DNA of 64,000 nt from Chloroflexota bacterium (GTDB taxonomy: Bacteria; Chloroflexota; Dehalococcoidia; Bin125). The notes beneath the pieces were generated by a model, which saw nothing but the letters and a program-made list of their open reading frames with translations, had not been told where the DNA came from and did not search any database. The DNA lies in assembly GCA_009838735.1 (NCBI GenBank), contig VXQZ01000030.1:1-64000 (forward strand). Reading direction: 5' to 3'. The translations under genes were made by a program, and so were the position numbers. Below are positions 1 to 64,000 of this stretch, piece by piece; position 1 is the stretch's first letter; each line of letters starts with the position of its first letter.

Positions 1-74
1 GAGTTATTGGGCGGTTGACCGCTCTGGACTGATTGGCGGCCGCATGGCCGCCATTCTCATTTGTGGAGCCTGCC

Positions 75-1022
75 GTGATTGAGGCAGTGCGTCGGTTCTG
101 GGATTGGTCGCTCCAGCCGGTCTGGTGGTTTCGGCAGGGGATCTGGCGCTCGCTGTCGACGCTCGAGATCCTGCTGGGCGGGATCGGCCTGGTCGCGGCG
201 CTGGTCGCGGCCTCGCTCCTGTCGGCGGTCTTGGACAATCTGCCGGGCGCGGCGGGAGACTTCGCCCCGATCGGCGTAGCGATCCTGCTGGCGCCGATCG
301 GCGTCGGCGTCGCGCTGGGCCGGCGGGCGGAGGTTGAGCGCTTCGTCAATACCGTGCGGGGCCGGGCGGATGAAGTGGCGGAGTCGGTGACGCTGGTGCG
401 CCCCTCAGCGCCCTCGGAGGTGATTCTCGACACGTCGGCGATCATCGACGGGCGCATCGCCGAAGTTGCGGCGAGCGGCTTCCTGCTGGCAGAGATCGTG
501 GTGCCGAGATTTGTCCTGGACGAGCTGCGCCGCGTCGCCGACAGCTCGGATCCGCTGAAGCGCGGCCGGGGCCGGGCCGGACTGGAACTGCTGGCTCGGA
601 TGCAGAGCGACGAGCGGGTGACGACCGAGATCATTGATGACGAGCAGGAGACGTCGGACGGCGACGTTGACGCGCGTCTGGTGCGCATGGCAAAGGAGCG
701 TGAGGCGGCGCTGGCGCTGACCGACTCCAATCTGGCGCGCGTGGCCGAACTCGAAGGCGTGCGAACGCTGAATCTCAATGTGCTGGCCAATGCGGTCAAG
801 ACGAACGTGTTGCCCGGCGAGCCGCTGCGGGTCGAACTGATCGAGGCCGGACGCAACGCGGATCAGGGCGTGGGCTACTTGCCGGACGGCACGATGGTGG
901 TAGTTGAGCAGGGAGTCTCGGCGATCGGCGAAACCCGAGACCTGGTCGTCAAGCGGGTGATCCAGACGCAAGCGGGGCGGATGGTGTTCGCCCAGCTGAC
1001 CGGCGACGAGGATGCGCAGTGA
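75..1022 (+). CDS. PIN/TRAM domain membrane protein (YacL-like)
   Basis: Probable membrane-anchored PIN-fold nuclease with a C-terminal TRAM RNA-binding domain; substrate unknown. Counting from the GTG at 75, two hydrophobic segments lie near residues 31-53 and 64-82. The PIN domain follows, opening with ILDTSAIIDGR, with acidic residues at about D119, E150, D199 and D217 that fit the PIN metal site. The last 65 residues look like TRAM. A TTG at 33 is also possible in frame, just after a stop codon, but GGAG at 65-68 sits 6 bases before the GTG at 75, so I prefer the latter. The stop overlaps the ispDF start. Location just upstream of ispD is usual for this family in Gram-positive type genomes. 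Confidence 0.85.
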   Translation: MIEAVRRFWDWSLQPVWWFRQGIWRSLSTLEILLGGIGLVAALVAASLLSAVLDNLPGAAGDFAPIGVAILLAPIGVGVALGRRAEVERFVNTVRGRADEVAESVTLVRPSAPSEVILDTSAIIDGRIAEVAASGFLLAEIVVPRFVLDELRRVADSSDPLKRGRGRAGLELLARMQSDERVTTEIIDDEQETSDGDVDARLVRMAKEREAALALTDSNLARVAELEGVRTLNLNVLANAVKTNVLPGEPLRVELIEAGRNADQGVGYLPDGTMVVVEQGVSAIGETRDLVVKRVIQTQAGRMVFAQLTGDEDAQ

Positions 1023-2227
1023 GGGTGGGCGCAATCGTCCTGGCGGCGGGCAGCAGCCGCCGGATGGGGGGCGGCGACAAGCTCCTGGCCGACCTGTCCG
1101 GACGGCCGGTACTGAGTTGGACAGTGTCGGCGTTCGAAGATTGCGAAGCAATCGACGATCTGGTCGTCGTGACGTCGACGGAGAATCGCGCATCGGTCGC
1201 GGAGTTGTGCCGAGGGATCGGGAAGCTGCGAGCACTGGTGACCGGCGGCAAGGAGCGCCAGGACTCAGTCTGGGCAGGGCTCAACGCGCTCGCAGGGATC
1301 GACCTGGTCGCGGTGCACGACGGCGCACGGCCGCTGATTACCGCTGAGGGGATTGCGGGATGTGTTGCACGGGCAAGCGATGGGGTCGGGGTGATCGCCG
1401 GTGGACCATCAGTGGACACGATCAAGGTTGTCGACGGAGATGAGCGGGTTCTGGAAACTCCTGAGCGTTCGACCCTGCGCGCCGTGGCAACGCCCCAGGT
1501 GTTTCGGGCGCAGACGTTGAGGCAGGCGCACGAAGCGGCGCGCCGGGACGGGATCCTGGCGACCGACGACGCTGCGCTGGTCGAGCGGCTGGGCAAGGCA
1601 GTGGTAGTGCACGACGTCGGCGGGCCGAATCCAAAGATCACCTCGCCGTCCGACCTGGTCCTGGCCGAGGCGTTGTTGGGTACCCGCTACGAGATTCGTA
1701 CAGGCATCGGCATCGACTCGCATCGGTTCGACTCGAGCCGAGAGTTGGTGCTCGGCGGCATTGGGATTGGTGACGCAGACGGACTCGCCGGGCACTCCGA
1801 TGCGGACGTGTTGACTCACGCAATCATCGACGCCCTGTTGGGCGCTGCGGGTCTGGGCGATATCGGCGCGCACTTCGGCACGACCGACCCGACCTGGGCC
1901 GGGGCCGACTCCGTCGAAATGCTGGGATTGGTCCTGGACAAGCTTGCGGCGGTCGGAGCGGAACCGCAATCGGTTGACGCTACGGTGATTGCCGAGCGAC
2001 CCCGCCTGCGTCCACACATATCAGCCATGCGGCAGCGGTTGGCCGACGCGCTGGGGCTGGAGCGGTCGGCGGTGAATGTGGCGGCGACGACGGCCGAAGG
2101 GATGGGCGCGTTGGGCCGGGCCGAAGGCATGGCGGCGCACGCAGTGGCAACGGTGCGTGTGCGGCGCCACAGCGCCGGCTCGGATACGTCGCCACAGCGC
2201 CGGGGGGCGGATGCGTCGCGTGGGTGA
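1019..2227 (+). CDS. ispDF: Bifunctional IspDF, MEP isoprenoid pathway
   Basis: Fusion of two enzymes of the non-mevalonate isoprenoid pathway in the cytosol. Residues 1-222 are IspD (CDP-ME synthase), with the nucleotide-binding AAGSSRRMGGGDK at 9-21 and VHDGARPL at 99-106. Residues 225-385 are IspF (MECDP synthase), with zinc ligands D233, H235 and H267 in GIDSHRF and LTHAI, and TTAEGMGALGR near 358. GTG start overlaps the previous stop by 4 bases; GAGGA at 1008-1012 is the likely ribosome site. IspE, the enzyme acting between these two steps, is not in the window. The last 20 residues are low complexity and probably not catalytic. Confidence 0.93.
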   Translation: MRVGAIVLAAGSSRRMGGGDKLLADLSGRPVLSWTVSAFEDCEAIDDLVVVTSTENRASVAELCRGIGKLRALVTGGKERQDSVWAGLNALAGIDLVAVHDGARPLITAEGIAGCVARASDGVGVIAGGPSVDTIKVVDGDERVLETPERSTLRAVATPQVFRAQTLRQAHEAARRDGILATDDAALVERLGKAVVVHDVGGPNPKITSPSDLVLAEALLGTRYEIRTGIGIDSHRFDSSRELVLGGIGIGDADGLAGHSDADVLTHAIIDALLGAAGLGDIGAHFGTTDPTWAGADSVEMLGLVLDKLAAVGAEPQSVDATVIAERPRLRPHISAMRQRLADALGLERSAVNVAATTAEGMGALGRAEGMAAHAVATVRVRRHSAGSDTSPQRRGADASRG

Positions 2228-2249
2228 TCGGGACGTATAGGCTGCTGGT

Positions 2250-2960
2250 ATGGCCATGCTGAATCGCATCCTGGACTGGTACTGGTCGTTCGTCGACGAC
2301 ACGTGGGCGGACATTGAATTCGCGATGGAGCGCGATCCGGCGGCGACGAACTGGCTGGAAGTGCTGCTCGCCTACCCCGGGATCCACGCGCTGATGCTGC
2401 ATCGCGTGTCGGGAGCGCTGTTGCGGCTGGGTCTGCCGGTTGCCCCCAGAATGTTGTCGCACCTGGCGCGCAACATGACCGGGATCGAGATCCATCCGGG
2501 CGCTCAGATTGCATCGCCGTGTCTGATCGACCACGGGATGGGCGTCGTGATCGGCGAGACCGCGAAGATCGGGCGTCGCTGCCATCTGCACCAGGGCGTG
2601 ACGCTGGGCGGGACGTCGACGATGCGGATGCAGCGCCACCCAATGTTCGGTGATGAGGTGCTGGTCGGAGCAGGGGCGTCGATCATTGGCGCGGTATCGA
2701 TTGGCACGGGGGCACGGATTGGCGCGGGCGCGGTGGTGGTCTCGAACGTGCCGCAGCATTCGACGGTGGTGGGGGTTCCCGGGCACGTGGTCGCCTACTA
2801 CGACCCCGGCGACGACACGGTGCTGAGGTTGCCCGACCCGGAGCACGACAGGATCGAATCACTGGAATTGGCAGTGTCGGAATTACGGCTGGAGCTGCGT
2901 CGTGTGCGCGACCAGTTGGAGGATGGCGAGGCTCGGTCGGGCGAGACGGCGGCGGGATAG
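2250..2960 (+). CDS. cysE: Serine O-acetyltransferase
   Basis: Makes O-acetylserine from serine and acetyl-CoA, the first step of cysteine synthesis. The middle of the protein has left-handed beta-helix hexapeptide repeats, with the family signatures HPGAQI, DHGMGVVIGETA and HQGVTLGGTS; the His and Asp of DHGMG fit the catalytic pair. An N-terminal helical part of about 80 residues precedes it. The C-terminal 40 residues form a short charged coiled coil not needed for catalysis in relatives. A TATAGGCT stretch lies 6 bases before the ATG, so transcription might begin almost at the start codon; there is no convincing -35. Sits directly before cysS, linking cysteine synthesis and charging. Confidence 0.92.
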   Translation: MAMLNRILDWYWSFVDDTWADIEFAMERDPAATNWLEVLLAYPGIHALMLHRVSGALLRLGLPVAPRMLSHLARNMTGIEIHPGAQIASPCLIDHGMGVVIGETAKIGRRCHLHQGVTLGGTSTMRMQRHPMFGDEVLVGAGASIIGAVSIGTGARIGAGAVVVSNVPQHSTVVGVPGHVVAYYDPGDDTVLRLPDPEHDRIESLELAVSELRLELRRVRDQLEDGEARSGETAAG

Positions 2961-2994
2961 GCTAATTGTCGGTGTGATGGCACCCCCGTTCAGT

Positions 2995-3050
2995 CCCCCC
3001 GATCAAGCCGGGGGCAGGCTCTTCGGGACAGCTTCCCCCAGAGGGGGGAA
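2995..3050. other. Two G/C hairpins in the cysE-cysS gap
   Basis: Two adjacent inverted repeats fill most of this gap. The first pairs five C at 2996-3000 with five G at 3010-3014 around a 9-base loop. The second is a perfect 7-bp stem, TTCCCCC at 3033-3039 with GGGGGAA at 3044-3050 and loop AGAG. Neither is followed by a T run, so they do not look like simple terminators. They may be a dispersed palindromic element or an RNA leader of cysS; no second copy was seen in this window. Confidence 0.5.
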
Positions 3051-3088
3051 ACGGAGTGGGCTATCGACTGAAGTTTGGGAGTTGGTCC

Positions 3089-4519
3089 GTGGAGCTGTAC
3101 AACACGCTGACACGTCGCAAACAGCCGTTTGAGCCGGTCGATGATCCGATCTCGATGTACGTCTGTGGGATTACGCCATACGACGACGCGCACCTGGGCC
3201 ATGCGATGTCGATCATCATCTTCGACACCCTGCGGCGATTCCTCGAGTGGCGGGGACGGCGGGTCCGTCTCGTGTACAACTTCACCGACGTCGACGACAA
3301 GCTGATCGCTCGTGCGGCGCAGGAAGGGATCACGGTCTCGGAGTTGGCGGAGCGGCAGATAGCGTCGTTCATGGGGGAGTGGCGGGAGCTGGGGATTGCG
3401 CCGGCCGATGTGCATCCTCGGGCGACCGAAGAGATTCCGCAGATGATCGACCTGATCGACGGGTTGATTGAGAAGGGGATGGCGTATCCGGCGGGCGGCG
3501 ATGTGTACTACCGCGTGCGTGAGATGCCGGGCTACGGCAAGCTGTCGGGTCGAACGCTGGAGGACATGATCTCGGCAGAGCCGACGGACATTGGGGTGGA
3601 GAAAGAGCACGCGATGGACTTCACCCTGTGGAAGGGCGCGAAACCGGGCGAGCCGCAATGGGCAAGTCCGTGGGGTCCCGGTCGTCCGGGCTGGCACATC
3701 GAGTGCTCGGCGATGTCGATTCGTTACCTGGGCGAACAGATCGATCTGCATGGCGGCGGGATGGATCTGATCTTCCCGCATCACGAGAACGAGATTGCGC
3801 AGTCGGAGGGTTTCTCGGGACAGGATCCGTTCGTTCGTCACTGGATGCACAACGCGATGATGCAGGTCGGCGGCGAGAAGATGTCGAAGTCGACGGGCAA
3901 GATCGTGGCGCTGCGCGAGGGACTGGATCGGTACGGCGCGGACGGGCTGCGGATGTTTGTGCTGGGCGGTCACTATCGCTCGCCGCTGACGTATTCGGAG
4001 GAGTCGCTGTTGTCAGCGGCGCGGGGCGCGGAGCGTTTGCGGACGGCGGCGACATTGCCGCTGGTCGAGGGTGACGGTGAGATTGATCCGAGCGAGTTTC
4101 GCGAGACGTTCATCTCGGCGCTGGAGGACGACTTGAACACGCCTCAGGCGCTGGCGGTGCTGTTTGAGTTGGCCCGTGAGATAAATCGAGCGCGGGCGGA
4201 GGATCGGCCCGCGGGTTTGGCGCGTGATGCGCTGGTTGAGCTTGGTGGTGTGCTGGGGCTGGGATTTGCCGGCGTGTCGGCGTCCGGTGAGTCGGATGCC
4301 GGGCCGTTCATCGATCTGCTGGTGTCGATCCGGCAGGAGTTGCGCGGGGCGAAGCAGTATGAACTGGCGGACTCGGTGCGCGACCGTCTGACGGAGCTGG
4401 GTGTGGCGCTGGAGGATACGCGCGAGGGGACGCGCTGGCGCCGGGTCCAACCCGAACCGGAAGCGGTCGAGGAGGAGCCCGGCGCCGATTCACTCGTCGA
4501 GAGCGCTCTGCGGTTCTAG
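3089..4519 (+). CDS. cysS: Cysteinyl-tRNA synthetase
   Basis: Class I aminoacyl-tRNA synthetase charging tRNA-Cys. Seen: zinc cysteines at about C26 and C206, H231 in PHHENE, the HIGH-type motif HLGH at 35-38, and KMSKS at 264-268, followed by the helical anticodon-binding part. Length of 476 residues is close to the family norm. I place the start at GTG 3089 because GGGAG at 3077-3081 is 7 bases upstream and the product then opens VELYNTLTRRK, the usual family N-terminus. A GTG at 3056 would add 11 residues but has no free ribosome site. The full-length synthetase with both signatures argues against it being the MshC ligase paralog. Ends 3 bases before the convergent LPxTG-type gene. Confidence 0.95.
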   Translation: MELYNTLTRRKQPFEPVDDPISMYVCGITPYDDAHLGHAMSIIIFDTLRRFLEWRGRRVRLVYNFTDVDDKLIARAAQEGITVSELAERQIASFMGEWRELGIAPADVHPRATEEIPQMIDLIDGLIEKGMAYPAGGDVYYRVREMPGYGKLSGRTLEDMISAEPTDIGVEKEHAMDFTLWKGAKPGEPQWASPWGPGRPGWHIECSAMSIRYLGEQIDLHGGGMDLIFPHHENEIAQSEGFSGQDPFVRHWMHNAMMQVGGEKMSKSTGKIVALREGLDRYGADGLRMFVLGGHYRSPLTYSEESLLSAARGAERLRTAATLPLVEGDGEIDPSEFRETFISALEDDLNTPQALAVLFELAREINRARAEDRPAGLARDALVELGGVLGLGFAGVSASGESDAGPFIDLLVSIRQELRGAKQYELADSVRDRLTELGVALEDTREGTRWRRVQPEPEAVEEEPGADSLVESALRF

Positions 4520-4522
4520 CGC

Positions 4523-5260
4523 CTAGTCACGATTGCGAACGGTCACCCGGCGTCGATGGGCCAGCGCTGCGACGGCGATTGCGAGGACTGTGAGCGATCC
4601 GAGGCCAGCCCAGATGGCGGTGCGACCATTGGAGTCTGCGAGTCCGCCGCTACCGGTGTAGGGCAGTCCGACGCCGGCGTCGGCCATTGCCGGCTGACAG
4701 GGCACAATCTGAATGTGGGCCGGGATTGAGGCGCCGAAGCTGGCCAGCAGGTCGAGCGCCTGTTGCGGGTCGTAGGATTCGCCAAGGACGATGACGTCAA
4801 TCAATCGGCCGCCTTCGCCAACGTTGATCGTGATTTGGTATTGCTGGCCGGCTGCTGTGACGTTCTCGTCGTAGGATCCAGGTCCGAGGTTCAGGCAGAG
4901 CCCGGGAGCCGCTTCTTCCATCATGCTGTCGCCGCCGACTTCACACTCAATGAATGTGACGCCGTCGGGAAGCGGGTATGCGTCATCGCCGGCGAAGATC
5001 TCAAGCATCGCGGCGGGCGGGATCGATTGTCCGCCAGGCTCGGTGAAGCCGGTGACCAGGCCGCCGTCGCCGACAGTGACGGTGAAGGAGACCTCGCCCT
5101 CGCGGTCGCGGGCTGGGGCGGTGAATGTGTGCTCGCCAGGGGCGAGAGAGACGCAGACGGCAGGTCCAGCAGGCTGAGCCGACACGGATTGCACAGTCGC
5201 GAGCCCAAACGCGCCGACAACAAGAGCCGCCCCAACCAGGGCGATCAAGAGGCGATTCAT
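4523..5260 (-). CDS. Secreted LPxTG-type protein with two repeats
   Basis: Unrecognised exported protein of 245 residues. A signal peptide with cleavage probably after VSA at 26-28 is followed by two tandem copies of a domain of about 75 residues (35-108 and 121-190). Each opens with C-(V/L)-x-L-x-P-G, carries a VGxGG turn in the middle and ends in a second Cys (C36/C106 and C122/C188), which suggests one disulfide per copy. The C-terminus has LPYTG at 199-203, a hydrophobic segment and the basic tail HRRRVTVRNRD, which is the layout of a sortase cell-wall sorting signal. No sortase is in the window. AGGGG lies just before the ATG. Function unknown; a structural or adhesive surface role is only a guess. 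Confidence 0.75.
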   Translation of the reverse strand: MNRLLIALVGAALVVGAFGLATVQSVSAQPAGPAVCVSLAPGEHTFTAPARDREGEVSFTVTVGDGGLVTGFTEPGGQSIPPAAMLEIFAGDDAYPLPDGVTFIECEVGGDSMMEEAAPGLCLNLGPGSYDENVTAAGQQYQITINVGEGGRLIDVIVLGESYDPQQALDLLASFGASIPAHIQIVPCQPAMADAGVGLPYTGSGGLADSNGRTAIWAGLGSLTVLAIAVAALAHRRRVTVRNRD

Positions 5261-5393
5261 GGGATTCCCCTGTCAAGCGTTTATCGAGCGGATTGAATGA
5301 TGAATAAACGCGATTGCAGGATAGAGACTTCGTTGATTGCGTCAAATGAAAAAAACTGTCTGGTGCGTGGATTTCGCTTTAGGATCGAGTCAG

Positions 5394-5469
5394 GCCCAGG
5401 TGGCGCAATAGGCAGCGCAGCCGATTTGTAATCGGCAGGTTGGGGGTTCGAATCCCCCCTTGGGCTCCA
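5394..5469 (+). tRNA. tRNA-Thr (anticodon TGT)
   Basis: Cloverleaf: acceptor GCCCAGG pairs with CTTGGGC (one G-T), D stem GCGC/GCGC, anticodon stem CCGA/TCGG around loop TTTGTAA giving anticodon TGT, and T arm GGGGG-TTCGAAT-CCCCC. The 3' CCA is encoded. First of three tRNAs before tuf. The 133 bases between the LPxTG-type gene and this tRNA hold no gene; a weak -10 like TAGGAT lies at 5380-5385. Confidence 0.96.
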
Positions 5470-5583
5470 CCAGAAGCTATCTCGGTAGAGATCCAGTTTG
5501 CGTGCTGGTCAACAGATCAGCGGGTGGACTGCACGCTGAGCGTAGATGTGAGCCTGGGCCATGGGGGGTAAGATGTTGAGAGT

Positions 5584-5669
5584 GTCGGGGTGGGTGAGTG
5601 GCTAATACCACCGGTCTGTAAAACCGGCGCCGAAAGGCTTCGCAGGTTCGAATCCTGCCCCCGGCACCA
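5584..5669 (+). tRNA. tRNA-Tyr (anticodon GTA)
   Basis: Class II tRNA with a long variable arm, as expected for bacterial Tyr. Acceptor GTCGGGG pairs with CCCCGGC (one T-G), anticodon stem CCGGT/ACCGG encloses CTGTAAA giving GTA, and the T arm is GCAGG-TTCGAAT-CCTGC. The 3' CCA is encoded. About 110 bases separate it from the preceding tRNA. Confidence 0.96.
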
Positions 5670-5767
5670 GCATTGACGAGCAGCCGCCGCGGCAATCAGA
5701 GATGCCGTCGGCGGTTCTGGCGTTGAATCGGCCAGATCATCGAAGCGGAGCAGCACTGCAGCATCGG

Positions 5768-5843
5768 GCCCGCATAGCTCAGTCGGTAGAGCGCGTTCTT
5801 GGTAAGAACGAGGTCTCCAGTTCAAATCTGGATGCGGGCTCCA
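5768..5843 (+). tRNA. tRNA-Thr (anticodon GGT)
   Basis: Acceptor GCCCGCA pairs with TGCGGGC; anticodon stem CGTTC/GAACG encloses TTGGTAA giving GGT; T arm CCAG-TTCAAAT-CTGG; CCA encoded. Lies 61 bases before tuf. The 98 bases before it, after tRNA-Tyr, contain no recognisable tRNA, although the E. coli tufB cluster has tRNA-Gly in that place. Confidence 0.96.
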
Positions 5844-5904
5844 TCCGCTCTCACGGTTGGATCTGGCGGTAACAGCGCTGCCACTGTCATCAGGAGGACT
5901 CAAG

Positions 5905-7107
5905 ATGGCGCGACAGGTATACGAGCGGACGAAGCCGCACGTGAACGTGGGCACGATTGGTCACGTGGATCACGGCAAGACGACGCTGACGGCGGCGATC
6001 ACGAAGACGCTGGGGTTGTTGGATCCGAACGTGTCGTTTTCGAGTTTCGACTCGATTGACAACGCGCCGGAGGAGCGGGCGCGGGGGATCACGATTGCGA
6101 TTGCGCACGTGGAGTACGAGACGGAGGCGCGGCACTACGCGCACATCGACGCGCCGGGTCACGCGGACTACATCAAGAACATGATTACGGGCGCGGCGCA
6201 GATGGACGGCGCGATTTTGGTGGTGGCGGCGCCGGACGGACCGATGCCGCAGACGCGGGAGCACATCTTGTTGGCCCGCCAGGTGGGCGTGCCGCGGATG
6301 GTGGTCTACCTGAACAAGGTGGATCAGATGGACGACGAGGAGTTGCTGGACCTGGTCGAGCTGGAGGTCAGGGAGTTGCTCTCGGACTACGAGTTTCCGG
6401 GGGACGACATTCCGGTGATTCGCGGTTCGGCCTTGCAGGCGCTGGAGTCGGACTCGACCGACGCGGAGTCTGAGGAGTACGCCTCGATTCGGGAGTTGAT
6501 GGAGGCGGTGGACGAGTACGTGCCGACGCCGCCGCGTCCGGTGGAGCAGCCGTTCCTGATGCCGATTGAGGACGTGTTCGGGATCAAGGGTCGTGGGACG
6601 GTGGCGACGGGTCGGATCGAGCGTGGGATTGTCAACTCGGGCGAGGAGATTGAGATTGTCGGGATCAAGGACACCAGGACGACGGTGGTGACTGGTGTGG
6701 AGATGTTCAAGAAGACCTTGCCGACGGGCGAGGCGGGGGACAACGTGGGATGTCTCCTGCGGGGCATCGACCGCGACGAGATCGCGCGCGGTCAGGTGTT
6801 GGCGGCGCCGGGTTCGATCACACCGCATACGGCGTTTACGGCTGAGGTCTACATCCTGTCGAAGGACGAGGGCGGGCGTCACAGTCCGTTTTTCCCGGGC
6901 TACCGGCCGCAGTTTTACATTCGCACGACGGATGTGACGGGCGAGATCGGCTTGCCGGAGGGTGTGGAGATGGCGATGCCGGGCGACAACGTGCAGATGC
7001 AGGTGCGCTTGATTTCGCCGATTGCGCTGGAGGAGGGGCTGCGTTTCGCGATTCGCGAGGGCGGCCGCACGGTGGGCGCCGGCGCTGTCACGTCGATCCT
7101 GGAATGA
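5905..7107 (+). CDS. tuf: Elongation factor Tu, copy 1
   Basis: GTPase that delivers aminoacyl-tRNA to the ribosome. Visible: P-loop GHVDHGKTT near residue 18, switch [29 protein letters not shown] and GSAL for guanine recognition, then the two beta-barrel domains. 400 residues. Start at ATG 5905 is set by AGGAGG at 5892-5897 and by the identical start of copy 2; an in-frame GTG-type extension upstream has no support. Sequence is identical to tuf copy 2 for the first 1,194 bases; only the penultimate residue differs (Leu here, Met there). Strongly G-rich coding strand. Lies downstream of three tRNAs and upstream of rpmG, secE and nusG, the tufB-type location. Confidence 0.98.
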
Positions 7108-7211
7108 TCCGGGAGTAGTTCGGCATAGCGCAGAGGTCGCCAAACGTGCGAAGATGGAGTTGTCCAGCCGCGCCGGTGCATCCGGTCGGCGTCTGAGGAA
7201 GGGAACTGGCC

Positions 7212-7373
7212 ATGGCGAAGGGTGACCGCGTGTTCATCACGCTGCGCTGCCGCGAGTGCCAGTCGCATACGTATCACACGACGAAGAATCGTCGGAACGA
7301 TGCGGATCGTCTGGAGTTGACGAAGTTCTGTCCGACCTGCCGCGGGCGCCGGGCGTACCGAGAGACGCGGTGA
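7212..7373 (+). CDS. rpmG: Ribosomal protein L33
   Basis: Small 50S subunit protein of 53 residues. The family pattern is clear: basic start MAKGDRV, then CREC at 13-16, [14 protein letters not shown] at 23-36 and CPTC at 40-43, so this is the zinc-binding (four-Cys) form. ATG start; secE begins 3 bases after the stop. The 104 bases between tuf and this gene hold no gene. Location before secE is typical in Gram-positive type genomes. Confidence 0.95.
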
Positions 7374-7376
7374 TCC

Positions 7377-7811
7377 GTGGCCAGATCGCGAGATAGCCGC
7401 CGGAGACGTGGTCGGCGTAGCGGACAGCCGCGCGCGGCATCCGCGACGCCGCGCCCAACTAGATCGAGCGCGCCGCGTCCCGAACCGTCGCTCTCGGGAT
7501 CGGACGGACCGGCCATGTCGGGTGGGGCGGCGGAAGCAGCGGCGCTGCCGGCTCGGCCGCGCAGAGAGATCGCCGCATCGCGACCGACCACGGAAGATGC
7601 GCCGCGAGTCCAGAGCCTGCTCTACCGACTCACACATCCGCGGGCGATCCTGGCGATCATTGACGAGCTGCGTAAGGTCGTATGGCCGACGCGCCAGGAA
7701 ACGGCCAACCTGACGGTGGTTGTGCTGGTTGTCGCCATCGCGGTTGGTATTTTCCTGGGCGCGATTGACTTTGGCTTGAATCGCGTGGTTGAAGAGACGC
7801 TGTTGCCCTAA
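7377..7811 (+). CDS. secE: Preprotein translocase subunit SecE
   Basis: Single-span subunit of the SecYEG export channel. The conserved part is the last 60 residues: amphipathic ELRKVVWPTRQE, then a transmembrane helix rich in Val, Ile and Ala near residues 110-135. The first 80 or so residues form an unusual low-complexity extension rich in Arg, Ser, Pro and Ala, probably disordered and cytosolic. GTG start just after rpmG; the stop overlaps the nusG start by one base. Total of 144 residues is about twice the short bacterial form. Confidence 0.93.
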   Translation: MARSRDSRRRRGRRSGQPRAASATPRPTRSSAPRPEPSLSGSDGPAMSGGAAEAAALPARPRREIAASRPTTEDAPRVQSLLYRLTHPRAILAIIDELRKVVWPTRQETANLTVVVLVVAIAVGIFLGAIDFGLNRVVEETLLP

Positions 7812-8725
7812 TGACAACTTCACGAGACACCGAAGAACGGCAAACAGGAGACAGCGGATTTGGCCGCCGTGAGATCTCGGCGGCCGAGCGCGAGTTGCAG
7901 GAAGTGCTGGCCGCAGCGCGAGCTCTGGGGATCGAAACTGAAACGGCGCCTGAGGAGACGGAGATCGACACGACCGCCGCCGAGGCGCTGGTCGAGTTGG
8001 GCCTGGACCGCCCGGTCGAAGAAGAGGCGACGCCGATCGCGTCGTTTCTGCAGGGAGACGACGCGGAGGATGACGCGGCTGAGCCGGCGATCTCGCTGGA
8101 GGGGATCCAGGAGACGAATGCGGCCTGGTTCGCGATCAATACGTACACCGGACATGAAAGCCGTGTGCGCGACGCGCTGGATCTGCGCATCCGCAACATG
8201 GATGCAGAGGATCAGTTCGTCGAGCTCTTACCAGAGCAGGCCGGCGCGCCGAAGAAGGGCATGGCGGACAAGCGATTCGTGTTGGTGCCCACACAACAGG
8301 AGGTCGAGATTCGCGGCGGTAAGCGTCGCGAGGTCGAGCGAAAGCTGTTGCCCGGATATGTGCTGTTGCAGATCCGGCTCGACCGGGATACTGGCCAACT
8401 GTCCGACCAGTCGTGGCACGTGGTCAACGGAACAGCCGGTGTGACCGGATTCGTCGGCACACGGGAAGACCTGCGCGACCGCGCGATTCCCCTGCCGCCG
8501 GCGCAGGTAGCCAAAATCATCGGCCAGACTCAGGTCGAGGAGCCGCGCGTGCGCGTGGGGTTCTCGGTCAACGACTCGGTGCGCCTGACGGATGGTCCGT
8601 TCCTGGACATGGTGGCCGAGGTGGAAGAGATCAACGTCGAGAAGGGCAAGGTTCGAGTGCGGATTTCGATGTTCGGCCGCGAGACGCCGCTCGAGCTCGA
8701 CTTCGACCAGGTGGAGAAGCAATAG
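7811..8725 (+). CDS. nusG: Transcription factor NusG
   Basis: Binds RNA polymerase and couples transcription to translation and termination. The NGN domain begins at AAWFAINTYTGHE (about residue 104), with the usual ERKLLPGYVL segment, and the KOW domain with VNDSVRLTDGPF lies in the last 60 residues. About 100 residues of acidic, low-complexity sequence precede the NGN domain, longer than in E. coli and comparable to extensions seen in high-GC Gram-positive NusG. TAATG junction with secE. Confidence 0.96.
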   Translation: MTTSRDTEERQTGDSGFGRREISAAERELQEVLAAARALGIETETAPEETEIDTTAAEALVELGLDRPVEEEATPIASFLQGDDAEDDAAEPAISLEGIQETNAAWFAINTYTGHESRVRDALDLRIRNMDAEDQFVELLPEQAGAPKKGMADKRFVLVPTQQEVEIRGGKRREVERKLLPGYVLLQIRLDRDTGQLSDQSWHVVNGTAGVTGFVGTREDLRDRAIPLPPAQVAKIIGQTQVEEPRVRVGFSVNDSVRLTDGPFLDMVAEVEEINVEKGKVRVRISMFGRETPLELDFDQVEKQ

Positions 8726-8813
8726 GTTCACACCCGGGGACACCGAGTAGGCTGAGTACTTACGTCTGCGCGCCATCGGCCGCTGGCCGAGCGCGGAAGA
8801 GGGAGATAGTTGG

Positions 8814-9239
8814 ATGGCGAAGCGTGTACGCGCAGTGTTGACGCTGCAGTTGGAGGCGGGCAAGGCCAGCCCGGCGCCGCCCGTCGGCCCAGCGTTGGGT
8901 CAGCACGGCGTGGGGATCATGGAGTTCGTTAAGAGCTACAACGAGCGGACGGCGTCCAGCGCCGGTGAGTTGATTCCCGCTCAGATTACAGTTTTCGAGG
9001 ATCGTTCCTTCAGCTTCGAGCTGAGGACTCCGCCGGCTTCGGACTTGATTCGGCGCGCGGCCGGATTGGAAAAGGGCGCTTCCGAACCTCGTCGAGAAGT
9101 GGCGGGTTCGATCACCTCGGACCAGGTGCGGGCGATCGCCGAACAGAAGATGCAAGACCTGAATGCAAACGACATCGAAGCGGCGATGCTGATGATCTCC
9201 GGCACGGCGCGCTCGATGGGCGTAGAAGTCGAGGGTTAA
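8814..9239 (+). CDS. rplK: Ribosomal protein L11
   Basis: 50S protein of the GTPase-associated centre. N-terminal signature [21 protein letters not shown] and the C-terminal rRNA-binding part with [20 protein letters not shown] are both recognisable; 141 residues is the usual length. ATG start with GGGAG upstream. The 88-base gap after nusG has TTCACA at 8727-8732 and TAGGCT at 8748-8753, spaced too closely to be a convincing promoter. Confidence 0.97.
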
Positions 9240-9242
9240 GGG

Positions 9243-9956
9243 ATGCCGAAGCGAGGCAAGCGGTACCGCGGCGCGTTGGAGTCGTACAACAAGGAATCGC
9301 ACTACCCACCGGACGAAGCGGTGGCGCTGATCAAGCAGATGGCGACCGCCAAGTTCGACGAGACCGTAGAACTGCACATCCGCACCGGACTCGACGTGCG
9401 GCATGCCGACCAGCAGTTGCGCGGGACGGCGCGACTGCCACACGGCCTGGGCAAAGAGGTCCGCGTGGCCGTCTTCGCCGAGGGCGACGCCGCCAGCGCC
9501 GCGACCGAGGCAGGCGCCGAAATCGTCGGCTCGGACGACTTGATCGAACGCGTCCAAGATGGATTCACCGAGTTTGACGTCGCCGTCGCACAGCGCGACC
9601 TGATGGGCAAGGTCGGTCGACTCGGGCGGGTCCTGGGTCCGCGTGGACTGATGCCCAACCCTCGGGCCGGAACCGTGGTCGATCGCAATGATGTCGCCAA
9701 GGCGGTTGGCGAGGCCAAGGCCGGACGGGTCGAGTTCCGCACCGATCGCGAGGCGTCTGTTCACGTCCCACTGGGCAAGGCGAGCTTCGGCGAGGACCAA
9801 CTGCTTGAGAACCTGGCGACGATGGTTTCGGAGATCGTCAAGGCCAGGCCGTCAGGCTCGAAAGGCAGCTACATTCGCTCGCTGAACATCGCATCGACGA
9901 TGGGACCGGGCGTAAAGCTGGAACAGCAGTCGACCCTGGCGCTCAAGGTGGACTAG
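9243..9956 (+). CDS. rplA: Ribosomal protein L1
   Basis: 50S stalk protein, 237 residues, full length. Family features: MPKRGKRYRGA start, the GLDVRHADQQLRGTARLPHG segment, and the GPRGLMPNPRAGTV signature in the second domain. Three bases separate it from rplK, so the two are cotranscribed. In many bacteria L1 represses this pair through its mRNA; no specific L1 site was identified here. Confidence 0.97.
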   Translation: MPKRGKRYRGALESYNKESHYPPDEAVALIKQMATAKFDETVELHIRTGLDVRHADQQLRGTARLPHGLGKEVRVAVFAEGDAASAATEAGAEIVGSDDLIERVQDGFTEFDVAVAQRDLMGKVGRLGRVLGPRGLMPNPRAGTVVDRNDVAKAVGEAKAGRVEFRTDREASVHVPLGKASFGEDQLLENLATMVSEIVKARPSGSKGSYIRSLNIASTMGPGVKLEQQSTLALKVD

Positions 9957-9986
9957 CGATGGGGAATCTGTCAGTTGCTCGCGCGA

Positions 9987-10016
9987 CTGACGCTGATCGG
10001 CAGACTGGACTAGGCT
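9987..10016 (+). promoter_or_regulatory. Candidate promoter for rplJL
   Basis: CTGACG at 9987-9992 and TAGGCT at 10011-10016 are 18 bases apart and match sigma-70 consensus at four and three or four positions. A second TAGGCT at 10020-10025 has no -35. The site lies upstream of the L10 leader, so a transcript from here would include the whole leader. Weak by sequence alone. Confidence 0.4.
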
Positions 10017-10043
10017 GACTAGGCTGGGGATCGAACAACGAAC

Positions 10044-10112
10044 GCATTTGCCGCCCGAGACCGCTGGCGAATCCCGATTCCGGGGTTCCTGAAACGACCA
10101 GCGCAGGCAGCA
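10044..10112 (+). promoter_or_regulatory. L10 leader (rplJL autoregulatory RNA)
   Basis: The 256-base gap before rplJ contains a folded element with the hallmarks of the ribosomal L10 leader: GAGACCGCTGG on the 5' strand, pairing CGCTGG (10062-10067) with CCAGCG (10098-10103), outer GCC/GGC pairing, and an apical hairpin GAATCCC/GGGGTTC around GATTCC. Known L10(L12)4 complexes bind such leaders and repress rplJ and rplL. No other gene is visible in the gap. Confidence 0.7.
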
Positions 10113-10212
10113 GCCGGGATCAGGCTCGCGCGTTGGCGGGCCGTCGTGTGGTTGCAGGTCTGGTGGTCGAGCGGGTTGGAGCGGCGGAAGCGACGGACTT
10201 GTTGGGGGTGGT

Positions 10213-10758
10213 ATGGCAACTGAACGCAAACGGGAACAGGTTGCGCTGCTTGAGGAGCGCCTGGGTCGCGCGTCGATCACGATCGGCATCGACTATCGCG
10301 GCCTGAGCGTCAAGGACATGCAGCAGCTGCGCCGCGGGATCCGCGCGGAAGCGCCGGAGACCGAACTGCGCGTGATCAAGAACACGCTGTGGCGTCGCGC
10401 GTCGGAAGGGGCCGGCGAGCCGGACGCCGCCGGTCTGGCGCAGGAAGCGACGGCGATGCTGTTCGGCTTCGGCGATCTGACTGAAGCGCCCCGGGCTCTG
10501 CAGAAGTACATCCGTGAAGAGCGGTTGGAGTTACCGATCTACGGCGTCTACGTCGAGGGCGAGCTGCAGGATGGCTCGCAGGTCGGCGCGCTGGCCGACG
10601 TACCGAGCCGTCCCGAGCTGATGGCCAAGGTTGCCGGTGGTCTGACCAGTCCGGTTTCCGGTCTGGCTGGCGTGCTCAGTGCCGTCTTCCGCGACGTCGC
10701 CGCGATCGTTGAGGCGCGAGCGGAACAGCTTGAGGCTGCCGAGCCGGGAGCCGAATAG
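10213..10758 (+). CDS. rplJ: Ribosomal protein L10
   Basis: 50S stalk base protein that anchors L7/L12 dimers. N-terminal rRNA-binding part has the family pattern [23 protein letters not shown] and [10 protein letters not shown]; the C-terminal helix carries the L12 binding region. 181 residues. ATG with GGGGGTGG upstream. The terminal residues [11 protein letters not shown] are acidic like the tails on other ribosomal proteins in the window. Confidence 0.96.
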
Positions 10759-10840
10759 GAGACTGGCGATACGGGCCACGCGCTCGGTCGCAGAACCAGG
10801 GAACAGGCGGCCGCGAAGGCCGGCAAGAGTGGAGACTGAC

Positions 10841-11224
10841 ATGTCGAAGGTTGACGAAGCGTTTGAACTGATCAGCGCGATGACGATTCTCGAGGCGCGC
10901 GATTTGGTCAAGCGCATCGAGGAAGAGTTCGGCGTCACGGCGGCCGCTCCGGTGGCTGCGGTGGCGGTTGCCGGCAACGGCGCCGCCGCGACGGCCGAAG
11001 CGGCTGAAGAGCAGACCGAGTTCGATGTCGTGCTGCAGGCCTTCGGTGACAAGAAGATCAACGTGATCAAGGCCGTGCGTGCTGTGACAGAACTCGGATT
11101 GCGTGAGGCCAAAGAGTTCGTCGAATCGGCCCCGCAGACCGTCAAGGAAGGTCTGCCCAAGGAGGAGGCCGAAGCGGTCAAGGCATCGTTGGAAGAGGCC
11201 GGCGCGACCGTCGAACTGAAGTAG
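10841..11224 (+). CDS. rplL: Ribosomal protein L7/L12
   Basis: Stalk protein of 127 residues that recruits translation factors. N-terminal dimerisation helix, an Ala/Val-rich hinge at about 35-55, and the C-terminal domain with [20 protein letters not shown] and [12 protein letters not shown]. The ATG at 10841 has GGAGA 6 bases upstream and gives the normal family start MSKVDEAFE; longer in-frame readings add a non-homologous leader. rpoB, the usual next gene, is absent; a LysM gene follows after 152 bases. Confidence 0.97.
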
Positions 11225-11305
11225 GCGGGCTTACCGAGCGGTCGGCAATCGCTGACATCTGCGCGTCCTGACTGAGCAGGGCTCAACCGAACTTCGCTGC
11301 TCGCC

Positions 11306-11334
11306 TTGCGCTATCGTTAACCCTGTTTTACAGT
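11306..11334 (+). promoter_or_regulatory. Candidate promoter for the LysM gene
   Basis: TTGCGC at 11306-11311 and TACAGT at 11329-11334 are separated by 17 bases. The -10 matches consensus at four of six positions and the -35 at its TTG. It lies in the gap after rplL and would start a transcript about 36 bases before the ATG at 11377. Confidence 0.45.
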
Positions 11335-11376
11335 TCCGCGTCGGCTGGGCGGCCGATGCGGCCTCCGGGGGACGCG

Positions 11377-11973
11377 ATGGCGCTCGATCACCCGGCCCTG
11401 AACCTACCTGTCGGCGGGACTGTGCGCAGTTCACGAGTGTTGGAACTGGCGGTTGTGATCGTGTTGACCGTGGCTGTAGTGGTGGTTGCCGCGCTGTGGG
11501 GATCGAGGTCGGACACCGCAGAGCCCGTCTCCCTGGGTTCCGTTGAGCCGGTGAGCCAGGCGCCGGCTGCGGGCGCGCTGCCTTCGCAGGATGTGGAACC
11601 AGCCACGACAGTGGCCTCGGAAAGAGTGAACTCGGCAGTCGCTGCAGAGCCGGCAGTGGCAACGGCAGAGTCTGCTCGAACAACGTCGGCGGCAGAGTCG
11701 GCGGCTATCGCGGAGATTCCGAGCTTTGCAGGTCGCCAGCTGCCGAGTTCGTTTGAGCGCTACCAGGTGCAACGCGGCGAGACACTGGACTCGATCGCCG
11801 AGGCTCAGGGACTGACTGTGTCTGAACTTGTGCTCTGGAATTCGCACCTGGATAAGGACGCCGTCCTGATTCCAGGCGAATGGCTGTCGATTCCGCAGTG
11901 GGACGGGCCGGCTGTTGCCGACGAAATGGGATTGGTCGAGGAGGGCGGAAAGAGCGGTCGCGGCGGTGGATAG
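11377..11973 (+). CDS. Membrane-anchored LysM domain protein
   Basis: Predicted single-pass protein with an outside C-terminal LysM fold that may bind peptidoglycan. One hydrophobic segment rich in Val, Ala and Ile sits near residues 24-46. A low-complexity linker rich in Ala, Ser, Glu and Val follows, then the LysM motif starting YQVQRGETLDSIAEAQG and ending VLIPGEWLSIP. Start chosen at ATG 11377 because GGGGGA precedes it by 4 bases; an ATG at 11356 has none. Downstream gene overlaps its end. Partner and target unknown. Confidence 0.8.
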   Translation: MALDHPALNLPVGGTVRSSRVLELAVVIVLTVAVVVVAALWGSRSDTAEPVSLGSVEPVSQAPAAGALPSQDVEPATTVASERVNSAVAAEPAVATAESARTTSAAESAAIAEIPSFAGRQLPSSFERYQVQRGETLDSIAEAQGLTVSELVLWNSHLDKDAVLIPGEWLSIPQWDGPAVADEMGLVEEGGKSGRGGG

Positions 11974-12589
11974 GCTTCAGGAGCTACGCGGCACGCAGGC
12001 ACCCGATCAGGAGCGGGCCCGGCGCGGCATCCTGCGTTCGATGTTGATCTGGACACCGGCGTTTGCCCTGCTGACGGTCGGCGCCGTCTACATGGTGGTT
12101 GATGCGTTGGGCGGTAACGGGGGCGCGTGGTTCGGTTTCTCTCTGTTCGCGCTGATCGGCCTGCTGTCCGGATTTTCGGCACTGTCGGCGTTTCGTGACT
12201 GGTTTTCCGAGCCAATCGAGACCACGGGGCAAGTGGCGCGCAAGTGGCGCAAGTTCGACCTGTTGATCTTTTTCCGGGCCCACTACGTCTTGGTCGCGCG
12301 GCGAGTGTTTCGCGTCCCGCGATTGATGTTCGACGAAATGCCCGACCGAGGCGGGTGGGTTTACATCAATCACTACCCCCATACGAACGCGTTGATCTCG
12401 TGGCGTCCATTAGGGGAAGAAGAGCGGCCGCGCACCGAAGAGGAAGCTGAGCGGGCGGAAGCTGATGCGGAGCGCTCGCGCGATATTGAAGAGGCCTGGG
12501 AAGAGCGGCGGCGTGAGCGAGATCGGGAAGCGGCTCAGGCTCGCGAACGGGTCGATCTGCCGACGTTCGGCGACGGTCGCGACGATTAG
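11966..12589 (+). CDS. Two-span membrane protein with charged tail
   Basis: Not recognised by name. About 207 residues from a GTG at 11966, which overlaps the LysM gene by 8 bases; a TTG at 11915 in the same frame is less likely. Two hydrophobic segments (opening MLIWTPAFALLTVGAVYMVV and WFGFSLFALIGLLSGF) are followed by a basic cytosolic region with KWRKFDLLIFFRAHYVLVARR and then a Glu/Arg-rich tail of about 60 residues likely to be helical. Its place between a LysM protein and radC gives no clear role. Confidence 0.65.
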   Translation: MDRLQELRGTQAPDQERARRGILRSMLIWTPAFALLTVGAVYMVVDALGGNGGAWFGFSLFALIGLLSGFSALSAFRDWFSEPIETTGQVARKWRKFDLLIFFRAHYVLVARRVFRVPRLMFDEMPDRGGWVYINHYPHTNALISWRPLGEEERPRTEEEAERAEADAERSRDIEEAWEERRRERDREAAQARERVDLPTFGDGRDD

Positions 12590-12592
12590 CAC

Positions 12593-13459
12593 GTGCGAGA
12601 TCACCTGGCGGATCTCACAGCAGCCTGGGAACGGGAAGACCACGAGCGGCACAAGTTGAGTGAAGAAGCGGATACCGCTTCTGTTTCGGCGACCAAACGA
12701 CAAAGCCCCGGTTCCAGGTTGACCGCGCACATGGACAAGGACGATCTGCCGCGCGAACGGCTGGTTCGTCTGGGCGCCGACGCGCTGTCAAATGCGGAGC
12801 TGGTTGCGATTCTGCTGAGCACCGGCGATCGCGAAGAGAACGTCCTGGAGAAGTCGCGCAGCCTGCTGAAGGACCGCGGTCTGGTGGGGTTGCTGCGTTC
12901 CGACGTGCGTGAGTTACAGCAGGTCTCGGGACTGGGTGTGGCCAAAGTGACGCGGATCAAAGCGGCGGTCGAACTTGCGGCACGGGGGCTGGCGGACGAT
13001 GAGTGGCCGGCGCGTCAGCCGTTTCGCTCGGCCGAGCAGGTGTTCGAGCGTTATCGAGGATTGCTGGGCGATCTGGTGCATGAGGAGGTCTGGGTACTCG
13101 TGCTCGATCAGCAGCATTGCCTGATTCGCGAGGAGCGGTTGTACAAGGGCATGGTTCACGGCGCTTCGGTTCGTGTGGCGGAGCTGTTGCGGCCGGTGAT
13201 CGTGCATCAGGGTCCTGCGATGATCGTCGTACATAACCATCCTTCTGGATCGCCAGAGCCGTCTCGAGCAGACAGAGAGATGACTACTGACTTGAGCACG
13301 GCCTCATCGACGATGGGAATCGAGCTGTTGGACCATGTGATCGTGACTCGCTCTGACCATGCGTCGATGGCGAGACTGGGCCTAATGGGCTCTGAGGCGC
13401 CGAGCGCCAGGGAGGCCGGGGAGGCCGGGGAGGCCAGGACGGATCGTTATCTCGCCTGA
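12593..13459 (+). CDS. radC: RadC family JAMM-domain protein
   Basis: Has the helix-hairpin-helix type N-terminal part (ALSNAELVAILLSTGDREEN, VSGLGVAKVTRIKA) and a C-terminal JAMM metalloprotease-like domain with HNHPSGSPEPSRAD, which supplies the metal-binding His, His and Asp. The role of RadC in DNA metabolism is unsettled. GTG at 12593 is the first possible start, but about 40 residues precede the normal family N-terminus (LTAHMDKDDLPRERL), so the real start may be further in, for example ATG 12731. The stop codon TGA lies in a short CGCC/GGCG hairpin. Confidence 0.88.
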   Translation: MRDHLADLTAAWEREDHERHKLSEEADTASVSATKRQSPGSRLTAHMDKDDLPRERLVRLGADALSNAELVAILLSTGDREENVLEKSRSLLKDRGLVGLLRSDVRELQQVSGLGVAKVTRIKAAVELAARGLADDEWPARQPFRSAEQVFERYRGLLGDLVHEEVWVLVLDQQHCLIREERLYKGMVHGASVRVAELLRPVIVHQGPAMIVVHNHPSGSPEPSRADREMTTDLSTASSTMGIELLDHVIVTRSDHASMARLGLMGSEAPSAREAGEAGEARTDRYLA

Positions 13460-13485
13460 GGGCGCGCTCGGCCGACCTGTGTACA

Positions 13486-14079
13486 GTGAGCCACGTGAGC
13501 GACTCGGGGCTGATCCTGGGACTTGGCTGGATCGATCTGGTCATCATTGGAGTGGCCATCGGGATCGGCGTATGGGGCTGGCGGATGGGCATTTTGCGCG
13601 CCGGCGTGGCACTGTTGGCGATCGTGGTCGGCGTCCTGTTGGCTGGGATGTATCACGAACGAGTGTTCATCGACCTTGCGATTGCCGAGACCCCCTCAGG
13701 GGCGATGCGGGCTGCCAGCTTCATCGTGATCCTGGCACTGGTGTCGGTTGGCGGCTTCGTGATTGGGACATTTCTGCGTGGCCTGGCGTCAGTTCTGTTG
13801 CTGGGCTGGGCTGATCGGGCGGCAGGCGGGTTCTTCGGCGTGTTGTTAGGTCTGTTGCTGGCCCAGGCAACGATCGCAATCGTGGTGCTCGCTGGTCTGG
13901 ATGATGCCAACGGCGAGATCGGCGAATCCGTCATTGGCTGGGTGATGATGGACAACGTGCCCGTAGTGAGAGCGTTGCTCCCGACAGAGTTCGACCTGGC
14001 GATCCAGCAGTTCGTGGCCGAAGTGGACACTGTCAGGTCGGCGACAAACGGGGTTCAGAGTCAACTCGGTGGGGGATAG
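13486..14079 (+). CDS. CvpA family membrane protein
   Basis: Integral membrane protein with four predicted spans and the CvpA/colicin V production layout: short N-terminus, WIDLVIIGVAIGIGVWGWRMG, further Val/Leu-rich spans, and a soluble acidic tail. Biochemical function is not known for the family. GTG at 13486 and GTG at 13495 are both possible starts; TACAGT at 13482-13487 could be a -10 box, which would favour the second and a nearly leaderless message. No clear ribosome site for either. Confidence 0.78.
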   Translation: MSHVSDSGLILGLGWIDLVIIGVAIGIGVWGWRMGILRAGVALLAIVVGVLLAGMYHERVFIDLAIAETPSGAMRAASFIVILALVSVGGFVIGTFLRGLASVLLLGWADRAAGGFFGVLLGLLLAQATIAIVVLAGLDDANGEIGESVIGWVMMDNVPVVRALLPTEFDLAIQQFVAEVDTVRSATNGVQSQLGGG

Positions 14080-14163
14080 CGCGGCGAACCGCGGGCGAGG
14101 AATCTGACTAACCTGACGCAAACGTTGCCGTACTTGATGCGGTGGTACGATCACGTCGGTGCA

Positions 14164-14712
14164 ATGTCGGTTCTGAACAAGTCGGTCCTGGTGCTGAATC
14201 AGAACTATGAGCCCTTGCATGTGTGCAACGTGCGTCGGGCGGTGGTGTTGGTGGCGCGGGGCAAGGCCGAGGTGATCGATCGGCTGGATCGGGCCAAAGC
14301 TCTGCTGCGAACGGTGAGCGGCGAGCTTGATGTGCCCTCGGTGATTCGCATGGTCTACTTCATCAGGCGCCCGCGGCCGGTGATGCGTTTGTCCCGCCGG
14401 GAGGTGTTCAATCGCGATCGATTCATATGTCAATATTGCGGTCGGCGCACAGCGCTCAAGGACCTGACCCTGGATCATGTGCTGCCCCGATTCCGCGGGG
14501 GCCGGCACACCTGGGAGAACCTGGTCTCGGCCTGCCGAGGGTGCAACCATCGCAAGGCCGGCCGAACGCCTCGTGAGGCCCGGATGCAACTGCGGAACCA
14601 ACCCAGGCGGCCGACCGTGACCCCTGTCAACCTCTTTGGTCAGTACCTGGAGAATCAGCCTGGCTGGGCGCCGTTCATCCCAGGCGCCGATCGGGCCATG
14701 TCGGGCGACTGA
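14164..14712 (+). CDS. HNH endonuclease family protein
   Basis: Small HNH nuclease-fold protein of 182 residues. The N-terminal half is the family part with VLVLNQNYEPLHVCNVRRA and FIRRPRPVMRLSRREVF; the HNH core follows with zinc knuckle CQYC, catalytic-type LTLDHVLPRFRGG, WENLVSACRGCNHRK. Widely present chromosomal type not tied to a mobile element; cellular target unknown. ATG 14164 chosen because homologs begin at this position; TACGAT at 14146-14151 could be a -10 box just upstream. Convergent with mutM. Confidence 0.85.
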   Translation: MSVLNKSVLVLNQNYEPLHVCNVRRAVVLVARGKAEVIDRLDRAKALLRTVSGELDVPSVIRMVYFIRRPRPVMRLSRREVFNRDRFICQYCGRRTALKDLTLDHVLPRFRGGRHTWENLVSACRGCNHRKAGRTPREARMQLRNQPRRPTVTPVNLFGQYLENQPGWAPFIPGADRAMSGD

Positions 14713-14719
14713 TCGCCCG
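14702..14719. terminator. Hairpin between convergent HNH gene and mutM
   Basis: Perfect 7-bp inverted repeat CGGGCGA / TCGCCCG with loop CTGA. The loop contains the stop codon of the HNH gene (14710-14712), and the hairpin is 12 bases from the end of mutM. No T run on either side, so termination strength is uncertain, but the convergent position suits a two-way terminator. Confidence 0.5.
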
Positions 14720-14730
14720 GGGCTACGGCA

Positions 14731-15558
14731 TCAGACGGGCTGACAGTTGCGGCAGAACGACGTGACACGGCGGTTCGGCGCGACCTCGGAGATGAGACTC
14801 TCACACCTGGGACACGGTTCACCGCCCTTGCGGTGAACGTTGAGGAACTCGCGTGGTTTCGTGTCGATCTTCTGTCCGATCTCGGTTTCGGCGATTTCGG
14901 CGGCCCAGTGCAGCGTGTCGCGCATCGCGTCGAACAGTTCGCCCCGGCGAGACTCGGGAAGGGTGGAGATCTTGGTGAAGGGATGGATTCCGGCGTTGAA
15001 GAGGATTTCGTCGGAGTAGGCATTGCCGATGCCAGCGATGAACTTCGCGTTGACCAGAGCGTTTTTGACCTGTCCGCGATAGCGCTTCAATCGCTTGAGA
15101 AACTCGTCCTGATCGAGAGCCGGATCGAGGGCGTCAGGTCCCTGTTCGCTGAGCACCGGTACCGTGTCGAGGTCGTCGGCATCCACGAGGTAAACCTTGC
15201 CGAGATAGCGTTCATCGATGTAGCGGATCCCGAGTGGATCATCCGTGTCCTGGAATCTGAGGCTGAAACACGTTCTCGCATGGGCCCTACGATTCCCGTC
15301 CGGACCCGAGGTCCACTGGAATCTGCCATTGAGCATCGGGTTGACAGCCATCACGCTCCCGCGGTCGGTGCGGAACAAGAGGAACTTGCCGGTTCGTTCG
15401 ACCATCTCGAACTGCGCACCGAGCAGGCCCGCCTCGAAGTCTTCCCTTGGCAGGCGGATCACAATCGGCTTCTGGATGTCGACGTTGGTGATCGGCCTTC
15501 CTCGTAGACGTTCGGTCAGCACTCGGGCGATGTGTTGGAGTTCGGGGATCTCTGGCAT
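14731..15558 (-). CDS. mutM: Formamidopyrimidine-DNA glycosylase
   Basis: Base-excision repair enzyme for oxidised purines (Fpg/MutM). Mature N-terminus is Pro-Glu as required for Schiff base catalysis (MPEIPELQ). The basic residue in RTGKFLLF fits the catalytic Lys-57, the H2TH segment is KNALVNAKFIAGIGNAYSDE, and a C-terminal zinc finger has CPRC and CRNC. 275 residues, normal length. The motif usually read HLGMTGRL is NPMLNGRFQW here. Last gene of a minus-strand run, 15 bases after pheA. Confidence 0.93.
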   Translation of the reverse strand: MPEIPELQHIARVLTERLRGRPITNVDIQKPIVIRLPREDFEAGLLGAQFEMVERTGKFLLFRTDRGSVMAVNPMLNGRFQWTSGPDGNRRAHARTCFSLRFQDTDDPLGIRYIDERYLGKVYLVDADDLDTVPVLSEQGPDALDPALDQDEFLKRLKRYRGQVKNALVNAKFIAGIGNAYSDEILFNAGIHPFTKISTLPESRRGELFDAMRDTLHWAAEIAETEIGQKIDTKPREFLNVHRKGGEPCPRCESLISEVAPNRRVTSFCRNCQPV

Positions 15559-15573
15559 GTCGGTCGCGGGTCG

Positions 15574-16428
15574 TCAGTTCCTGGGGGCCTTCGGATAGCT
15601 GCCGATGATCCGCAGCTGTTGCAGGTCGGGCTCCATGCGCGTGAGCGCGTTTGCCAGAGCCGGATCAGTGCGGTGCCCGTCGCAATCAATCAGAAACAGG
15701 TATGTGCCCAGACGCTCACGCGCCGGTCGGGACTCGATTCGGGTGAGATTGATGTCGGCGTCGGCGAAGTGCTGCAGCACACGCAGCAAGGCCCCGGGGC
15801 GGTTGGCAGTGGTGAACAGGATGGTCGAGCTATCGTCGCCAGTCGGTTTGTGATCCTCATGGGCCAGGACCACGAAGCGGGTAGCGTTGCGATGGTCGTC
15901 TTCGATGCCGAACTCGAGGATCCGGGCATCGTGCAAGTGGGCGGCCCGACGAGGCGCAATTGCAGCGACGTGATCACCGAGTTCAACCGCGCGCGCGACC
16001 GCCTGCGCGGTCGACAGGGTGGCTTCGGTCCGCACGTCCGGAAAGCGGCGGTTGAGATAGCGCTGACACTGCCCAAGCGCCTGTGGATGCGAGTAGATCA
16101 CGCCAATCTCAGAGGTGTCGGCATCGGGAGCAACAATCAGGCAATGCTCGATGGGGATGATGAGTTCGTCGCGGATGTGGAGGTCGAGTTGATGGATGAT
16201 CAAGTCGTGGGTTTCACCGACGGCGCCGGCAAGTGAGTTTTCGAACGGCACGATGGCGACGTCAGCTTCGTCGCGGGCTACTGCTTCAGCCGAGGCAGTG
16301 ATACTGGGATACGGCAGAAACTCAGACCCGGCATGCTCGCCGGCGAACAGCACGGCTGCCTGCTCGGTGAATGTGCCGGCGGGCCCCAGGTAGGCGATTC
16401 GATTCAAGGGATCGTCTGTGTCGCTCAT
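15574..16428 (-). CDS. pheA: Prephenate dehydratase
   Basis: Makes phenylpyruvate from prephenate in phenylalanine synthesis. Visible: AYLGPAGTFTEQAA at the N-terminus, VPFENSLAGAVGET, the catalytic ATRF motif in NATRFVVLA, and a C-terminal ACT domain with TRIESRPARERLGTYLF, the site of phenylalanine feedback. There is no chorismate mutase part. ATG at 16428 is 4 bases after the stop of the upstream TrkA-type gene; a TTG one codon earlier is possible. Confidence 0.94.
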   Translation of the reverse strand: MSDTDDPLNRIAYLGPAGTFTEQAAVLFAGEHAGSEFLPYPSITASAEAVARDEADVAIVPFENSLAGAVGETHDLIIHQLDLHIRDELIIPIEHCLIVAPDADTSEIGVIYSHPQALGQCQRYLNRRFPDVRTEATLSTAQAVARAVELGDHVAAIAPRRAAHLHDARILEFGIEDDHRNATRFVVLAHEDHKPTGDDSSTILFTTANRPGALLRVLQHFADADINLTRIESRPARERLGTYLFLIDCDGHRTDPALANALTRMEPDLQQLRIIGSYPKAPRN

Positions 16429-16432
16429 CAAT

Positions 16433-17095
16433 CTAGTGTTCTCCGGTTAACGCCAGGCGCAGTGCCGATTCATGCTCGGGTTGGGTGACAGCAACGATGA
16501 CATCGGCCGCATGGATCATCGTGTTCGGTCCAGGGATTTCCGGTTCGTCGTCCTTCCGGATGATCAGGGCCAGCACGGTGTGCGGTGGTAGGTCGAGATC
16601 CCGAACCGTGCATCCCACACAGGGTGCCAGACTGGGAATGACATGCTCGGCCAGCACGAACGCCGTTGATCGCATCTGTGTGAGACGGGTCAGACCGGCG
16701 CTGACCTCCTGTTCGATGGCGTTGACGATCGCGGTCGTGGCCGAAATGGTGTAGTGAAATCCAAGGGTCTGGAAGATGGGCTCGTTGCGCGGGTCGTTGA
16801 TGCGGGCGATTACCTTGGCAACGTTGAATCGGGTCTGAGCGGTCTGGGCGACCGCAAGGTTGGCCTGGTCGCGGCCCGTGCAAGCCACGACCACGTCGGC
16901 CCGATTCATGCCGGCCGCCCGCTGCACGTGGATTTCCGCTCCGTCGCCGAGCAGGGCGACCTCGCCGAGCTCGTTGTTGATGGCCCAGGCCGTGTTCCCG
17001 TCCCGTTCGACGACGCACACCTCGTGGCCCATCTCGATCAGGTCGCGGGCCGCGCCGCGTCCGACTTTGCCGCCGCCAACGAGGATGATGTACAT
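16433..17095 (-). CDS. TrkA-type potassium regulator, RCK_N and RCK_C
   Basis: Cytosolic regulatory subunit of a potassium uptake or channel system. Residues 1-120 form the Rossmann RCK_N domain with ILVGGGKVGRG binding NAD or ATP, and ACTGRDQANL; residues 135-220 fit the RCK_C domain. Two bases separate it from the second TrkA-type gene upstream, so the two are probably coexpressed and may form a mixed ring. No TrkH/KtrB membrane subunit is seen in the window. Paired TrkA genes of this sort (CeoB/CeoC) are known in Actinobacteria. Confidence 0.87.
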   Translation of the reverse strand: MYIILVGGGKVGRGAARDLIEMGHEVCVVERDGNTAWAINNELGEVALLGDGAEIHVQRAAGMNRADVVVACTGRDQANLAVAQTAQTRFNVAKVIARINDPRNEPIFQTLGFHYTISATTAIVNAIEQEVSAGLTRLTQMRSTAFVLAEHVIPSLAPCVGCTVRDLDLPPHTVLALIIRKDDEPEIPGPNTMIHAADVIVAVTQPEHESALRLALTGEH

Positions 17096-17097
17096 GG

Positions 17098-17523
17098 CTA
17101 CCCGGCGGCTCCGTCCGGTTCGTCGATCGCGAACGCCGCCTCGCGAACCATCTGGTCGAGGATGGTGGTCGGGTTGACGACATTGATGCCGAGCTGCCGG
17201 TAGACATCGGCTCGCTCGGGATCGTAGATTCGGGCAACTACGCGGGGCGAGCGATGGATGTGTTTGGCCACCTGCACCGCCATGGCGTTGCGGTTGTCGC
17301 CGTTGGCGAGCGCCAGGAAGACATCGGCTTCGGGCACGCCAGCTGCTTGTTGGACTTCAACATCTTCACCGGCGCCAATCATCGTGATGCCGGTGAAGTC
17401 GTCTTCCAACCAGTTGAAGGCCGCGGCGTCGATATCGATCACGGTGACATCGTGACCTTCGTGGTCGAGCTCTCGGGCCAGGGTCGAGCCCAGTCTGCCG
17501 CAACCCATGATGACGACGCGCAT
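17098..17523 (-). CDS. Short TrkA-type protein, RCK_N only
   Basis: 141 residues: a single RCK_N Rossmann domain starting MRVVIMGCGRLGSTLA, with acidic ribose-binding VIDIDAAAF and LALANGDNRNAMAV. It lacks the RCK_C ligand domain that its downstream partner keeps. ATG 17523 is a clear family start; a much longer in-frame reading upstream runs through the stress protein gene and is rejected. Likely acts together with the neighbouring full TrkA-type protein. Confidence 0.85.
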   Translation of the reverse strand: MRVVIMGCGRLGSTLARELDHEGHDVTVIDIDAAAFNWLEDDFTGITMIGAGEDVEVQQAAGVPEADVFLALANGDNRNAMAVQVAKHIHRSPRVVARIYDPERADVYRQLGINVVNPTTILDQMVREAAFAIDEPDGAAG

Positions 17524-17554
17524 TGCAGTGACCCTGTTTCCTGGCTCCCCGGTC

Positions 17555-18070
17555 CTAGTCGTTGACGAAGCCGCTGTTGAGCGGACTGGATTGGACCTGG
17601 GCCGGCTCGCGGACGACCACAACTTCGCATGGCGCATGGGACAGGATGTAATCGGCTGTGTGTCCCAGATCGATGGCGGCTCCGGTTCGACGTACCAGTG
17701 CGGTCTGCTCACCGCCGCCACCATGCACGGTGTTGGCGTGCGAGACACCCAGGACGACCAGATCGATCTCTTCGGTCGCCGCGGCATCAACGACGGCCGG
17801 GCCGGCGCTGCGCGCCTGGAGCAAGATGGCCTCGCAGGACACCTTCGCTTGCCGAGCGGCCGCCTCGGCCTCGGCGAGGCAGGCCTCACCCTGAGCCGAC
17901 GCCTGAGGCAAGTCACAATCGACTGGATAGGCCCGCTCGACCTCGACGACGTAGATCGGCAGGACGCGGGACTTCCGCCGGTCAACCCGGGCCAGATGCA
18001 GGGCGACATCGAGCCCGCGCCGCGCCTCGGGTGAGCGATCAAAGGGGACGAGGACGGAAATGCCAGACAT
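17555..18070 (-). CDS. Universal stress protein (UspA family)
   Basis: 171-residue single Usp domain. Opens ISVLVPFDRSPEARRGLDVAL and ends with the ATP-binding type loop VVLGVSHANTVHGG followed by SHAPCEVVVVRE. The usual G-x2-G-x9-G(S/T) spacing is altered by a few extra residues in the loop, so ATP binding is uncertain. Lies between the metallophosphoesterase and TrkA-type genes; a role with membrane transport or potassium control is possible but not shown. Confidence 0.82.
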   Translation of the reverse strand: MSGISVLVPFDRSPEARRGLDVALHLARVDRRKSRVLPIYVVEVERAYPVDCDLPQASAQGEACLAEAEAAARQAKVSCEAILLQARSAGPAVVDAAATEEIDLVVLGVSHANTVHGGGGEQTALVRRTGAAIDLGHTADYILSHAPCEVVVVREPAQVQSSPLNSGFVND

Positions 18071-18114
18071 GTCCGTAGGGTATTCGTTGCCGGTCCGCAG
18101 CGGTTGGCAGGCGG

Positions 18115-18690
18115 CTAGTAGACGTACTTCGGTTGCTCGCGGACCACGTGAGAGCCATGTTCGTCGAGCTGTTCCAACCAGGCATGCAGGCGCCCGTTGT
18201 TGATTTCGATGAATCCCAGCGTGCCGAGCCGCGTGTCGAGATTGCGGGGGTACATGGGACTGCCTGGGTTGATCAACAGGACGCCGCGAATGGTCTCGAT
18301 CGAAGCGACATGAGTGTCGCCATGTACGACGACGTGACGCGGGCCGCCGAAGTAGTGGTCCATCATTGATTCCACCGTGCGGTAGGGCGGCCACTCGGGC
18401 AGGGCCATGTCGTGGGTCAATCCGAACGTGAAGCCTTCGAACTCCAGAGTCCAGGCCTCGCGCAGGCGTGGATCCTCCGGCTGGACCGGGCGTCCCCCGG
18501 AGCCGTCGTCGCCGTTGCCTCGGGCAACATATATGGGCGCGACCGCCTCCAGCTTGTCGATCAGGGCAATGTCATGAATGTCTCCGCCATGGAGCAACAC
18601 GTCGGCGGTGCTGATCCGGTCCCAGAGCTGCGGCCAGAGTTCAGTTCCGGCCTCTGGAACATGGGTGTCGGAGATGAGACCAATGCGCAT
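18115..18690 (-). CDS. YfcE/MJ0936-type metallophosphoesterase
   Basis: 191-residue calcineurin-like phosphoesterase. Metal-binding motifs appear in order: SDTH at 7-10, GGDIHD near 35, GNGDDG (usually GNCD), LTHDMALP and HGDTHVAS. Substrate unknown; relatives hydrolyse phosphodiesters. First gene of the minus-strand run down to mutM. ATG 18690 gives the standard family start MRIGLISDTH. The divergent binding-protein gene begins at 18779, leaving an 88-base shared upstream region. Confidence 0.88.
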   Translation of the reverse strand: MRIGLISDTHVPEAGTELWPQLWDRISTADVLLHGGDIHDIALIDKLEAVAPIYVARGNGDDGSGGRPVQPEDPRLREAWTLEFEGFTFGLTHDMALPEWPPYRTVESMMDHYFGGPRHVVVHGDTHVASIETIRGVLLINPGSPMYPRNLDTRLGTLGFIEINNGRLHAWLEQLDEHGSHVVREQPKYVY

Positions 18691-18778
18691 GGTTGTTAGC
18701 CTACCGTGACCGGTGGCGCGATACCTCAGTGTTGTCTTCGTGCGAATCGGTCGGTCGGTGGAAGGGGGGAACAGGGGC

Positions 18779-19828
18779 GTGTTGGCGCGGAGAATCGAGC
18801 GTCTCGCGAATGAGGGCTGGCTACGCTGGGTAGTCCTCCTGGGAGTCGTGGCGCTGGCGATGGTCGGGGCCCACATTTGCCGCGTGGATCAAGAGGTTTC
18901 GCTTCAGGGTGGAACGGGTGTATTGCCGCCGACGGACCTGCGGGTGGCGATGGTGACACATGGCGGGATCGGTGACCCGTTCTGGGACGAGGTGGCGGCC
19001 GGCGCGTTCGCGGCGCAACGGGAGTTCGGTATCGAACTGTTCTACGACGGCGACGGCAACGTCAACGAGCAGGTGCGGCTGGTTGATAACGCGGTCGCCC
19101 TGGGCTACGACGTACTGATCGTCTCGCTGGCGGATCCCGATGCGTTGGAACAGTCGATTCGTTCGGCGGTGGCGGCCGGCTTACTGGTGATGTCGATTAA
19201 CTCAGGAGAGGAACGTGGCCGTGAGTTTGGAGCGGTCACGCATTTCGGCCAGCCGGATGGTGTGGCGGGCCTCGGTGCCGGGGAGCGTCTGGTTTCGGCT
19301 GGCGTGAGGAACCTGCTGTGCCTGATTCACGAGGCCGGGAACGTTGGTCTGGAAGCACGCTGCGCCAACGCCGGCGTGGCATTGGAGCTGGCCGGCGGGT
19401 CGATGCGGCGGTTGTTTGTGGTCGGGACGGCCGACCGGGTTTCAACGACCGGCGAGATCGCTGCCCAGTTGCAGGCTGATCCCAGCATCGACGGGATCCT
19501 GGCATTGAACTCCGGAATCGCGGAACTCGCCATGGCAGCTATCGATTCTGCCGGGTCCGACGCCAAGTTGGCGACGTTTGATGTCTCGCCGACGATTCTG
19601 CTGGCGATTGAGGCCGGGGAGGTCCTCTTCGCCGTTGACCAGCAGGCCTATCTGCAAGGCTTTCTGCCGGTGGCATTTGCGTACCTCCGTTCCCTCGATC
19701 CTGATGCCGAAACGAGAGGGATCCTGGCAGGTATGGAACGCTGGGCGGCTTCGGGTCGACTGGTGACGGGTCCCGGCTTCGTCGATCAAACGAATGTCCG
19801 TCGATTTCCGCAGTTGGGGAAGGACTGA
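18779..19828 (+). CDS. Sugar ABC transporter binding protein, copy 1
   Basis: Periplasmic-binding-protein fold of the CUT2 (ribose/xylose) class. A hydrophobic N-terminal segment near residues 15-33 is a membrane anchor or signal; the following AHIC is a poor lipobox. Family landmarks include VTHGGIGDPFWDEVAAGA, LIVSLADPDAL, ILALNSG and FAVDQQAYLQGFLP. GTG 18779 has AGGGGGGA 8 bases upstream; a GTG at 18713 would lie only 22 bases from the divergent gene. Paralog of the next gene along its whole length. Sugar not predictable from sequence. Confidence 0.87.
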   Translation: MLARRIERLANEGWLRWVVLLGVVALAMVGAHICRVDQEVSLQGGTGVLPPTDLRVAMVTHGGIGDPFWDEVAAGAFAAQREFGIELFYDGDGNVNEQVRLVDNAVALGYDVLIVSLADPDALEQSIRSAVAAGLLVMSINSGEERGREFGAVTHFGQPDGVAGLGAGERLVSAGVRNLLCLIHEAGNVGLEARCANAGVALELAGGSMRRLFVVGTADRVSTTGEIAAQLQADPSIDGILALNSGIAELAMAAIDSAGSDAKLATFDVSPTILLAIEAGEVLFAVDQQAYLQGFLPVAFAYLRSLDPDAETRGILAGMERWAASGRLVTGPGFVDQTNVRRFPQLGKD

Positions 19829-19830
19829 GA

Positions 19831-20880
19831 ATGTCCCTTCCCGGAGTCTCACGCAGCCTGCTGGCGGCATCGCTGGTAGTGCTGGTTGGAATTGCGTCCG
19901 CCGGATGCGCCGATGCGGCTCGGGAGCGGTTAGGTCTTGGTCTGGCGCCGCCGATTTCGGTTGCAATGATCGTCCACGGAGCTGAGGGCGACCCATTCTG
20001 GGAGGAAGTCCGCGCTGGCGCGGAGGACGCAGCCCGGGCATTCGACGTGAACCTGTTCTGGCGTTCGACAGACGACGCTGAGGAGCGAGTGCGTCTCATT
20101 GACGAGGTCGTTCAACAGGGATTCGAGGTGCTGGTCGTCACGCTGTCAGATCCGGACGCGGTCTCCGATGTGGTGCGCGACGCAGTGTTGATCGGGATCA
20201 CGGTGTACATCGTCAACGTTGGCGCTGAGATCGGGGCGCAGCTGGGCGCGGACTCCTATTTCGGCCAGGTGGAGACGGTTGCCGGGCTGGCCGTAGGCGA
20301 TCGTCTGGCAGATGCGGGCGCCAAGCATCTGCTGTGCGTTCAGCATGAGCCACAGAATCTGGCGCTCGAGACCAGGTGCAACCGGGCCGGATCGCGGCTG
20401 GACCAGTTGACGACGCTGAAGGTCGAACCCAACGAGGGGGTCGACTCGCAGATTGAACGAGCCCTGGATGCCGACGAGTCGATTGACGCCGTCCTGACGA
20501 TGAACACGAGCGTGATGAACGATGCGCTGTCTGCGCTGCAAACCGCACGGAGTTCCCAACCCGGCGGGGGTACGGTCATTCACGCCGTCTTCGAGCTCAA
20601 TGAGGTGGTGCTCGACGCGATCGAAGACGGCCGTGTGGCATTCGCGGTCGATCAGCAGCCATATCTACAGGGATATCTGCCGGTCGCGTATGCGCGACTG
20701 GTGCAGTACTCGGAACTGACCCAGGGCGATGAGCTGGCGGACGCGCTGCTTCAGTGGATTGCCGGTCGAGGCATTCTGCTGGGGCCGGGTTTCGTTGACG
20801 CGCACAATGCGAAGCGTGTGCGGGAGTCGCTACAACGACTCCAGGCGAGCCCGGGCGCAAGCCAACAGGCAACGGAGTAA
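19831..20880 (+). CDS. Sugar ABC transporter binding protein, copy 2
   Basis: 349-residue lipoprotein of the same family as the preceding gene. The N-terminus is a lipoprotein signal with lipobox SAGC at about residue 26-29. Shared landmarks: VHGAEGDPFWEEVRAGA, VTLSDPDA, LTMNTS and FAVDQQPYLQGYLPVAYA. Only 2 bases separate it from copy 1, so they probably arose by tandem duplication and are coexpressed. The two may bind different sugars or ligands for the single permease that follows. Confidence 0.9.
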   Translation: MSLPGVSRSLLAASLVVLVGIASAGCADAARERLGLGLAPPISVAMIVHGAEGDPFWEEVRAGAEDAARAFDVNLFWRSTDDAEERVRLIDEVVQQGFEVLVVTLSDPDAVSDVVRDAVLIGITVYIVNVGAEIGAQLGADSYFGQVETVAGLAVGDRLADAGAKHLLCVQHEPQNLALETRCNRAGSRLDQLTTLKVEPNEGVDSQIERALDADESIDAVLTMNTSVMNDALSALQTARSSQPGGGTVIHAVFELNEVVLDAIEDGRVAFAVDQQPYLQGYLPVAYARLVQYSELTQGDELADALLQWIAGRGILLGPGFVDAHNAKRVRESLQRLQASPGASQQATE

Positions 20881-20912
20881 TCTGCCCAAGATTGGCGGAG
20901 GGGGGCGAAACG

Positions 20913-21953
20913 GTGTCAAGGTTGCAGATACCCGCGCTGAGCAAGGCTCGGCCGTGGGTGCAAACGGCCGTGCTGCGTCCCGAGCTCGGTTCCCTGGTTG
21001 CGGCAGTGTTGCTGCTGATGTTCTTCAGCATCGCCAGTTCAGGCGCCATGTTGGAGATTCCGACGCTCGCACGGGTGTTGGATACGGCCTGGCCATACGG
21101 GATCATTGCCGTCGCGGTCGGTTTGTTGATGATCAGCGGCGAGTTCGATTTGTCGACGGGCGTCATGGTCGGGACAGCGGGCGCGCTGTTGGGCGTGATG
21201 GCCACCGAGTGGGGTATGAACCTCTGGCTCGCACTGTTGCTGTCGCTGCTGATCTGTCTGGCGTTGGGATTGTGGAACGGCATACTGGTCGTCTGGACCG
21301 GACTACCGTCGTTCGTAATCACCCTGGGTACGTTCTTCGGCCTGCGCGGCGCGAACGTGGCGCTGTCCAAATATTTCACCGGCGACGCGCTGATCGAGAA
21401 CATCGACGACGCAGCGGGATACGACTCGCTTCATTCGATTGTGGCCACGGTGTTTGGGACGGCGCCGTCGGACTTTCGAGTCTCGCTGCTGTGGTGGGGT
21501 GGATTCACGCTGATCGCGACGTGGATTTTGTGGCGGACCAAGATAGGCAACTGGATCTTCGCCACCGGAGGCGATCGGGAAGCTGCCAGAGCGGTCGGTG
21601 TGCCGGTCAATGGCACGAAGATCGGACTCTTCATGCTGACTGCCGGCGCCGCATGGTTCGTGGGCGTCAGCAACGCGGTGCGATACACGTCGGTACAGGC
21701 CGGGCAGGGCGTCGGGGCCGAGTTTTTCTACATCATCGCGGCTGTCGTCGGCGGCTGCGCGATGTCAGGTGGTCGCGGGTCCGCCATTGGGCCGGCAATT
21801 GGGGCGTTGATCTGGGGAATTGCGTTCGTCGGTATTCCCCATGCCGGATGGAATTCCGACTGGCGCTGGGCCTTCTATGGAGTGCTGCTCCTACTCGCGA
21901 CACTGATCAATCACATCGTTGGCGAGCGGGTACGAACGGCGCGATCGGGCTAG
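20913..21953 (+). CDS. Sugar ABC transporter permease (CUT2 type)
   Basis: RbsC/FrcC-like inner membrane permease with about eight to ten hydrophobic segments. The conserved cytosolic loop is present as GGDREAARAVGVPV, and LMISGEFDLSTGV and LPSFVITLGTFFGLRG are typical. GTG 20913 is chosen because GGAGGGGGG at 20897-20905 is 7 bases upstream; a TTG at 20892 lies inside that signal. Works with the two binding proteins upstream and the ATPase downstream. Confidence 0.92.
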   Translation: MSRLQIPALSKARPWVQTAVLRPELGSLVAAVLLLMFFSIASSGAMLEIPTLARVLDTAWPYGIIAVAVGLLMISGEFDLSTGVMVGTAGALLGVMATEWGMNLWLALLLSLLICLALGLWNGILVVWTGLPSFVITLGTFFGLRGANVALSKYFTGDALIENIDDAAGYDSLHSIVATVFGTAPSDFRVSLLWWGGFTLIATWILWRTKIGNWIFATGGDREAARAVGVPVNGTKIGLFMLTAGAAWFVGVSNAVRYTSVQAGQGVGAEFFYIIAAVVGGCAMSGGRGSAIGPAIGALIWGIAFVGIPHAGWNSDWRWAFYGVLLLLATLINHIVGERVRTARSG

Positions 21954-21984
21954 CCGCGAGCGCTGAGTTGAGTTGGAGCAAGCG

Positions 21985-22812
21985 ATGACCACAGACCAAA
22001 CTACCCAAGGGACCGAGGAAGCCCCCTCCGAGCCTGTCGATATGCCGGTCCTGGAGGTTCGAGGACTGGGCAAGCGATTTGGGTCGGTTCAGGCGTTGCA
22101 GGACGTTGATGTCTCGCTGCGAGCTGGCGAAGTGACATGTGTGGTCGGTGACAATGGCGCCGGCAAGTCCGTGTTTATCAAGATGCTCTGCGGACTGATT
22201 CGACCGAGCGAGGGAGAGATTCTCCTGGACGGGCTCGCCACTGAGTTTTCGTCGCCGCGCCGGGCCCGGGCGCTGGGGATCGTTGCTGTCTACCAGGATC
22301 TGGCGCTGGCTCCGATGATGTCGCTGTGGCGCAATTTCTTCATGGGCGGCGAGCCGGTCAAGGGATGGTGGATCTTCCAGCGCTTTGATGTCGCCTATGC
22401 CAAGGAGGCCATGCAACGAGAGTTGGAAAAACTCGGCGTCGATCTGGGCGACCCGGATCGGGCTGCGCACACGCTGTCGGGTGGTGAGCGTCAGGGCCTG
22501 GCGATCGCGCGGGCGATGTATTACGGAGCGCGTGTCCTGATCCTTGATGAGCCGACCTCGGCGCTGGGGGTGCGTCAATCCGGAGCGGTGCTTCGGTTGA
22601 TCAGGCGCGCCGCACAGCGAGGCACCGCTGTAGTACTGGTCACGCCGAAGCCGCAGCATGCCTTCTGGGTCGGCGACCGGTTCCTCGTCTTCCAGCGCGG
22701 ACGGCTGGTTGAGGATCGGCGCAGCGAGACGCTGACGTTGGAGAGCCTGTCGTATCTGATGGCCGGAGGCGGCGAGGTCGACGAGCTTGAATCCGCCATT
22801 GCGACGGCCTGA
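21985..22812 (+). CDS. Sugar ABC transporter ATPase, single domain
   Basis: 275-residue nucleotide-binding subunit resembling FrcA, half the size of the two-domain RbsA type. Walker A GDNGAGKS at 55-62, Q-loop VYQDL, signature LSGGE at 164-168 and Walker B VLILDEP at 184-190 are intact. The switch region reads TPKPQHAF at 220-227, where relatives have T-H: the H-loop histidine is replaced by proline. The protein may have altered hydrolysis or use H225 instead. GGAG precedes the ATG by 6 bases. Confidence 0.9.
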   Translation: MTTDQTTQGTEEAPSEPVDMPVLEVRGLGKRFGSVQALQDVDVSLRAGEVTCVVGDNGAGKSVFIKMLCGLIRPSEGEILLDGLATEFSSPRRARALGIVAVYQDLALAPMMSLWRNFFMGGEPVKGWWIFQRFDVAYAKEAMQRELEKLGVDLGDPDRAAHTLSGGERQGLAIARAMYYGARVLILDEPTSALGVRQSGAVLRLIRRAAQRGTAVVLVTPKPQHAFWVGDRFLVFQRGRLVEDRRSETLTLESLSYLMAGGGEVDELESAIATA

Positions 22813-22905
22813 TGACCAACTTCTTGGGGATCACAGCGCGATAGACTGATGCTGAAGCAGCAGGATTGTGGATTGTTGAGTGGAGTCCCAAGCGGAACGG
22901 GGTAG

Positions 22906-24573
22906 ATGACGGACTTGTCAGCAGTGAGCAAGGACGCGATCACTCCGTCGCACAGCGACGATCTTGACGCGTTGCTTTCGACCCTTCCGGGCGCGATTCG
23001 CCGAGCGATCGAGGAACACGGGCAAGCGCACGGTCTGCTCGAGATCGTGCTGGACCTCGGCAGACCGCCGTACGCCCGATACGTCGACGGCGAGGTCATC
23101 CTGCGCCAAACCGAGGTCACCAACGCCGAGTTGCAACTCGTTGTTGCGGGTCTAGGTGAGTTTGGCACAGACAACCGGGCCGGGATACCACGGACATTGC
23201 ATCGGATCGCTTGTATTCGCAACCGTCAACGAGGAGTTGTGGGGCTGACGATGCGGGTTGGACGGGCGGTGACAGGATCGGTCGCCGTAATCGAGGACTT
23301 CGTCAAAGCTGGCGCGTCGATTCTCCTGCTTGGCCGTCCTGGCGTAGGCAAGACGACGATCCTGCGAGAGGCGGCACGGGTACTGGCCGAGCAAGGCAAA
23401 CGGGTCGTGATTGTAGACACTTCCAACGAGATCGGTGGAGATGGGGATATCCCGCACTCGGGCATCGGCCGGGCTCGACGAATGCAAGTAGAACGTCCTG
23501 AGCTGCAACACTCGGTGATGGTCGAGGCTGTCGAGAACCACATGCCCGAAGTGATTGTGATCGATGAAATCGGCACGGAGCTTGAGGCGCAGGCCGCGAG
23601 AACTATCGCTGAGCGCGGAGTACAGCTCGTGGCGACGGCGCATGGCAACGAGCTGGCCAACCTGATGTTGAATCCCACGCTGGTCGACCTGATTGGCGGG
23701 ATACAGACGGTGACGCTGTCTGACGAGGAAGCGCGACGGAGAGGAACCCGAAAATCGGTGCTGGAACGTAAGGCCCCACCGACGTTCGAGGCGCTGGTCG
23801 AGATCCAGTCGTTCACTCGCGTCGCGGTGCATTCCGACCTGGACAATACCGTTGACGCATTGTTGCGCGGCGAATCCGTGGCCGCGGAGATCCGCGAAGT
23901 GGATGACGACGGGACAGTGCATACCTCGACGGATTCGGTTGAGTCGGTGGTCGCGGAAAGCGGCCTGTCCGGGTTCGAGACTTCGCTCAATGAGCTGTTT
24001 GAGCGACGGTCGTCGTCTTCGCTTGGCAGCGGGGCCAGCTTCGGCAACGGATCCTCACATGAGGCGCCCCTGCGGCGGCGCATGGGCTCGCGACCGCGAC
24101 ACGCAGCGCCGGGGCCGCATCAAAAGGTGTATCCGCTTGGCGTTTCGCTCTCACGCTTGCGGGAGGCGATTCGGGAAACGGGCGCGAACGTGTCCATCGC
24201 CGAGCGGATTGAGGAAGCAGATGTGGTGATCACGCTGCGCGCGTCGTTCCGGCGCCGGCCACCGGAGCTACGGCTGGCGGAGTCGCGGCGCATGCCGGTC
24301 GTGGTACTCAAGCACAACACGGTGTTGCAGATGGAGAAGAGTTTGCGGGCGCTGTCCAAGGGCGCCTCACCGAACGACACGGTGACCGCCGCCCTCTCTG
24401 AAGCGGAGGAGGCGATCTCACAGATTCACTCCGGTCGACAATCGTCGATCGACCTCGCGCCCCAGGGTCCGTACATCAGGAAACTCCAACATCAACTGGC
24501 CAGCGACCAAGCGCTGGAGTCGGTCAGTAGAGGGCGTGAACCCAATCGGCGGGTACGGATCCATGCCGGCTGA
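22906..24573 (+). CDS. SpoIIIAA/Ycf45-like ATPase with R3H-like tail
   Basis: 555-residue ATPase, not assigned a process. Residues 1-110 are an N-terminal domain; the ATPase core has P-loop GRPGVGKTT at 143-151, DTSNEIGGDGDIPH at 171-184 and Walker B VIVIDE at 216-221, as in stage III sporulation protein AA and the chloroplast Ycf45 family. A serine-rich linker near 335-400 leads to a second conserved region (YPLGVSLSRLREAI, VVVLKHNTVLQMEK) and a basic C-terminal R3H-like segment ending SRGREPNRRVRI, suited to single-stranded nucleic acid. Overlaps tmk by 11 bases, an arrangement common in related genomes. Confidence 0.85.
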   Translation: MTDLSAVSKDAITPSHSDDLDALLSTLPGAIRRAIEEHGQAHGLLEIVLDLGRPPYARYVDGEVILRQTEVTNAELQLVVAGLGEFGTDNRAGIPRTLHRIACIRNRQRGVVGLTMRVGRAVTGSVAVIEDFVKAGASILLLGRPGVGKTTILREAARVLAEQGKRVVIVDTSNEIGGDGDIPHSGIGRARRMQVERPELQHSVMVEAVENHMPEVIVIDEIGTELEAQAARTIAERGVQLVATAHGNELANLMLNPTLVDLIGGIQTVTLSDEEARRRGTRKSVLERKAPPTFEALVEIQSFTRVAVHSDLDNTVDALLRGESVAAEIREVDDDGTVHTSTDSVESVVAESGLSGFETSLNELFERRSSSSLGSGASFGNGSSHEAPLRRRMGSRPRHAAPGPHQKVYPLGVSLSRLREAIRETGANVSIAERIEEADVVITLRASFRRRPPELRLAESRRMPVVVLKHNTVLQMEKSLRALSKGASPNDTVTAALSEAEEAISQIHSGRQSSIDLAPQGPYIRKLQHQLASDQALESVSRGREPNRRVRIHAG

Positions 24574-25243
24574 CCATGCTGCCTCGGCGCCACGCGGGGC
24601 GTTTATCACCGTCGAGGGTGGCGACGGCGCGGGAAAGACCACCCTGGTCAGGTCGCTGGCCGCGTGCCTGTCCCAGTCCGGGCACCGTGTTCGCGTCACC
24701 TTTGAGCCGGGGGGTACCGAGCTGGGAACGCGGCTGAGGTCGCTCGTGCTGGATCCGGAACTGGATCTGGGCGACTGGGACGAAACCTGGCTGTTTCTCG
24801 CTGCGCGGGCCTCGCACGTGCAAGAAGTCCTGAACCCAGCCCTGTCCGCAGGTGAACTGGTGTTTAGCGACCGCTTCGGCGATTCGACCCTGGCCTATCA
24901 GGGTTATGGCCGAGGACTCGACCTCGATCGTCTGCGACGCTTGAACGCCGAGGCGACGAATGAGTTGCAACCCGACATGACCCTGTTGCTGGACGTCCCG
25001 GCCGAGGTCGGATTGGCGCGGACCCGAGTGCGATCCTCCGACGGCGATCGTATTGGAGACGCCGACCTGGCATTTCACCGCCGCGTGAATGCCGGCTTTC
25101 GCGCGCTGGCGGCGCAGGATAGCGAGCGCATCACGATCATCGACGCCTCACGCGAGGCGCCCACTGTTCTGGCGGATGCATTTGAGATTGTGCACGGCTG
25201 GTTGGATGCACGCGGCAACGACTCATACAATGTTGCGCGATGA
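24563..25243 (+). CDS. tmk: Thymidylate kinase
   Basis: Phosphorylates dTMP to dTDP. P-loop GGDGAGKT at 19-26, the dTMP-binding DRFGDSTLAYQGYGRG and a basic lid region are all present; 226 residues. ATG 24563 lies inside the end of the preceding gene; a GTG at 24536 would extend it with no homology. The stop overlaps the thrB ATG (ATGA). Confidence 0.94.
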   Translation: MPADHAASAPRGAFITVEGGDGAGKTTLVRSLAACLSQSGHRVRVTFEPGGTELGTRLRSLVLDPELDLGDWDETWLFLAARASHVQEVLNPALSAGELVFSDRFGDSTLAYQGYGRGLDLDRLRRLNAEATNELQPDMTLLLDVPAEVGLARTRVRSSDGDRIGDADLAFHRRVNAGFRALAAQDSERITIIDASREAPTVLADAFEIVHGWLDARGNDSYNVAR

Positions 25244-26166
25244 CTACTGAATCATGGCCAGAAGGTTCTGAGACGATCGAGCCGCGAGGTCCGATCACGG
25301 TCCGGGTTCCGGCGACGTCGGCCAATCTGGGCACCGGTTTCGACGCCGCCGGCGTCGCACTACAGCGATACGCCACTGTGACGGTCTCGGTCGCGTCCGG
25401 CAACGAGGGCGAACGATCGCCGATGTCACGACACGTGCGTAAAGCCGTCAGAGAGGTCTACCGGGAGCTTGGCAGAGAGCGCCCGGAATCCGAGGACATT
25501 GAGATTTCGGTCGAGGCAGAATTCCCGCTGGGTCGCGGTCTGGGAGCGAGCGCCGCCTGTCGTGGCGCAGGATTGGTCGCCGCAAACGCCTTGCTTGGCT
25601 CGCCGTTGTCCGAGCACCGGATCCTGGAGATTGGATCCGATTTGGAGGGTCACGCCGACAACATGGCGCCGGCGCTATTCGGCGGCTGTCAGATTGTCGC
25701 GATGACGGGCGAGACGGTCACCCGTGTCGCGTTGCCGGTCGCGGACGGGCTGCGCTTTGTCGGGTTTACCCCAAGCTTCAACATGTCCACCAAGAAGGGC
25801 CGCGCCCTGCTGCCCAAGCAACTGTCGCGTAAGGATGCGGTGCATAACTCGTGTCGCTCGGCTCTGCTGGTCGCCGCGCTGACAACCGGTTCGTGGGATG
25901 CGCTCCAGACAGCTACCGACGACCGTTTGCACCAGATTCCGCGTTCCAAGCTGTTTCCCACGATGTTTGAGCTGTTTGAAGCCGCGGAGGATGCCGGGGC
26001 CTTCGCCGCCTATCTGTCCGGCGGCGGATCAACCTTGATGGCACTCGCCAACGACGACTGCGCCGAGCATGTCAGTGACGCCTGGAAGTCGGCCGCAGCG
26101 GTGCGCGGAATCGAGGGGCAGGCGTTTGTCAGCGGGATCGATACTGCAGGGGCGCAGATTCTGTGA
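25240..26166 (+). CDS. thrB: Homoserine kinase
   Basis: GHMP-family kinase making O-phosphohomoserine for threonine. The substrate region TVRVPATSANLGTGFDAAG and the phosphate loop PLGRGLGASAA are clear, with SGGGSTLMAL near the C-terminus. 308 residues. Overlaps tmk and lysC by 4 bases each, so it is translated as part of the same message. thrC and hom, its pathway partners, lie 15 kb away. Confidence 0.95.
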   Translation: MTTESWPEGSETIEPRGPITVRVPATSANLGTGFDAAGVALQRYATVTVSVASGNEGERSPMSRHVRKAVREVYRELGRERPESEDIEISVEAEFPLGRGLGASAACRGAGLVAANALLGSPLSEHRILEIGSDLEGHADNMAPALFGGCQIVAMTGETVTRVALPVADGLRFVGFTPSFNMSTKKGRALLPKQLSRKDAVHNSCRSALLVAALTTGSWDALQTATDDRLHQIPRSKLFPTMFELFEAAEDAGAFAAYLSGGGSTLMALANDDCAEHVSDAWKSAAAVRGIEGQAFVSGIDTAGAQIL

Positions 26167-27389
26167 CAGTCGTTCAGAAGTACGGCGGCACGTCGGTCGG
26201 TTCTGTCGAGCGGCTGCGGAACGTCGCGCACCGCGTCGCAACGAGGGCGACCGACGGTGAGCGACTGGCTGTCGTGGTTTCGGCGATGGGCAAGACGACG
26301 GACGATCTGCTTTCGTTGGCGCATGAAGTTAATCCGCGACCGCCGCGCCGCGAGACCGATCTGCTCATGGCCACAGGCGAGATGGTCTCCAGCGCGCTGC
26401 TCACGATGGCACTGGTGGAAATGGGATGTCCGGCGGTCGCCCTGACCGGCGCCCAGGCGGGCATGTTTACCGACGACAGCTTCGGCCGGGCGCGGATTCG
26501 CGGAATCGATACCTGGAGGGTTGAGGAGGAATTCTCGGAAGGACACGTCGTGGTCGTGGCCGGGTTTCAGGGACAAAGCCCGCAGGGGGACTATGCAACT
26601 CTGGGCCGCGGCGGTTCGGATACCTCAGCGGTGGCGCTGGGCGCGGCCCTTCACGCGACACAAGTTGAGATTTACACCGATGTCGAAGGGATATATACGA
26701 CCGATCCGCGCATAGAACCGAATGCTCGATGCCTTCGCGATGTTGCCTCCGAGGAAATGCTCGAAGCTGCGCAGCAGGGCGCCGGTGTCATGCATCCGCG
26801 AGCGGTCGAGTTGGGATTGTTGTACGACATACCGATCCTGGTGGCGTCTTCACAGGCGGAGTTCGGCTCTGGCAGGGGGACGTTGATCCACAGGGAGGTT
26901 CAGATGGAGCCTGAAAATCGAGTGCGGACGATCGCCCTGGATCGCGATGTGGCATCGGTCACCTTGCGTCATGTGCCGGACCGCCCGGGAATTGCTGCGC
27001 AACTGTTCGGTCCGCTGGCTGACGCCGGGATTTCGGTCGACACCATCGTGCAGAACGCCTCGGAGCTCAACCTGACCGACCTGACATTCACGGTCTCAAA
27101 GGACGACTGTGACCAGACGGAAGAGCTCAGCCGACCGTTGGCAAGTGAACTGGGCGCAGCCGACGTGTTGTTCAAGCACGACCTGGTCAAGGTCTCGCTG
27201 ATCGGCACAGGCATGCAGTCCGGTCCCGGCTACGCCGCGACCATGTTCCGCTCGCTGTCTGAAGCGGGGATAAACATCGAGCTCATCACCACATCCGAGA
27301 TTCGGATTACCTGTCTGGTGCAGTCCGAACGGGGTGAAGAAGCAGTCCGCGTGCTGCACTCAGCCTTCCATTTGGACGAAGAGATCTAA
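26163..27389 (+). CDS. lysC: Aspartate kinase
   Basis: Commits aspartate to lysine, threonine and methionine synthesis. Kinase core has VQKYGGTSVGS at 4-14 and GRGGSDTSAVALGAAL with EIYTDVEGIYTTDPR; the C-terminal 150 residues contain two ACT domains (VPDRPGIAAQLFGPLADAGI and SGPGYAATMFRSLSEAGI), the usual site of lysine/threonine feedback. 408 residues. GTG start overlapping thrB. End of the thrB-lysC run. Confidence 0.96.
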   Translation: MTVVQKYGGTSVGSVERLRNVAHRVATRATDGERLAVVVSAMGKTTDDLLSLAHEVNPRPPRRETDLLMATGEMVSSALLTMALVEMGCPAVALTGAQAGMFTDDSFGRARIRGIDTWRVEEEFSEGHVVVVAGFQGQSPQGDYATLGRGGSDTSAVALGAALHATQVEIYTDVEGIYTTDPRIEPNARCLRDVASEEMLEAAQQGAGVMHPRAVELGLLYDIPILVASSQAEFGSGRGTLIHREVQMEPENRVRTIALDRDVASVTLRHVPDRPGIAAQLFGPLADAGISVDTIVQNASELNLTDLTFTVSKDDCDQTEELSRPLASELGAADVLFKHDLVKVSLIGTGMQSGPGYAATMFRSLSEAGINIELITTSEIRITCLVQSERGEEAVRVLHSAFHLDEEI

Positions 27390-27652
27390 CTCGAGACCCG
27401 GGCCTGGTGGAATCTGCAGGGGCAGCCCTTGTAGATGCTCGGCGCGTTTGGCGACCACCTTGGGAAGAACCACTTAGGTCCTTTCCCTGATTCCACACGT
27501 TGGAACTTGTGCCCACGATGTTTCCACCTCGTACCCACTACGCGCCACCACGATGTTCACCGATTGCCTTTGGGCATCTTCCGTTCTTTCGGGCGTGAGG
27601 CGAGTCTGGCACGAGCGAAACGTGCGATGATTTGGTTGGGATAGTCCGGCTT
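27390..27652. other. Gene-free gap before dnaE
   Basis: 263 bases with no supported gene. It contains an imperfect hairpin just after lysC (27414-27421 with 27427-27434, two G-T pairs), a 15-base palindrome TTCCA-CACGT-TGGAA at 27491-27505, and two near-copies of CCACGATGTTTCCACC at about 27513 and 27550. GATAGT at 27639-27644 could be a -10 box placing the dnaE start codon close to the transcript end. Purpose of the repeats is unknown. Confidence 0.5.
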
Positions 27653-30600
27653 ATGTTCGCTCACCTGCACACGCACACTGAGTACTCGGAGTTGGACGGG
27701 CTGTCGAAAATTCCAGCGTTGGCGGCTCGGGCGAAGGATCTCGGGCAGGAAGCTCTGGCGATCACCGATCACGGGAATCTGTATGGCGCAGTGGAGTTCT
27801 ATCGGGCCTGTGAGAGGGAGGGACTTCGGCCTGTCCTGGGGATGGAGGCGTACATCGCGCCAGGCAACCGTCGAGATCGCTCAGATGGTCGCGAGGCGGC
27901 ATCGAACTCGTTCCATCTGGTTCTCCTGGCGCAGAACAACATCGGCTGGCGCAATCTGATCCAGCTGTCCACTCGCGCGCATCTGGAAGGCTTCTACTAC
28001 CGTCCACGTCTCGATCGGGAGTTGTTGGCCGAATACTCGGACGGGCTGATCGTGCTTTCTGGCTGTCCATCCTCGGAGTTGCAGCGGGCGCTCCAACGCG
28101 AGGATCTGGCCGAGGCGCATCGAGTGATCGACTGGTATCGCGATGTCTTCGACGATCGCTACTTCTTCGAAGTTCAGCGCCACGACGAGCTGCCGCAGTT
28201 CGAACCACAGCTGCGTCAGACGGTGTCGATTGCGCAGGAACTGGGTGTACCGCTGGTGGCAACGCAGGATGCGCACTACTGCGAGCCAGGCGATCACGAT
28301 GCGCACGACTTGCTGCTTTGCATTGGCACCAACGCCGTGCGGACCGACGAGAAGCGGTTCCGCTTCGATGGTGAGGATTTCTACCTCACGTCGGAGCGGT
28401 ACATGCTGGACAATTTCAGCGATCTGCCCGAGGCCGTGACCAACACGCAACTCGTGGCCGAGCGTTGCGACGTCAAGCTCGATTTCGACCGCCTTCGGCT
28501 TCCGCAGCCGGACATCCCCCAGGGCAAGACGGCGCTTGAGCACCTGACCGAGATCGCCTACCGGGGCCTGGACCAGCGCTACGGGCATCCGCCCCAAAGC
28601 CATCAAGACCGCCTGGAGTATGAACTTCACGTGATCAAGGAGACAGGATTTGCCGAGTACTTCCTGATCGTGATGGACTTTGCGCATTTCGCCCGCGACC
28701 GCGGGATCGCGCGGGCAGTGCGAGGTTCGGCAGCGGCCAGTCTGGTGCTCTATTGCCTCGACATCACCGACATCGACCCGATGGCGCATGACCTGGTTTT
28801 CGAGCGATTCCTCAATCTCGAGCGCCGGGAAATGCCTGATATTGACATGGATTTCGCCGACAACCGGCGCGACGAGGTCATTCGATACGTGGCGGAGAAG
28901 TATGGGCGCGATCGTGTAGCGCAAATCATCACCTTCGGCACGTTGGGAGCGAAGGCGGCGATCCGGGATTCAGGGCGGGCGCTGGGTGTGCCGCTGGGCG
29001 ACACCGACCGTGTCGCGCGGATGGTGCCAAACCAGCTCAACATCTCGGTTGAGGACGCGATCGGGCAGTCGCAAGATCTGCGGCAGGCGCAGCAAAGCGA
29101 TCCAACGCTCGCTGAGCTGCTGTCCTTCGCGCAGCGGCTCAACGGGGTGGTGAGGAACACGTCGACGCATGCGGCGGGCGTCGTGATCTCGCAGGAACCG
29201 TTGGCTGAGAATGTCCCACTACGCCGACCGGTGAATGAGTCCGCGGACGGCGACTGGATCCCGATGACGCAGTGGGGAATGAACGAGGTGGCGGCGGTCG
29301 GACTGTTGAAGATGGACTTCCTCGGTCTGACGAATCTGACGATTCTCGAGGAGGCGGTGGCGTTGGTGAGCGAGCACGAGGGCGTGGATATCGACTATCT
29401 GAACCTGCCCGACGGAGACCCGAAGACCTATGAGCGGCTGGGCGCTGGCGATACGTTCGGAGTGTTTCAGCTCGAGTCGGGTGGTATGCGCCGAGTCGTC
29501 GAGGACCTGAAGCCAACTTCAATCCGCGACCTCGCGGCGCTGTTGGCCCTCTACCGGCCAGGACCGATGGAGCACATTCCCCGATTCATTGATAGCAAGC
29601 ACAAACGGGTCGCGGTGACGTACCCACATCCCGACCTCGGTGAAATCCTCGATGACACCTACGGAGTGATCGTCTACCAGGACCAGGTGCTGCACATCGC
29701 TCGCAAGTTCGCCGGCTTCACGCTGGGACAGGCCGACATCATGCGCAAAGCGATGGGCAAGAAGGATGCCGAGGTGATGGAGGGCGAGCGCGGGAACTTT
29801 CTTGAGGGCGCGTTGGCGAACGGTTATACGGAGCACGATGCCGAAACGATCTTCGAGCTGATCGAGCCGTTCGCCGGCTATGCCTTCAACAAGGCGCACG
29901 CGGTCTCCTATGCCGCCATCGCCTATCAGACGGCCTGGTTCAAGGCGAACTATCCGGCGCCCTACATGGCGGCGGTGCTGCGAGCGGCTGCGGGCAACAG
30001 CGATCGGGTCCGAGAAGCGGCCGCAGAATGCGGTCGACTGGGGATTCCGCTGCTACTCCCAGATGTCAATCGATCCGAGGCCACGTTCACCCTGGAGAAG
30101 ATGGCCGATGGACGCAGCGCGATCCGATTCGGGCTGGGAACCATCAAGAACGTCGGCCAGGCGGCCGTTGAGCCCCTGATTGTGGATCGCAAGGAGCATG
30201 GCCCGATCCAGGGGGCGAGCGATCTTGCCGAACGGCTGGACTCGAAGACGATGAATCGACGGGCACTGGAAGCACTGGCCAAGGCGGGAGCCTTCGATTC
30301 GATCGAATCGCGCGGCGCAATGGTCGCCGCGGCTGAAGACATCATCAAACGCGCACGCCGAGCCCAGGAGTTGCGAGACAGCGGCCAGACATCAATGTTC
30401 GACCTCTTCGGGACCGAAGTCGAGACGCCCACGCCAGCAGTCGAACTCGAAGAAGGCATGGACGCGACGCATCACGAGCAACTGAACTGGGAGCGGGAGC
30501 TGCTTGGCGCATACGTCTCCGAACATCCGCTGCAAGCGGCGACCCGGGCCTTACAGGGCCGCGTCGACGCCCAGTTGGCAGAGTTGACTGAGGACATGGC

Positions 30601-31378
30601 CGGCAACACACAGACGGTTGCCGGTCTCGTCAACAGCGTCCGACAACTGACGACACGCAAGGGTGATCCGTTCGCCGCGATCATGCTGGAAGATCTCTCG
30701 GGCACGGCCGAAGTGACAGTGTGGCCGGATCAGTGGGCGCTCACCAGGCAGGTGTGGGAACCGAACCAGATTGTCTTGACCACGGTCAACATTCGCACGC
30801 GGATGGATCGGCTGACGTTGGCCGTGCAGTCGGTCGAGCCGTGGAGCGAGCAGATGTCGACAACATCGGCCGTGCCGACGGGGGCAGCTGCGGAACCGTT
30901 GGGTGGTTCGGGCGCGGTCGTGGTTCCGCCAATCCGACCGGCGCCACCTCCTCCGTGGATGTCGAAGCCTCGTCAGCCGCTGGAGCTCACCGAACCGATC
31001 AAACCTGCGGTGGACCCAGCTCTTCCGGCATCGATGCCAGGGAAGGCGGCCGAACCTGAAGTAGTGACAGCAGGATCTGCCTTGTGGATCACGATTGACG
31101 AGTCGGGAGACGAAGCGGCTGACGTGCTCTTGATGGACCAGCTCGAAGGCGGATTGAAATCGATGAAGTTGATGCACGCCGGGGACGCTCCGGTGTACCT
31201 GCGGATTCGCCATGGAGAACGAGTCGAAGTGATGGTCTGCTCGGACGACTGGCGATTGCAGGCCAACGAGCAGGTCGTGCAGATGGTCTCCAACACGCTT
31301 GGCGACCGAGGCAGCGTCAACGTCGCCGAGCTGCCGGTCCCGGCGGCGCACACTGGTGACAGCGCGGCTGGCTTGTAA
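27653..31378 (+). CDS. dnaE: DNA polymerase III alpha subunit
   Basis: Replicative polymerase, 1,241 residues. N-terminal PHP domain begins FAHLHTHTEYSELDG with its metal-binding histidines and ITDHGNLYG, so it may keep proofreading-type metal sites. Palm catalytic aspartates lie in PDIDMDF at 395-401; GSAAASLV and the KMDFLGL segment are typical. A helix-hairpin-helix region and an OB fold (TVAGLVNSVRQLTTRKGD) follow. Near residue 1090 there is a proline-rich linker, then a C-terminal domain. ATG 27653 gives the family start; a TTG 7 codons earlier is less likely. Confidence 0.97.
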   Translation: MFAHLHTHTEYSELDGLSKIPALAARAKDLGQEALAITDHGNLYGAVEFYRACEREGLRPVLGMEAYIAPGNRRDRSDGREAASNSFHLVLLAQNNIGWRNLIQLSTRAHLEGFYYRPRLDRELLAEYSDGLIVLSGCPSSELQRALQREDLAEAHRVIDWYRDVFDDRYFFEVQRHDELPQFEPQLRQTVSIAQELGVPLVATQDAHYCEPGDHDAHDLLLCIGTNAVRTDEKRFRFDGEDFYLTSERYMLDNFSDLPEAVTNTQLVAERCDVKLDFDRLRLPQPDIPQGKTALEHLTEIAYRGLDQRYGHPPQSHQDRLEYELHVIKETGFAEYFLIVMDFAHFARDRGIARAVRGSAAASLVLYCLDITDIDPMAHDLVFERFLNLERREMPDIDMDFADNRRDEVIRYVAEKYGRDRVAQIITFGTLGAKAAIRDSGRALGVPLGDTDRVARMVPNQLNISVEDAIGQSQDLRQAQQSDPTLAELLSFAQRLNGVVRNTSTHAAGVVISQEPLAENVPLRRPVNESADGDWIPMTQWGMNEVAAVGLLKMDFLGLTNLTILEEAVALVSEHEGVDIDYLNLPDGDPKTYERLGAGDTFGVFQLESGGMRRVVEDLKPTSIRDLAALLALYRPGPMEHIPRFIDSKHKRVAVTYPHPDLGEILDDTYGVIVYQDQVLHIARKFAGFTLGQADIMRKAMGKKDAEVMEGERGNFLEGALANGYTEHDAETIFELIEPFAGYAFNKAHAVSYAAIAYQTAWFKANYPAPYMAAVLRAAAGNSDRVREAAAECGRLGIPLLLPDVNRSEATFTLEKMADGRSAIRFGLGTIKNVGQAAVEPLIVDRKEHGPIQGASDLAERLDSKTMNRRALEALAKAGAFDSIESRGAMVAAAEDIIKRARRAQELRDSGQTSMFDLFGTEVETPTPAVELEEGMDATHHEQLNWERELLGAYVSEHPLQAATRALQGRVDAQLAELTEDMAGNTQTVAGLVNSVRQLTTRKGDPFAAIMLEDLSGTAEVTVWPDQWALTRQVWEPNQIVLTTVNIRTRMDRLTLAVQSVEPWSEQMSTTSAVPTGAAAEPLGGSGAVVVPPIRPAPPPPWMSKPRQPLELTEPIKPAVDPALPASMPGKAAEPEVVTAGSALWITIDESGDEAADVLLMDQLEGGLKSMKLMHAGDAPVYLRIRHGERVEVMVCSDDWRLQANEQVVQMVSNTLGDRGSVNVAELPVPAAHTGDSAAGL

Positions 31379-31401
31379 ATGATGCACAGGTTTTCTATAG
31401 T
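31373..31401 (+). promoter_or_regulatory. Candidate promoter for rplI-dnaB
   Basis: TTGTAA at 31373-31378 and TATAGT at 31396-31401 are 17 bases apart, matching sigma-70 consensus at four and five of six positions. It overlaps the dnaE stop codon. A perfect TTGACA at 31440-31445 follows but has no good -10 at the right distance. The 118-base gap before rplI is otherwise empty and relatively AT-rich. Confidence 0.55.
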
Positions 31402-31496
31402 GAACTTGCGTTCGAATGTGTCAATGTGTGTTGGGTTGCTTGACATGGGTCGGTATGGTGTTCAGGTATGTCTGACGGATCGAGTGGAGCAAACTG

Positions 31497-32072
31497 ATGA
31501 AGGTCGTGTTCTTCGAAGAGGTCGAGGGGACCGCGCTGGTCGGGGAAATCAAAGAAGTCAAGAACGGATTCGCGCGGAACTATCTGCTGCCGCGCGGTCT
31601 GGCCGGACCGACGAGCCACAACAATCTGGTCCGGGCGGAACGGTTGGCCAAGGCCGATGCGATCCGGCAGGAGAAGCTGGACGGCGAGGCGACCCCGGTA
31701 GCGACCGCGATCGCCGGCGCGGAAATGACGTTCCAGGCACGTGTGGGCGAACAGGGTCGGCTGTTCGGCTCGATCACCGCTCGCGACATTGCCGAGCGGC
31801 TGACAGAGCTTGCCACGGCTTCGGTACCGGGCTCCACCATCGAGCATCGGCAGGTGCTGCTGCCACAGTCGCTGCGCTCGCTGGGCACAGAGGAAGTGCG
31901 GGTCCGACTGACCCGCAACGTCTCCGCCGCAGTCACAGTGATCGTCGAGCCCGACGCCGACAGCGCCGATCTGAGCTTCGACGAGATCGTTGCCGAAATC
32001 GACGAGGCGGAAGCAGTGGAAGCGGAAGCAGAGGCGGAAGCCGCCGAAGAAGCGGAGCCGATCGAGGCTTAG
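31497..32072 (+). CDS. rplI: Ribosomal protein L9
   Basis: 50S protein of 191 residues. N-terminal domain VFFEEVEGTALVGEIKEVK and NGFARNYLLPRGLA, a central helix, and the C-terminal domain with GRLFGSITARDIAE are standard. The last 40 or so residues add a Glu/Ala-rich acidic tail absent from the typical 148-residue form. Followed by dnaB, the common pairing, but away from rpsF-ssb-rpsR. Confidence 0.95.
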   Translation: MKVVFFEEVEGTALVGEIKEVKNGFARNYLLPRGLAGPTSHNNLVRAERLAKADAIRQEKLDGEATPVATAIAGAEMTFQARVGEQGRLFGSITARDIAERLTELATASVPGSTIEHRQVLLPQSLRSLGTEEVRVRLTRNVSAAVTVIVEPDADSADLSFDEIVAEIDEAEAVEAEAEAEAAEEAEPIEA

Positions 32073-32077
32073 CCTCG
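32063..32077 (+). terminator. Hairpin over the rplI stop codon
   Basis: Perfect 6-bp inverted repeat CGAGGC / GCCTCG with loop TTA, overlapping the rplI stop codon at 32070-32072. There is no T run, so it may slow ribosomes or stabilise the 3' end instead of terminating. dnaB starts 53 bases downstream. Confidence 0.35.
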
Positions 32078-32129
32078 GCCACACCGGTTGCCCTGGCCAG
32101 TCACGCGGCCCTCCCTGAGGGGAGCGGCC

Positions 32130-33617
32130 GTGGTTTCTAGCGATCCCACCTATGACGAGTTGGCTGACGAGTACGGTCAGAATGGCCGATCGCGTTCGGC
32201 TCCGCGCGGGGTGCCCCAGGACCAGGCGGCGGAGGAGTCGGTCTTGGGCGCGATCCTCGCCGAGCACGGCGTCTACGAGCGTCTGGCCGGCATGCTCGAA
32301 CCCGGCGATTTCATGGATCCGCGGCACAAGGCGATCTTCGCTGCAGTCCTCTCGGTCTTTGATCGCTACGAAGCGATCGATCAGATCACAGTGGCAGCCG
32401 AACTATCGAATCAGGGGCGTCTCCAAGAGGCGGGCGGACAGGCCTATCTGAATCAGCTGGTCTACGAGTTGCCGGCGACCGTCGGTGCGGAACACTACGC
32501 ACGGCTGGTGCAGCGCGCCTCGACCTATCGCGACATGATCCGCGCCGCCGGGGAGATCGGAGAACTCGCCTACCGCGCCGATCCCAACATCGGCGAGTCA
32601 CTGACTCAGGCGGTTGAACTGCTCTACGGAGTCAGAGGAGCGGATCGGCGGCAGGACTTCCGCCTGCTGCAGGATCTGCTCAGCGATGTGCTCGGAGAAG
32701 GAAGCGACGACGACACCGAAGCCGGAGGGCCCACGCGGACGGGATTCCAGGACCTGGACGCGCTGCTGAATGAGGGGATGCACGGATCGGACCTCATCGT
32801 CCTGGCTGCCCGACCGTCAGTGGGTAAATCGGCGCTCGCGTTGACCGTCGCGCGCAACGCGGCCATCGGACAGGAGCTGCCGGTTGCGATCTTCTCTTTG
32901 GAGATGTCGGCTGAACAAGTGGCGGCGAGGCTGGTCTCAGCGGAATCGCATGTGGAGAGCGCCAGACTTCGAGTGGGACGTCACACCGATGAGCAGGAGG
33001 GACAGATCTCGCGGGCGATCGGATTGCTGAGTCGGGCCGAGATTCACATCGATGACACGGCCGGACAGACACTGGCCGAGATCCGGGCCAAGTCGCGCAA
33101 TCTACACACCCGACTGCAAGAACAGGCCCACCGCCGCGGCAAGGGTCATGGGGGATTGGGTCTGATCATCGTCGACCACATTCAGCTCGTACATGGATTC
33201 TCGCGTGCCCCGGCGGACACCAATCGAGTGAGCGAGATCTCGTTGATTTCGCGAACATTGAAGGAGATCGCGCGAGAGCTGCAGATTCCAATCCTGGCGC
33301 TGTCTCAGCTGTCGCGGGCGGTTGAACGGCGTCATCCGCCCGTGCCGCAGCTGTCGGATTTGCGCGAGAGCGGCTCGATCGAACAGGATGCCGATGTCGT
33401 CGTGTTCATCTATCGCGAGGATATGTACGACCGGGATGAGTATCAGGACGACCTCGTCGACGCGGCCCACCAGGGACGCAATGAAGTGGCGCAGCTACTG
33501 GTTGCCAAGCATCGCCACGGCGCCGTTGGCAAGGTGGATGTTCGGTTCGTTCCGGCCGTAGCGAAGTTCGAGGACTTCTATGCGCAGCCTGAGCCCGGCA
33601 TGGATGAGTTCGGATGA
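32130..33617 (+). CDS. dnaB: Replicative DNA helicase DnaB
   Basis: Ring helicase at the replication fork, 495 residues. N-terminal domain with VPQDQAAEESVLGAIL; C-terminal RecA-like motor with Walker A ARPSVGKS at 227-234, SLEMSAEQ, Walker B IIVDHIQLV (usually DYLQL) and SQLSRAVERR, LRESGSIEQDAD. GTG 32130 has GAGGGGAG at 32117-32124; an earlier TTG in frame lacks one. No intein. The stop overlaps the start of the DnaD-like gene. Confidence 0.96.
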   Translation: MVSSDPTYDELADEYGQNGRSRSAPRGVPQDQAAEESVLGAILAEHGVYERLAGMLEPGDFMDPRHKAIFAAVLSVFDRYEAIDQITVAAELSNQGRLQEAGGQAYLNQLVYELPATVGAEHYARLVQRASTYRDMIRAAGEIGELAYRADPNIGESLTQAVELLYGVRGADRRQDFRLLQDLLSDVLGEGSDDDTEAGGPTRTGFQDLDALLNEGMHGSDLIVLAARPSVGKSALALTVARNAAIGQELPVAIFSLEMSAEQVAARLVSAESHVESARLRVGRHTDEQEGQISRAIGLLSRAEIHIDDTAGQTLAEIRAKSRNLHTRLQEQAHRRGKGHGGLGLIIVDHIQLVHGFSRAPADTNRVSEISLISRTLKEIARELQIPILALSQLSRAVERRHPPVPQLSDLRESGSIEQDADVVVFIYREDMYDRDEYQDDLVDAAHQGRNEVAQLLVAKHRHGAVGKVDVRFVPAVAKFEDFYAQPEPGMDEFG

Positions 33618-34303
33618 CGTTCGACGGCTTTCCCTCTGGTGCCCCGGTAACTCCACTGCCGCAAGGACTGTTACGCGACCTGGCTCCGATGATGAGCGAT
33701 CCGGCGGAGCTGATCGTGACGCTGTATGCGATTGAGGCATTGGCTCGAATGCGGCGATTCCCCCGCCGAATCCGCTGTGAGGATCTTCGCGAGCAACGAC
33801 CACTGATCGATGCGCTCGCCGGTATGTGTCCTCCGCGCGACGTGGATAGCGCGTTCGCCGACGGCCTGAGCGCGGCGGTTGAGCGCGCCACGTTGTTGGC
33901 CGGGCGCTCGGTCGACGACGGCAGATGGGTGGATTGGCTGGCGCTCAACGACGCCGACGGACGGCGGGCATTGGAGGCCGCTTCGATGCCCCCGGCTTCG
34001 GCCCAGGTGTACGGTCGGGAATCTGCCTACAGCACCGCGCCTGAGATCTGGCAGAGTGCGTTTGGGACGCCGGTACCGGCAATTCTGACCGAGGAGGTCA
34101 CAGCAGCAGAATCGCGCTACGGCTCGGACTGGTTGCACGACGCGTTCGCAGAGGCTGCAGCCAACGGCGTACGTAGCTGGCGCTACGTCCAGGCGATTCT
34201 GGAGCGATGGGAAATGGAGGGTCGCGATGGCGGAGATGCAACGGCTCGGCCCGCTGCTGGCGGGTTTGAATCGTCGCGCTACCGACACCTCTTCCGAGAG
34301 TGA
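33614..34303 (+). CDS. DnaD-like primosome protein
   Basis: 229 residues. The C-terminal third matches the DnaD/DnaB_2 domain pattern: a helix with ILTEEVTAAESRYGSDW, then NGVRSWRYVQAILERWEMEG, the motif used in Gram-positive primosome proteins to bind DNA and remodel origins. The N-terminal half is helical and unrecognised. It overlaps dnaB by 4 bases and the loader gene by 77, so helicase, DnaD-like protein and loader are translated together. Family call rests on the short conserved motif. Confidence 0.75.
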   Translation: MTFDGFPSGAPVTPLPQGLLRDLAPMMSDPAELIVTLYAIEALARMRRFPRRIRCEDLREQRPLIDALAGMCPPRDVDSAFADGLSAAVERATLLAGRSVDDGRWVDWLALNDADGRRALEAASMPPASAQVYGRESAYSTAPEIWQSAFGTPVPAILTEEVTAAESRYGSDWLHDAFAEAAANGVRSWRYVQAILERWEMEGRDGGDATARPAAGGFESSRYRHLFRE

Positions 34304-35624
34304 CTCTGTTGCGCTCATGCGCGACGAATCGCTGTGGACGGAAGACGGTTCGCCGAATTGCGAGACTTGCGGCGGAGCCGGCTACGTCCGGATCTCGAGG
34401 CCGATCGGTGACCCCGACTTCGGACGCGTCCGTCCGTGCGAGTGCCGACGGGCAGAGCAGGAGGCATTGACGGCTGCTCGGTTGCAACGTCTGAGCAACC
34501 TTGGCCCTCTGTCTGATTCCAGGTTGTCGGAAGAAGAGTCCGGGAGCGAGCCCGCTGCATCGGCGTGCCGATTCGCCGACGCAACCGATGACGATCCGGG
34601 TTGGCTGCTGCTGACCGGCGCCTCAGGTTCGGGGCGAACGCGGCTGTCGGCAGAACTGGCGAATCGGCGGATCGCCGACGGCCGGCCGGCGCTTTACTTC
34701 GTCGCTGCCGATCTGCTCGATCGGCTGCGATCGGCGATGAACGCGCCCAGCGGCGGAGATTTCTCCTACGCCCTGCTCTTCGAACATGTACGCGACGCCC
34801 CGTTCCTGATCCTCGACGACCTCGATTGCATCTCCCCGACCGATTGGGCGCGAGAGAAGCTGTTCCAGCTGCTCAATCACCGGCGAAACAGCGGTCGCCG
34901 GACGGTGCTGGTGTCGGAGACAGCGGACCTGTCTGCCATAGGTCTGCAGTCGTTCCTGACCATGGATGTGGTGCAGCTGGAACTGGGCGGAACGGCGACG
35001 GGACGACGATTTCGGGAGTTCGGCGGCATGTCCGAGGACGTGTTGGCCCAGTACACCTTCGACAGCTTCCGCGAGCAAGGACTGGGTGGTCGCGGAGATG
35101 CTGGCAATCTTGCGTGGGCAAAAGACCAAGTGTTCAACTGGGCGAGTAACCCAGGCGGCTGGTTGACTCTGTATGGCGCGCCGGGAGTCGGGAAGTCGCA
35201 CTTGGCTGCCGCGACTGCCAATCAACGCTTACGGGCGGGGAACTCCGTTTGCTTCGCTGTGGTCTCTGAGTTGTTGGATGAACTCAGATCTTCGTTCCGA
35301 GAGAGCGGTGAAGGACTCTATGAAGAGACTTTTCGTTGGCTCAAGGAAGTAGACTTCCTTGTCCTGGACGACCTGGGTGCTCAGAAGGAGTCCGAGTGGG
35401 TCATGGAAAAGCTCTACCAACTGTTGTCATTTCGCCATCTTCGTCGGCTACCCACGATGATTGTGATGAACATCATTCCAGATGAACTCGATCCCCGACT
35501 GGCCTCAAGGGTGATGGACTCAAGGGTGGGAATGTATCTGCACGTCCGTGGCATGGACTATCGGACCAAGAGGAAAACCGTCGAAGTTAAGCGAACTAAT
35601 CGCGGGTTTCGGCCGCGGGGGTGA
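34227..35624 (+). CDS. Two-headed DnaC/DnaI-like helicase loader
   Basis: 465 residues with two AAA+ loader-type ATPase domains in tandem. A zinc-ribbon-like N-terminus has CETC at 45-48 and CEC at 71-73. Domain 1 has a changed Walker A, GASGSGRT at 131-138 with Arg137 in place of Lys, and Walker B ILDDLD. Domain 2 has canonical GAPGVGKS at 317-324 and VLDDLG at 379-384, and is most like DnaC. Likely loads DnaB, given the neighbours. The ATG lies inside the DnaD-like gene. 3' end overlaps the convergent moaDE gene by 29 bases. Confidence 0.85.
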   Translation: MAEMQRLGPLLAGLNRRATDTSSESDSVALMRDESLWTEDGSPNCETCGGAGYVRISRPIGDPDFGRVRPCECRRAEQEALTAARLQRLSNLGPLSDSRLSEEESGSEPAASACRFADATDDDPGWLLLTGASGSGRTRLSAELANRRIADGRPALYFVAADLLDRLRSAMNAPSGGDFSYALLFEHVRDAPFLILDDLDCISPTDWAREKLFQLLNHRRNSGRRTVLVSETADLSAIGLQSFLTMDVVQLELGGTATGRRFREFGGMSEDVLAQYTFDSFREQGLGGRGDAGNLAWAKDQVFNWASNPGGWLTLYGAPGVGKSHLAAATANQRLRAGNSVCFAVVSELLDELRSSFRESGEGLYEETFRWLKEVDFLVLDDLGAQKESEWVMEKLYQLLSFRHLRRLPTMIVMNIIPDELDPRLASRVMDSRVGMYLHVRGMDYRTKRKTVEVKRTNRGFRPRG

Positions 35625-36288
35625 GGGAACCTTCGATCCACTCTTCGCCGTCGGCCCAGACCTCTTTCTTCCAGATCGGCACGATCGCCTTGAGCCGGTC
35701 GATGCCGTAGTGGCACGCTTCGATGCCTTCGCCACGGTGCGCGGAGGCGACGGCCACGGCGACCGAGGCTTCGCCGATCTCCAGTCTTCCGATGCGGTGG
35801 TGCATCGCGATGTCGAGCACGTCCCAACGATCACGGATTTCCGCTGCGATCTGGCGCATGACTTTGGTTGCCATTGCCGGATAGGCGTCGTACTCGAGGT
35901 AGTCGACATCGCGGCCCAGGTTGTTGTCGCGGACGACGCCCATGAACAGCGAGACCGCGCCCGCCTGAGGCGATAGCACCAGGGTGTGGAGGGCGGTCGG
36001 GTCGAGCACGTCGTGGGTGATCTTGAAGAAGGCATCATCTGAACCGCCGCTGACCGGAGGGATCAACGCCACTTCGTCGCAAACAGAAACCGGATGATCG
36101 GCGGACACGTACTCGGCGTTGACGGCGAACATGATTGAGTCGCGCATACCGTCCACCTGCGGAAAGCGGTCAACAAAGGCGTCCAGCACGAGGGCAGCCG
36201 TGAGCGGTTGGGGCAGGTCACACAACTCGATCTGGCGGGCGCCGCAAGTCTCGGCGAGGTTTGCGAAGAGTTGTACGGTGAGGCGCAT
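35596..36288 (-). CDS. moaX: MoaD-MoaE fusion, molybdopterin synthase
   Basis: Both subunits of molybdopterin synthase in one chain. Residues 1-82 are MoaD, with the ubiquitin-like fold ending ALIPPVSGG; residues 86-225 are MoaE, with AMHHRIGRLEIGE and the catalytic-type lysines K200, K207 and K208 in DRLKAIVPIWKKE. MoaD needs a free C-terminal Gly for thiocarboxylate, so cleavage after Gly82 is expected, as known for M. tuberculosis MoaX. The ATG overlaps the divergent comF start by 2 bases. Confidence 0.92.
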   Translation of the reverse strand: MRLTVQLFANLAETCGARQIELCDLPQPLTAALVLDAFVDRFPQVDGMRDSIMFAVNAEYVSADHPVSVCDEVALIPPVSGGSDDAFFKITHDVLDPTALHTLVLSPQAGAVSLFMGVVRDNNLGRDVDYLEYDAYPAMATKVMRQIAAEIRDRWDVLDIAMHHRIGRLEIGEASVAVAVASAHRGEGIEACHYGIDRLKAIVPIWKKEVWADGEEWIEGSLTPAAETRD

Positions 36289-37000
36289 GAACCCAGTCTA
36301 TCCGCCGATTGGCGCTGCACTTGTCGCCCTGGATGCGCTCGTCGAAGTGGTCTGGCCGTCGCAATGCGCGTCATGTGGCGCGGCTGGAGATCTGCTCTGT
36401 GGCGAATGTCGAGACCTGATGCAGCCCGCAGACGGCAAGCGTTGTCGGCATTGCTGGCTGCGTTCGGAGGAACCGGTCTGTCGAGATTGCCTCTCGAAGC
36501 CGCTGGCCGTCCGTGACCTGCGCTCGGGATTTGTCTACGACGGACCGGCGAGGGCGGCCGTGCTGGCCCTGAAGCACCGCAGCGTGACCGGGTTAGCCAG
36601 GGACCTCGTGAAGATGTCGGGCGAGATTCGTCCTGCCCCGGACGTCGATCTGATTGTCCCGATCCCGATCCCTTTGCTGCGAAAGCGCCGACGCGGGGGC
36701 AACCAGGCCGAGCACCTGGCGCGTGCGGTGTCCGAGCAAACGGGCCTGTCATATGACCCGCGGGCACTGCGTCGACGGGGTTGGTGGGGTCCCAGGCAAG
36801 CGCAAGCGCAATCGCGGGCCGACCGGCGACGCATCGTAACCGGGGCATTCGCCGCTGAACCGGCGCTGGTGGCGGGGCGTGGGATTCTATTGGTCGACGA
36901 CGTTTCGACCACGATGGCGACGCTATCCGAGTCGGCACGGACGTTGCTGGCGGCCGGCGCGACGGTCGTCGACGCCTGGACAGCCGCACGAGCGGACTGA
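36287..37000 (+). CDS. comF: ComF-like phosphoribosyltransferase
   Basis: 237 residues. N-terminal zinc-finger part has CASC at 27-30, CGEC at 38-41, CRHC and CRDC; the rest is a PRTase fold with LIVPIPIPLLRKRRRGGNQAE and PRPP loop LLVDDVSTTMAT (Met in place of the usual Gly after TT). In competent bacteria ComF helps DNA uptake; in others its role is open. Start taken at ATG 36287, which overlaps the divergent moaX start; a GTG at 36347 is possible but would remove part of the usual N-terminus. Confidence 0.85.
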   Translation: MNPVYPPIGAALVALDALVEVVWPSQCASCGAAGDLLCGECRDLMQPADGKRCRHCWLRSEEPVCRDCLSKPLAVRDLRSGFVYDGPARAAVLALKHRSVTGLARDLVKMSGEIRPAPDVDLIVPIPIPLLRKRRRGGNQAEHLARAVSEQTGLSYDPRALRRRGWWGPRQAQAQSRADRRRIVTGAFAAEPALVAGRGILLVDDVSTTMATLSESARTLLAAGATVVDAWTAARAD

Positions 37001-37001
37001 G

Positions 37002-38099
37002 ATGACCTCGACTCAAGCAGGGGAGTTCTGGCTCTGTTATCGGCCGTTTGGCGACGATTCCGATGCGGTCCGGATGGTTGACGTAGCAAGGAAGGCGGTC
37101 GTTCGCGACACCGCGGCGAGGGCCCGCGATGCCGGATTCAGTCGGGTCCGACTGTTTTCCACTGTCGATGTGGACGGGCTGCCTGTCGAGCGGACCCGAC
37201 CAATAGACACCATTGGCAACATCATTGCGGAAGCGGCGGCCGGAACAGAAGCGCCAGTCTGCTACGCGGGCAGCGGAATGCCCGCGATGTCGAGCGACGA
37301 TTGGTCGCGGGTGCTTGCCAGGATCGAGAGCGGCCGAGCGGTTTCCAACCGGATGTTCTCCTGCGACTGGATCGGCGTGCCGTCCGCTCGGATGTTGGCA
37401 GCCCTTGCGGGTGACGAGGTCGACAACCGATTTGCTCGCAAACTCCGGGACGATCGCTCGGTGGAGGTTGTCCAGTTTGAGCGCTCTGCCCGGTCGCTGC
37501 TGGACCTTGATACGCCTGCGGACCTCGCAGTGCTCGCTGCCTGCGCTGAGGTGGGATCGCTCGAGATTGGCGCGGAGCTCACATCTGTCATTGAACTGTG
37601 GCGCGACACACTCCGACCAGCCGTCGATCGAGTGGTTGAGGCGTTTGACGTGATGACCAGGCACGATGCGGAGCTCATGGTTGCCGGGCGAGTCAGCGGG
37701 CCCGACTGGTCGGTGGTCGACCGGGACACCTCGTGTCGGGTGCGCGTGTTGGCTGAGGAGCGCGGTTTGCGAACTCGGAGTGCGCCTGCCCGTTCGCTCC
37801 TCGGTTCGCTCTTCGAGTCAGCCGGACAGGAACGGTTCTTGTCGCGCCTGAGCAGCATGTGTGACGGAATGATCTGGGATACGCGGCCGTTTCTTTCGCA
37901 CCTCGGTTGGATTCCAGACCGCAGTGATCGGTTCTGGTCGGACCTGGGTCGCTGGGATGCGGTTGCAGACGTCCGGCTGAGGGAGTTGGTTCGGGGTCTG
38001 GCGCCGTTTTACATCCAGATGGGCGGTCATTCTCTGGTCGCCGGAGGGCTACTGGCCGGGATCGATCAGGCTTGGACACGCCGAGAGTTATCTGGTTGA
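37002..38099 (+). CDS. Hypothetical protein, NTP-transferase-like motif
   Basis: 365 residues, unrecognised. One base after comF. The first 190 residues have features reminiscent of GT-A nucleotidyltransferases such as MobA: AGSGMPAMSSDDW in the place of a substrate motif and LLDLDTPADLAVL, the typical C-terminal motif, but no N-terminal Gly-rich nucleotide loop is visible. The second half is separate and ends APFYIQMGGHSLVAGGLLAG. No signal peptide or membrane span. A link with the nearby molybdenum cofactor gene is possible but speculative. Confidence 0.7.
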   Translation: MTSTQAGEFWLCYRPFGDDSDAVRMVDVARKAVVRDTAARARDAGFSRVRLFSTVDVDGLPVERTRPIDTIGNIIAEAAAGTEAPVCYAGSGMPAMSSDDWSRVLARIESGRAVSNRMFSCDWIGVPSARMLAALAGDEVDNRFARKLRDDRSVEVVQFERSARSLLDLDTPADLAVLAACAEVGSLEIGAELTSVIELWRDTLRPAVDRVVEAFDVMTRHDAELMVAGRVSGPDWSVVDRDTSCRVRVLAEERGLRTRSAPARSLLGSLFESAGQERFLSRLSSMCDGMIWDTRPFLSHLGWIPDRSDRFWSDLGRWDAVADVRLRELVRGLAPFYIQMGGHSLVAGGLLAGIDQAWTRRELSG

Positions 38100-38214
38100 C
38101 TCCCTGCTCTTGACCGCGTGTAAGCTGAGATCGACTGTGATTCGTGTGCTGTCGGACATCTGATCCGGCGGCGGCCCGACTGGTTCGGGTCTCCAGAACG
38201 CGAATGGGTGTGCG

Positions 38215-39486
38215 ATGACGCTGACACTGGCAGGTGCTGCCCTCGATGCGGTCGACGCTGAGATCGCCGCCGCGATTGAGTCGGAAGCAGGCAGGCAACG
38301 CGACGGACTCGAACTGATCGCTTCGGAAAACTATCCGTCCGAGCCGGTGCTTGCCGCTATGGGTTCGGTGTTGACCAACAAGTATGCCGAGGGCTATCCG
38401 GGCCGCCGCTACTACGGCGGCTGCGAGTTTGTTGATGTGGTGGAAGAACTCGCGATCCAACGGGCCAAGTCGCTATTCGGCGCCGACCACGCCAATGTCC
38501 AGGCGCACTCTGGTACGCAGGCCAATATCGCCGCCTATTTTGCGCTGCTCTCACCAGGCGACACCGCGATGGGGCTGGAGCTGAACCACGGAGGCCATCT
38601 GACTCATGGCCTGCCGGTCAACATCTCCGGTCGTTGGTTTGAGTTTGTCTCGTATGGAGTTGATCCGGAGACAGAGCAGATCGACTACGACGCAATGGCA
38701 GCGACAGCGCGTGAGCACCGGCCGAAGGTGATTGTGGTAGGAGCGACCGCGTATCCACGTGTGTTTGACTTTGCCAAAGCGGCTGAGATTGCGGAGTCGG
38801 TTGAGTCCGTGCTGATGGTCGATATGGCACACATAGCCGGACTTGTGGCAGGCGGCGTGCATCCTTCGCCGGTGCCCTATGCGCCGGTGATCACGACTAC
38901 GACCCACAAAACCCTGCGTGGACCGCGGTCGGCACTGATCCTGACCAACTCCGAGATGGCTCGGGCGATTGACCGGGCGATTTTCCCCGGTACATCGGGT
39001 GGTCCGCACATGCACACGATCGCGGCCAAAGCCGTCGCCCTGAAGGAGGCCGCGACGCCGGAGTTTGCCCAATACGCCCGCCAGATCGTCGCCAATGCTC
39101 GAGCGCTGGCTGATGGTTTGCAGTCTGAAGGCTGGCGGCTTGTGTCGGGCGGCACCGACAATCATCTGCTGCTGTTAGATGTCGGAGTCAAGGGACTGAC
39201 CGGCAAGGCGGCCGAGGCGGCGCTGGATGCAGCCGGAATCACAGTCAACAAGAACACGATTCCCTACGACAGCCAGCGGCCGACCGTCACTTCAGGCGTT
39301 CGGATCGGGACGCCGGCGCTTACGACTCGCGGAATGTGCGAAGGCGAAATGCGCCTCGTTGCACGTCTGATCAGTCGAGTGCTCGACCACATCGACGACG
39401 CCGAGGAACGAATCCGTGTGCGCGGCGAGGTACGCGAGCTGACGTCGGGATTCCCGATTCCCGGGATTAACAACCAGAGCCAATAG
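38215..39486 (+). CDS. glyA: Serine hydroxymethyltransferase
   Basis: PLP enzyme interconverting serine and glycine while charging tetrahydrofolate. Signatures [48 protein letters not shown] and [12 protein letters not shown] with PLP lysine K232. 423 residues. ATG start with no strong ribosome site. The 115 bases upstream contain TTGACC at 38110-38115 and TAAGCT at 38121-38126 but not a well-spaced promoter, and no recognisable riboswitch. Confidence 0.97.
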
Positions 39487-39518
39487 CCGGACCAGCAGTT
39501 CACTTGGAGGAGCGAGAT

Positions 39519-39821
39519 ATGGCGCAAGGCGAGACCGAGTACGAAATCATGGTGGTCCTGCATCCCGACATTGTGGGCGAGCAAGTGGACGAACGCATGG
39601 CTCATTTGCGCGGGACCCTGACACAGCATGGCAACGATGTCACTGAAGTGATCGACTGGGGTCGCAGAAGGCTGGCCTACCCGATCAAACAGTCGTATGA
39701 GGGTCACTACCTGATTGCGCACTACGACGGCGGCGCGGATGCTCGTCGCGATGAGTTGGAGCAGTCACTCCTGATCGACGAGCAGGTGTTGCGCCATCTG
39801 ATCGTCCGCCGAGACCACTAG
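39519..39821 (+). CDS. rpsF: Ribosomal protein S6
   Basis: 30S protein of 100 residues. Family core [40 protein letters not shown] 39519 has GGAGG at 39507-39511; an in-frame TTG overlaps that signal. First of the conserved rpsF-ssb-rpsR set. The 32-base gap after glyA is too short for the S6:S18 mRNA element to be judged. Confidence 0.95.
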
Positions 39822-39853
39822 CCTGCCCAACGGAGACGGCGGAAGGTGCTGAC

Positions 39854-40282
39854 ATGGCGAGTCTGAACAAGGTGATGATCATCGGCAATCTGGGACGAGA
39901 CCCGGAGATGAGGTTCACGGCGAACGGCGATGCGATGGCCACATTCAGCGTGGCCTGCAACCGCCGCTTCCAGACACGCGACGGCGACCAACGCGAGGAG
40001 ACGGAATGGGTACGGGTTGTGCTTTGGCGGCGCCTCGCAGAGATAGCCGGTCAATACTTGCAGCGCGGATCGCAGGTGTACATCGAAGGTCGCTTGCAGA
40101 CCAGATCCTGGGAAGACCAACAAGGACAGACCAGGTACATGACTGAGGTCGTTGGACAGCAAATGCAGATGCTGGGCAGCCGCGGTGGCGGCGGCGACTT
40201 CAGCGGCGGCGGTGGCGGCTACCAGAGTCCACCAGACGACATGGGCGGAGGCCCCGATGCGGGCGATATGCCGTTCGAGTAG
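39854..40282 (+). CDS. ssb: Single-stranded DNA-binding protein
   Basis: 142 residues. OB fold with [36 protein letters not shown] and [17 protein letters not shown], then a Gly-rich linker and an acidic end DMPFE, close to the usual DDIPF tip that recruits partner proteins but with one extra Glu. ATG start after rpsF. Confidence 0.96.
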
Positions 40283-40317
40283 TCCATCAGTAGATACAAG
40301 TGTTCGTGGAGGACCAG

Positions 40318-40998
40318 ATGACGACAGAATCTGAACCAGCGATTGAGCCGGCGCCGGCCCCCGAGCCGGCGCCACGGATTACGCCCTCGCCAGACTCGGG
40401 TGAGCGGCTCCCGCAGATGATTGAACGCACCCGACGTCGGGGTCGCCGCCGCCGGGCGCCCGTGTTCACCCCACAGGAAGTGGCGACGATCGACTACAAA
40501 GATGTCGACCGACTGCGGAAACTGATTTCCGATCGCGGTCGAATCGAGCCCCGACGCAAGACGGGTCTGACGGCCAAAGACCAGCGCAAGATCGCCCGCG
40601 AAATCAAGCGTGCCCGCCAGGTCGCGCTGTTGCCCTACACCGCCGAGCACATGCGCCAGACTTCCCGATTCCGGATGGTCACCCGGATGGCGCAGCGAGC
40701 AATGCGCGCCGAGCTGGACGATGCGCCGCCTTCGGAACCCGAGGAGGGTGGCGCCGGCCTCGACGCCGACGCTCTGGAACCCGCACCCGTTGAATCGCCA
40801 GTGGCTGAGGTGTCAGTGGCTGAAGTGCCAGCAGCTGAGGCGCCAGCTGCTGAGGCGCCAGCGGTCGAAGCGCCGGTCGAGGAAGCGCCAATGGAGGAAG
40901 CTGAGACGGACGAGCCAGCGGTGATTGAGTCAGCGACCACTGAACCGCTGGTTGCTGAAGGAGCAGACGCGGCGCCGGATGAGGAGACCGGCGACTAA
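40318..40998 (+). CDS. rpsR: Ribosomal protein S18 with acidic tail
   Basis: 226 residues, about three times normal. S18 core lies at about 45-120: [50 protein letters not shown]. It is preceded by a 40-residue Pro/Glu-rich leader ending in TRRRGRRRR and followed by a 100-residue acidic tail with a loose AEAPA repeat. ATG 40318 has GGAGG at 40308-40312. The tail runs to the 1-base overlap with hom and keeps the same codon style, so it is not an artefact of a missed stop. Confidence 0.92.
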
Positions 40999-42305
40999 TG
41001 GGCGACGTGCTTGGCATCGGTCTGCTCGGTTTGGGCGTCGTTGGAAGCGGCGTGCTCAAGGCCTTGCAGTGCAATGCCGAGTCGTACGAAGCACGTTGCG
41101 GGCGACGGCTGGAGGTACGCGCGGCAGCGGTGCGAAACGTCGCGGCGCGAGCTGATCTTGCCGCGGCTGGAGTGGCGATTGGCGAAGATCCCAGGGCCGT
41201 GGCTACTCGCTCCGATATCGATCTCATAGTGGAACTGATGGGTGGCGAAGAGCCGGCCACCGCGTGTATTGAGGCGGCGCTGTCGGCCGGAAAGCCAGTG
41301 GTGACCGCCAATAAAGAAGTCATGGCCAAGAATGGACCGATGTTGCTGGGGCTGGCTGAGCAATGCGGGGCGGAGTTGAGGTACGAAGCGAGCGTGGGTG
41401 GCGGAATCCCAATCATCGGCGTCCTGCAGCGTGATTTGCAAGCCAATGATGTGTCATCAGTACGGGCGATCATCAACGGTACGACCAATTACATGATCAC
41501 GGCCATGTCGCGCGACGGCAAAAGCTACGAGGATGCGCTGACGGAGGCGCAGCGCCTGGGCTACGCCGAAGCTGATCCGACCAGCGACGTCGACGGAATC
41601 GATGCGGCCTACAAGTTGGCGATCCTCGCATCCCTGGCTTTTCACTCCCAGGTCGGTCCCGAGGACGTGTATCGCGACGGCATCCGACTGCTGACGGCGA
41701 GAGATTTCGTGCACGCCCGCGATCTGGGCTATGCAATTCGGATGCTGGCGACCGCCCGGCAAACACCGTCGGGACTGGACCTCCGCGTTCATCCGACTCT
41801 GGTCTCAACTGATGACCCGATGGCGGGTGTTGAAGGCGTGCTCAACGCAGTCGCGGTCTCGGGCGATCCGATCGGCTCGGTAGTCCTCGAGGGCCCCGGC
41901 GCCGGGGCCGGTGCGACATCGAGCGCTGTCGTGGCAGACATCCTCGAAGTGGCGGGCCGTCTGGCGTCTGGTCAATCCCCCAGGCATTCGCGACATATCG
42001 ATCAATCGCCAAGATTCGCCGCGCTAGCGGACATCCATGTACGCACATATCTGCGACTGGAGGTTCCCGATCGGGCCGGTGTGCTGGCAGAATTGGGAGC
42101 CGCGTTCGCTGCTGAAGGGGTGAGCATCGCATCGGTCTTGCAAACGCCGCATCCTGAGCGGACCCAGTTGGCGGACTTGATCGTGACGACGCACGCATGC
42201 AGCGATGGCGCTGTGGATCGCGTCCTGGAAGGACTGGCGCAATCCGACTCGGAGATAGAACTTGGGGTCCGGCTTCGGATAGAGGATGGCTGTGACGACG
42301 ACTGA
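40998..42305 (+). CDS. hom: Homoserine dehydrogenase
   Basis: Reduces aspartate semialdehyde to homoserine. Rossmann loop GLGVVGSG at 11-18, VTANKEVMAKNG, and the catalytic region GGGIPIIG, INGTTNYM and GYAEADPTSDVDGIDAAYKLA. The C-terminal 80 residues form an ACT domain for threonine feedback. 435 residues. TAATG overlap with rpsR; its end overlaps the coiled-coil gene by 20 bases. Confidence 0.96.
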   Translation: MGDVLGIGLLGLGVVGSGVLKALQCNAESYEARCGRRLEVRAAAVRNVAARADLAAAGVAIGEDPRAVATRSDIDLIVELMGGEEPATACIEAALSAGKPVVTANKEVMAKNGPMLLGLAEQCGAELRYEASVGGGIPIIGVLQRDLQANDVSSVRAIINGTTNYMITAMSRDGKSYEDALTEAQRLGYAEADPTSDVDGIDAAYKLAILASLAFHSQVGPEDVYRDGIRLLTARDFVHARDLGYAIRMLATARQTPSGLDLRVHPTLVSTDDPMAGVEGVLNAVAVSGDPIGSVVLEGPGAGAGATSSAVVADILEVAGRLASGQSPRHSRHIDQSPRFAALADIHVRTYLRLEVPDRAGVLAELGAAFAAEGVSIASVLQTPHPERTQLADLIVTTHACSDGAVDRVLEGLAQSDSEIELGVRLRIEDGCDDD

Positions 42306-43302
42306 TCCGGTCGAAGGGACCGATACTCGCTGGCTGCGGCTCGAGGAGTCAATCGCGGGGCTGCGCAATCGCACCTCTGAGCTTGCGCAATCCCACGTAC
42401 GCGACGAGCGAGAGCTGAACAACCTTGACCAACGCATGCGAGATCTGGAAGGCAGGGCGATTTCGCTGGCCTCTGAGATCGGCACCGCGATGCGGCAGCT
42501 GGACGAGCTCAATGCCCTGCGTGAGCGGGTGAATCGCTTTAGCAGCGAGTTGGACGAAAACAAGGAATTGTCGGAAGCCTCGATCCGCCAGATGCGCCAA
42601 GAGGTTGACGGGCAGCGCGAGTCGGGCAATGACGCCAGTCGGCGGTTGCAGTCAAGCGAGAAGGGCCTCAACGATTTGCGAGAACGCCTCGCCGTGTTCG
42701 ACGAGGCGATCCGCCGGGTCAACACAGAGGGCGGTGAGATCGCTCATCGGCTCTCGCAGATAGAGAACGGCCAGGTGGCCCTGGGCGCGAGAATTTCCGC
42801 CAATGCGGACGGGCTGCGCCGCGCGGCAAGCGAGGAGAGCTCACTGGAGACTCGGGTCGAGGCGCTGGAGCGACAGCTGTTTGGACTGACGGAGCGTGTC
42901 GATCTCTCCTACCAGAATCTCCGCCGGGTCCAGGAGACAGCCGAGCAGTGGGATGACTTGCGCAACAACGTCGAGGCGTTGCGCGGGCGAGTGGAGGAAT
43001 CGCTGCAGGCGCTGGACGCCTCCAAGGCGATCGTGGCCGCGGTGCAGAGAGGCTTCGAGGCCTTGGAAGAGCGCATTGGCAACATCGAGCGGGTCGGCGA
43101 GCAACTCCGAGCTCGAGACGCTCGCCGCGAGCGGGCGGTCGCTTCCCTGGGAGACAAGATCGAGAGCGTCTCGACCCTGTCGGCTCAAGAGCAGGACCGG
43201 TTTGTAGCAATGCAGGAGCAGATTCGCCGACGACAAATCGAAGAACTGGAGCAGGAGATCCGCGAGCTGAAGTCGTACCTGCGAGTCCGGAGCGATGGCT
43301 AG
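42286..43302 (+). CDS. Long coiled-coil protein, unknown role
   Basis: 338 residues, nearly all predicted heptad-repeat helix rich in Glu, Arg, Leu and Gln, with no signal peptide, membrane span or catalytic motif. Regular segments such as [15 protein letters not shown] and [17 protein letters not shown] resemble SMC-type or filament coiled coils. ATG lies within the end of hom and the stop within the start of thrC, so it is translationally tied to both. Not recognised; a scaffold or cell-structure role is only a guess. Confidence 0.78.
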
Positions 43303-44386
43303 CAACGCCCTGCGGAGTAGCGCAGCGTTGGGCGGCGGAGTTCTGGAACGCTACGCCGACTGGTTGCCGCTGAGCGAGTCGACGCCATGCATCACGCTGG
43401 GCGAGGGCAGCACGCCGTTAGTGCGCGCTCAGAGCCTGGAACGGGCAACCGGCGCCGACGAGGTCTGGCTGAAGCTCGAACTATGCAACCCCACCGGCTC
43501 GTTCAAAGATCGCGGAATGGTCGTGGCTGTCGCCAAGGCGGTGGAGCAGGGCGCCTCGGCCGTGCTCTGCGCGTCGACCGGTAACACCAGCGCTTCCGCA
43601 GCCGCCTATGCGGCTCGTTGCGGCCTGCGGGCGTTTGTGCTGGTGCCGGAAGGTCGGATTGCGCAGGGCAAGCTGGCCCAGGCCACGGCCCACGGCGCTC
43701 GCGTACTTGCCGTGGACGGTAACTTCGACGATGCGCTGACTCTTGCTCAGGAGTTGACTGAACGACTGCCGCTTGCCCTCGTCAACTCAGTGAATCCTTA
43801 TCGGATCGAAGGACAGAAAACGGCTGCGATGGAGGTCGTCGACTCGCTCGGCGACGCTCCCGATCTGCATTGCATCCCGGTTGGCAACGCCGGCAACATC
43901 ACCGCCTATTGGAAGGGCTATTGTGAGTACTTCCACGCCGAGATCGCATCACGGCGCCCGAAGATGCTCGGAGTTCAGGCATCGGGAGCAGCGCCATTGG
44001 TGCTCGGTCATCCGGTGGAACATCCCGAAACAATCGCCACGGCTATTCGAATCGGCGCCCCGGCATCCTGGAAAGGCGCGGAGGCGGCGCGAGTGGAGTC
44101 GGGAGGCGAAATCATTGCCGTCACCGACGAACAGATCCTGGCGGCTTATCGGCTCCTCGCCGATACAGAAGGCGTGTTTTGCGAGCCGGCATCTGCTGCT
44201 TCGGTGGCGGGGTTGCTGGCCCGACATGGCGGCGGCTCGCTTGTCGGGCAGCGAGTGGTCTGCACCATTACCGGGCATGGGCTTAAGGACCCTGAGCGTG
44301 CGGTGGAGTCGATATCGGCCGACCTGATCGAGATCGACTCGAACTACGACGATGCGGCCGCAGCGATCGTGGAGGGGCTGGGATGA
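43295..44386 (+). CDS. thrC: Threonine synthase
   Basis: PLP enzyme converting O-phosphohomoserine to threonine. PLP lysine is K71 in GSFKDRGM, followed by [18 protein letters not shown] and [13 protein letters not shown]. 363 residues, the shorter class. ATG overlaps the coiled-coil gene by 8 bases and its stop overlaps folE by 4 bases. Pairs with hom and the distant thrB. Confidence 0.96.
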
Positions 44387-44958
44387 GCACTCGCGTCGAT
44401 CGTGACAGAGCTGAGGCCGCAGTGCGTGAATTGCTTGAAGCGCTCGGAGAAGACCCTCATCGCGAGGGGCTGCTCGACACTCCCCGACGTGTGGTCGCCG
44501 CGTTTGAAGAGACGCTTGGCGGACGAGACGTCAACATTCCTGAATTGCTCGCGGTTGGGTTCGAGGAAGGCCACGACGAAATGGTCATCCTCCGCGATGT
44601 TCCTTTTTTTTCGATGTGCGAGCATCACCTGATGCCGTTCCACGGCGTCGCCCACGTGGGCTATGTGCCCAACGGTCGGGTCGTCGGCCTCTCCAAGCTG
44701 GCCCGACTGGTCGATGCGATTGCGCGGCGGCCCCAGTTGCAGGAACGGTTGACTGCTCAGATCGCAGACATGTTGATGAAGAGCCTGCACCCGCAAGGCG
44801 CCGCGGTCGCGGTCGAGGCTGAACACCTCTGTATGCAGATGCGAGGAATCAAGAAGCCCGGCTCTAGAATGCTGACCTCGGCGATGCGCGGCAGTTTCCT
44901 CGAGCAACAAGAGACGCGGGCCGAGTTCCTCTCGCTAGTGGGGACGCAGCGGCTGTGA
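44383..44958 (+). CDS. folE: GTP cyclohydrolase I
   Basis: First enzyme of tetrahydrofolate synthesis, 191 residues. Zinc ligands C79 and H82 in [10 protein letters not shown] and C150 in [14 protein letters not shown] are all present, with [11 protein letters not shown] at the N-terminus and [16 protein letters not shown] overlap with thrC and 4-base overlap with the next gene. Confidence 0.95.
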
Positions 44959-45950
44959 GCGTCACGGTTGTGAGTGGCGGGTTTGCCGATCTGGCCGATC
45001 GCTGGAGCGAGTTGTGCCGTGCCACTGGTGCGATGCCGTTCTCGACGCCGCAGTTCGGCGAAGCGTGGTGGTCGGTGTTCGGTGAATCAACTGAGGCAGA
45101 GCTCGAACTGCTGGGGCTGGAGAACGGCACCGGTGATCTCGTCGCGCTGGCGCCGTTGAAGCGAGGCGGTGCCCACTGGTCGTTCGCCGGTGATCACGAA
45201 GTGTCGGACTACCTCGGTCCGGTGGCGAAGGCCGGGCGAGAGCCGCAACTGGTCTCCGCAGTTCTGGATCGGCTGGAATCGGCCGGCGCTCGGTCAGCCG
45301 AGTTTCGTGGAATAGAACCAGGCTCTGATTGGGTGCAGGCGTTTGTCGCCGCTGCTGAACGGGGCTGGACTGTTGATGTCGCCGAGGAAGCCGTCTGCCC
45401 CACGATCAAACTGCGAGGCGGCTGGGACGACTACCTTGCCTCCCTCCGGGCTCGCGATCGCCGCGAAGTTCGACGCAAGCTACGGCCGCTCAGACAGCTT
45501 CGAGGCGCTGTGAGCTTCGAGGCGGTGGAGACGCCAGCAGGCGTACAACAGCGGATGCCCGAGTTCATCGACATGATGGCCGAGTCCCGCGGAGACAAGG
45601 CGGTCTTCTTGACCGATGAGATGCGCGTCTTCTTCGAACGACTCAGCACGTCCCTGTCGGAAGCCGGTTGGCTGCGGCTTTATGTGATGTCGGTATCAGG
45701 CGAGGCAGCAGCAATGGTGTTGTGCTTCGTCGCGCGCAATCAGCTGCTGCTGTACAACAGTGGCTATGCCCCCAAATTCCGGGACCTGTCCGCAGGATTG
45801 GCCTCCAAAGTGCTCTGCATCCGCGACGCGGTGGAGCGGGGTATGTCGAGCGTGAACTTCCTGCGCGGAGACGAACCGTACAAATACGAGCTGGGCGGCA
45901 ACGATGCCGTCGTGCGACTGTTGCGGCTTCGGCGTGAGGGAGCAGCGTAA
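44955..45950 (+). CDS. GNAT-fold acetyltransferase (CelD/BioF2 type)
   Basis: 331 residues. Double GNAT-like layout of the Acetyltransf_6 group: N-terminal part with [31 protein letters not shown] in the middle, and the C-terminal [16 protein letters not shown] ... [17 protein letters not shown]. Substrate unknown; relatives act in polysaccharide or peptide modification. GTG overlaps folE, and its stop overlaps the glycosyltransferase ATG by one base, suggesting a joint role with the next two genes. Confidence 0.8.
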
Positions 45951-47245
45951 TGCGACTCCGTAGGCGGCTGGCCGTGATCTCCACGCATACCTCTCCCTTG
46001 GCACGCGCTGGCACCACCAAGGCTGGCGGAATGAATGTCTACGTCTCCGATCTGACGCGGCATCTGGCTGAAGCTGGCTGGGACGTAGATGTCTACACGC
46101 GCCGCGATCGGGTCGACGCGCCCGAAATGGAACACCTCGGGCAGGGAGTTCGGCTGTTCCACGTTGACGCCGGACCACCAGTGTCTTTACCGCCTATTGA
46201 AATCGCGGCGCATGTGTCGGATTTCACCACCGGCGTCCAAAAGCTGGCTGTCCAGAGCGAGCCATACGATCTGATTCACTCCCATTACTGGGTCGCCGGC
46301 CTGAGCGGTATTGAACTGTCCCGGCAGTGGCAGGTGCCTCATGCGGTGATGTTCCACACATTGGGCGCGCTGAAAGAGGTGTTTCAGCAGCCCGAACCGC
46401 CCTTCCGCATCGCGGGAGAGCGCCGGGTCGTCGCCTGCGCAGACGCCGTGATCGGTGCGACCTCGCACGAGCGGGCCTTCCTGATCGGCCAGTACCAGGC
46501 CGACGCCTCGCGCGTCCAGGTGGTACCGTGCGGCGTCGACCTTGAGATGTTCCATCCGGCTGGCGTTGACCAATCGCGGAGGCGTCTAGCCGCATCACTG
46601 CCCGGACTATGCCTCGATGATGGGCCTGGAATCCTCTTTGTCGGTCGTCTGGAGCAGTCGAAGGGCGCCGACCTGTTGGTGGAAGCGCTGCCACGGATCA
46701 AGAGCCGGCCCGACACCAGGCTCTGGATCGTTGGTGGAGACGAACGAGATCACGCCGAACGCGCGCGATTGAGCACCCTGGCTGCTGACTGTGGCGTTGC
46801 GGAACGAGTTCGATTCGTCAACGCGGTCGAGCGAACCAAGCTTCCCGACCTGTACCGCGCCGCTGCCGTGTGCGTGGTGCCCTCGGCCTACGAGTCATTC
46901 GGTCTGGTCGCGGTCGAGGCGATGGCCTCCGGTACGCCGGCAGTTGCGACCAGGGTTGGCGGTCTGGCCAGTACGATCACCGACGGAGAGACCGGTCTGC
47001 TGGTGGGTGACCGCCAGGCTCCGGCATTTGCGGCTGCGATCGATCGATTGCTGGGCGACGAGCCGCTGCGACGACAGATGGGCGCGGCGGCGGCCCACCA
47101 AATGTCCAGGTACTCCTGGCGCAGCGTGACCCGCAGTATTCTCGATGTGTACGAAGAGCTGCTGAGCGACCGGGCCAACAGTGGCTCGCAGCGCGAGCCG
47201 TGCTGTCCCGATTCGGTGGAGTCGTTGTTGGTGGCAGCCGGCTAG
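45950..47245 (+). CDS. GT4 glycosyltransferase, MshA-like
   Basis: 431 residues, GT-B fold. N-terminus HTSPLARAGTTKAGGMNVYV closely follows the MshA pattern, as do DLIHSHYWVAGL and FHTLGALK; the C-terminal donor domain has GRLEQSKGADLLVEAL and the E-x7-E type SAYESFGLVAVEAMASGTP. MshA starts mycothiol synthesis by adding GlcNAc to inositol phosphate; sequence alone does not prove this acceptor. Followed after 42 bases by a LmbE deacetylase, the usual partner type. Confidence 0.85.
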   Translation: MRLRRRLAVISTHTSPLARAGTTKAGGMNVYVSDLTRHLAEAGWDVDVYTRRDRVDAPEMEHLGQGVRLFHVDAGPPVSLPPIEIAAHVSDFTTGVQKLAVQSEPYDLIHSHYWVAGLSGIELSRQWQVPHAVMFHTLGALKEVFQQPEPPFRIAGERRVVACADAVIGATSHERAFLIGQYQADASRVQVVPCGVDLEMFHPAGVDQSRRRLAASLPGLCLDDGPGILFVGRLEQSKGADLLVEALPRIKSRPDTRLWIVGGDERDHAERARLSTLAADCGVAERVRFVNAVERTKLPDLYRAAAVCVVPSAYESFGLVAVEAMASGTPAVATRVGGLASTITDGETGLLVGDRQAPAFAAAIDRLLGDEPLRRQMGAAAAHQMSRYSWRSVTRSILDVYEELLSDRANSGSQREPCCPDSVESLLVAAG

Positions 47246-47287
47246 ATCGGTCGGCGTTCAGCCGCAAATCGGCGAAACGGGGGCGAC

Positions 47288-48082
47288 ATGCCTGACGTTG
47301 AGGCCCCGGTGGAACCGCGCCGCGCGCTGGTGGTCATGGCCCACCCGGACGATATCGAGTTCACCTGCGGAGGCACCGTTGCTCAGCTGGCGGACGACGG
47401 CTGGCATGTCACCTTCTGTCTTGTCACCAGCGGCGACAAGGGCACCAAGGATCCCATGCTCGGTCCGGCCGACCTCGGGGCACTGCGGGAAGCCGAACAG
47501 GAGGCAGCAGCATCGGAGCTGGGAATCAAGCGGTGCATATTCCTGCGGGTTCCCGACGGCCACGTCGAAGACGGTTCTGAGTTTCGCGGACAACTGGTCG
47601 GTGTATTGCGCGAGGTCCGTCCCGAGCTGATGATCACCTGGGACGGCTACCGAGGGTTTAACCATCGCGACCACCGGACGGTGGGGATCGCAGCACTCGA
47701 TGCCGTGTTCCCCTTGTCCCGCAACGCCAATTCCTACGCTGAACAGGTCGCCTCCGGAGTGGAACCCGTCCGCGTCAATACCGTGCTGCTGGCCGGCAGC
47801 AATGAGCCGAACTACTTCGTAGACGTGTCGGATCAGCTCGAGCGCCGAATCGACGCACTGCTACGACATGCCTCTCAGGTCCAGGCGCCCAACCGTGACG
47901 AGATGGTCAAGCGGATGCAACGCCGCTCGCGACAGGCGGCCCGCGCGGGCCGGATCCCCTGGTCCGAAGGGTTCCGCCGGCTGACATTCGGCGATGCCAC
48001 AGTGCCGCGCCGCTCCGAAGCGCTCAAGGCTGAAGCGAAGGCCAGAAATGAAGCCCGGGAAGACCAGGCGTCCAATGGCTGA
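47288..48082 (+). CDS. LmbE/PIG-L family deacetylase
   Basis: 264 residues. Zinc motif AHPDDIEF at 18-25 with GGTVAQLADDG, LREAEQEAAASELGI and NHRDHRTVG. Family members remove acetyl groups from GlcNAc conjugates, including MshB in mycothiol and BshB in bacillithiol synthesis. The pairing with an MshA-like glycosyltransferase suggests a GlcN-conjugate product, but the substrate is not shown. Its last 8 bases overlap the CcsA-type gene. Confidence 0.88.
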   Translation: MPDVEAPVEPRRALVVMAHPDDIEFTCGGTVAQLADDGWHVTFCLVTSGDKGTKDPMLGPADLGALREAEQEAAASELGIKRCIFLRVPDGHVEDGSEFRGQLVGVLREVRPELMITWDGYRGFNHRDHRTVGIAALDAVFPLSRNANSYAEQVASGVEPVRVNTVLLAGSNEPNYFVDVSDQLERRIDALLRHASQVQAPNRDEMVKRMQRRSRQAARAGRIPWSEGFRRLTFGDATVPRRSEALKAEAKARNEAREDQASNG

Positions 48083-48992
48083 GGGCGCACTGTTCCTGCT
48101 CTGGGCGAGTTTCGTGGCGGCCGGCTGCGCCGCGGTCGCATCGGTCCTCTATGCATTGCAACCCAGATTCCGCCTCGTGTGGTCGACTGGGCGCGTTGAG
48201 GCTACGGAACCGCCACTGCCGGCCCCGGATCCCGTTCCGCTTCGCTCGCCCACGCTTGGCGGAATCGCGACGCTCAGCGTGTGGGCAGCGGCTGGATTGG
48301 GCATCATTGGCCTGGCGATGCGTTCGCTTGCGCTGAATCACGCCCCGTACAGCAACCTGTTTGAGTTCTCAATGTCGTTCGGCATCGCCATCGTGCTGCT
48401 GTACGGCATCTTCGAGTTGCGCTCCGGTACGCGTTTGGCAGGGGCATTCGTCTTGCCCGTCGCCTGTGGCCTCTACGGTTCGGCGCTGGCGTTCCCGAGC
48501 CAGGGTCAGGAGATCCTCGTTCCGGCACTGCAGAGTCCGACCTTGTTGACGATCCACGTGGCCTTGATGATCCTCTCCTACGCCGTCCTGGCAGTAGCCT
48601 TTGGCGCCGCTGCGATGCATCTGGTTCAGGGATTTCCCTTGCGTGTCGAACAGCTGGGAGGGCGATATGAGTGGCTACCCTCGGCGCAACGCTGCGATGA
48701 ACTGACATTTCGCGCCGTGCTAGTCGGATTCCCGCTGCTCGCCGCCGGAATTGCCCTGGGCGCATTCTGGGCGAACGATGCGTGGGGCCGCTACTGGGGC
48801 TGGGATCCGAAAGAGACGGCGGCCCTGGTTACCTGGTTGATATTCGCCACCTACATTCACGGTCGTGGCTTGCGTCAGCTCCGCGGAGCTCGCAAGGCCT
48901 GGATCGTCGTGATGGGCTTCTTCGCCGTGATGTTCACCTATCTCGGCGTCAATCTGTGGATCTCGGGGCTGCACTCCTATGCCGGTGTGTAG
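48075..48992 (+). CDS. CcsA/CcsB-type cytochrome c assembly protein
   Basis: 305 residues with about eight membrane spans. The heme-handling tryptophan-rich segment reads WGRYWGWDPKETAALVTW, with histidines in NHAPYSNLFEFS, LTIHVALMILSYAV and GLHSYAGV fitting the family. System II cytochrome c maturation usually also needs a ResB/Ccs1 partner, not in this window. ATG 48075 chosen; an upstream in-frame start inside the LmbE gene is less likely. Confidence 0.88.
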   Translation: MAEGALFLLWASFVAAGCAAVASVLYALQPRFRLVWSTGRVEATEPPLPAPDPVPLRSPTLGGIATLSVWAAAGLGIIGLAMRSLALNHAPYSNLFEFSMSFGIAIVLLYGIFELRSGTRLAGAFVLPVACGLYGSALAFPSQGQEILVPALQSPTLLTIHVALMILSYAVLAVAFGAAAMHLVQGFPLRVEQLGGRYEWLPSAQRCDELTFRAVLVGFPLLAAGIALGAFWANDAWGRYWGWDPKETAALVTWLIFATYIHGRGLRQLRGARKAWIVVMGFFAVMFTYLGVNLWISGLHSYAGV

Positions 48993-49068
48993 ACGGTTCG
49001 TTGCCCGTCTGATTTGACAGGTGAGCAACACAGGTCCCTGTTCCAAGTCATGCAACCGACGATGAATC

Positions 49069-49098
49069 TTGCAGGGACAGCGCGATCTGGGATATTGT
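49069..49098 (+). promoter_or_regulatory. Candidate str operon promoter
   Basis: TTGCAG at 49069-49074 and TATTGT at 49093-49098 are 18 bases apart, matching consensus at three and four of six positions, in a locally AT-richer part of the 285-base gap between the ccsA-type gene and rpsL. Transcripts starting here would have a leader of about 170 bases. Confidence 0.5.
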
Positions 49099-49115
49099 TG
49101 TTCTTCACGCGCCCG

Positions 49116-49202
49116 ACGCCGTTGGGCCCGGCGTGTGAGAGGGTCGAGGCCGACCTGCGGTTGAAGACCACCGGCGCTCTGCCGGTTCGTTCAACCACCG
49201 GC
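49116..49202 (+). promoter_or_regulatory. Structured rpsL leader
   Basis: Contains a hairpin ACGCCG/CGGCGT (49116-49121, 49129-49134) and a longer one with outer stem GGTTGAA/TTCAACC (49159-49165, 49190-49196) and inner stem ACCGGC/GCCGGT (49170-49175, 49181-49186). A second ACCGGC at 49197-49202 could pair with the same GCCGGT, giving two exclusive folds. This suggests a regulated leader for the str operon; no known family was recognised and no gene lies in the gap. Confidence 0.5.
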
Positions 49203-49277
49203 TTTGGCCCTGTATTCGTGCCACGGTGACGCTGGTGCACCAGGCGCGAATCAATAGCGAGCGGAGAACGAGCAGCC

Positions 49278-49715
49278 GTGCCGACAATTAATCAGCTCGC
49301 CCGCAAGGGCCGCAAGAAGTCCCGCAAGAAGGCCAAAGCGCCGGCGCTGCGTTTCCGCTACAACGCGCTGACCAGCCGTACCACGCAGGACTCAGGATCG
49401 CCGCAGAAGCGCGGCGTCTGCACCGCGGTGCGTACCGTTACGCCCAAGAAGCCCAACTCTGCCTTACGCAAGGTGTGCCGGGTGCGCCTGACCAACGGGA
49501 TCGAGGTCACGGCCTACATCCCAGGCGAGGGACACACGCTTCAGGAGCACTCGATCGTGCTCGTCCGCGGCGGTCGCGTCCGCGACTTGCCTGGCGTGCG
49601 TTATCAGGTTGTACGCGGCGCGCTCGACGCCTTGGGTGTAGCCGAGCGGAAGCGCGGTCGTTCCAAGTACGGAACTCGCAAGACGGCAGGACTGACCACC
49701 GCGGCCACCCACTGA
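49278..49715 (+). CDS. rpsL: Ribosomal protein S12
   Basis: 30S decoding-site protein of 145 residues. Opens [19 protein letters not shown] and has the streptomycin-region [13 protein letters not shown] and [16 protein letters not shown]. Between PAL and RGVC it carries an extra stretch of about 13 residues ([17 protein letters not shown]), as in Chloroflexus-type S12. GTG start at 49278. The stop codon sits in a terminator-like hairpin. Confidence 0.97.
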
Positions 49716-49729
49716 TGGGTGGTCGTTTT
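49705..49729 (+). terminator. Hairpin with T run over the rpsL stop
   Basis: Perfect 7-bp inverted repeat CCACCCA / TGGGTGG with loop CTGA, followed by TCGTTTT. The loop holds the rpsL stop codon (49713-49715). Looks like an intrinsic terminator or attenuator between rpsL and rpsG, which would let part of the transcripts stop before rpsG unless translation covers it. Confidence 0.55.
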
Positions 49730-49791
49730 AGTGTTGCGGGCCAGCTCGGCCGTTGCCGGGATGCGCCTGCGTTAGAGATGGATTGAGCGAC

Positions 49792-50262
49792 GTGCCGCGA
49801 CGACGACGGCCCGACCGACACGAGATTCGGCCCGATGCGGTCTATGGATCGCAGCGCTTGCAGATGGTGATCAATCGTCTCATGCGCAACGGCAAGAAGG
49901 GCCGAGCCGAAAAGATCGTCTACGGAGCCCTCGATGTGCTCGAGGAACGGGTCCGTCAGGATCCGCTCGAAGTTTTCGATCAGGCGTTGAACAACATCAT
50001 CCCGGAAATGGAAGTGCGCCCCCGCCGCGTCGGTGGGGCTACCTACCAGGTTCCCGTCGAAATTCGTCACGATCGACGGACTTCGTTGGGTATTCGCTGG
50101 CTGGTGACGGCGGCCCAGTCGCGCAAGGGTCGGCCGGCGCATCTGTCGCTGGCCGACGAGTTGCTCGACGCCTACAGCAGCAGCGGCGCCGCCGTGCGGC
50201 GCCGCGAAGAGACCCACCGCATGGCCGAGGCCAACCGCGCGTTCGCCCATTACCGGTGGTAG
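49792..50262 (+). CDS. rpsG: Ribosomal protein S7
   Basis: 30S assembly protein of 156 residues: PRRRRPDRHEIRPD, VINRLMRNGKKGRAEKIVY, VRPRRVGGATYQVPVEI and the C-terminal AEANRAFAHYRW. GTG 49792 gives the normal family start. In E. coli S7 regulates this operon from the rpsL-rpsG gap; here that gap contains the hairpin described above. The 122-base gap after it holds no gene. Confidence 0.97.
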   Translation: MPRRRRPDRHEIRPDAVYGSQRLQMVINRLMRNGKKGRAEKIVYGALDVLEERVRQDPLEVFDQALNNIIPEMEVRPRRVGGATYQVPVEIRHDRRTSLGIRWLVTAAQSRKGRPAHLSLADELLDAYSSSGAAVRRREETHRMAEANRAFAHYRW

Positions 50263-50384
50263 GGATCAACGCAGATTTCAACGGACGCAACGAGCAACAC
50301 TTGCTACCGAGAGCCGCGCCGTTGATTGTGCGGTTTGCCCACCAGAGAGATCGACCGGAGAGCTGAGCAGAGGACACGCGAAAC

Positions 50385-52439
50385 ATGCCCGCTGACCCGC
50401 CCATCTCGTCGCTCCGAAACATCGGCGTGATTGCCCATATCGACGCGGGCAAGACGACCGTGACCGAACGCATCCTCTACTTCACGGGACGTACCTACAA
50501 GATCGGTGAGGTTCACGAGGGCACGGCCGTCATGGACTTCATGGAGCAGGAACGAGAGCGCGGCATCACAATCATGGCCGCGGCGACCTCTTGCGAGTGG
50601 AACCAGCACACAATCAACATCATCGACACACCGGGTCACGTCGACTTCACCGTAGAAGTCGAGCGCTCATTGCGGGTGCTCGACGGCGGCGTAGTCGTGT
50701 TCGATGCTGTAGCTGGGGTCGAGCCGCAATCCGAAACGGTCTGGCGTCAAGCTGACCGCTACCAGGTGCCACGCATTTGCTTCGTGAACAAGATGGACCG
50801 CATCGGGGCCGACTACTGGCGGACGATGGAGATGATTCGCGACCGGCTCGGGATGATTCCGGTGCCGCTGCAGATTCCGATCGGATCCGAAGACAAATTC
50901 AGAGGCGTGATCGACTTGATCCGCGAGCGCGCCTGGTTCTTCAGTTCCGACCGTGACGCGCCGCCTGTCGAAGGCGAGATCCCTGAGGACTACGTCGCCG
51001 ATGCCGGTCGTTGGCGCGAGACGATGATCGAGCGAATCGCGGAGTTCGATGAACAGGTCATGATCTCCTACATCGAGGGCCACGAGCTCTCGGTGGAGGA
51101 AATTGTCAAGGCCGTGCGCCGCGGCACTATCACCAACTCGTTCACGCCGGTGCTCTGCGGATCAGCGCTCAAGAACGTTGGCGTCCAGCGGCTGCTGGAT
51201 GCGATCGTTGACTACTTGCCCGCCCCGGACGAGGTGCCACCGGTCGAAGGCGTCAGCCATGACGGACCCGAGACTCGGCTTGCTGACCCCTCGGAGCCCC
51301 TGACGGCGCTCGCGTTCAAGATTGTCACCGACCCCTACGTCGGTCGCATCGCATATGTGAGAATCTATGCCGGCACGCTCAAAGCTGGCGCTAGCGTGTA
51401 CAACTCATCGCGCGACGAAAACGAGCGCGTCGGTCGCCTGCTTCGCGTCCACGCCGATGACCGCGAAGACATCGATCACGTCTCGGCCGGAGACATCGCG
51501 GCATTCGTCGGCCCCAAGGAAACGTTCACCGGCGACACCCTCTGCGCTCGAGAGGCGCCCATTCTGTTGGACCAGATCTCCTTCCCCGAGCCGGTGGTCT
51601 CCATCGCGATCGAGGCGAAGAGCGCCGACGACCAGGACCGGCTGGGCGCATCGCTGCGCAAGCTGGCCGAAGAGGATCCCACGTTCAAGGTCGAGTACAA
51701 CGACGAGACCGCGCAAACCGTGATTTCCGGAATGGGCGAGTTGCATCTGGAGGTCATCGCCGACCGACTGCGCCGTGAATTCAATGTGATGTGCAATGTC
51801 GGTCGGCCTCAAGTGTCGTATCGCGAGACGATTCGTCGCAGCGCTGAGGCCGAAGGCCGGTTCGTTCGCCAGACGGGCGGCCGCGGCCAGTTCGGACATG
51901 TGGTCCTCCGGGTCGAGCCGAACCAGCCGGGTAACGGCTTCGAGTTTGAGGACGAGACCGTCGGTGGTGTTGTCCCCCAGCAGTACATCGGCTCGGTTCG
52001 CAAGGGCGTCGAAGACTCGATGCGCTCGGGCGTGGTTGGAGGATTCCCGGTGGTCGACGTCAAAGTGGCGCTGATCGATGGGTCCTACCACCAGGTCGAC
52101 TCGAACGAAATGGCATTCGCCACTGCAGCGTCGATTGGATTCCGCGAGGCGTTGCGTAAGGCTTCGCCGATACAGCTCGAGCCGATGATGCGAGTCGAGA
52201 TTTCGACCCCGCGAGAGTACTTCGGCGAGGTTGCGGGCGATCTGTCCAGCCGTCGCGGTTCAGTGCATGGCACCGAAGAGCGCGGGGCCGCACAGATTAT
52301 CCAGGCGCAGATGCCGCTCGCCAACCTCTTCGGTTACACCACCGCGCTGCGGTCGATGACGCAGGGCCGCGCAACGGCGAGCATCGAGTTCGACCATTAC
52401 GAAGAAGTCCCTCAGAGCGTCCTCGCGGAGGCACGCTAG
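50385..52439 (+). CDS. fusA: Elongation factor G
   Basis: Translocation GTPase, 684 residues. G domain with [27 protein letters not shown] and NKMDRIGAD; domains II to V follow with [10 protein letters not shown] and the C-terminal [13 protein letters not shown]. Full length. ATG start with GAGAG upstream. Coding strand is only mildly G-biased, unlike tuf, which follows after 68 bases. Confidence 0.97.
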
Positions 52440-52507
52440 GCAACGATTCGACGTAACAACTCACAGGATCAGCGCAAGCTAGAACCCTACAGGCAGGAGA
52501 CAGGACG

Positions 52508-53710
52508 ATGGCGCGACAGGTATACGAGCGGACGAAGCCGCACGTGAACGTGGGCACGATTGGTCACGTGGATCACGGCAAGACGACGCTGACGGCGGCG
52601 ATCACGAAGACGCTGGGGTTGTTGGATCCGAACGTGTCGTTTTCGAGTTTCGACTCGATTGACAACGCGCCGGAGGAGCGGGCGCGGGGGATCACGATTG
52701 CGATTGCGCACGTGGAGTACGAGACGGAGGCGCGGCACTACGCGCACATCGACGCGCCGGGTCACGCGGACTACATCAAGAACATGATTACGGGCGCGGC
52801 GCAGATGGACGGCGCGATTTTGGTGGTGGCGGCGCCGGACGGACCGATGCCGCAGACGCGGGAGCACATCTTGTTGGCCCGCCAGGTGGGCGTGCCGCGG
52901 ATGGTGGTCTACCTGAACAAGGTGGATCAGATGGACGACGAGGAGTTGCTGGACCTGGTCGAGCTGGAGGTCAGGGAGTTGCTCTCGGACTACGAGTTTC
53001 CGGGGGACGACATTCCGGTGATTCGCGGTTCGGCCTTGCAGGCGCTGGAGTCGGACTCGACCGACGCGGAGTCTGAGGAGTACGCCTCGATTCGGGAGTT
53101 GATGGAGGCGGTGGACGAGTACGTGCCGACGCCGCCGCGTCCGGTGGAGCAGCCGTTCCTGATGCCGATTGAGGACGTGTTCGGGATCAAGGGTCGTGGG
53201 ACGGTGGCGACGGGTCGGATCGAGCGTGGGATTGTCAACTCGGGCGAGGAGATTGAGATTGTCGGGATCAAGGACACCAGGACGACGGTGGTGACTGGTG
53301 TGGAGATGTTCAAGAAGACCTTGCCGACGGGCGAGGCGGGGGACAACGTGGGATGTCTCCTGCGGGGCATCGACCGCGACGAGATCGCGCGCGGTCAGGT
53401 GTTGGCGGCGCCGGGTTCGATCACACCGCATACGGCGTTTACGGCTGAGGTCTACATCCTGTCGAAGGACGAGGGCGGGCGTCACAGTCCGTTTTTCCCG
53501 GGCTACCGGCCGCAGTTTTACATTCGCACGACGGATGTGACGGGCGAGATCGGCTTGCCGGAGGGTGTGGAGATGGCGATGCCGGGCGACAACGTGCAGA
53601 TGCAGGTGCGCTTGATTTCGCCGATTGCGCTGGAGGAGGGGCTGCGTTTCGCGATTCGCGAGGGCGGCCGCACGGTGGGCGCCGGCGCTGTCACGTCGAT
53701 CATGGAATAA
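52508..53710 (+). CDS. tuf: Elongation factor Tu, copy 2
   Basis: Same 400-residue protein as copy 1 except Met for Leu at position 399. The DNA is identical from the ATG through base 53701 and diverges immediately outside: the leader has a different ribosome site (GGAG at 52495-52498) and the final codons differ. Location in the str operon after fusA is the usual tufA place. Its G-rich codon style differs from the flanking fusA and rpsJ. Confidence 0.98.
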
Positions 53711-53749
53711 CGCCGAACCGGACGTATCACAGGGCAGAGAGACGGCAAT

Positions 53750-54058
53750 ATGGCTCGGCAGAAGATCCGCATCCGGCTGAAGGCCTATGACCATCGAATC
53801 ATCGATGAGTCGGCCGCCCAGATTCTCGACACCGCCGAGAAGACCGGCGCCGGGGTGGCCGGGCCAATTCCGCTGCCTACCGAAATCCGCAAGTACACGG
53901 TGATCCGTTCGCCGTTTGTCCACAAGGACGGTCGCGAGCAGTTCGAGATCCGCACGCACAAGCGGATCATCGACATCATTGAACCCACCGGCAGGACCGT
54001 CGATTCCCTGATGCGGCTACAGCTGTCGTCCGGTGTCGATGTCGAGATCAAGCTTTAG
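53750..54058 (+). CDS. rpsJ: Ribosomal protein S10
   Basis: 102 residues, family start [18 protein letters not shown] and [31 protein letters not shown]. Also acts as NusE in antitermination in studied bacteria. First gene of the S10 operon, 39 bases after tuf, with no room for a long leader. Two bases separate it from rplC. Confidence 0.97.
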
Positions 54059-54060
54059 CC

Positions 54061-54711
54061 ATGGCAATACCCGGACTCCTTGGGAAGAAGTTGGGCATGG
54101 TCCAGGTAATCGGCGAGGACGGCTCGGTCGTGGGCTGCACCGTGCTCGAGGTTGGCCCCTGCCCGGTCACGCAGATAATGACTGAATCGCGCGATGGCTA
54201 CTCGGGCGTGCAGGTTGGTTTCGGCGAAGCTCCGGCCTGGCGAATCAACAAGGCCGAGCTGGGACATTCCGGAGCCAACGGCCCACTCAGGCACCTGGCG
54301 GTGTTTCGAACCGGCGCTGACGAACTGTCCGACGTAGAGGTCGGCACGGTGGTCAACGCGACCGAAGTGTTCTCGGCTGGTGATCGGGTCGACATCCAGG
54401 GCATCTCCAAAGGCAAGGGATTCGCTGGCGTGGTCAAACGGCACGGATTCCGTGGCGGCCCGAGAACTCACGGCCAGAGCGACCGGCACCGGGCGCCCGG
54501 TTCGGTCGGCGCCGGCACCACGCCCGGTCGCGTGCTCAAAGGCACGCGCATGGCGGGGCGCATGGGCGGCCGCGCCACAACGTCGATGAACCTGGAGGTG
54601 GTCAACATCAATGCCGATCGCCATCTGGTGTTCGTCAAGGGTTCGGTGCCGGGCGCAACAAATGGGCTGGTTCGGATTCGACAGACCAAGCGGCGAGGCG
54701 GCAAGCGATGA
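54061..54711 (+). CDS. rplC: Ribosomal protein L3
   Basis: 216 residues. LGKKLGMVQVIGEDG, the loop FAGVVKRHGFRGGPRTHGQS that reaches toward the peptidyl transferase centre, and GRMGGRATTSMNLEV are present. Overlaps rplD by 4 bases. Confidence 0.97.
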   Translation: MAIPGLLGKKLGMVQVIGEDGSVVGCTVLEVGPCPVTQIMTESRDGYSGVQVGFGEAPAWRINKAELGHSGANGPLRHLAVFRTGADELSDVEVGTVVNATEVFSAGDRVDIQGISKGKGFAGVVKRHGFRGGPRTHGQSDRHRAPGSVGAGTTPGRVLKGTRMAGRMGGRATTSMNLEVVNINADRHLVFVKGSVPGATNGLVRIRQTKRRGGKR

Positions 54712-55355
54712 AACTTCCGCTGATCGACCAACAGGGCAATGCCGCCGGAGAGATCGAGGCCGACGAGTCAGTCTTCGGGATTGAACCCAACCTCGCCGTG
54801 GTCCATCAGGCTGTGACCGCTCAGCGTGCGAACGCGCGACAGGGAACTGCTTCGACCCTCGATCGCTCCGGCATCCGCCAGGCCTCAAAGAAGACCGGAC
54901 GGCAGAAGGGTGGCGGCCGAGCTCGGATGGGCACGCCATCATCACCGACGCGAATCGGCGGCGCCGTCGCGCACGGACCGCACCCGCGTTCGTACCGACA
55001 GCGATTGCCCAAGCGAATGCGCCGACTGGCGATTCGCTCTCTGCTGTCGCAACGCGCCTCCGAGGGAGGCGTGTTCGTGGCCGCACCCGATGTCGTGTTC
55101 GGCCCCAGAACGGCTGAGATGTCGAGTCTTTGTCGAGCAATGGGGGTCGAGCGTTCCGCGTTGGTCGTGTCCGACGGGGTTGATGAAGACCTGGTCCGCG
55201 GCACCCGGAATCTGCCCAACATCCAGGCGATGCCAGCGCAAACCCTGAGCAGTTACCTGATCCTGACACACGACCAGGTGATCATGACCGAGGCGGCCGT
55301 TCGGCGCTGCGAAGCGCTCTGGGGCCTCAATGGCGAGGGGGATGGTAGTGCCTAA
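54708..55355 (+). CDS. rplD: Ribosomal protein L4
   Basis: 215 residues. VVHQAVTAQRANARQGTAS, KKTGRQKGGGRARMGT (the exit tunnel loop) and LPKRMRRLAIRSLLSQRA are typical. In E. coli L4 represses the S10 operon through a leader; none is evident before rpsJ here. 3' end overlaps rplW. Confidence 0.96.
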   Translation: MKLPLIDQQGNAAGEIEADESVFGIEPNLAVVHQAVTAQRANARQGTASTLDRSGIRQASKKTGRQKGGGRARMGTPSSPTRIGGAVAHGPHPRSYRQRLPKRMRRLAIRSLLSQRASEGGVFVAAPDVVFGPRTAEMSSLCRAMGVERSALVVSDGVDEDLVRGTRNLPNIQAMPAQTLSSYLILTHDQVIMTEAAVRRCEALWGLNGEGDGSA

Positions 55356-55647
55356 GGACATTCACCCCTTCGCTGTCGTCCGCCAGCCGATCATCACCGA
55401 GAAATCAACCGAGCTGGCTGAGCAGGGCAAGTACGTGTTCGAAGTTGACCCCCGTGCGAACAAGCTGCAGATCAGAGAGGCGATTGAAATTGCCTTCTCG
55501 GTCCAGGTGCGAAAGGTCAATGTGATCAACGTCCGCGGCGCAACGCGGCGGATTGGTCGCGGACGGCCTGGCCGCGAGCGCGACTGGAAAAAGGCGATCA
55601 TTACCCTCGCAGAGGGCTATGAGATCCGCCTGTTTGAGGGGGTCTGA
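55342..55647 (+). CDS. rplW: Ribosomal protein L23
   Basis: About 101 residues. [39 protein letters not shown] and [21 protein letters not shown] are standard; it forms part of the exit tunnel dock for targeting factors. Three in-frame starts exist (ATG 55330, ATG 55342, GTG 55348). GAGGGG at 55335-55340 favours GTG 55348 by spacing; 55342 is given as a compromise. Confidence 0.94.
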
Positions 55648-55648
55648 C

Positions 55649-56485
55649 GTGGCTATCAAGAACTACAAGCCGACCTCCCCGGGACGACGCAACTCCTCAG
55701 GTCATGCCTTCGAAGAAATCACGAAGAAGAAGCCTGAGAAAAGCCTGCTCGCTCCGCTGAAGAAGAAGTCCGGTCGCAACAACAAGGGTCGGATTACCGT
55801 CCGACATCGCGGTGGCGGACACAAGCGCCGCTACCGGGTCATCGATTGGAAGCGTCGCGACCGCATTGGCATTGAAGGCCGAGTCGCCGCGATTGAGTAC
55901 GACCCAAACCGCACCGCGCGAATTGCGCTGATCTTCTACACCGACGGCGTCAAGCGGTACATCGTCGCGCCTAACGGACTGAGGGTCGATGACCGAGTGA
56001 TGTCGGGACCCGATGCTCCAATCCGCGTCGGCAACGCGCTGCCGATGTCCGCCATTCCGAATGGCACCCAGGTACACAATGTCGAACTGACCGAAGGTCG
56101 CGGGGCGCAGATGGTGCGGTCGGCTGGCGCATCTGCGCAGATCATGGCCAAGGAAGGCAACTACACGCTGCTGCGACTGCCTTCGGGGGAAATGCGACGT
56201 GTCCGTTCGGTTTGCTACGCCACAATCGGTCAGGTGGGCAACGTCGAGCACTCAAACATCAAGCTCGGCAAAGCCGGACGCAACCGTCACCGTGGACGCC
56301 GACCGCAGGTTCGCGGCTCGGTGATGAACCCGGTTGACCACCCACATGGGGGTGGAGAGGGTAAGGCGCCAATTGGGCTGCCTGGTCCGAAGTCACCCTG
56401 GGGCTGGTACACCCTGGGCCGCCGCACCCGCGGCAAGAAACAATCCGACAAGTACATCGTTCGCCGTCGCGGTCGACGGCGCTAA
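55649..56485 (+). CDS. rplB: Ribosomal protein L2
   Basis: 278 residues, peptidyl transferase centre protein. GTG 55649 with GAGGGGG upstream gives [14 protein letters not shown]; earlier starts read through rpl[19 protein letters not shown] and the conserved histidine loop [14 protein letters not shown] are present. Two bases after rplW. Confidence 0.97.
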
Positions 56486-56508
56486 GGCAGAGATCGAGGT
56501 TCCGCGCG

Positions 56509-56793
56509 ATGTCACGTTCAACGAAAAAAGGTCCGTACGTGGACCACAAGCTGATGCAGAAGGTGCAGCGTGTGCGCGCCTCAGGCGCGCGTACCGTGAT
56601 TCAGACCTGGGCCCGCCCGTCGACGATCGTGCCCGAGATGGTCGGTTTGACGATCGCGGTACATGATGGGCGTCGACACGTGCCGGTGTTCGTCACGGAA
56701 AACATGGTTGGGCACAAACTGGGCGAGTTCGCGCCAACGCGCACATTCCGCGGCCACATTGGCCGCTCCGATCGCGGAACGCGGGTAAGCTGA
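56509..56793 (+). CDS. rpsS: Ribosomal protein S19
   Basis: 94 residues. [38 protein letters not shown] and [13 protein letters not shown]. Ends in a 1-base overlap with rplV. Confidence 0.97.
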
Positions 56794-57134
56794 TGCAAGT
56801 TCAGGCCAGCGCCAAGTTTGTTCGCACCTCGCCGCGCAAGGTCAGGCTAGTGATGCAAGGCCTGCGAGGGATGCCGGTCGAGGAGGCTCGGCTGCAACTT
56901 CGGTTCACGCCCAAGCCAATCGCCCGCGACGTGGCCAAAGTGCTTGATTCCGCTGTGGCCAATGCAGAGAACAACTACGGACTCGATGCCCGCGACCTTC
57001 ACATCCGGGAGATCCACGCCGGCGACGGACGCACGCTGCGCCGCTTCAGGGCCAAGGCGCGCGGCCGGGTCGGTCGAATTCTGAAACGGACCGCGCACAT
57101 CACCGTCGTCGTGTCCGACGGCAATGACGAGTAG
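56793..57134 (+). CDS. rplV: Ribosomal protein L22
   Basis: 113 residues. FVRTSPRKVRLVMQGLRG, DSAVANAENNYGLDA and the tunnel-lining RRFRAKARGRVGRILKRTAHITVVV. Follows rpsS by 1-base overlap. Confidence 0.97.
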   Translation: MQVQASAKFVRTSPRKVRLVMQGLRGMPVEEARLQLRFTPKPIARDVAKVLDSAVANAENNYGLDARDLHIREIHAGDGRTLRRFRAKARGRVGRILKRTAHITVVVSDGNDE

Positions 57135-57158
57135 GGACACGGAGGACGGGACAGAGCT

Positions 57159-57869
57159 ATGGGCCAGAAAGTACACCCCACCAGCTTCCGTATCGGCACC
57201 ATCTACGAATGGCGCTCACAGTGGTACTCCGACAAGCAATACGCCGAGTTGCTGGCCGAGGATCGCAAAATCCGAGATTTCATCAACGACCGCATGAGCG
57301 AAGCGATGATCTCGCGCATCGACATCGAGCGCAACGCGAACCAACTCGGTGTCAAGCTGCACACAGCCAAGCCAGGCATCGTGATCGGCCGAGGCGGACA
57401 GAACGTCGAGGAGTTGCGTCGCGACCTTGAGACGCTGATTTCCCGGCCGATTCGGCTGCGTGTCGACGTTTCCGAGATTCGGGTGCCAGAGCTGGATGCT
57501 CAGCTGGTGGCGCGCAACGTGGCCGAGCAGATGGAACGGCGAATCGCCTTCCGCCGCGCGATCAAACAGGCAGTTCAGCGCACCATGCAGCGCGGAGCCG
57601 AAGGCGCCAAGATCATCATTTCCGGCCGCCTGGGCGGCGCCGAAATGTCACGCAAGGCCCAGGAAATGTCCGGACGAGTCCCATTGCACACCTTGCGAGC
57701 GGACATCGACTACGGCTTCGCTGAAGCGAAGACGGTGTTTGGTCGGATCGGCGTCAAGGTCTGGATCTACAAGGGTGAGATTCTGCCCTTCGAGGCGGAA
57801 ACCGAGACTTCAGGCGGTCCAGCGCAAGCGATTGAACCGGCCGCTGCCGCCAGGCGGGGAGGCCGCTGA
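57159..57869 (+). CDS. rpsC: Ribosomal protein S3
   Basis: 236 residues. [22 protein letters not shown] domain with [15 protein letters not shown], and [16 protein letters not shown]. The C-terminal 20 residues form a low-complexity Ala/Pro/Arg end. One-base overlap with rplP. Confidence 0.97.
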
Positions 57870-58288
57870 TGCTGCAGCCCAGACGAGTCAAGTGGCGCAA
57901 GCATCACCGCGGCCGACGCCGCGGTATGGCGCAGTCGGGAAACTCTGTTGCATTCGGCGAGATCGGACTCCAGTCCCTCGACGCTGCATGGGTGGATGGA
58001 CGCCAGATCGAGGCCGCTCGCCGCGCGATTACGCACTACGTCAAGCGCGGCGGCAAGGTGTGGATTCGCGTGTTCCCGGATAAATCGGTCACCCAGAAGC
58101 CCGCCGAAACTCGGATGGGCAAGGGTAAGGGTGCCCCCGAGAAGTGGGTCGCCGTGGTCAAGCCCGGACGCGTGCTGTTTGAACTCGCCGGAGTGCCCGA
58201 AGCCGATGCTCGGGAAGCGTTGCGACGCGCCAGCCACAAGCTGCCGGTGCGTACGCGTGTCGTCGTGCGAGAGGCGGAGGTGGTCTGA
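57869..58288 (+). CDS. rplP: Ribosomal protein L16
   Basis: 139 residues. [63 protein letters not shown] start overlapping rpsC. Confidence 0.97.
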
Positions 58289-58290
58289 CC

Positions 58291-58611
58291 ATGCCCAATG
58301 CACTGGCCGACGAAGCCCGATCCATGACCGACGGCGAACTGGGCGAAGCGATTAACGAAGCCTACCGCGAGGTCTTCAACCTGCAGTTCCAGCGTGGTAC
58401 CCGACAACTGCAGAACCCAATGGCCATGCGACAGGCGCGCCGCCAGGTCGCGCGGCTGCGCACCATCCTGCGCGAGCGCCAGCTGGCCGAAGCGGCGGGC
58501 ACGCCGATCGAACCGCTGGCCCGCGTCGCCGACGTCGAGGAAGTCGACGAGCTTGAAGAATCAGCCGAGTCCGTCGAGCAACCCGACGACGCGGCGAGCG
58601 AGGAAGAGTAG
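58291..58611 (+). CDS. rpmC: Ribosomal protein L29 with acidic tail
   Basis: 106 residues. The normal L29 helix pair covers about 1-70 (SMTDGELGEAINEAYREVFN, MRQARRQVARLRTILRER); the rest is an acidic tail ending DDAASEEE, which makes the protein about half again as long as usual. Follows rplP by 2 bases. Confidence 0.94.
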   Translation: MPNALADEARSMTDGELGEAINEAYREVFNLQFQRGTRQLQNPMAMRQARRQVARLRTILRERQLAEAAGTPIEPLARVADVEEVDELEESAESVEQPDDAASEEE

Positions 58612-58614
58612 CCA

Positions 58615-58956
58615 ATGGCCCGCAAACGACGTGTCGGGGTCGCCGTCGCAGATGCGCGCCACAAGACCGTGTCGGTGCGTGTCGAGCGCACGGTGCGTCA
58701 CCCGCTCTACAAGAAAATCATGCGCCGTCGCAAGCGCTACCTGGCACACGATGAAGGTAACGACTGCAAGATCGGCGACTCGGTATTGATCGAGGAATGC
58801 CGCCCACTTTCGAAGCGCAAGTCATGGCGCGTGGTTGAGGTTCTCGAACGCCGGGTCGTGGCCGAGATTCAACCACAGGAGATTGGCGCTCCTTCGCTCG
58901 AACAGGCGGCCGACGATGTCGCAGACGCTGCGACGGATAGCGAGGATTCCGAGTGA
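58615..58956 (+). CDS. rpsQ: Ribosomal protein S17 with acidic tail
   Basis: 113 residues. OB-fold core [40 protein letters not shown] and [16 protein letters not shown], then an extra acidic tail of about 25 residues ending TDSEDSE. Overlaps rplN by 4 bases. Confidence 0.95.
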
Positions 58957-59324
58957 TCCAGCAGGAATCTTCGCTGCGCGTCGCCGACAATTCCGGCGCC
59001 CGGGTGATCAAGTGCATTCGCGTGCTCGGTGGCACCAAGCGGCGCTATGCGTCTGTCGGCGACACCATTGTGGCGACCGTCAAACAGGCCGACCCGGGTC
59101 GCGAGATCCGCGCCGGTCAGGTCGTGCGAGCCGTCATCGTGCGCGTGGCCAAGCAATATAGGCGGGTCGACGGCTCGTACATCCGCTTCGACGACAACGC
59201 GGCGGTCATTCTGGCCGCCGACGGTCAGAATCCGACCGGCACCCGAATCCTCGGGCCGGTCGCCCGCGAGCTGCGGGAGCGCGACTTCATGCGCATCGTT
59301 TCGCTCGCCCCGGAGGTGGTCTAG
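58953..59324 (+). CDS. rplN: Ribosomal protein L14
   Basis: 123 residues. [48 protein letters not shown] and [26 protein letters not shown] start overlapping rpsQ. Confidence 0.97.
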
Positions 59325-59639
59325 ATGCGACGCGTCCAACGAGACGATCTGGTCCAGGTCCGCGCCGGCAAGGATCGCGGACGTCGTGGCCAGGTCCGTC
59401 AGGTGTTCCCCAAGAACAACCGCCTGATCGTGACCGGCGTCAACATGGTCAAACGCCACATGCAACCGACCCAGATGGGAGCGCCTGCCGGGATCATCGA
59501 GCGCGAAGCAGCGTTGCATGAGTCCAACGTAAGTGTCGTTTGCCCTGTTTGCGACCTCCCGTCGCGGGTGAGCTTCCGCGTCCGCGCCGATGGCGTCAAG
59601 ACCCGCGTTTGCCGTAAGTGCGATGGGGATATCGACTGA
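59325..59639 (+). CDS. rplX: Ribosomal protein L24
   Basis: 104 residues. KOW-type start RRVQRDDLVQVRAGKDRGRRG, then MVKRHMQPTQMGAPAGIIERE. The C-terminal part carries CPVC and CRKC, a zinc-type knuckle found in some L24 proteins. Starts directly after the rplN stop; 1-base overlap with rplE. Confidence 0.95.
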   Translation: MRRVQRDDLVQVRAGKDRGRRGQVRQVFPKNNRLIVTGVNMVKRHMQPTQMGAPAGIIEREAALHESNVSVVCPVCDLPSRVSFRVRADGVKTRVCRKCDGDID

Positions 59640-60214
59640 TGACAACGAACGGTACGGCGTCGGCTCCGCGCCTGAAGCAGCGCTTCAACGACGAGATCGC
59701 TCCTCGGCTATTCGAGGAATTCAGCTTCGAGAACGTGATGCAGGTGCCGCGAGTGGTCAAGGTCGTCGTCAACTCCGGTGTGGGCGAATCTTTGGGTCCA
59801 GGAGGCGCGGCCATCCTCGAGAACTGCGTCGCCGACATGACCACCATCTGCGGTCAGAAGCCGGTCGTCAACAAGGCGAAGAAATCGATCGCCAACTTCA
59901 AGTTGCGAGAAGGCAACAACGTCGGCGTGTCCTGCACGCTGCGAGGGGCGCGCATGTGGGAGTTTCTCGACCGCACCATCAACGCAGCGCTGCCGCGTAT
60001 CCGCGACTTCCAGGGTGTCTCACGCACGGCCTTCGACGGTCGCGGCAACTACTCGCTGGGCATTCGTGAGCAGATTGTCTATCCCGAGATCGACTACGGC
60101 AGCGTCGACAAGGTGCGTGGACTGCAGGTCAACATCATCACCACCGCCCGCACCGACGCCGAGGGCCGGCGGCTGCTTGAACTGCTCGGCTTCCCCTTCG
60201 AGCGAAACCAGTGA
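59639..60214 (+). CDS. rplE: Ribosomal protein L5
   Basis: 191 residues. FSFENVMQVPRVVKVVVNSGVG, TTICGQKPVVNKAKKSIANFK and GNYSLGIREQIVYPEIDYGSVD. ATG 59639 chosen. The next gene is rpsH after only 47 bases; rpsN, which normally stands here, is missing. Confidence 0.96.
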   Translation: MTTNGTASAPRLKQRFNDEIAPRLFEEFSFENVMQVPRVVKVVVNSGVGESLGPGGAAILENCVADMTTICGQKPVVNKAKKSIANFKLREGNNVGVSCTLRGARMWEFLDRTINAALPRIRDFQGVSRTAFDGRGNYSLGIREQIVYPEIDYGSVDKVRGLQVNIITTARTDAEGRRLLELLGFPFERNQ

Positions 60215-60261
60215 GAGACCGCAATGAATAGCAGGAACTGTGCGAGCAGGCAGGAATCGCA

Positions 60262-60666
60262 ATGCCATTGACTGACCCCGTCGCCGACATGCTGACACGC
60301 ATTCGCAACGCCATCCACGCCGGACACCCGCGGGTGGAGATCCCGGCCTCGAACATGAAGATCTCAATCGCCAACGTGTTGGCCGAAGAAGGATTCATTC
60401 GTTCGTTTGAAGTCAGAGATCGAGCCGGCCGCGCCGGTCGAGACATCGATGTCGAGTTGCTCTACGACGATGAAGGGACACCGGTCGTGACCGGGCTGAA
60501 GCGTGTCTCTCGTCCCGGATTGCGGGTGTACGTACAGAAGCGTGAGATTCCGCGACCGTACGGCGGTCTCGGCGTGGCCATCCTCACGACCCCGCGAGGT
60601 GTCATGACCGGCGCGCAGGCGCGGCGCGAGAACGTGGGCGGAGAAGTACTGTGCTTCGTTTGGTAA
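60262..60666 (+). CDS. rpsH: Ribosomal protein S8
   Basis: 134 residues. LTDPVADMLTRIRNAIHAGH, EIPASNMKISIANVLAEEGFI and the C-terminal GLGVAILTTPRGVMTGAQARRENVGGEVLCFVW. ATG with GCAGG upstream. In E. coli S8 represses the spc operon; no leader was identified. Confidence 0.97.
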   Translation: MPLTDPVADMLTRIRNAIHAGHPRVEIPASNMKISIANVLAEEGFIRSFEVRDRAGRAGRDIDVELLYDDEGTPVVTGLKRVSRPGLRVYVQKREIPRPYGGLGVAILTTPRGVMTGAQARRENVGGEVLCFVW

Positions 60667-60697
60667 CGAGCCACAAGAACAGGATGGGAGCGGGACG

Positions 60698-61234
60698 ATG
60701 AGTCGAGTAGGCCGTCTGCCCGTGCCGGTGCCGGCTGGCGTCGATGTCACCATCGAACCGGGACATGTCTCAGTCAAAGGCCCGCGTGGAGAGCTGGACC
60801 AGCACGTCCACCGAGACTTGCACATCTCTCTGGGTGAGAATGAAGTCATCGTCACCCGACCCAGTGATCGCCGCGAACACCGCTCGCATCACGGCCTGGT
60901 GCGCGCGCTGATCCAGAACATGGTGACCGGCGTCACCGATGGTTGGTCGAAAACCCTGGAGATCCAGGGAACCGGATACCGCGCCGAGATGGACGGCAAG
61001 ACCCTGGTCCTGCGCGTCGGCTACTCGCATTTGGTGCGCAAGGACCCGCCCGACGGGATCGAATTCACCGTCGAGGGTCAACTGGTCCACGTGCGCGGGG
61101 CAAACAAACAGGTCGTCGGTCAGCAGGCCGCCGAAATTCGAGCGGTCCGTCCGCCTGAGCCGTACAAGGGCAAGGGCATTCGCTATCGAGGCGAGTGGGT
61201 CCGCCGCAAGCAGGGCAAGAGCGCCATCGGTTAA
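60698..61234 (+). CDS. rplF: Ribosomal protein L6
   Basis: 178 residues. [38 protein letters not shown] and [26 protein letters not shown], the conserved rRNA-binding end. ATG start 31 bases after rpsH. Confidence 0.97.
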
Positions 61235-61272
61235 CCCCCGATCCTGGCGCAGGACGATGTGGAGAAGATGAG

Positions 61273-61656
61273 ATGACGGTTCGCAGCAAGCGGCGCACTA
61301 CCAGGGCCGCGCGTAAGCGTCGACATCTGCGAGTGCGCAAGCGGGTGCGCGGGACCGCGCAGCGTCCCCGGCTCTGCGTGTACCGCTCAGCCCGGCACAT
61401 TTACGGGCAGATCATCGACGACGACTCAGGCATCACGCTGGTCAGCGCCTCCGACCTCGGCTCAACCGCCGCCGCCGTCACGGACGAGGATGGTTCGGGC
61501 AAACAGGCCAGCGCGCGAGCAGTTGGCCGCCAGCTGGCGCAAACCGCCCAGGATGCCGGCATTTCGACCGTCGTCTTCGACCGGGCCGGGTATCTCTATC
61601 ACGGACGCGTTCGCGCTCTGGCTGAGGCCGCACGCGCGGGCGGTTTGGTCTTCTAA
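61273..61656 (+). CDS. rplR: Ribosomal protein L18
   Basis: 127 residues. Basic start [20 protein letters not shown], then [20 protein letters not shown] and [22 protein letters not shown]. Start chosen at ATG 61273 because earlier in-frame starts precede the conserved region without homology. Confidence 0.95.
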
Positions 61657-61694
61657 GGACGACGCCAACGCTCGATCGGGAGCAGGAGCTGCAG

Positions 61695-62303
61695 ATGGTT
61701 CAACAACGAGACGGTGGACGCGGGCGAGGGCGCCGTCGCGACCGCGACGAACCCCAGGACGACATCATCGAGAAGGTCGTCTCGGTATCGCGCGTCGCCA
61801 AGGTGGTCAAAGGCGGCCGACGATTCTCATTCACCTCGGTCGTCGTGGTCGGCGATGGCAACGGTCGGGTCGGCATCGGCATCGGTCGCGCCAACGAGGT
61901 GCCCGACGCGATCCGCAAGGGCTCGACCATCGCGCGTCGAGACATGATCACCGTGCCGATTCGCAACGGCACAATCCCGCATCCCATCACGGCTCAATTC
62001 TGCGCGTCAAAGGTATTGCTCAAGCCAGCCGCGCCGGGTACGGGTGTCATTGCCGGTGGGGGCGTGCGCGCTGTGCTCGAGGCGGTCGGGTTGCGCAACG
62101 TGCTCTCCAAGTCACTGGGCTCCAACAATGTCGTCAACGTCGTGCAGGCGACCCGGCGAGCATTAACTGAGCTTCGCGACCCGGTTCAAGTCCGACGCGA
62201 GCGACTGCGCCTCGCAGATCGACTCCCCGACGAACCGGCGCCGGAATCATCCGAGCCGGCCGACGTCGAAGCTGAACTCGCGGCCGCCGGCGCGAGCGAG
62301 TAG
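61695..62303 (+). CDS. rpsE: Ribosomal protein S5
   Basis: 202 residues. [43 protein letters not shown] (split for length) and [18 protein letters not shown]. The terminal 35 residues are Glu/Ala/Pro-rich and acidic beyond the usual end. GGAG precedes the ATG. Confidence 0.96.
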
Positions 62304-62309
62304 CACGAC

Positions 62310-62498
62310 ATGACAACGCTCAAGATCACGTACACCAAGTCGGCCATCGGCTATCGCGCCGACCAGGGTCACACGATTCGTTCGCTTGGTCTGCGCAAAC
62401 TGGGCCAGAGTACGACCAAAGATGACACTCCTGACGTTCGTGGGATGTTACGCAAGGTCTCCCACCTCGTCACCGTGACGGAAATCGAGGACGAGTAA
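62310..62498 (+). CDS. rpmD: Ribosomal protein L30
   Basis: 62 residues: [60 protein letters not shown] start 6 bases after rpsE and 1-base overlap with rplO. Confidence 0.96.
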
Positions 62499-62989
62499 TG
62501 GTCCTGCGACTGAACGACCTGAGCCCGCCGCCCGGCTCCCGCAAGCGCCGCAAACGGGTCGGTCGGGGTAATGCGTCGGGCAAGGGCACCTATTCCGGAC
62601 GCGGACTCAAAGGGCAGCGCTCCCGCGCGGGTCGTGACTACAACGCCGTGTTCGAGGGCGGCGCAATGTCCATGATGCGGACCCTGCCCCGCCGCAAAGG
62701 GTTCAAGGCGCCCTTCCGTGTGGAAGCGCAACCAATCAACGTCGTCGATTTGGACCGCCGTTTCAGCGACGGTGATACGGTCGATGCAGACGCGCTCGTC
62801 GCCGCGGGGCTCTTGCGGCGCAGAACCCAGCGGTTCAAGGTGCTCGCCGGTGGCGAAATCGCCGGCGCCCTGCATCTGAACGTGGAACGAATCTCTCCGG
62901 CCGCGCTAGCGAAGATCGTTGCTGCGGGCGGCAGTGTTGAGGTCATCAATGCAGAGAACGCAGACAGCAGCGGGGCCGACGAGGCCTAA
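62498..62989 (+). CDS. rplO: Ribosomal protein L15
   Basis: 163 residues. LNDLSPPPGSRKRRKRVGRG, ASGKGTYSGRGLKGQRSRAG and TLPRRKGFKAPFRVEAQPIN, with INVVDLDRRF further on. C-terminal tail NADSSGADEA is acidic. Its last 41 bases overlap the secY start. Confidence 0.96.
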   Translation: MVLRLNDLSPPPGSRKRRKRVGRGNASGKGTYSGRGLKGQRSRAGRDYNAVFEGGAMSMMRTLPRRKGFKAPFRVEAQPINVVDLDRRFSDGDTVDADALVAAGLLRRRTQRFKVLAGGEIAGALHLNVERISPAALAKIVAAGGSVEVINAENADSSGADEA

Positions 62990-64000
62990 GCTGCTGCAGG
63001 CGTTGGTTGACGCCTGGCGACAGCCGGACGTCCGCCAAAAGGTCGCGTTCACGCTGGCCATGCTAGTCGTGTTCCGGCTGGTCGCGCACGTTCCGATTCC
63101 CGATATCAACAAGACCCAGCTCGAAAACGCGCTGGACAACAACCCGGTCCTCGGCTTCCTCAACCTGTTCTCCGGCGGCGGCCTCGACAACCTCTCGATC
63201 GTCGCCCTCGGCGTCTACCCCTACATCACGGCCTCAATCGTGATGAACCTGATGCAGCCGATGATCCCCAAGCTGCAGGCGCTGGCCCAGGAAGGTGAGT
63301 CTGGCCGCAACCGGATACAGCTCTACACCTACTGGCTGGCCGTGCCGATGTCTCTGGTCCAGGGCTACGGACAGTTGTTGCTGCTCGAAAACGCCCGAGC
63401 GATCACAGGGATCGGCTTTGGCGCCGAGGAGTGGCTGCCCACGATCTCGGCACTGATGACGATGACCGCCGGCACCATGTTCCTGATCTGGCTAGGCGAA
63501 CTGATCACAGAGAAGGGCGTCGGTAACGGCATCTCGCTGATCATCTTCGCCGGCATCGTGGCCAGTTTCCCCACGCTGTTCAACTCGGTCCGGCTCTCGG
63601 ACATTGGCTGGTCCGGCATCGCCGTCGTGATCGCAATCGCGATTGCCCTGGTTGCGCTGATCGTCTTCTTCCAGGAGGCGCAGCGGAGGATTCCCGTTCA
63701 ATACGCCCGATCGGTATTCAGAGGCGGGAGGATGTACCGCCAGAGCGGTCAGTCCTACGTGCCCTTACGCGTCAACTCGGCAGGCATGATCCCGCTGATC
63801 TTCGCCTTCTCGATCATCATCTTCCCCTCGGTTCTGGCCGGTTGGATCACCGGCGCCGCCGGGGAAGAATCGCAGACGCAGGTCGCGGTCGAACTGCCCT
63901 TCACCCGAGAAGATGCTGATACCACGCTGGCAACGCTGCTCCCCGACCTCAATGCGTCGGGAGAGTTCGTCGTCAATGACGGAATCATCGAGTGGGACAG
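62949..64000 (+). CDS. secY: Preprotein translocase SecY (partial)
   Basis: Open frame of 350 residues running off the window end; not terminated here. Channel-forming SecY landmarks: RQPDVRQKVAFTLAMLVVFR, FSGGGLDNLSIVALGVYPYI, ITEKGVGNGISLIIFAG, RRIPVQYARS and VPLRVNSAGMIPLIFAFSI. After PSVLAGWI, the outer loop before the next span is long and acidic (over 50 residues to the window end). ATG 62949 overlaps rplO by 41 bases; a TTG at 63004 is an alternative. Confidence 0.94.
   Translation, partial: MQRTQTAAGPTRPKLLQALVDAWRQPDVRQKVAFTLAMLVVFRLVAHVPIPDINKTQLENALDNNPVLGFLNLFSGGGLDNLSIVALGVYPYITASIVMNLMQPMIPKLQALAQEGESGRNRIQLYTYWLAVPMSLVQGYGQLLLLENARAITGIGFGAEEWLPTISALMTMTAGTMFLIWLGELITEKGVGNGISLIIFAGIVASFPTLFNSVRLSDIGWSGIAVVIAIAIALVALIVFFQEAQRRIPVQYARSVFRGGRMYRQSGQSYVPLRVNSAGMIPLIFAFSIIIFPSVLAGWITGAAGEESQTQVAVELPFTREDADTTLATLLPDLNASGEFVVNDGIIEWD

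Follow-up and report, generated by a model that had tools for sequence, protein, structure and literature searches.

The question raised by this locus is what kind of protein is encoded by a small open reading frame of a Chloroflexota genome, and how such a protein could be held at the cell surface. The frame lies on the minus strand at positions 4523–5260 of the window (the whole 64,000-nt stretch of DNA that was analysed) and its translation is a 245-AA product; all features given below are on the same strand. The two most hydrophobic 19-residue windows, 5–23 and 216–234, correspond to a signal peptide (about residues 1–29, positions 5174–5260), in which A28 and Q29 at the putative cleavage site are the same in all 12 orthologues, and to a membrane helix (about residues 214–235, positions 4556–4621), also seen as a low-confidence tail helix in the full-length structure model. 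Between the two lie a pair of repeat units, then LPYTG (residues 199–203, positions 4652–4666), overlapped by the stretch GSGGLAD (residues 203–209, positions 4634–4654). The helix is followed by a basic C-terminal tail, RRRVTVRNRD (residues 236–245, positions 4526–4555). This is the layout of an LPXTG-type protein, i.e. a signal peptide and then a C-terminal motif, a membrane helix and a basic end, and it bears out a reading made earlier from the letters of the DNA (hereafter the sequence-only reading). Our results show that the protein resembles the substrates of a known mechanism, that of the sortases, combined with a lineage-specific variant of the signal and with an orphan domain.

The open reading frame is a real gene, vertically inherited and under purifying selection, as follows from its presence across the genus, its constant neighbor cysS, its rate of change and its conserved promoter. 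When the 20 genomes of the order were searched, relatives spanning most of the protein were detected in 12 of the 15 genomes of the genus, its own included, but not in the remaining three (G006, G011 and G012). Five genomes of the order come from other genera, two of them with a match to the tail only and three with no match. The gene adjoins cysS at all 11 other loci examined, with tuf on its opposite side at seven (the remaining fetched stretches end before it) and a trio of tRNA-Thr, -Tyr and -Thr genes at ten, the eleventh stretch having none. The gene order of the window, with cysS and the tRNA genes, matches that of the other loci, and this fixed position argues against recent mobility. 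Neither a viral nor a plasmid origin was supported: none of 33 candidate stretches in viral contigs was a relative, a translated search of plasmids gave no match, and megablast of window positions 1–9000 against plasmids matched two records over short stretches only. Against the nearest orthologue we obtained a dN of 0.10 and a dS of 0.66 (dN/dS about 0.15), and another close pair of orthologues gave 0.12. Over all pairs of the 12 sequences, mean pN/pS was lowest in unit 1 (0.29), followed by the motif stretch (0.36), unit 2 (0.49) and the helix and end (0.69). A consensus scan found one promoter-like site, TTGACG-16-TATCCT (positions 5318–5345), vs. a mean of 0.3 in shuffled sequences; when the 12 upstream regions were aligned, all had TATCCT and 11 had TTGACG.

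Beyond the window's own record, the gene was located at no fewer than 12 loci in named genomes, all of them metagenome bins of Chloroflexota/Dehalococcoidia, and the names of the other bins presumably point to sponges or reefs. One bin, bin125, comes from the metagenome of the sponge Aplysina aerophoba and is placed under Chloroflexi without the SAR202 label (PMC5649159). A profile of the repeat unit run on a draw of 400 genomes of the phylum matched five, four of the genus and one weakly. This weak match, in G296 outside the genus (22.1 bits), lies in a long RHS-like-looking open reading frame and was set aside as chance.

Unit 1 comprises residues 34–108 (positions 4937–5161), bounded by Cys36 and Cys106, and unit 2 residues 119–191 (positions 4688–4906), bounded by Cys122 and Cys188. 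All four cysteines are conserved without exception in the 12 orthologues. The units are homologous to each other, with a similarity well above chance as judged from their sequences: blastp aligned them at 25% identity (E 6e-6), their Smith–Waterman score (z 8.9) was reached by none of 2000 shuffles, and a single profile comparison with 12 orthologous copies per unit gave a probability of 97.3% and an E of 2e-11. The sequence-only reading had described two copies of a cysteine-flanked repeat, and this holds, the units being of about 73 residues and diverged. It had also not recognized the domain, and our searches agree. At cut-off no Pfam, NCBIfam or PHROGs family was matched by the repeat, and PDB sequence searches returned one row each, with E of 1.1 and 1.4. 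Big_9 (PF17963) was rejected, as its 18.3 bits are below the cut-off of 23.6 and its alignment (residues 22–66) falls partly in the signal peptide.

The full-length model had a pLDDT of 65 and its fold matches were not useful. A single-unit model, of unit 2, was predicted with confidence (pLDDT 87.3, pTM 0.71), with strands at 10–18, 21–29, 34–40 and 43–45, one helix at 47–57 and short strand pieces beside both cysteines. A Foldseek search with this model was empty at E up to 0.001. An FMN-binding domain, suggested by the succession of strands and helix, was dropped as its sole support was one row with Z of 2.6 (8p2b). Profile search and structure prediction, both proposed with the sequence-only reading, thus gave neither a known family nor a close fold, and the unit is a small orphan domain with a confident model. 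The cysteine pairs 36–106 and 122–188 probably form disulfides closing each unit.

We then compared the presumed sorting signal among orthologues. Strict LPxTG is present in only 2 of the 12; the four residues before the invariant glycine are LPYT, YPTT, FPYT and YANT in two sequences each and YPAT, YVNA, YANA and YPTS in one each. Counted by position, P is kept in eight sequences, and the place of T is occupied by T in nine, A in two and S in one. In contrast, G-x-GGLAD is invariant in 12 of 12 (G203, G205, G206, L207, A208 and D209). Since a strictly conserved LPxTG was looked for and not found, we regard the protein as a variant rather than a standard LPXTG protein; of the LPxTG-type assignment made in the sequence-only reading the architecture stands, but LPxTG as the conserved feature does not. 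No curated anchor profile of Pfam or NCBIfam was reached at cut-off, in searches where HMMER filters drop weak matches. The best, GVDTG_CTERM (NF058571), matched the tail weakly at 17.8 bits, and a tail protein of genome G015 at 19.6 bits, vs. a cut-off of 29.

A DNA pattern for G[ST]GGLAD, which matches in the tail of the window's gene, was found at 48 places in the order's 20 genomes, vs. 4 for the reversed pattern. Three of the 48 were dropped as chance, and the remaining 45 are C-terminal tails with a helix and a basic end, borne by other, unrelated exported proteins. Position 1 of the motif in these tails is Y in 23, F in 9, L in 8, M in 3 and P in 2; 40 of the tails have P at position 2, and position 4 is filled by T in 29, S in 13, A in 2 and V in 1. 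As the invariance of G-x-GGLAD in this set follows from the search pattern itself, independent support for it comes from the 12 orthologues and from profile matches. A profile was built from the 45 tails. In the class-wide search it gave 24 matches in the family lacking the exact pattern; of the 23 that were read, G-x-G-G is kept by 22 and strict LPxTG occurs in 7. Matches of this kind are in part to be expected within the order, because the profile was made from the order's own tails. The signal of the lineage reads mostly as [YFLM]-P-x-[TS]-G-x-G-G-L, often then A-D.

On the gene's own genome (G000) the tail profile gave 12 rows, six of which are tails. Three are GGLAD tails with E of 5e-16 or less, and the other three are APRTGSGGLDT (C37:50069, E 1.1e-4), LPNTGNGGLVE (C41:25514, E 0.004) and APSTGTGGVLD (C37:51061, E 1.06), the last being recognized by reading. 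A row on C28 sits in a transporter-like protein and also has an E of 0.004, so that the weak rows rest on the motif. Rows on C27, C19 and C25 belong to membrane or other proteins without the motif, and two weak rows (C39 and C1) were left out of the reading of tails.

As an LPXTG-type signal implies a sortase, the sequence-only reading had expected one elsewhere in the genome, and we found two PF04203 sortase genes over cut-off, side by side on contig C25. Of the two outcomes named beforehand as speaking against that reading, a genome devoid of sortases and a repeat that clearly belongs to a described domain family, neither was thus seen. Both contain GHR, TLITC and a downstream Arg, aligned with the catalytic His, Cys and Arg. 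Two sortases, adjacent by coordinates, are present in every one of the genus's 15 genomes, and at least one sortase is present in 19 of the 20 genomes of the order, with none matched in G015. In 30 overlapping sortase loci at least one gene at each has GH and TLxTC; GHR occurs in 29 of them and GHV in one (L021). The suggestion of a class E enzyme was not sustained: the best NCBIfam class model for both sortases of the genome is class F (NF033748; 79.8 and 63.1 bits), although both are far under its cut-off of 166 bits, and the class E model gave 36.0 and 34.7 bits. The roles of class F sortases are described as unknown in PMC13251363, where deletion of four of them in Actinoplanes brought no visible change.

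The sequence-only reading had also assumed a single-membrane envelope, and this received support. PF00905 (penicillin-binding transpeptidase) gave five matches at four loci of the genome. No Omp85 match was obtained at E up to 1, in a search that was positive in 8 of 14 control genomes. Together with the sortases, these results favor an envelope of one membrane with a peptidoglycan wall and anchoring to that wall, at a genome completeness of 96.6% that leaves room for an assembly gap. Peptidoglycan genes are reported to be present in sponge Anaerolineae and Caldilineae and to be lacking in SAR202 (PMC6306507), and the word sortase is absent from the text of that paper. Judged largely by titles and the first lines of abstracts, the literature on sortases or LPXTG proteins in Chloroflexota and sponge symbionts seems nearly silent, and strings of the tail motif were not found in the literature searched.

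To see how far the tail and the sortases go together, 294 genomes of the class were compared, with tail matches accepted at E up to 1e-4 and at most 23 candidates scored per genome. The tail was matched in 29 genomes, 19 of them of the order, and a sortase in 154. A sortase is present in 27 of the 29 tail genomes vs. 127 of the 265 others (Fisher p 1.8e-6, kinship not corrected); outside the order the numbers are 9 of 10 vs. 126 of 264 (p 0.009, again with kinship uncorrected). The exceptions are G015 and G134, with a tail but no sortase match, and, in the other direction, G011, with two sortases but no tail match. Among the tails of the ten genomes outside the order four keep G-x-G-G and the others differ there, which indicates that it is chiefly this family that has the double glycine, T-G being the more widely kept. 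The exact GGLAD pattern occurs outside the order at about 60 places in 52 genomes, vs. 30 for the reversed pattern (hand count), and some of these places do not encode S or T at the second place. A wide spread of GGLAD tails was rejected, as only one of 12 such places that were read is a C-terminal tail (G188).

In our opinion the protein is probably exported by Sec and anchored by a sortase at the surface of a Chloroflexota bacterium with a single membrane. The architecture, orthology, selection, promoter, sortase and transpeptidase genes and the other tail proteins are read directly from the sequence. The chain would be exported by Sec and its signal peptide removed, after which the two small strand–helix domains would fold extracellularly, a disulfide probably closing each of them, with the C-terminal helix and basic tail keeping the chain in the membrane. 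A cut before Gly203, i.e. between Thr202 and Gly203, as presumed from known sortases, would then be made by one enzyme of the tandem pair of class-F-like sortases, which would join the cut chain to a cell-wall precursor; the cleavage, the covalent anchoring and the choice of enzyme are steps that we infer. With LPXTG signals the tail shares the signal peptide, a mostly kept P-x-T-G, the helix, the basic end and sortases in the genome; it differs from them in the rarity of strict LPxTG, in keeping G-x-GGLAD after the presumed cut and in reaching no anchor profile at cut-off. Evidence against the sortase reading comes from the orthologues, in which the L, P and T known to be read by sortases vary (YVNAG, YANAG, YANTG, YPTSG). 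The exceptions G015, G134 and G011 also count against it, as do the scores under cut-off of both the anchor profiles and the class F model.

This variation, set beside an invariant part that is rich in glycine, would suit a different reader of the tail, such as a rhomboid-type protease as proposed for GlyGly-CTERM, with the likeness to LPxTG being secondary. GlyGly-CTERM tails, as described in PMC3237569, likewise combine a helix and basic residues with a glycine motif that is often SGGS, and the two genomes with a tail and no sortase match fit such a reader too. Yet most tails have P-x-[TS]-G before the glycines (P in 40 of 45, T or S in 42 of 45), sortases accompany the tail in 27 of 29 genomes, and no GlyGly-CTERM model was among the matches listed for five tail proteins at E up to 10 or 1; we consider this reader unlikely. 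Somewhat less likely still is that the C-terminal helix just keeps the protein, unprocessed, in the membrane. A helix with a positive end suffices as an anchor, and cleavage is here a matter of inference; against this, G-x-GGLAD is invariant in a protein whose fastest-evolving part is the helix and end (pN/pS 0.69 vs. 0.36 for the motif stretch), and the same motif is borne by unrelated proteins.

A separate alternative concerns the repeat units, which could be lysozyme-inhibitor-like domains guarding the cell wall from host lysozyme. Of the first five rows of the fold search with the single-unit model, two were entries of PhiA (both with Z of 4.0), one was PliC (Z 3.9) and one the adhesin complex protein of Neisseria (Z 3.8), in alignments covering 51–54 residues. 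PhiA and the Neisseria protein act as lysozyme inhibitors. The first row, however, was the unrelated YopQ (Z 4.3), values of Z near 4 are common according to the tool, and neither Foldseek (E up to 0.001) nor sequence searches linked the unit to such a family. The predicted fold bears a weak likeness to C-type lysozyme inhibitors, and we give this role little chance. Our best guess, made because of the company of other tail proteins, is that the two units form a module which may bind or inhibit something extracellular, facing either the host matrix or competitors.

Within the sortase reading a bolder version can be put forward tentatively, though the odds are against it: that what is recognized in the signal sits mostly on the leaving side of the cut (G-x-G-G-L-A-D), with the preceding residues free to drift (YVNAG, YPTSG, APRTG). 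The tail would then be a distinct class of signal, paired with tandem class-F-like sortases and displaying orphan and animal-matrix-like domains (the two-unit domain, Spondin_N and TIMP-like) on sponge-dwelling bacteria. If the reading of the tail as a sorting signal is right, the tail is a searchable tag by which wall-displayed proteins can be listed in uncultured Chloroflexota, some of them from sponges, and it provides a testable claim on substrate choice by these sortases.

The proteins bearing such tails in the family are diverse and include a GDSL lipase (E 2e-22) and weak Ig-like proteins. Spondin_N-like tail proteins were seen in G018 (L184, 25.9 bits) and G017 (L186, 24.6 bits) over a cut-off of 24, and a third (L180, G002) fell below it with 16.5 bits. 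Small TIMP-like tail proteins were represented by L116 (G000:C41:25514-25642) and its relatives L179, L188, L191 and L177, with CSCAPPGTP as the likely mature start. Pfam TIMP was matched by four of these five at E up to 1, the best E of 0.0015 being below cut-off, and a PDB search with the TIMP-like protein gave TIMP-1 as the first row (E 0.073) and in 10 of 14 rows. The resemblance to animal metalloproteinase inhibitors is weak, yet striking for sponge-associated bacteria.

Other tail proteins have unusual compositions or repeats. Two adjacent ones at G000:C37:73959-75500 (L004, L086) carry, ahead of the motif, long stretches rich in Met, Asp and Glu (MMEDDDS repeats) and adjoin a protein of 808 AA that looks exported and has no Pfam match; similar acidic, Met-rich stretches are present in many tail proteins of the genus. 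In a tail protein of G019 (L017:1474-2439) another type of unit, about 90 residues long (CLGVYEPD, YRYHT), occurs twice; L196 (G017) has apparently one copy of it, and neither protein gave a relevant Pfam match over cut-off. The genome G001 (bin125) had 11 places of the pattern and 13 profile matches, far above other genomes of the genus, and several of its tails are near-identical (GVSAGLIGLLIALxVAAxAGLGLRRVRNRA), as if a family had expanded there.
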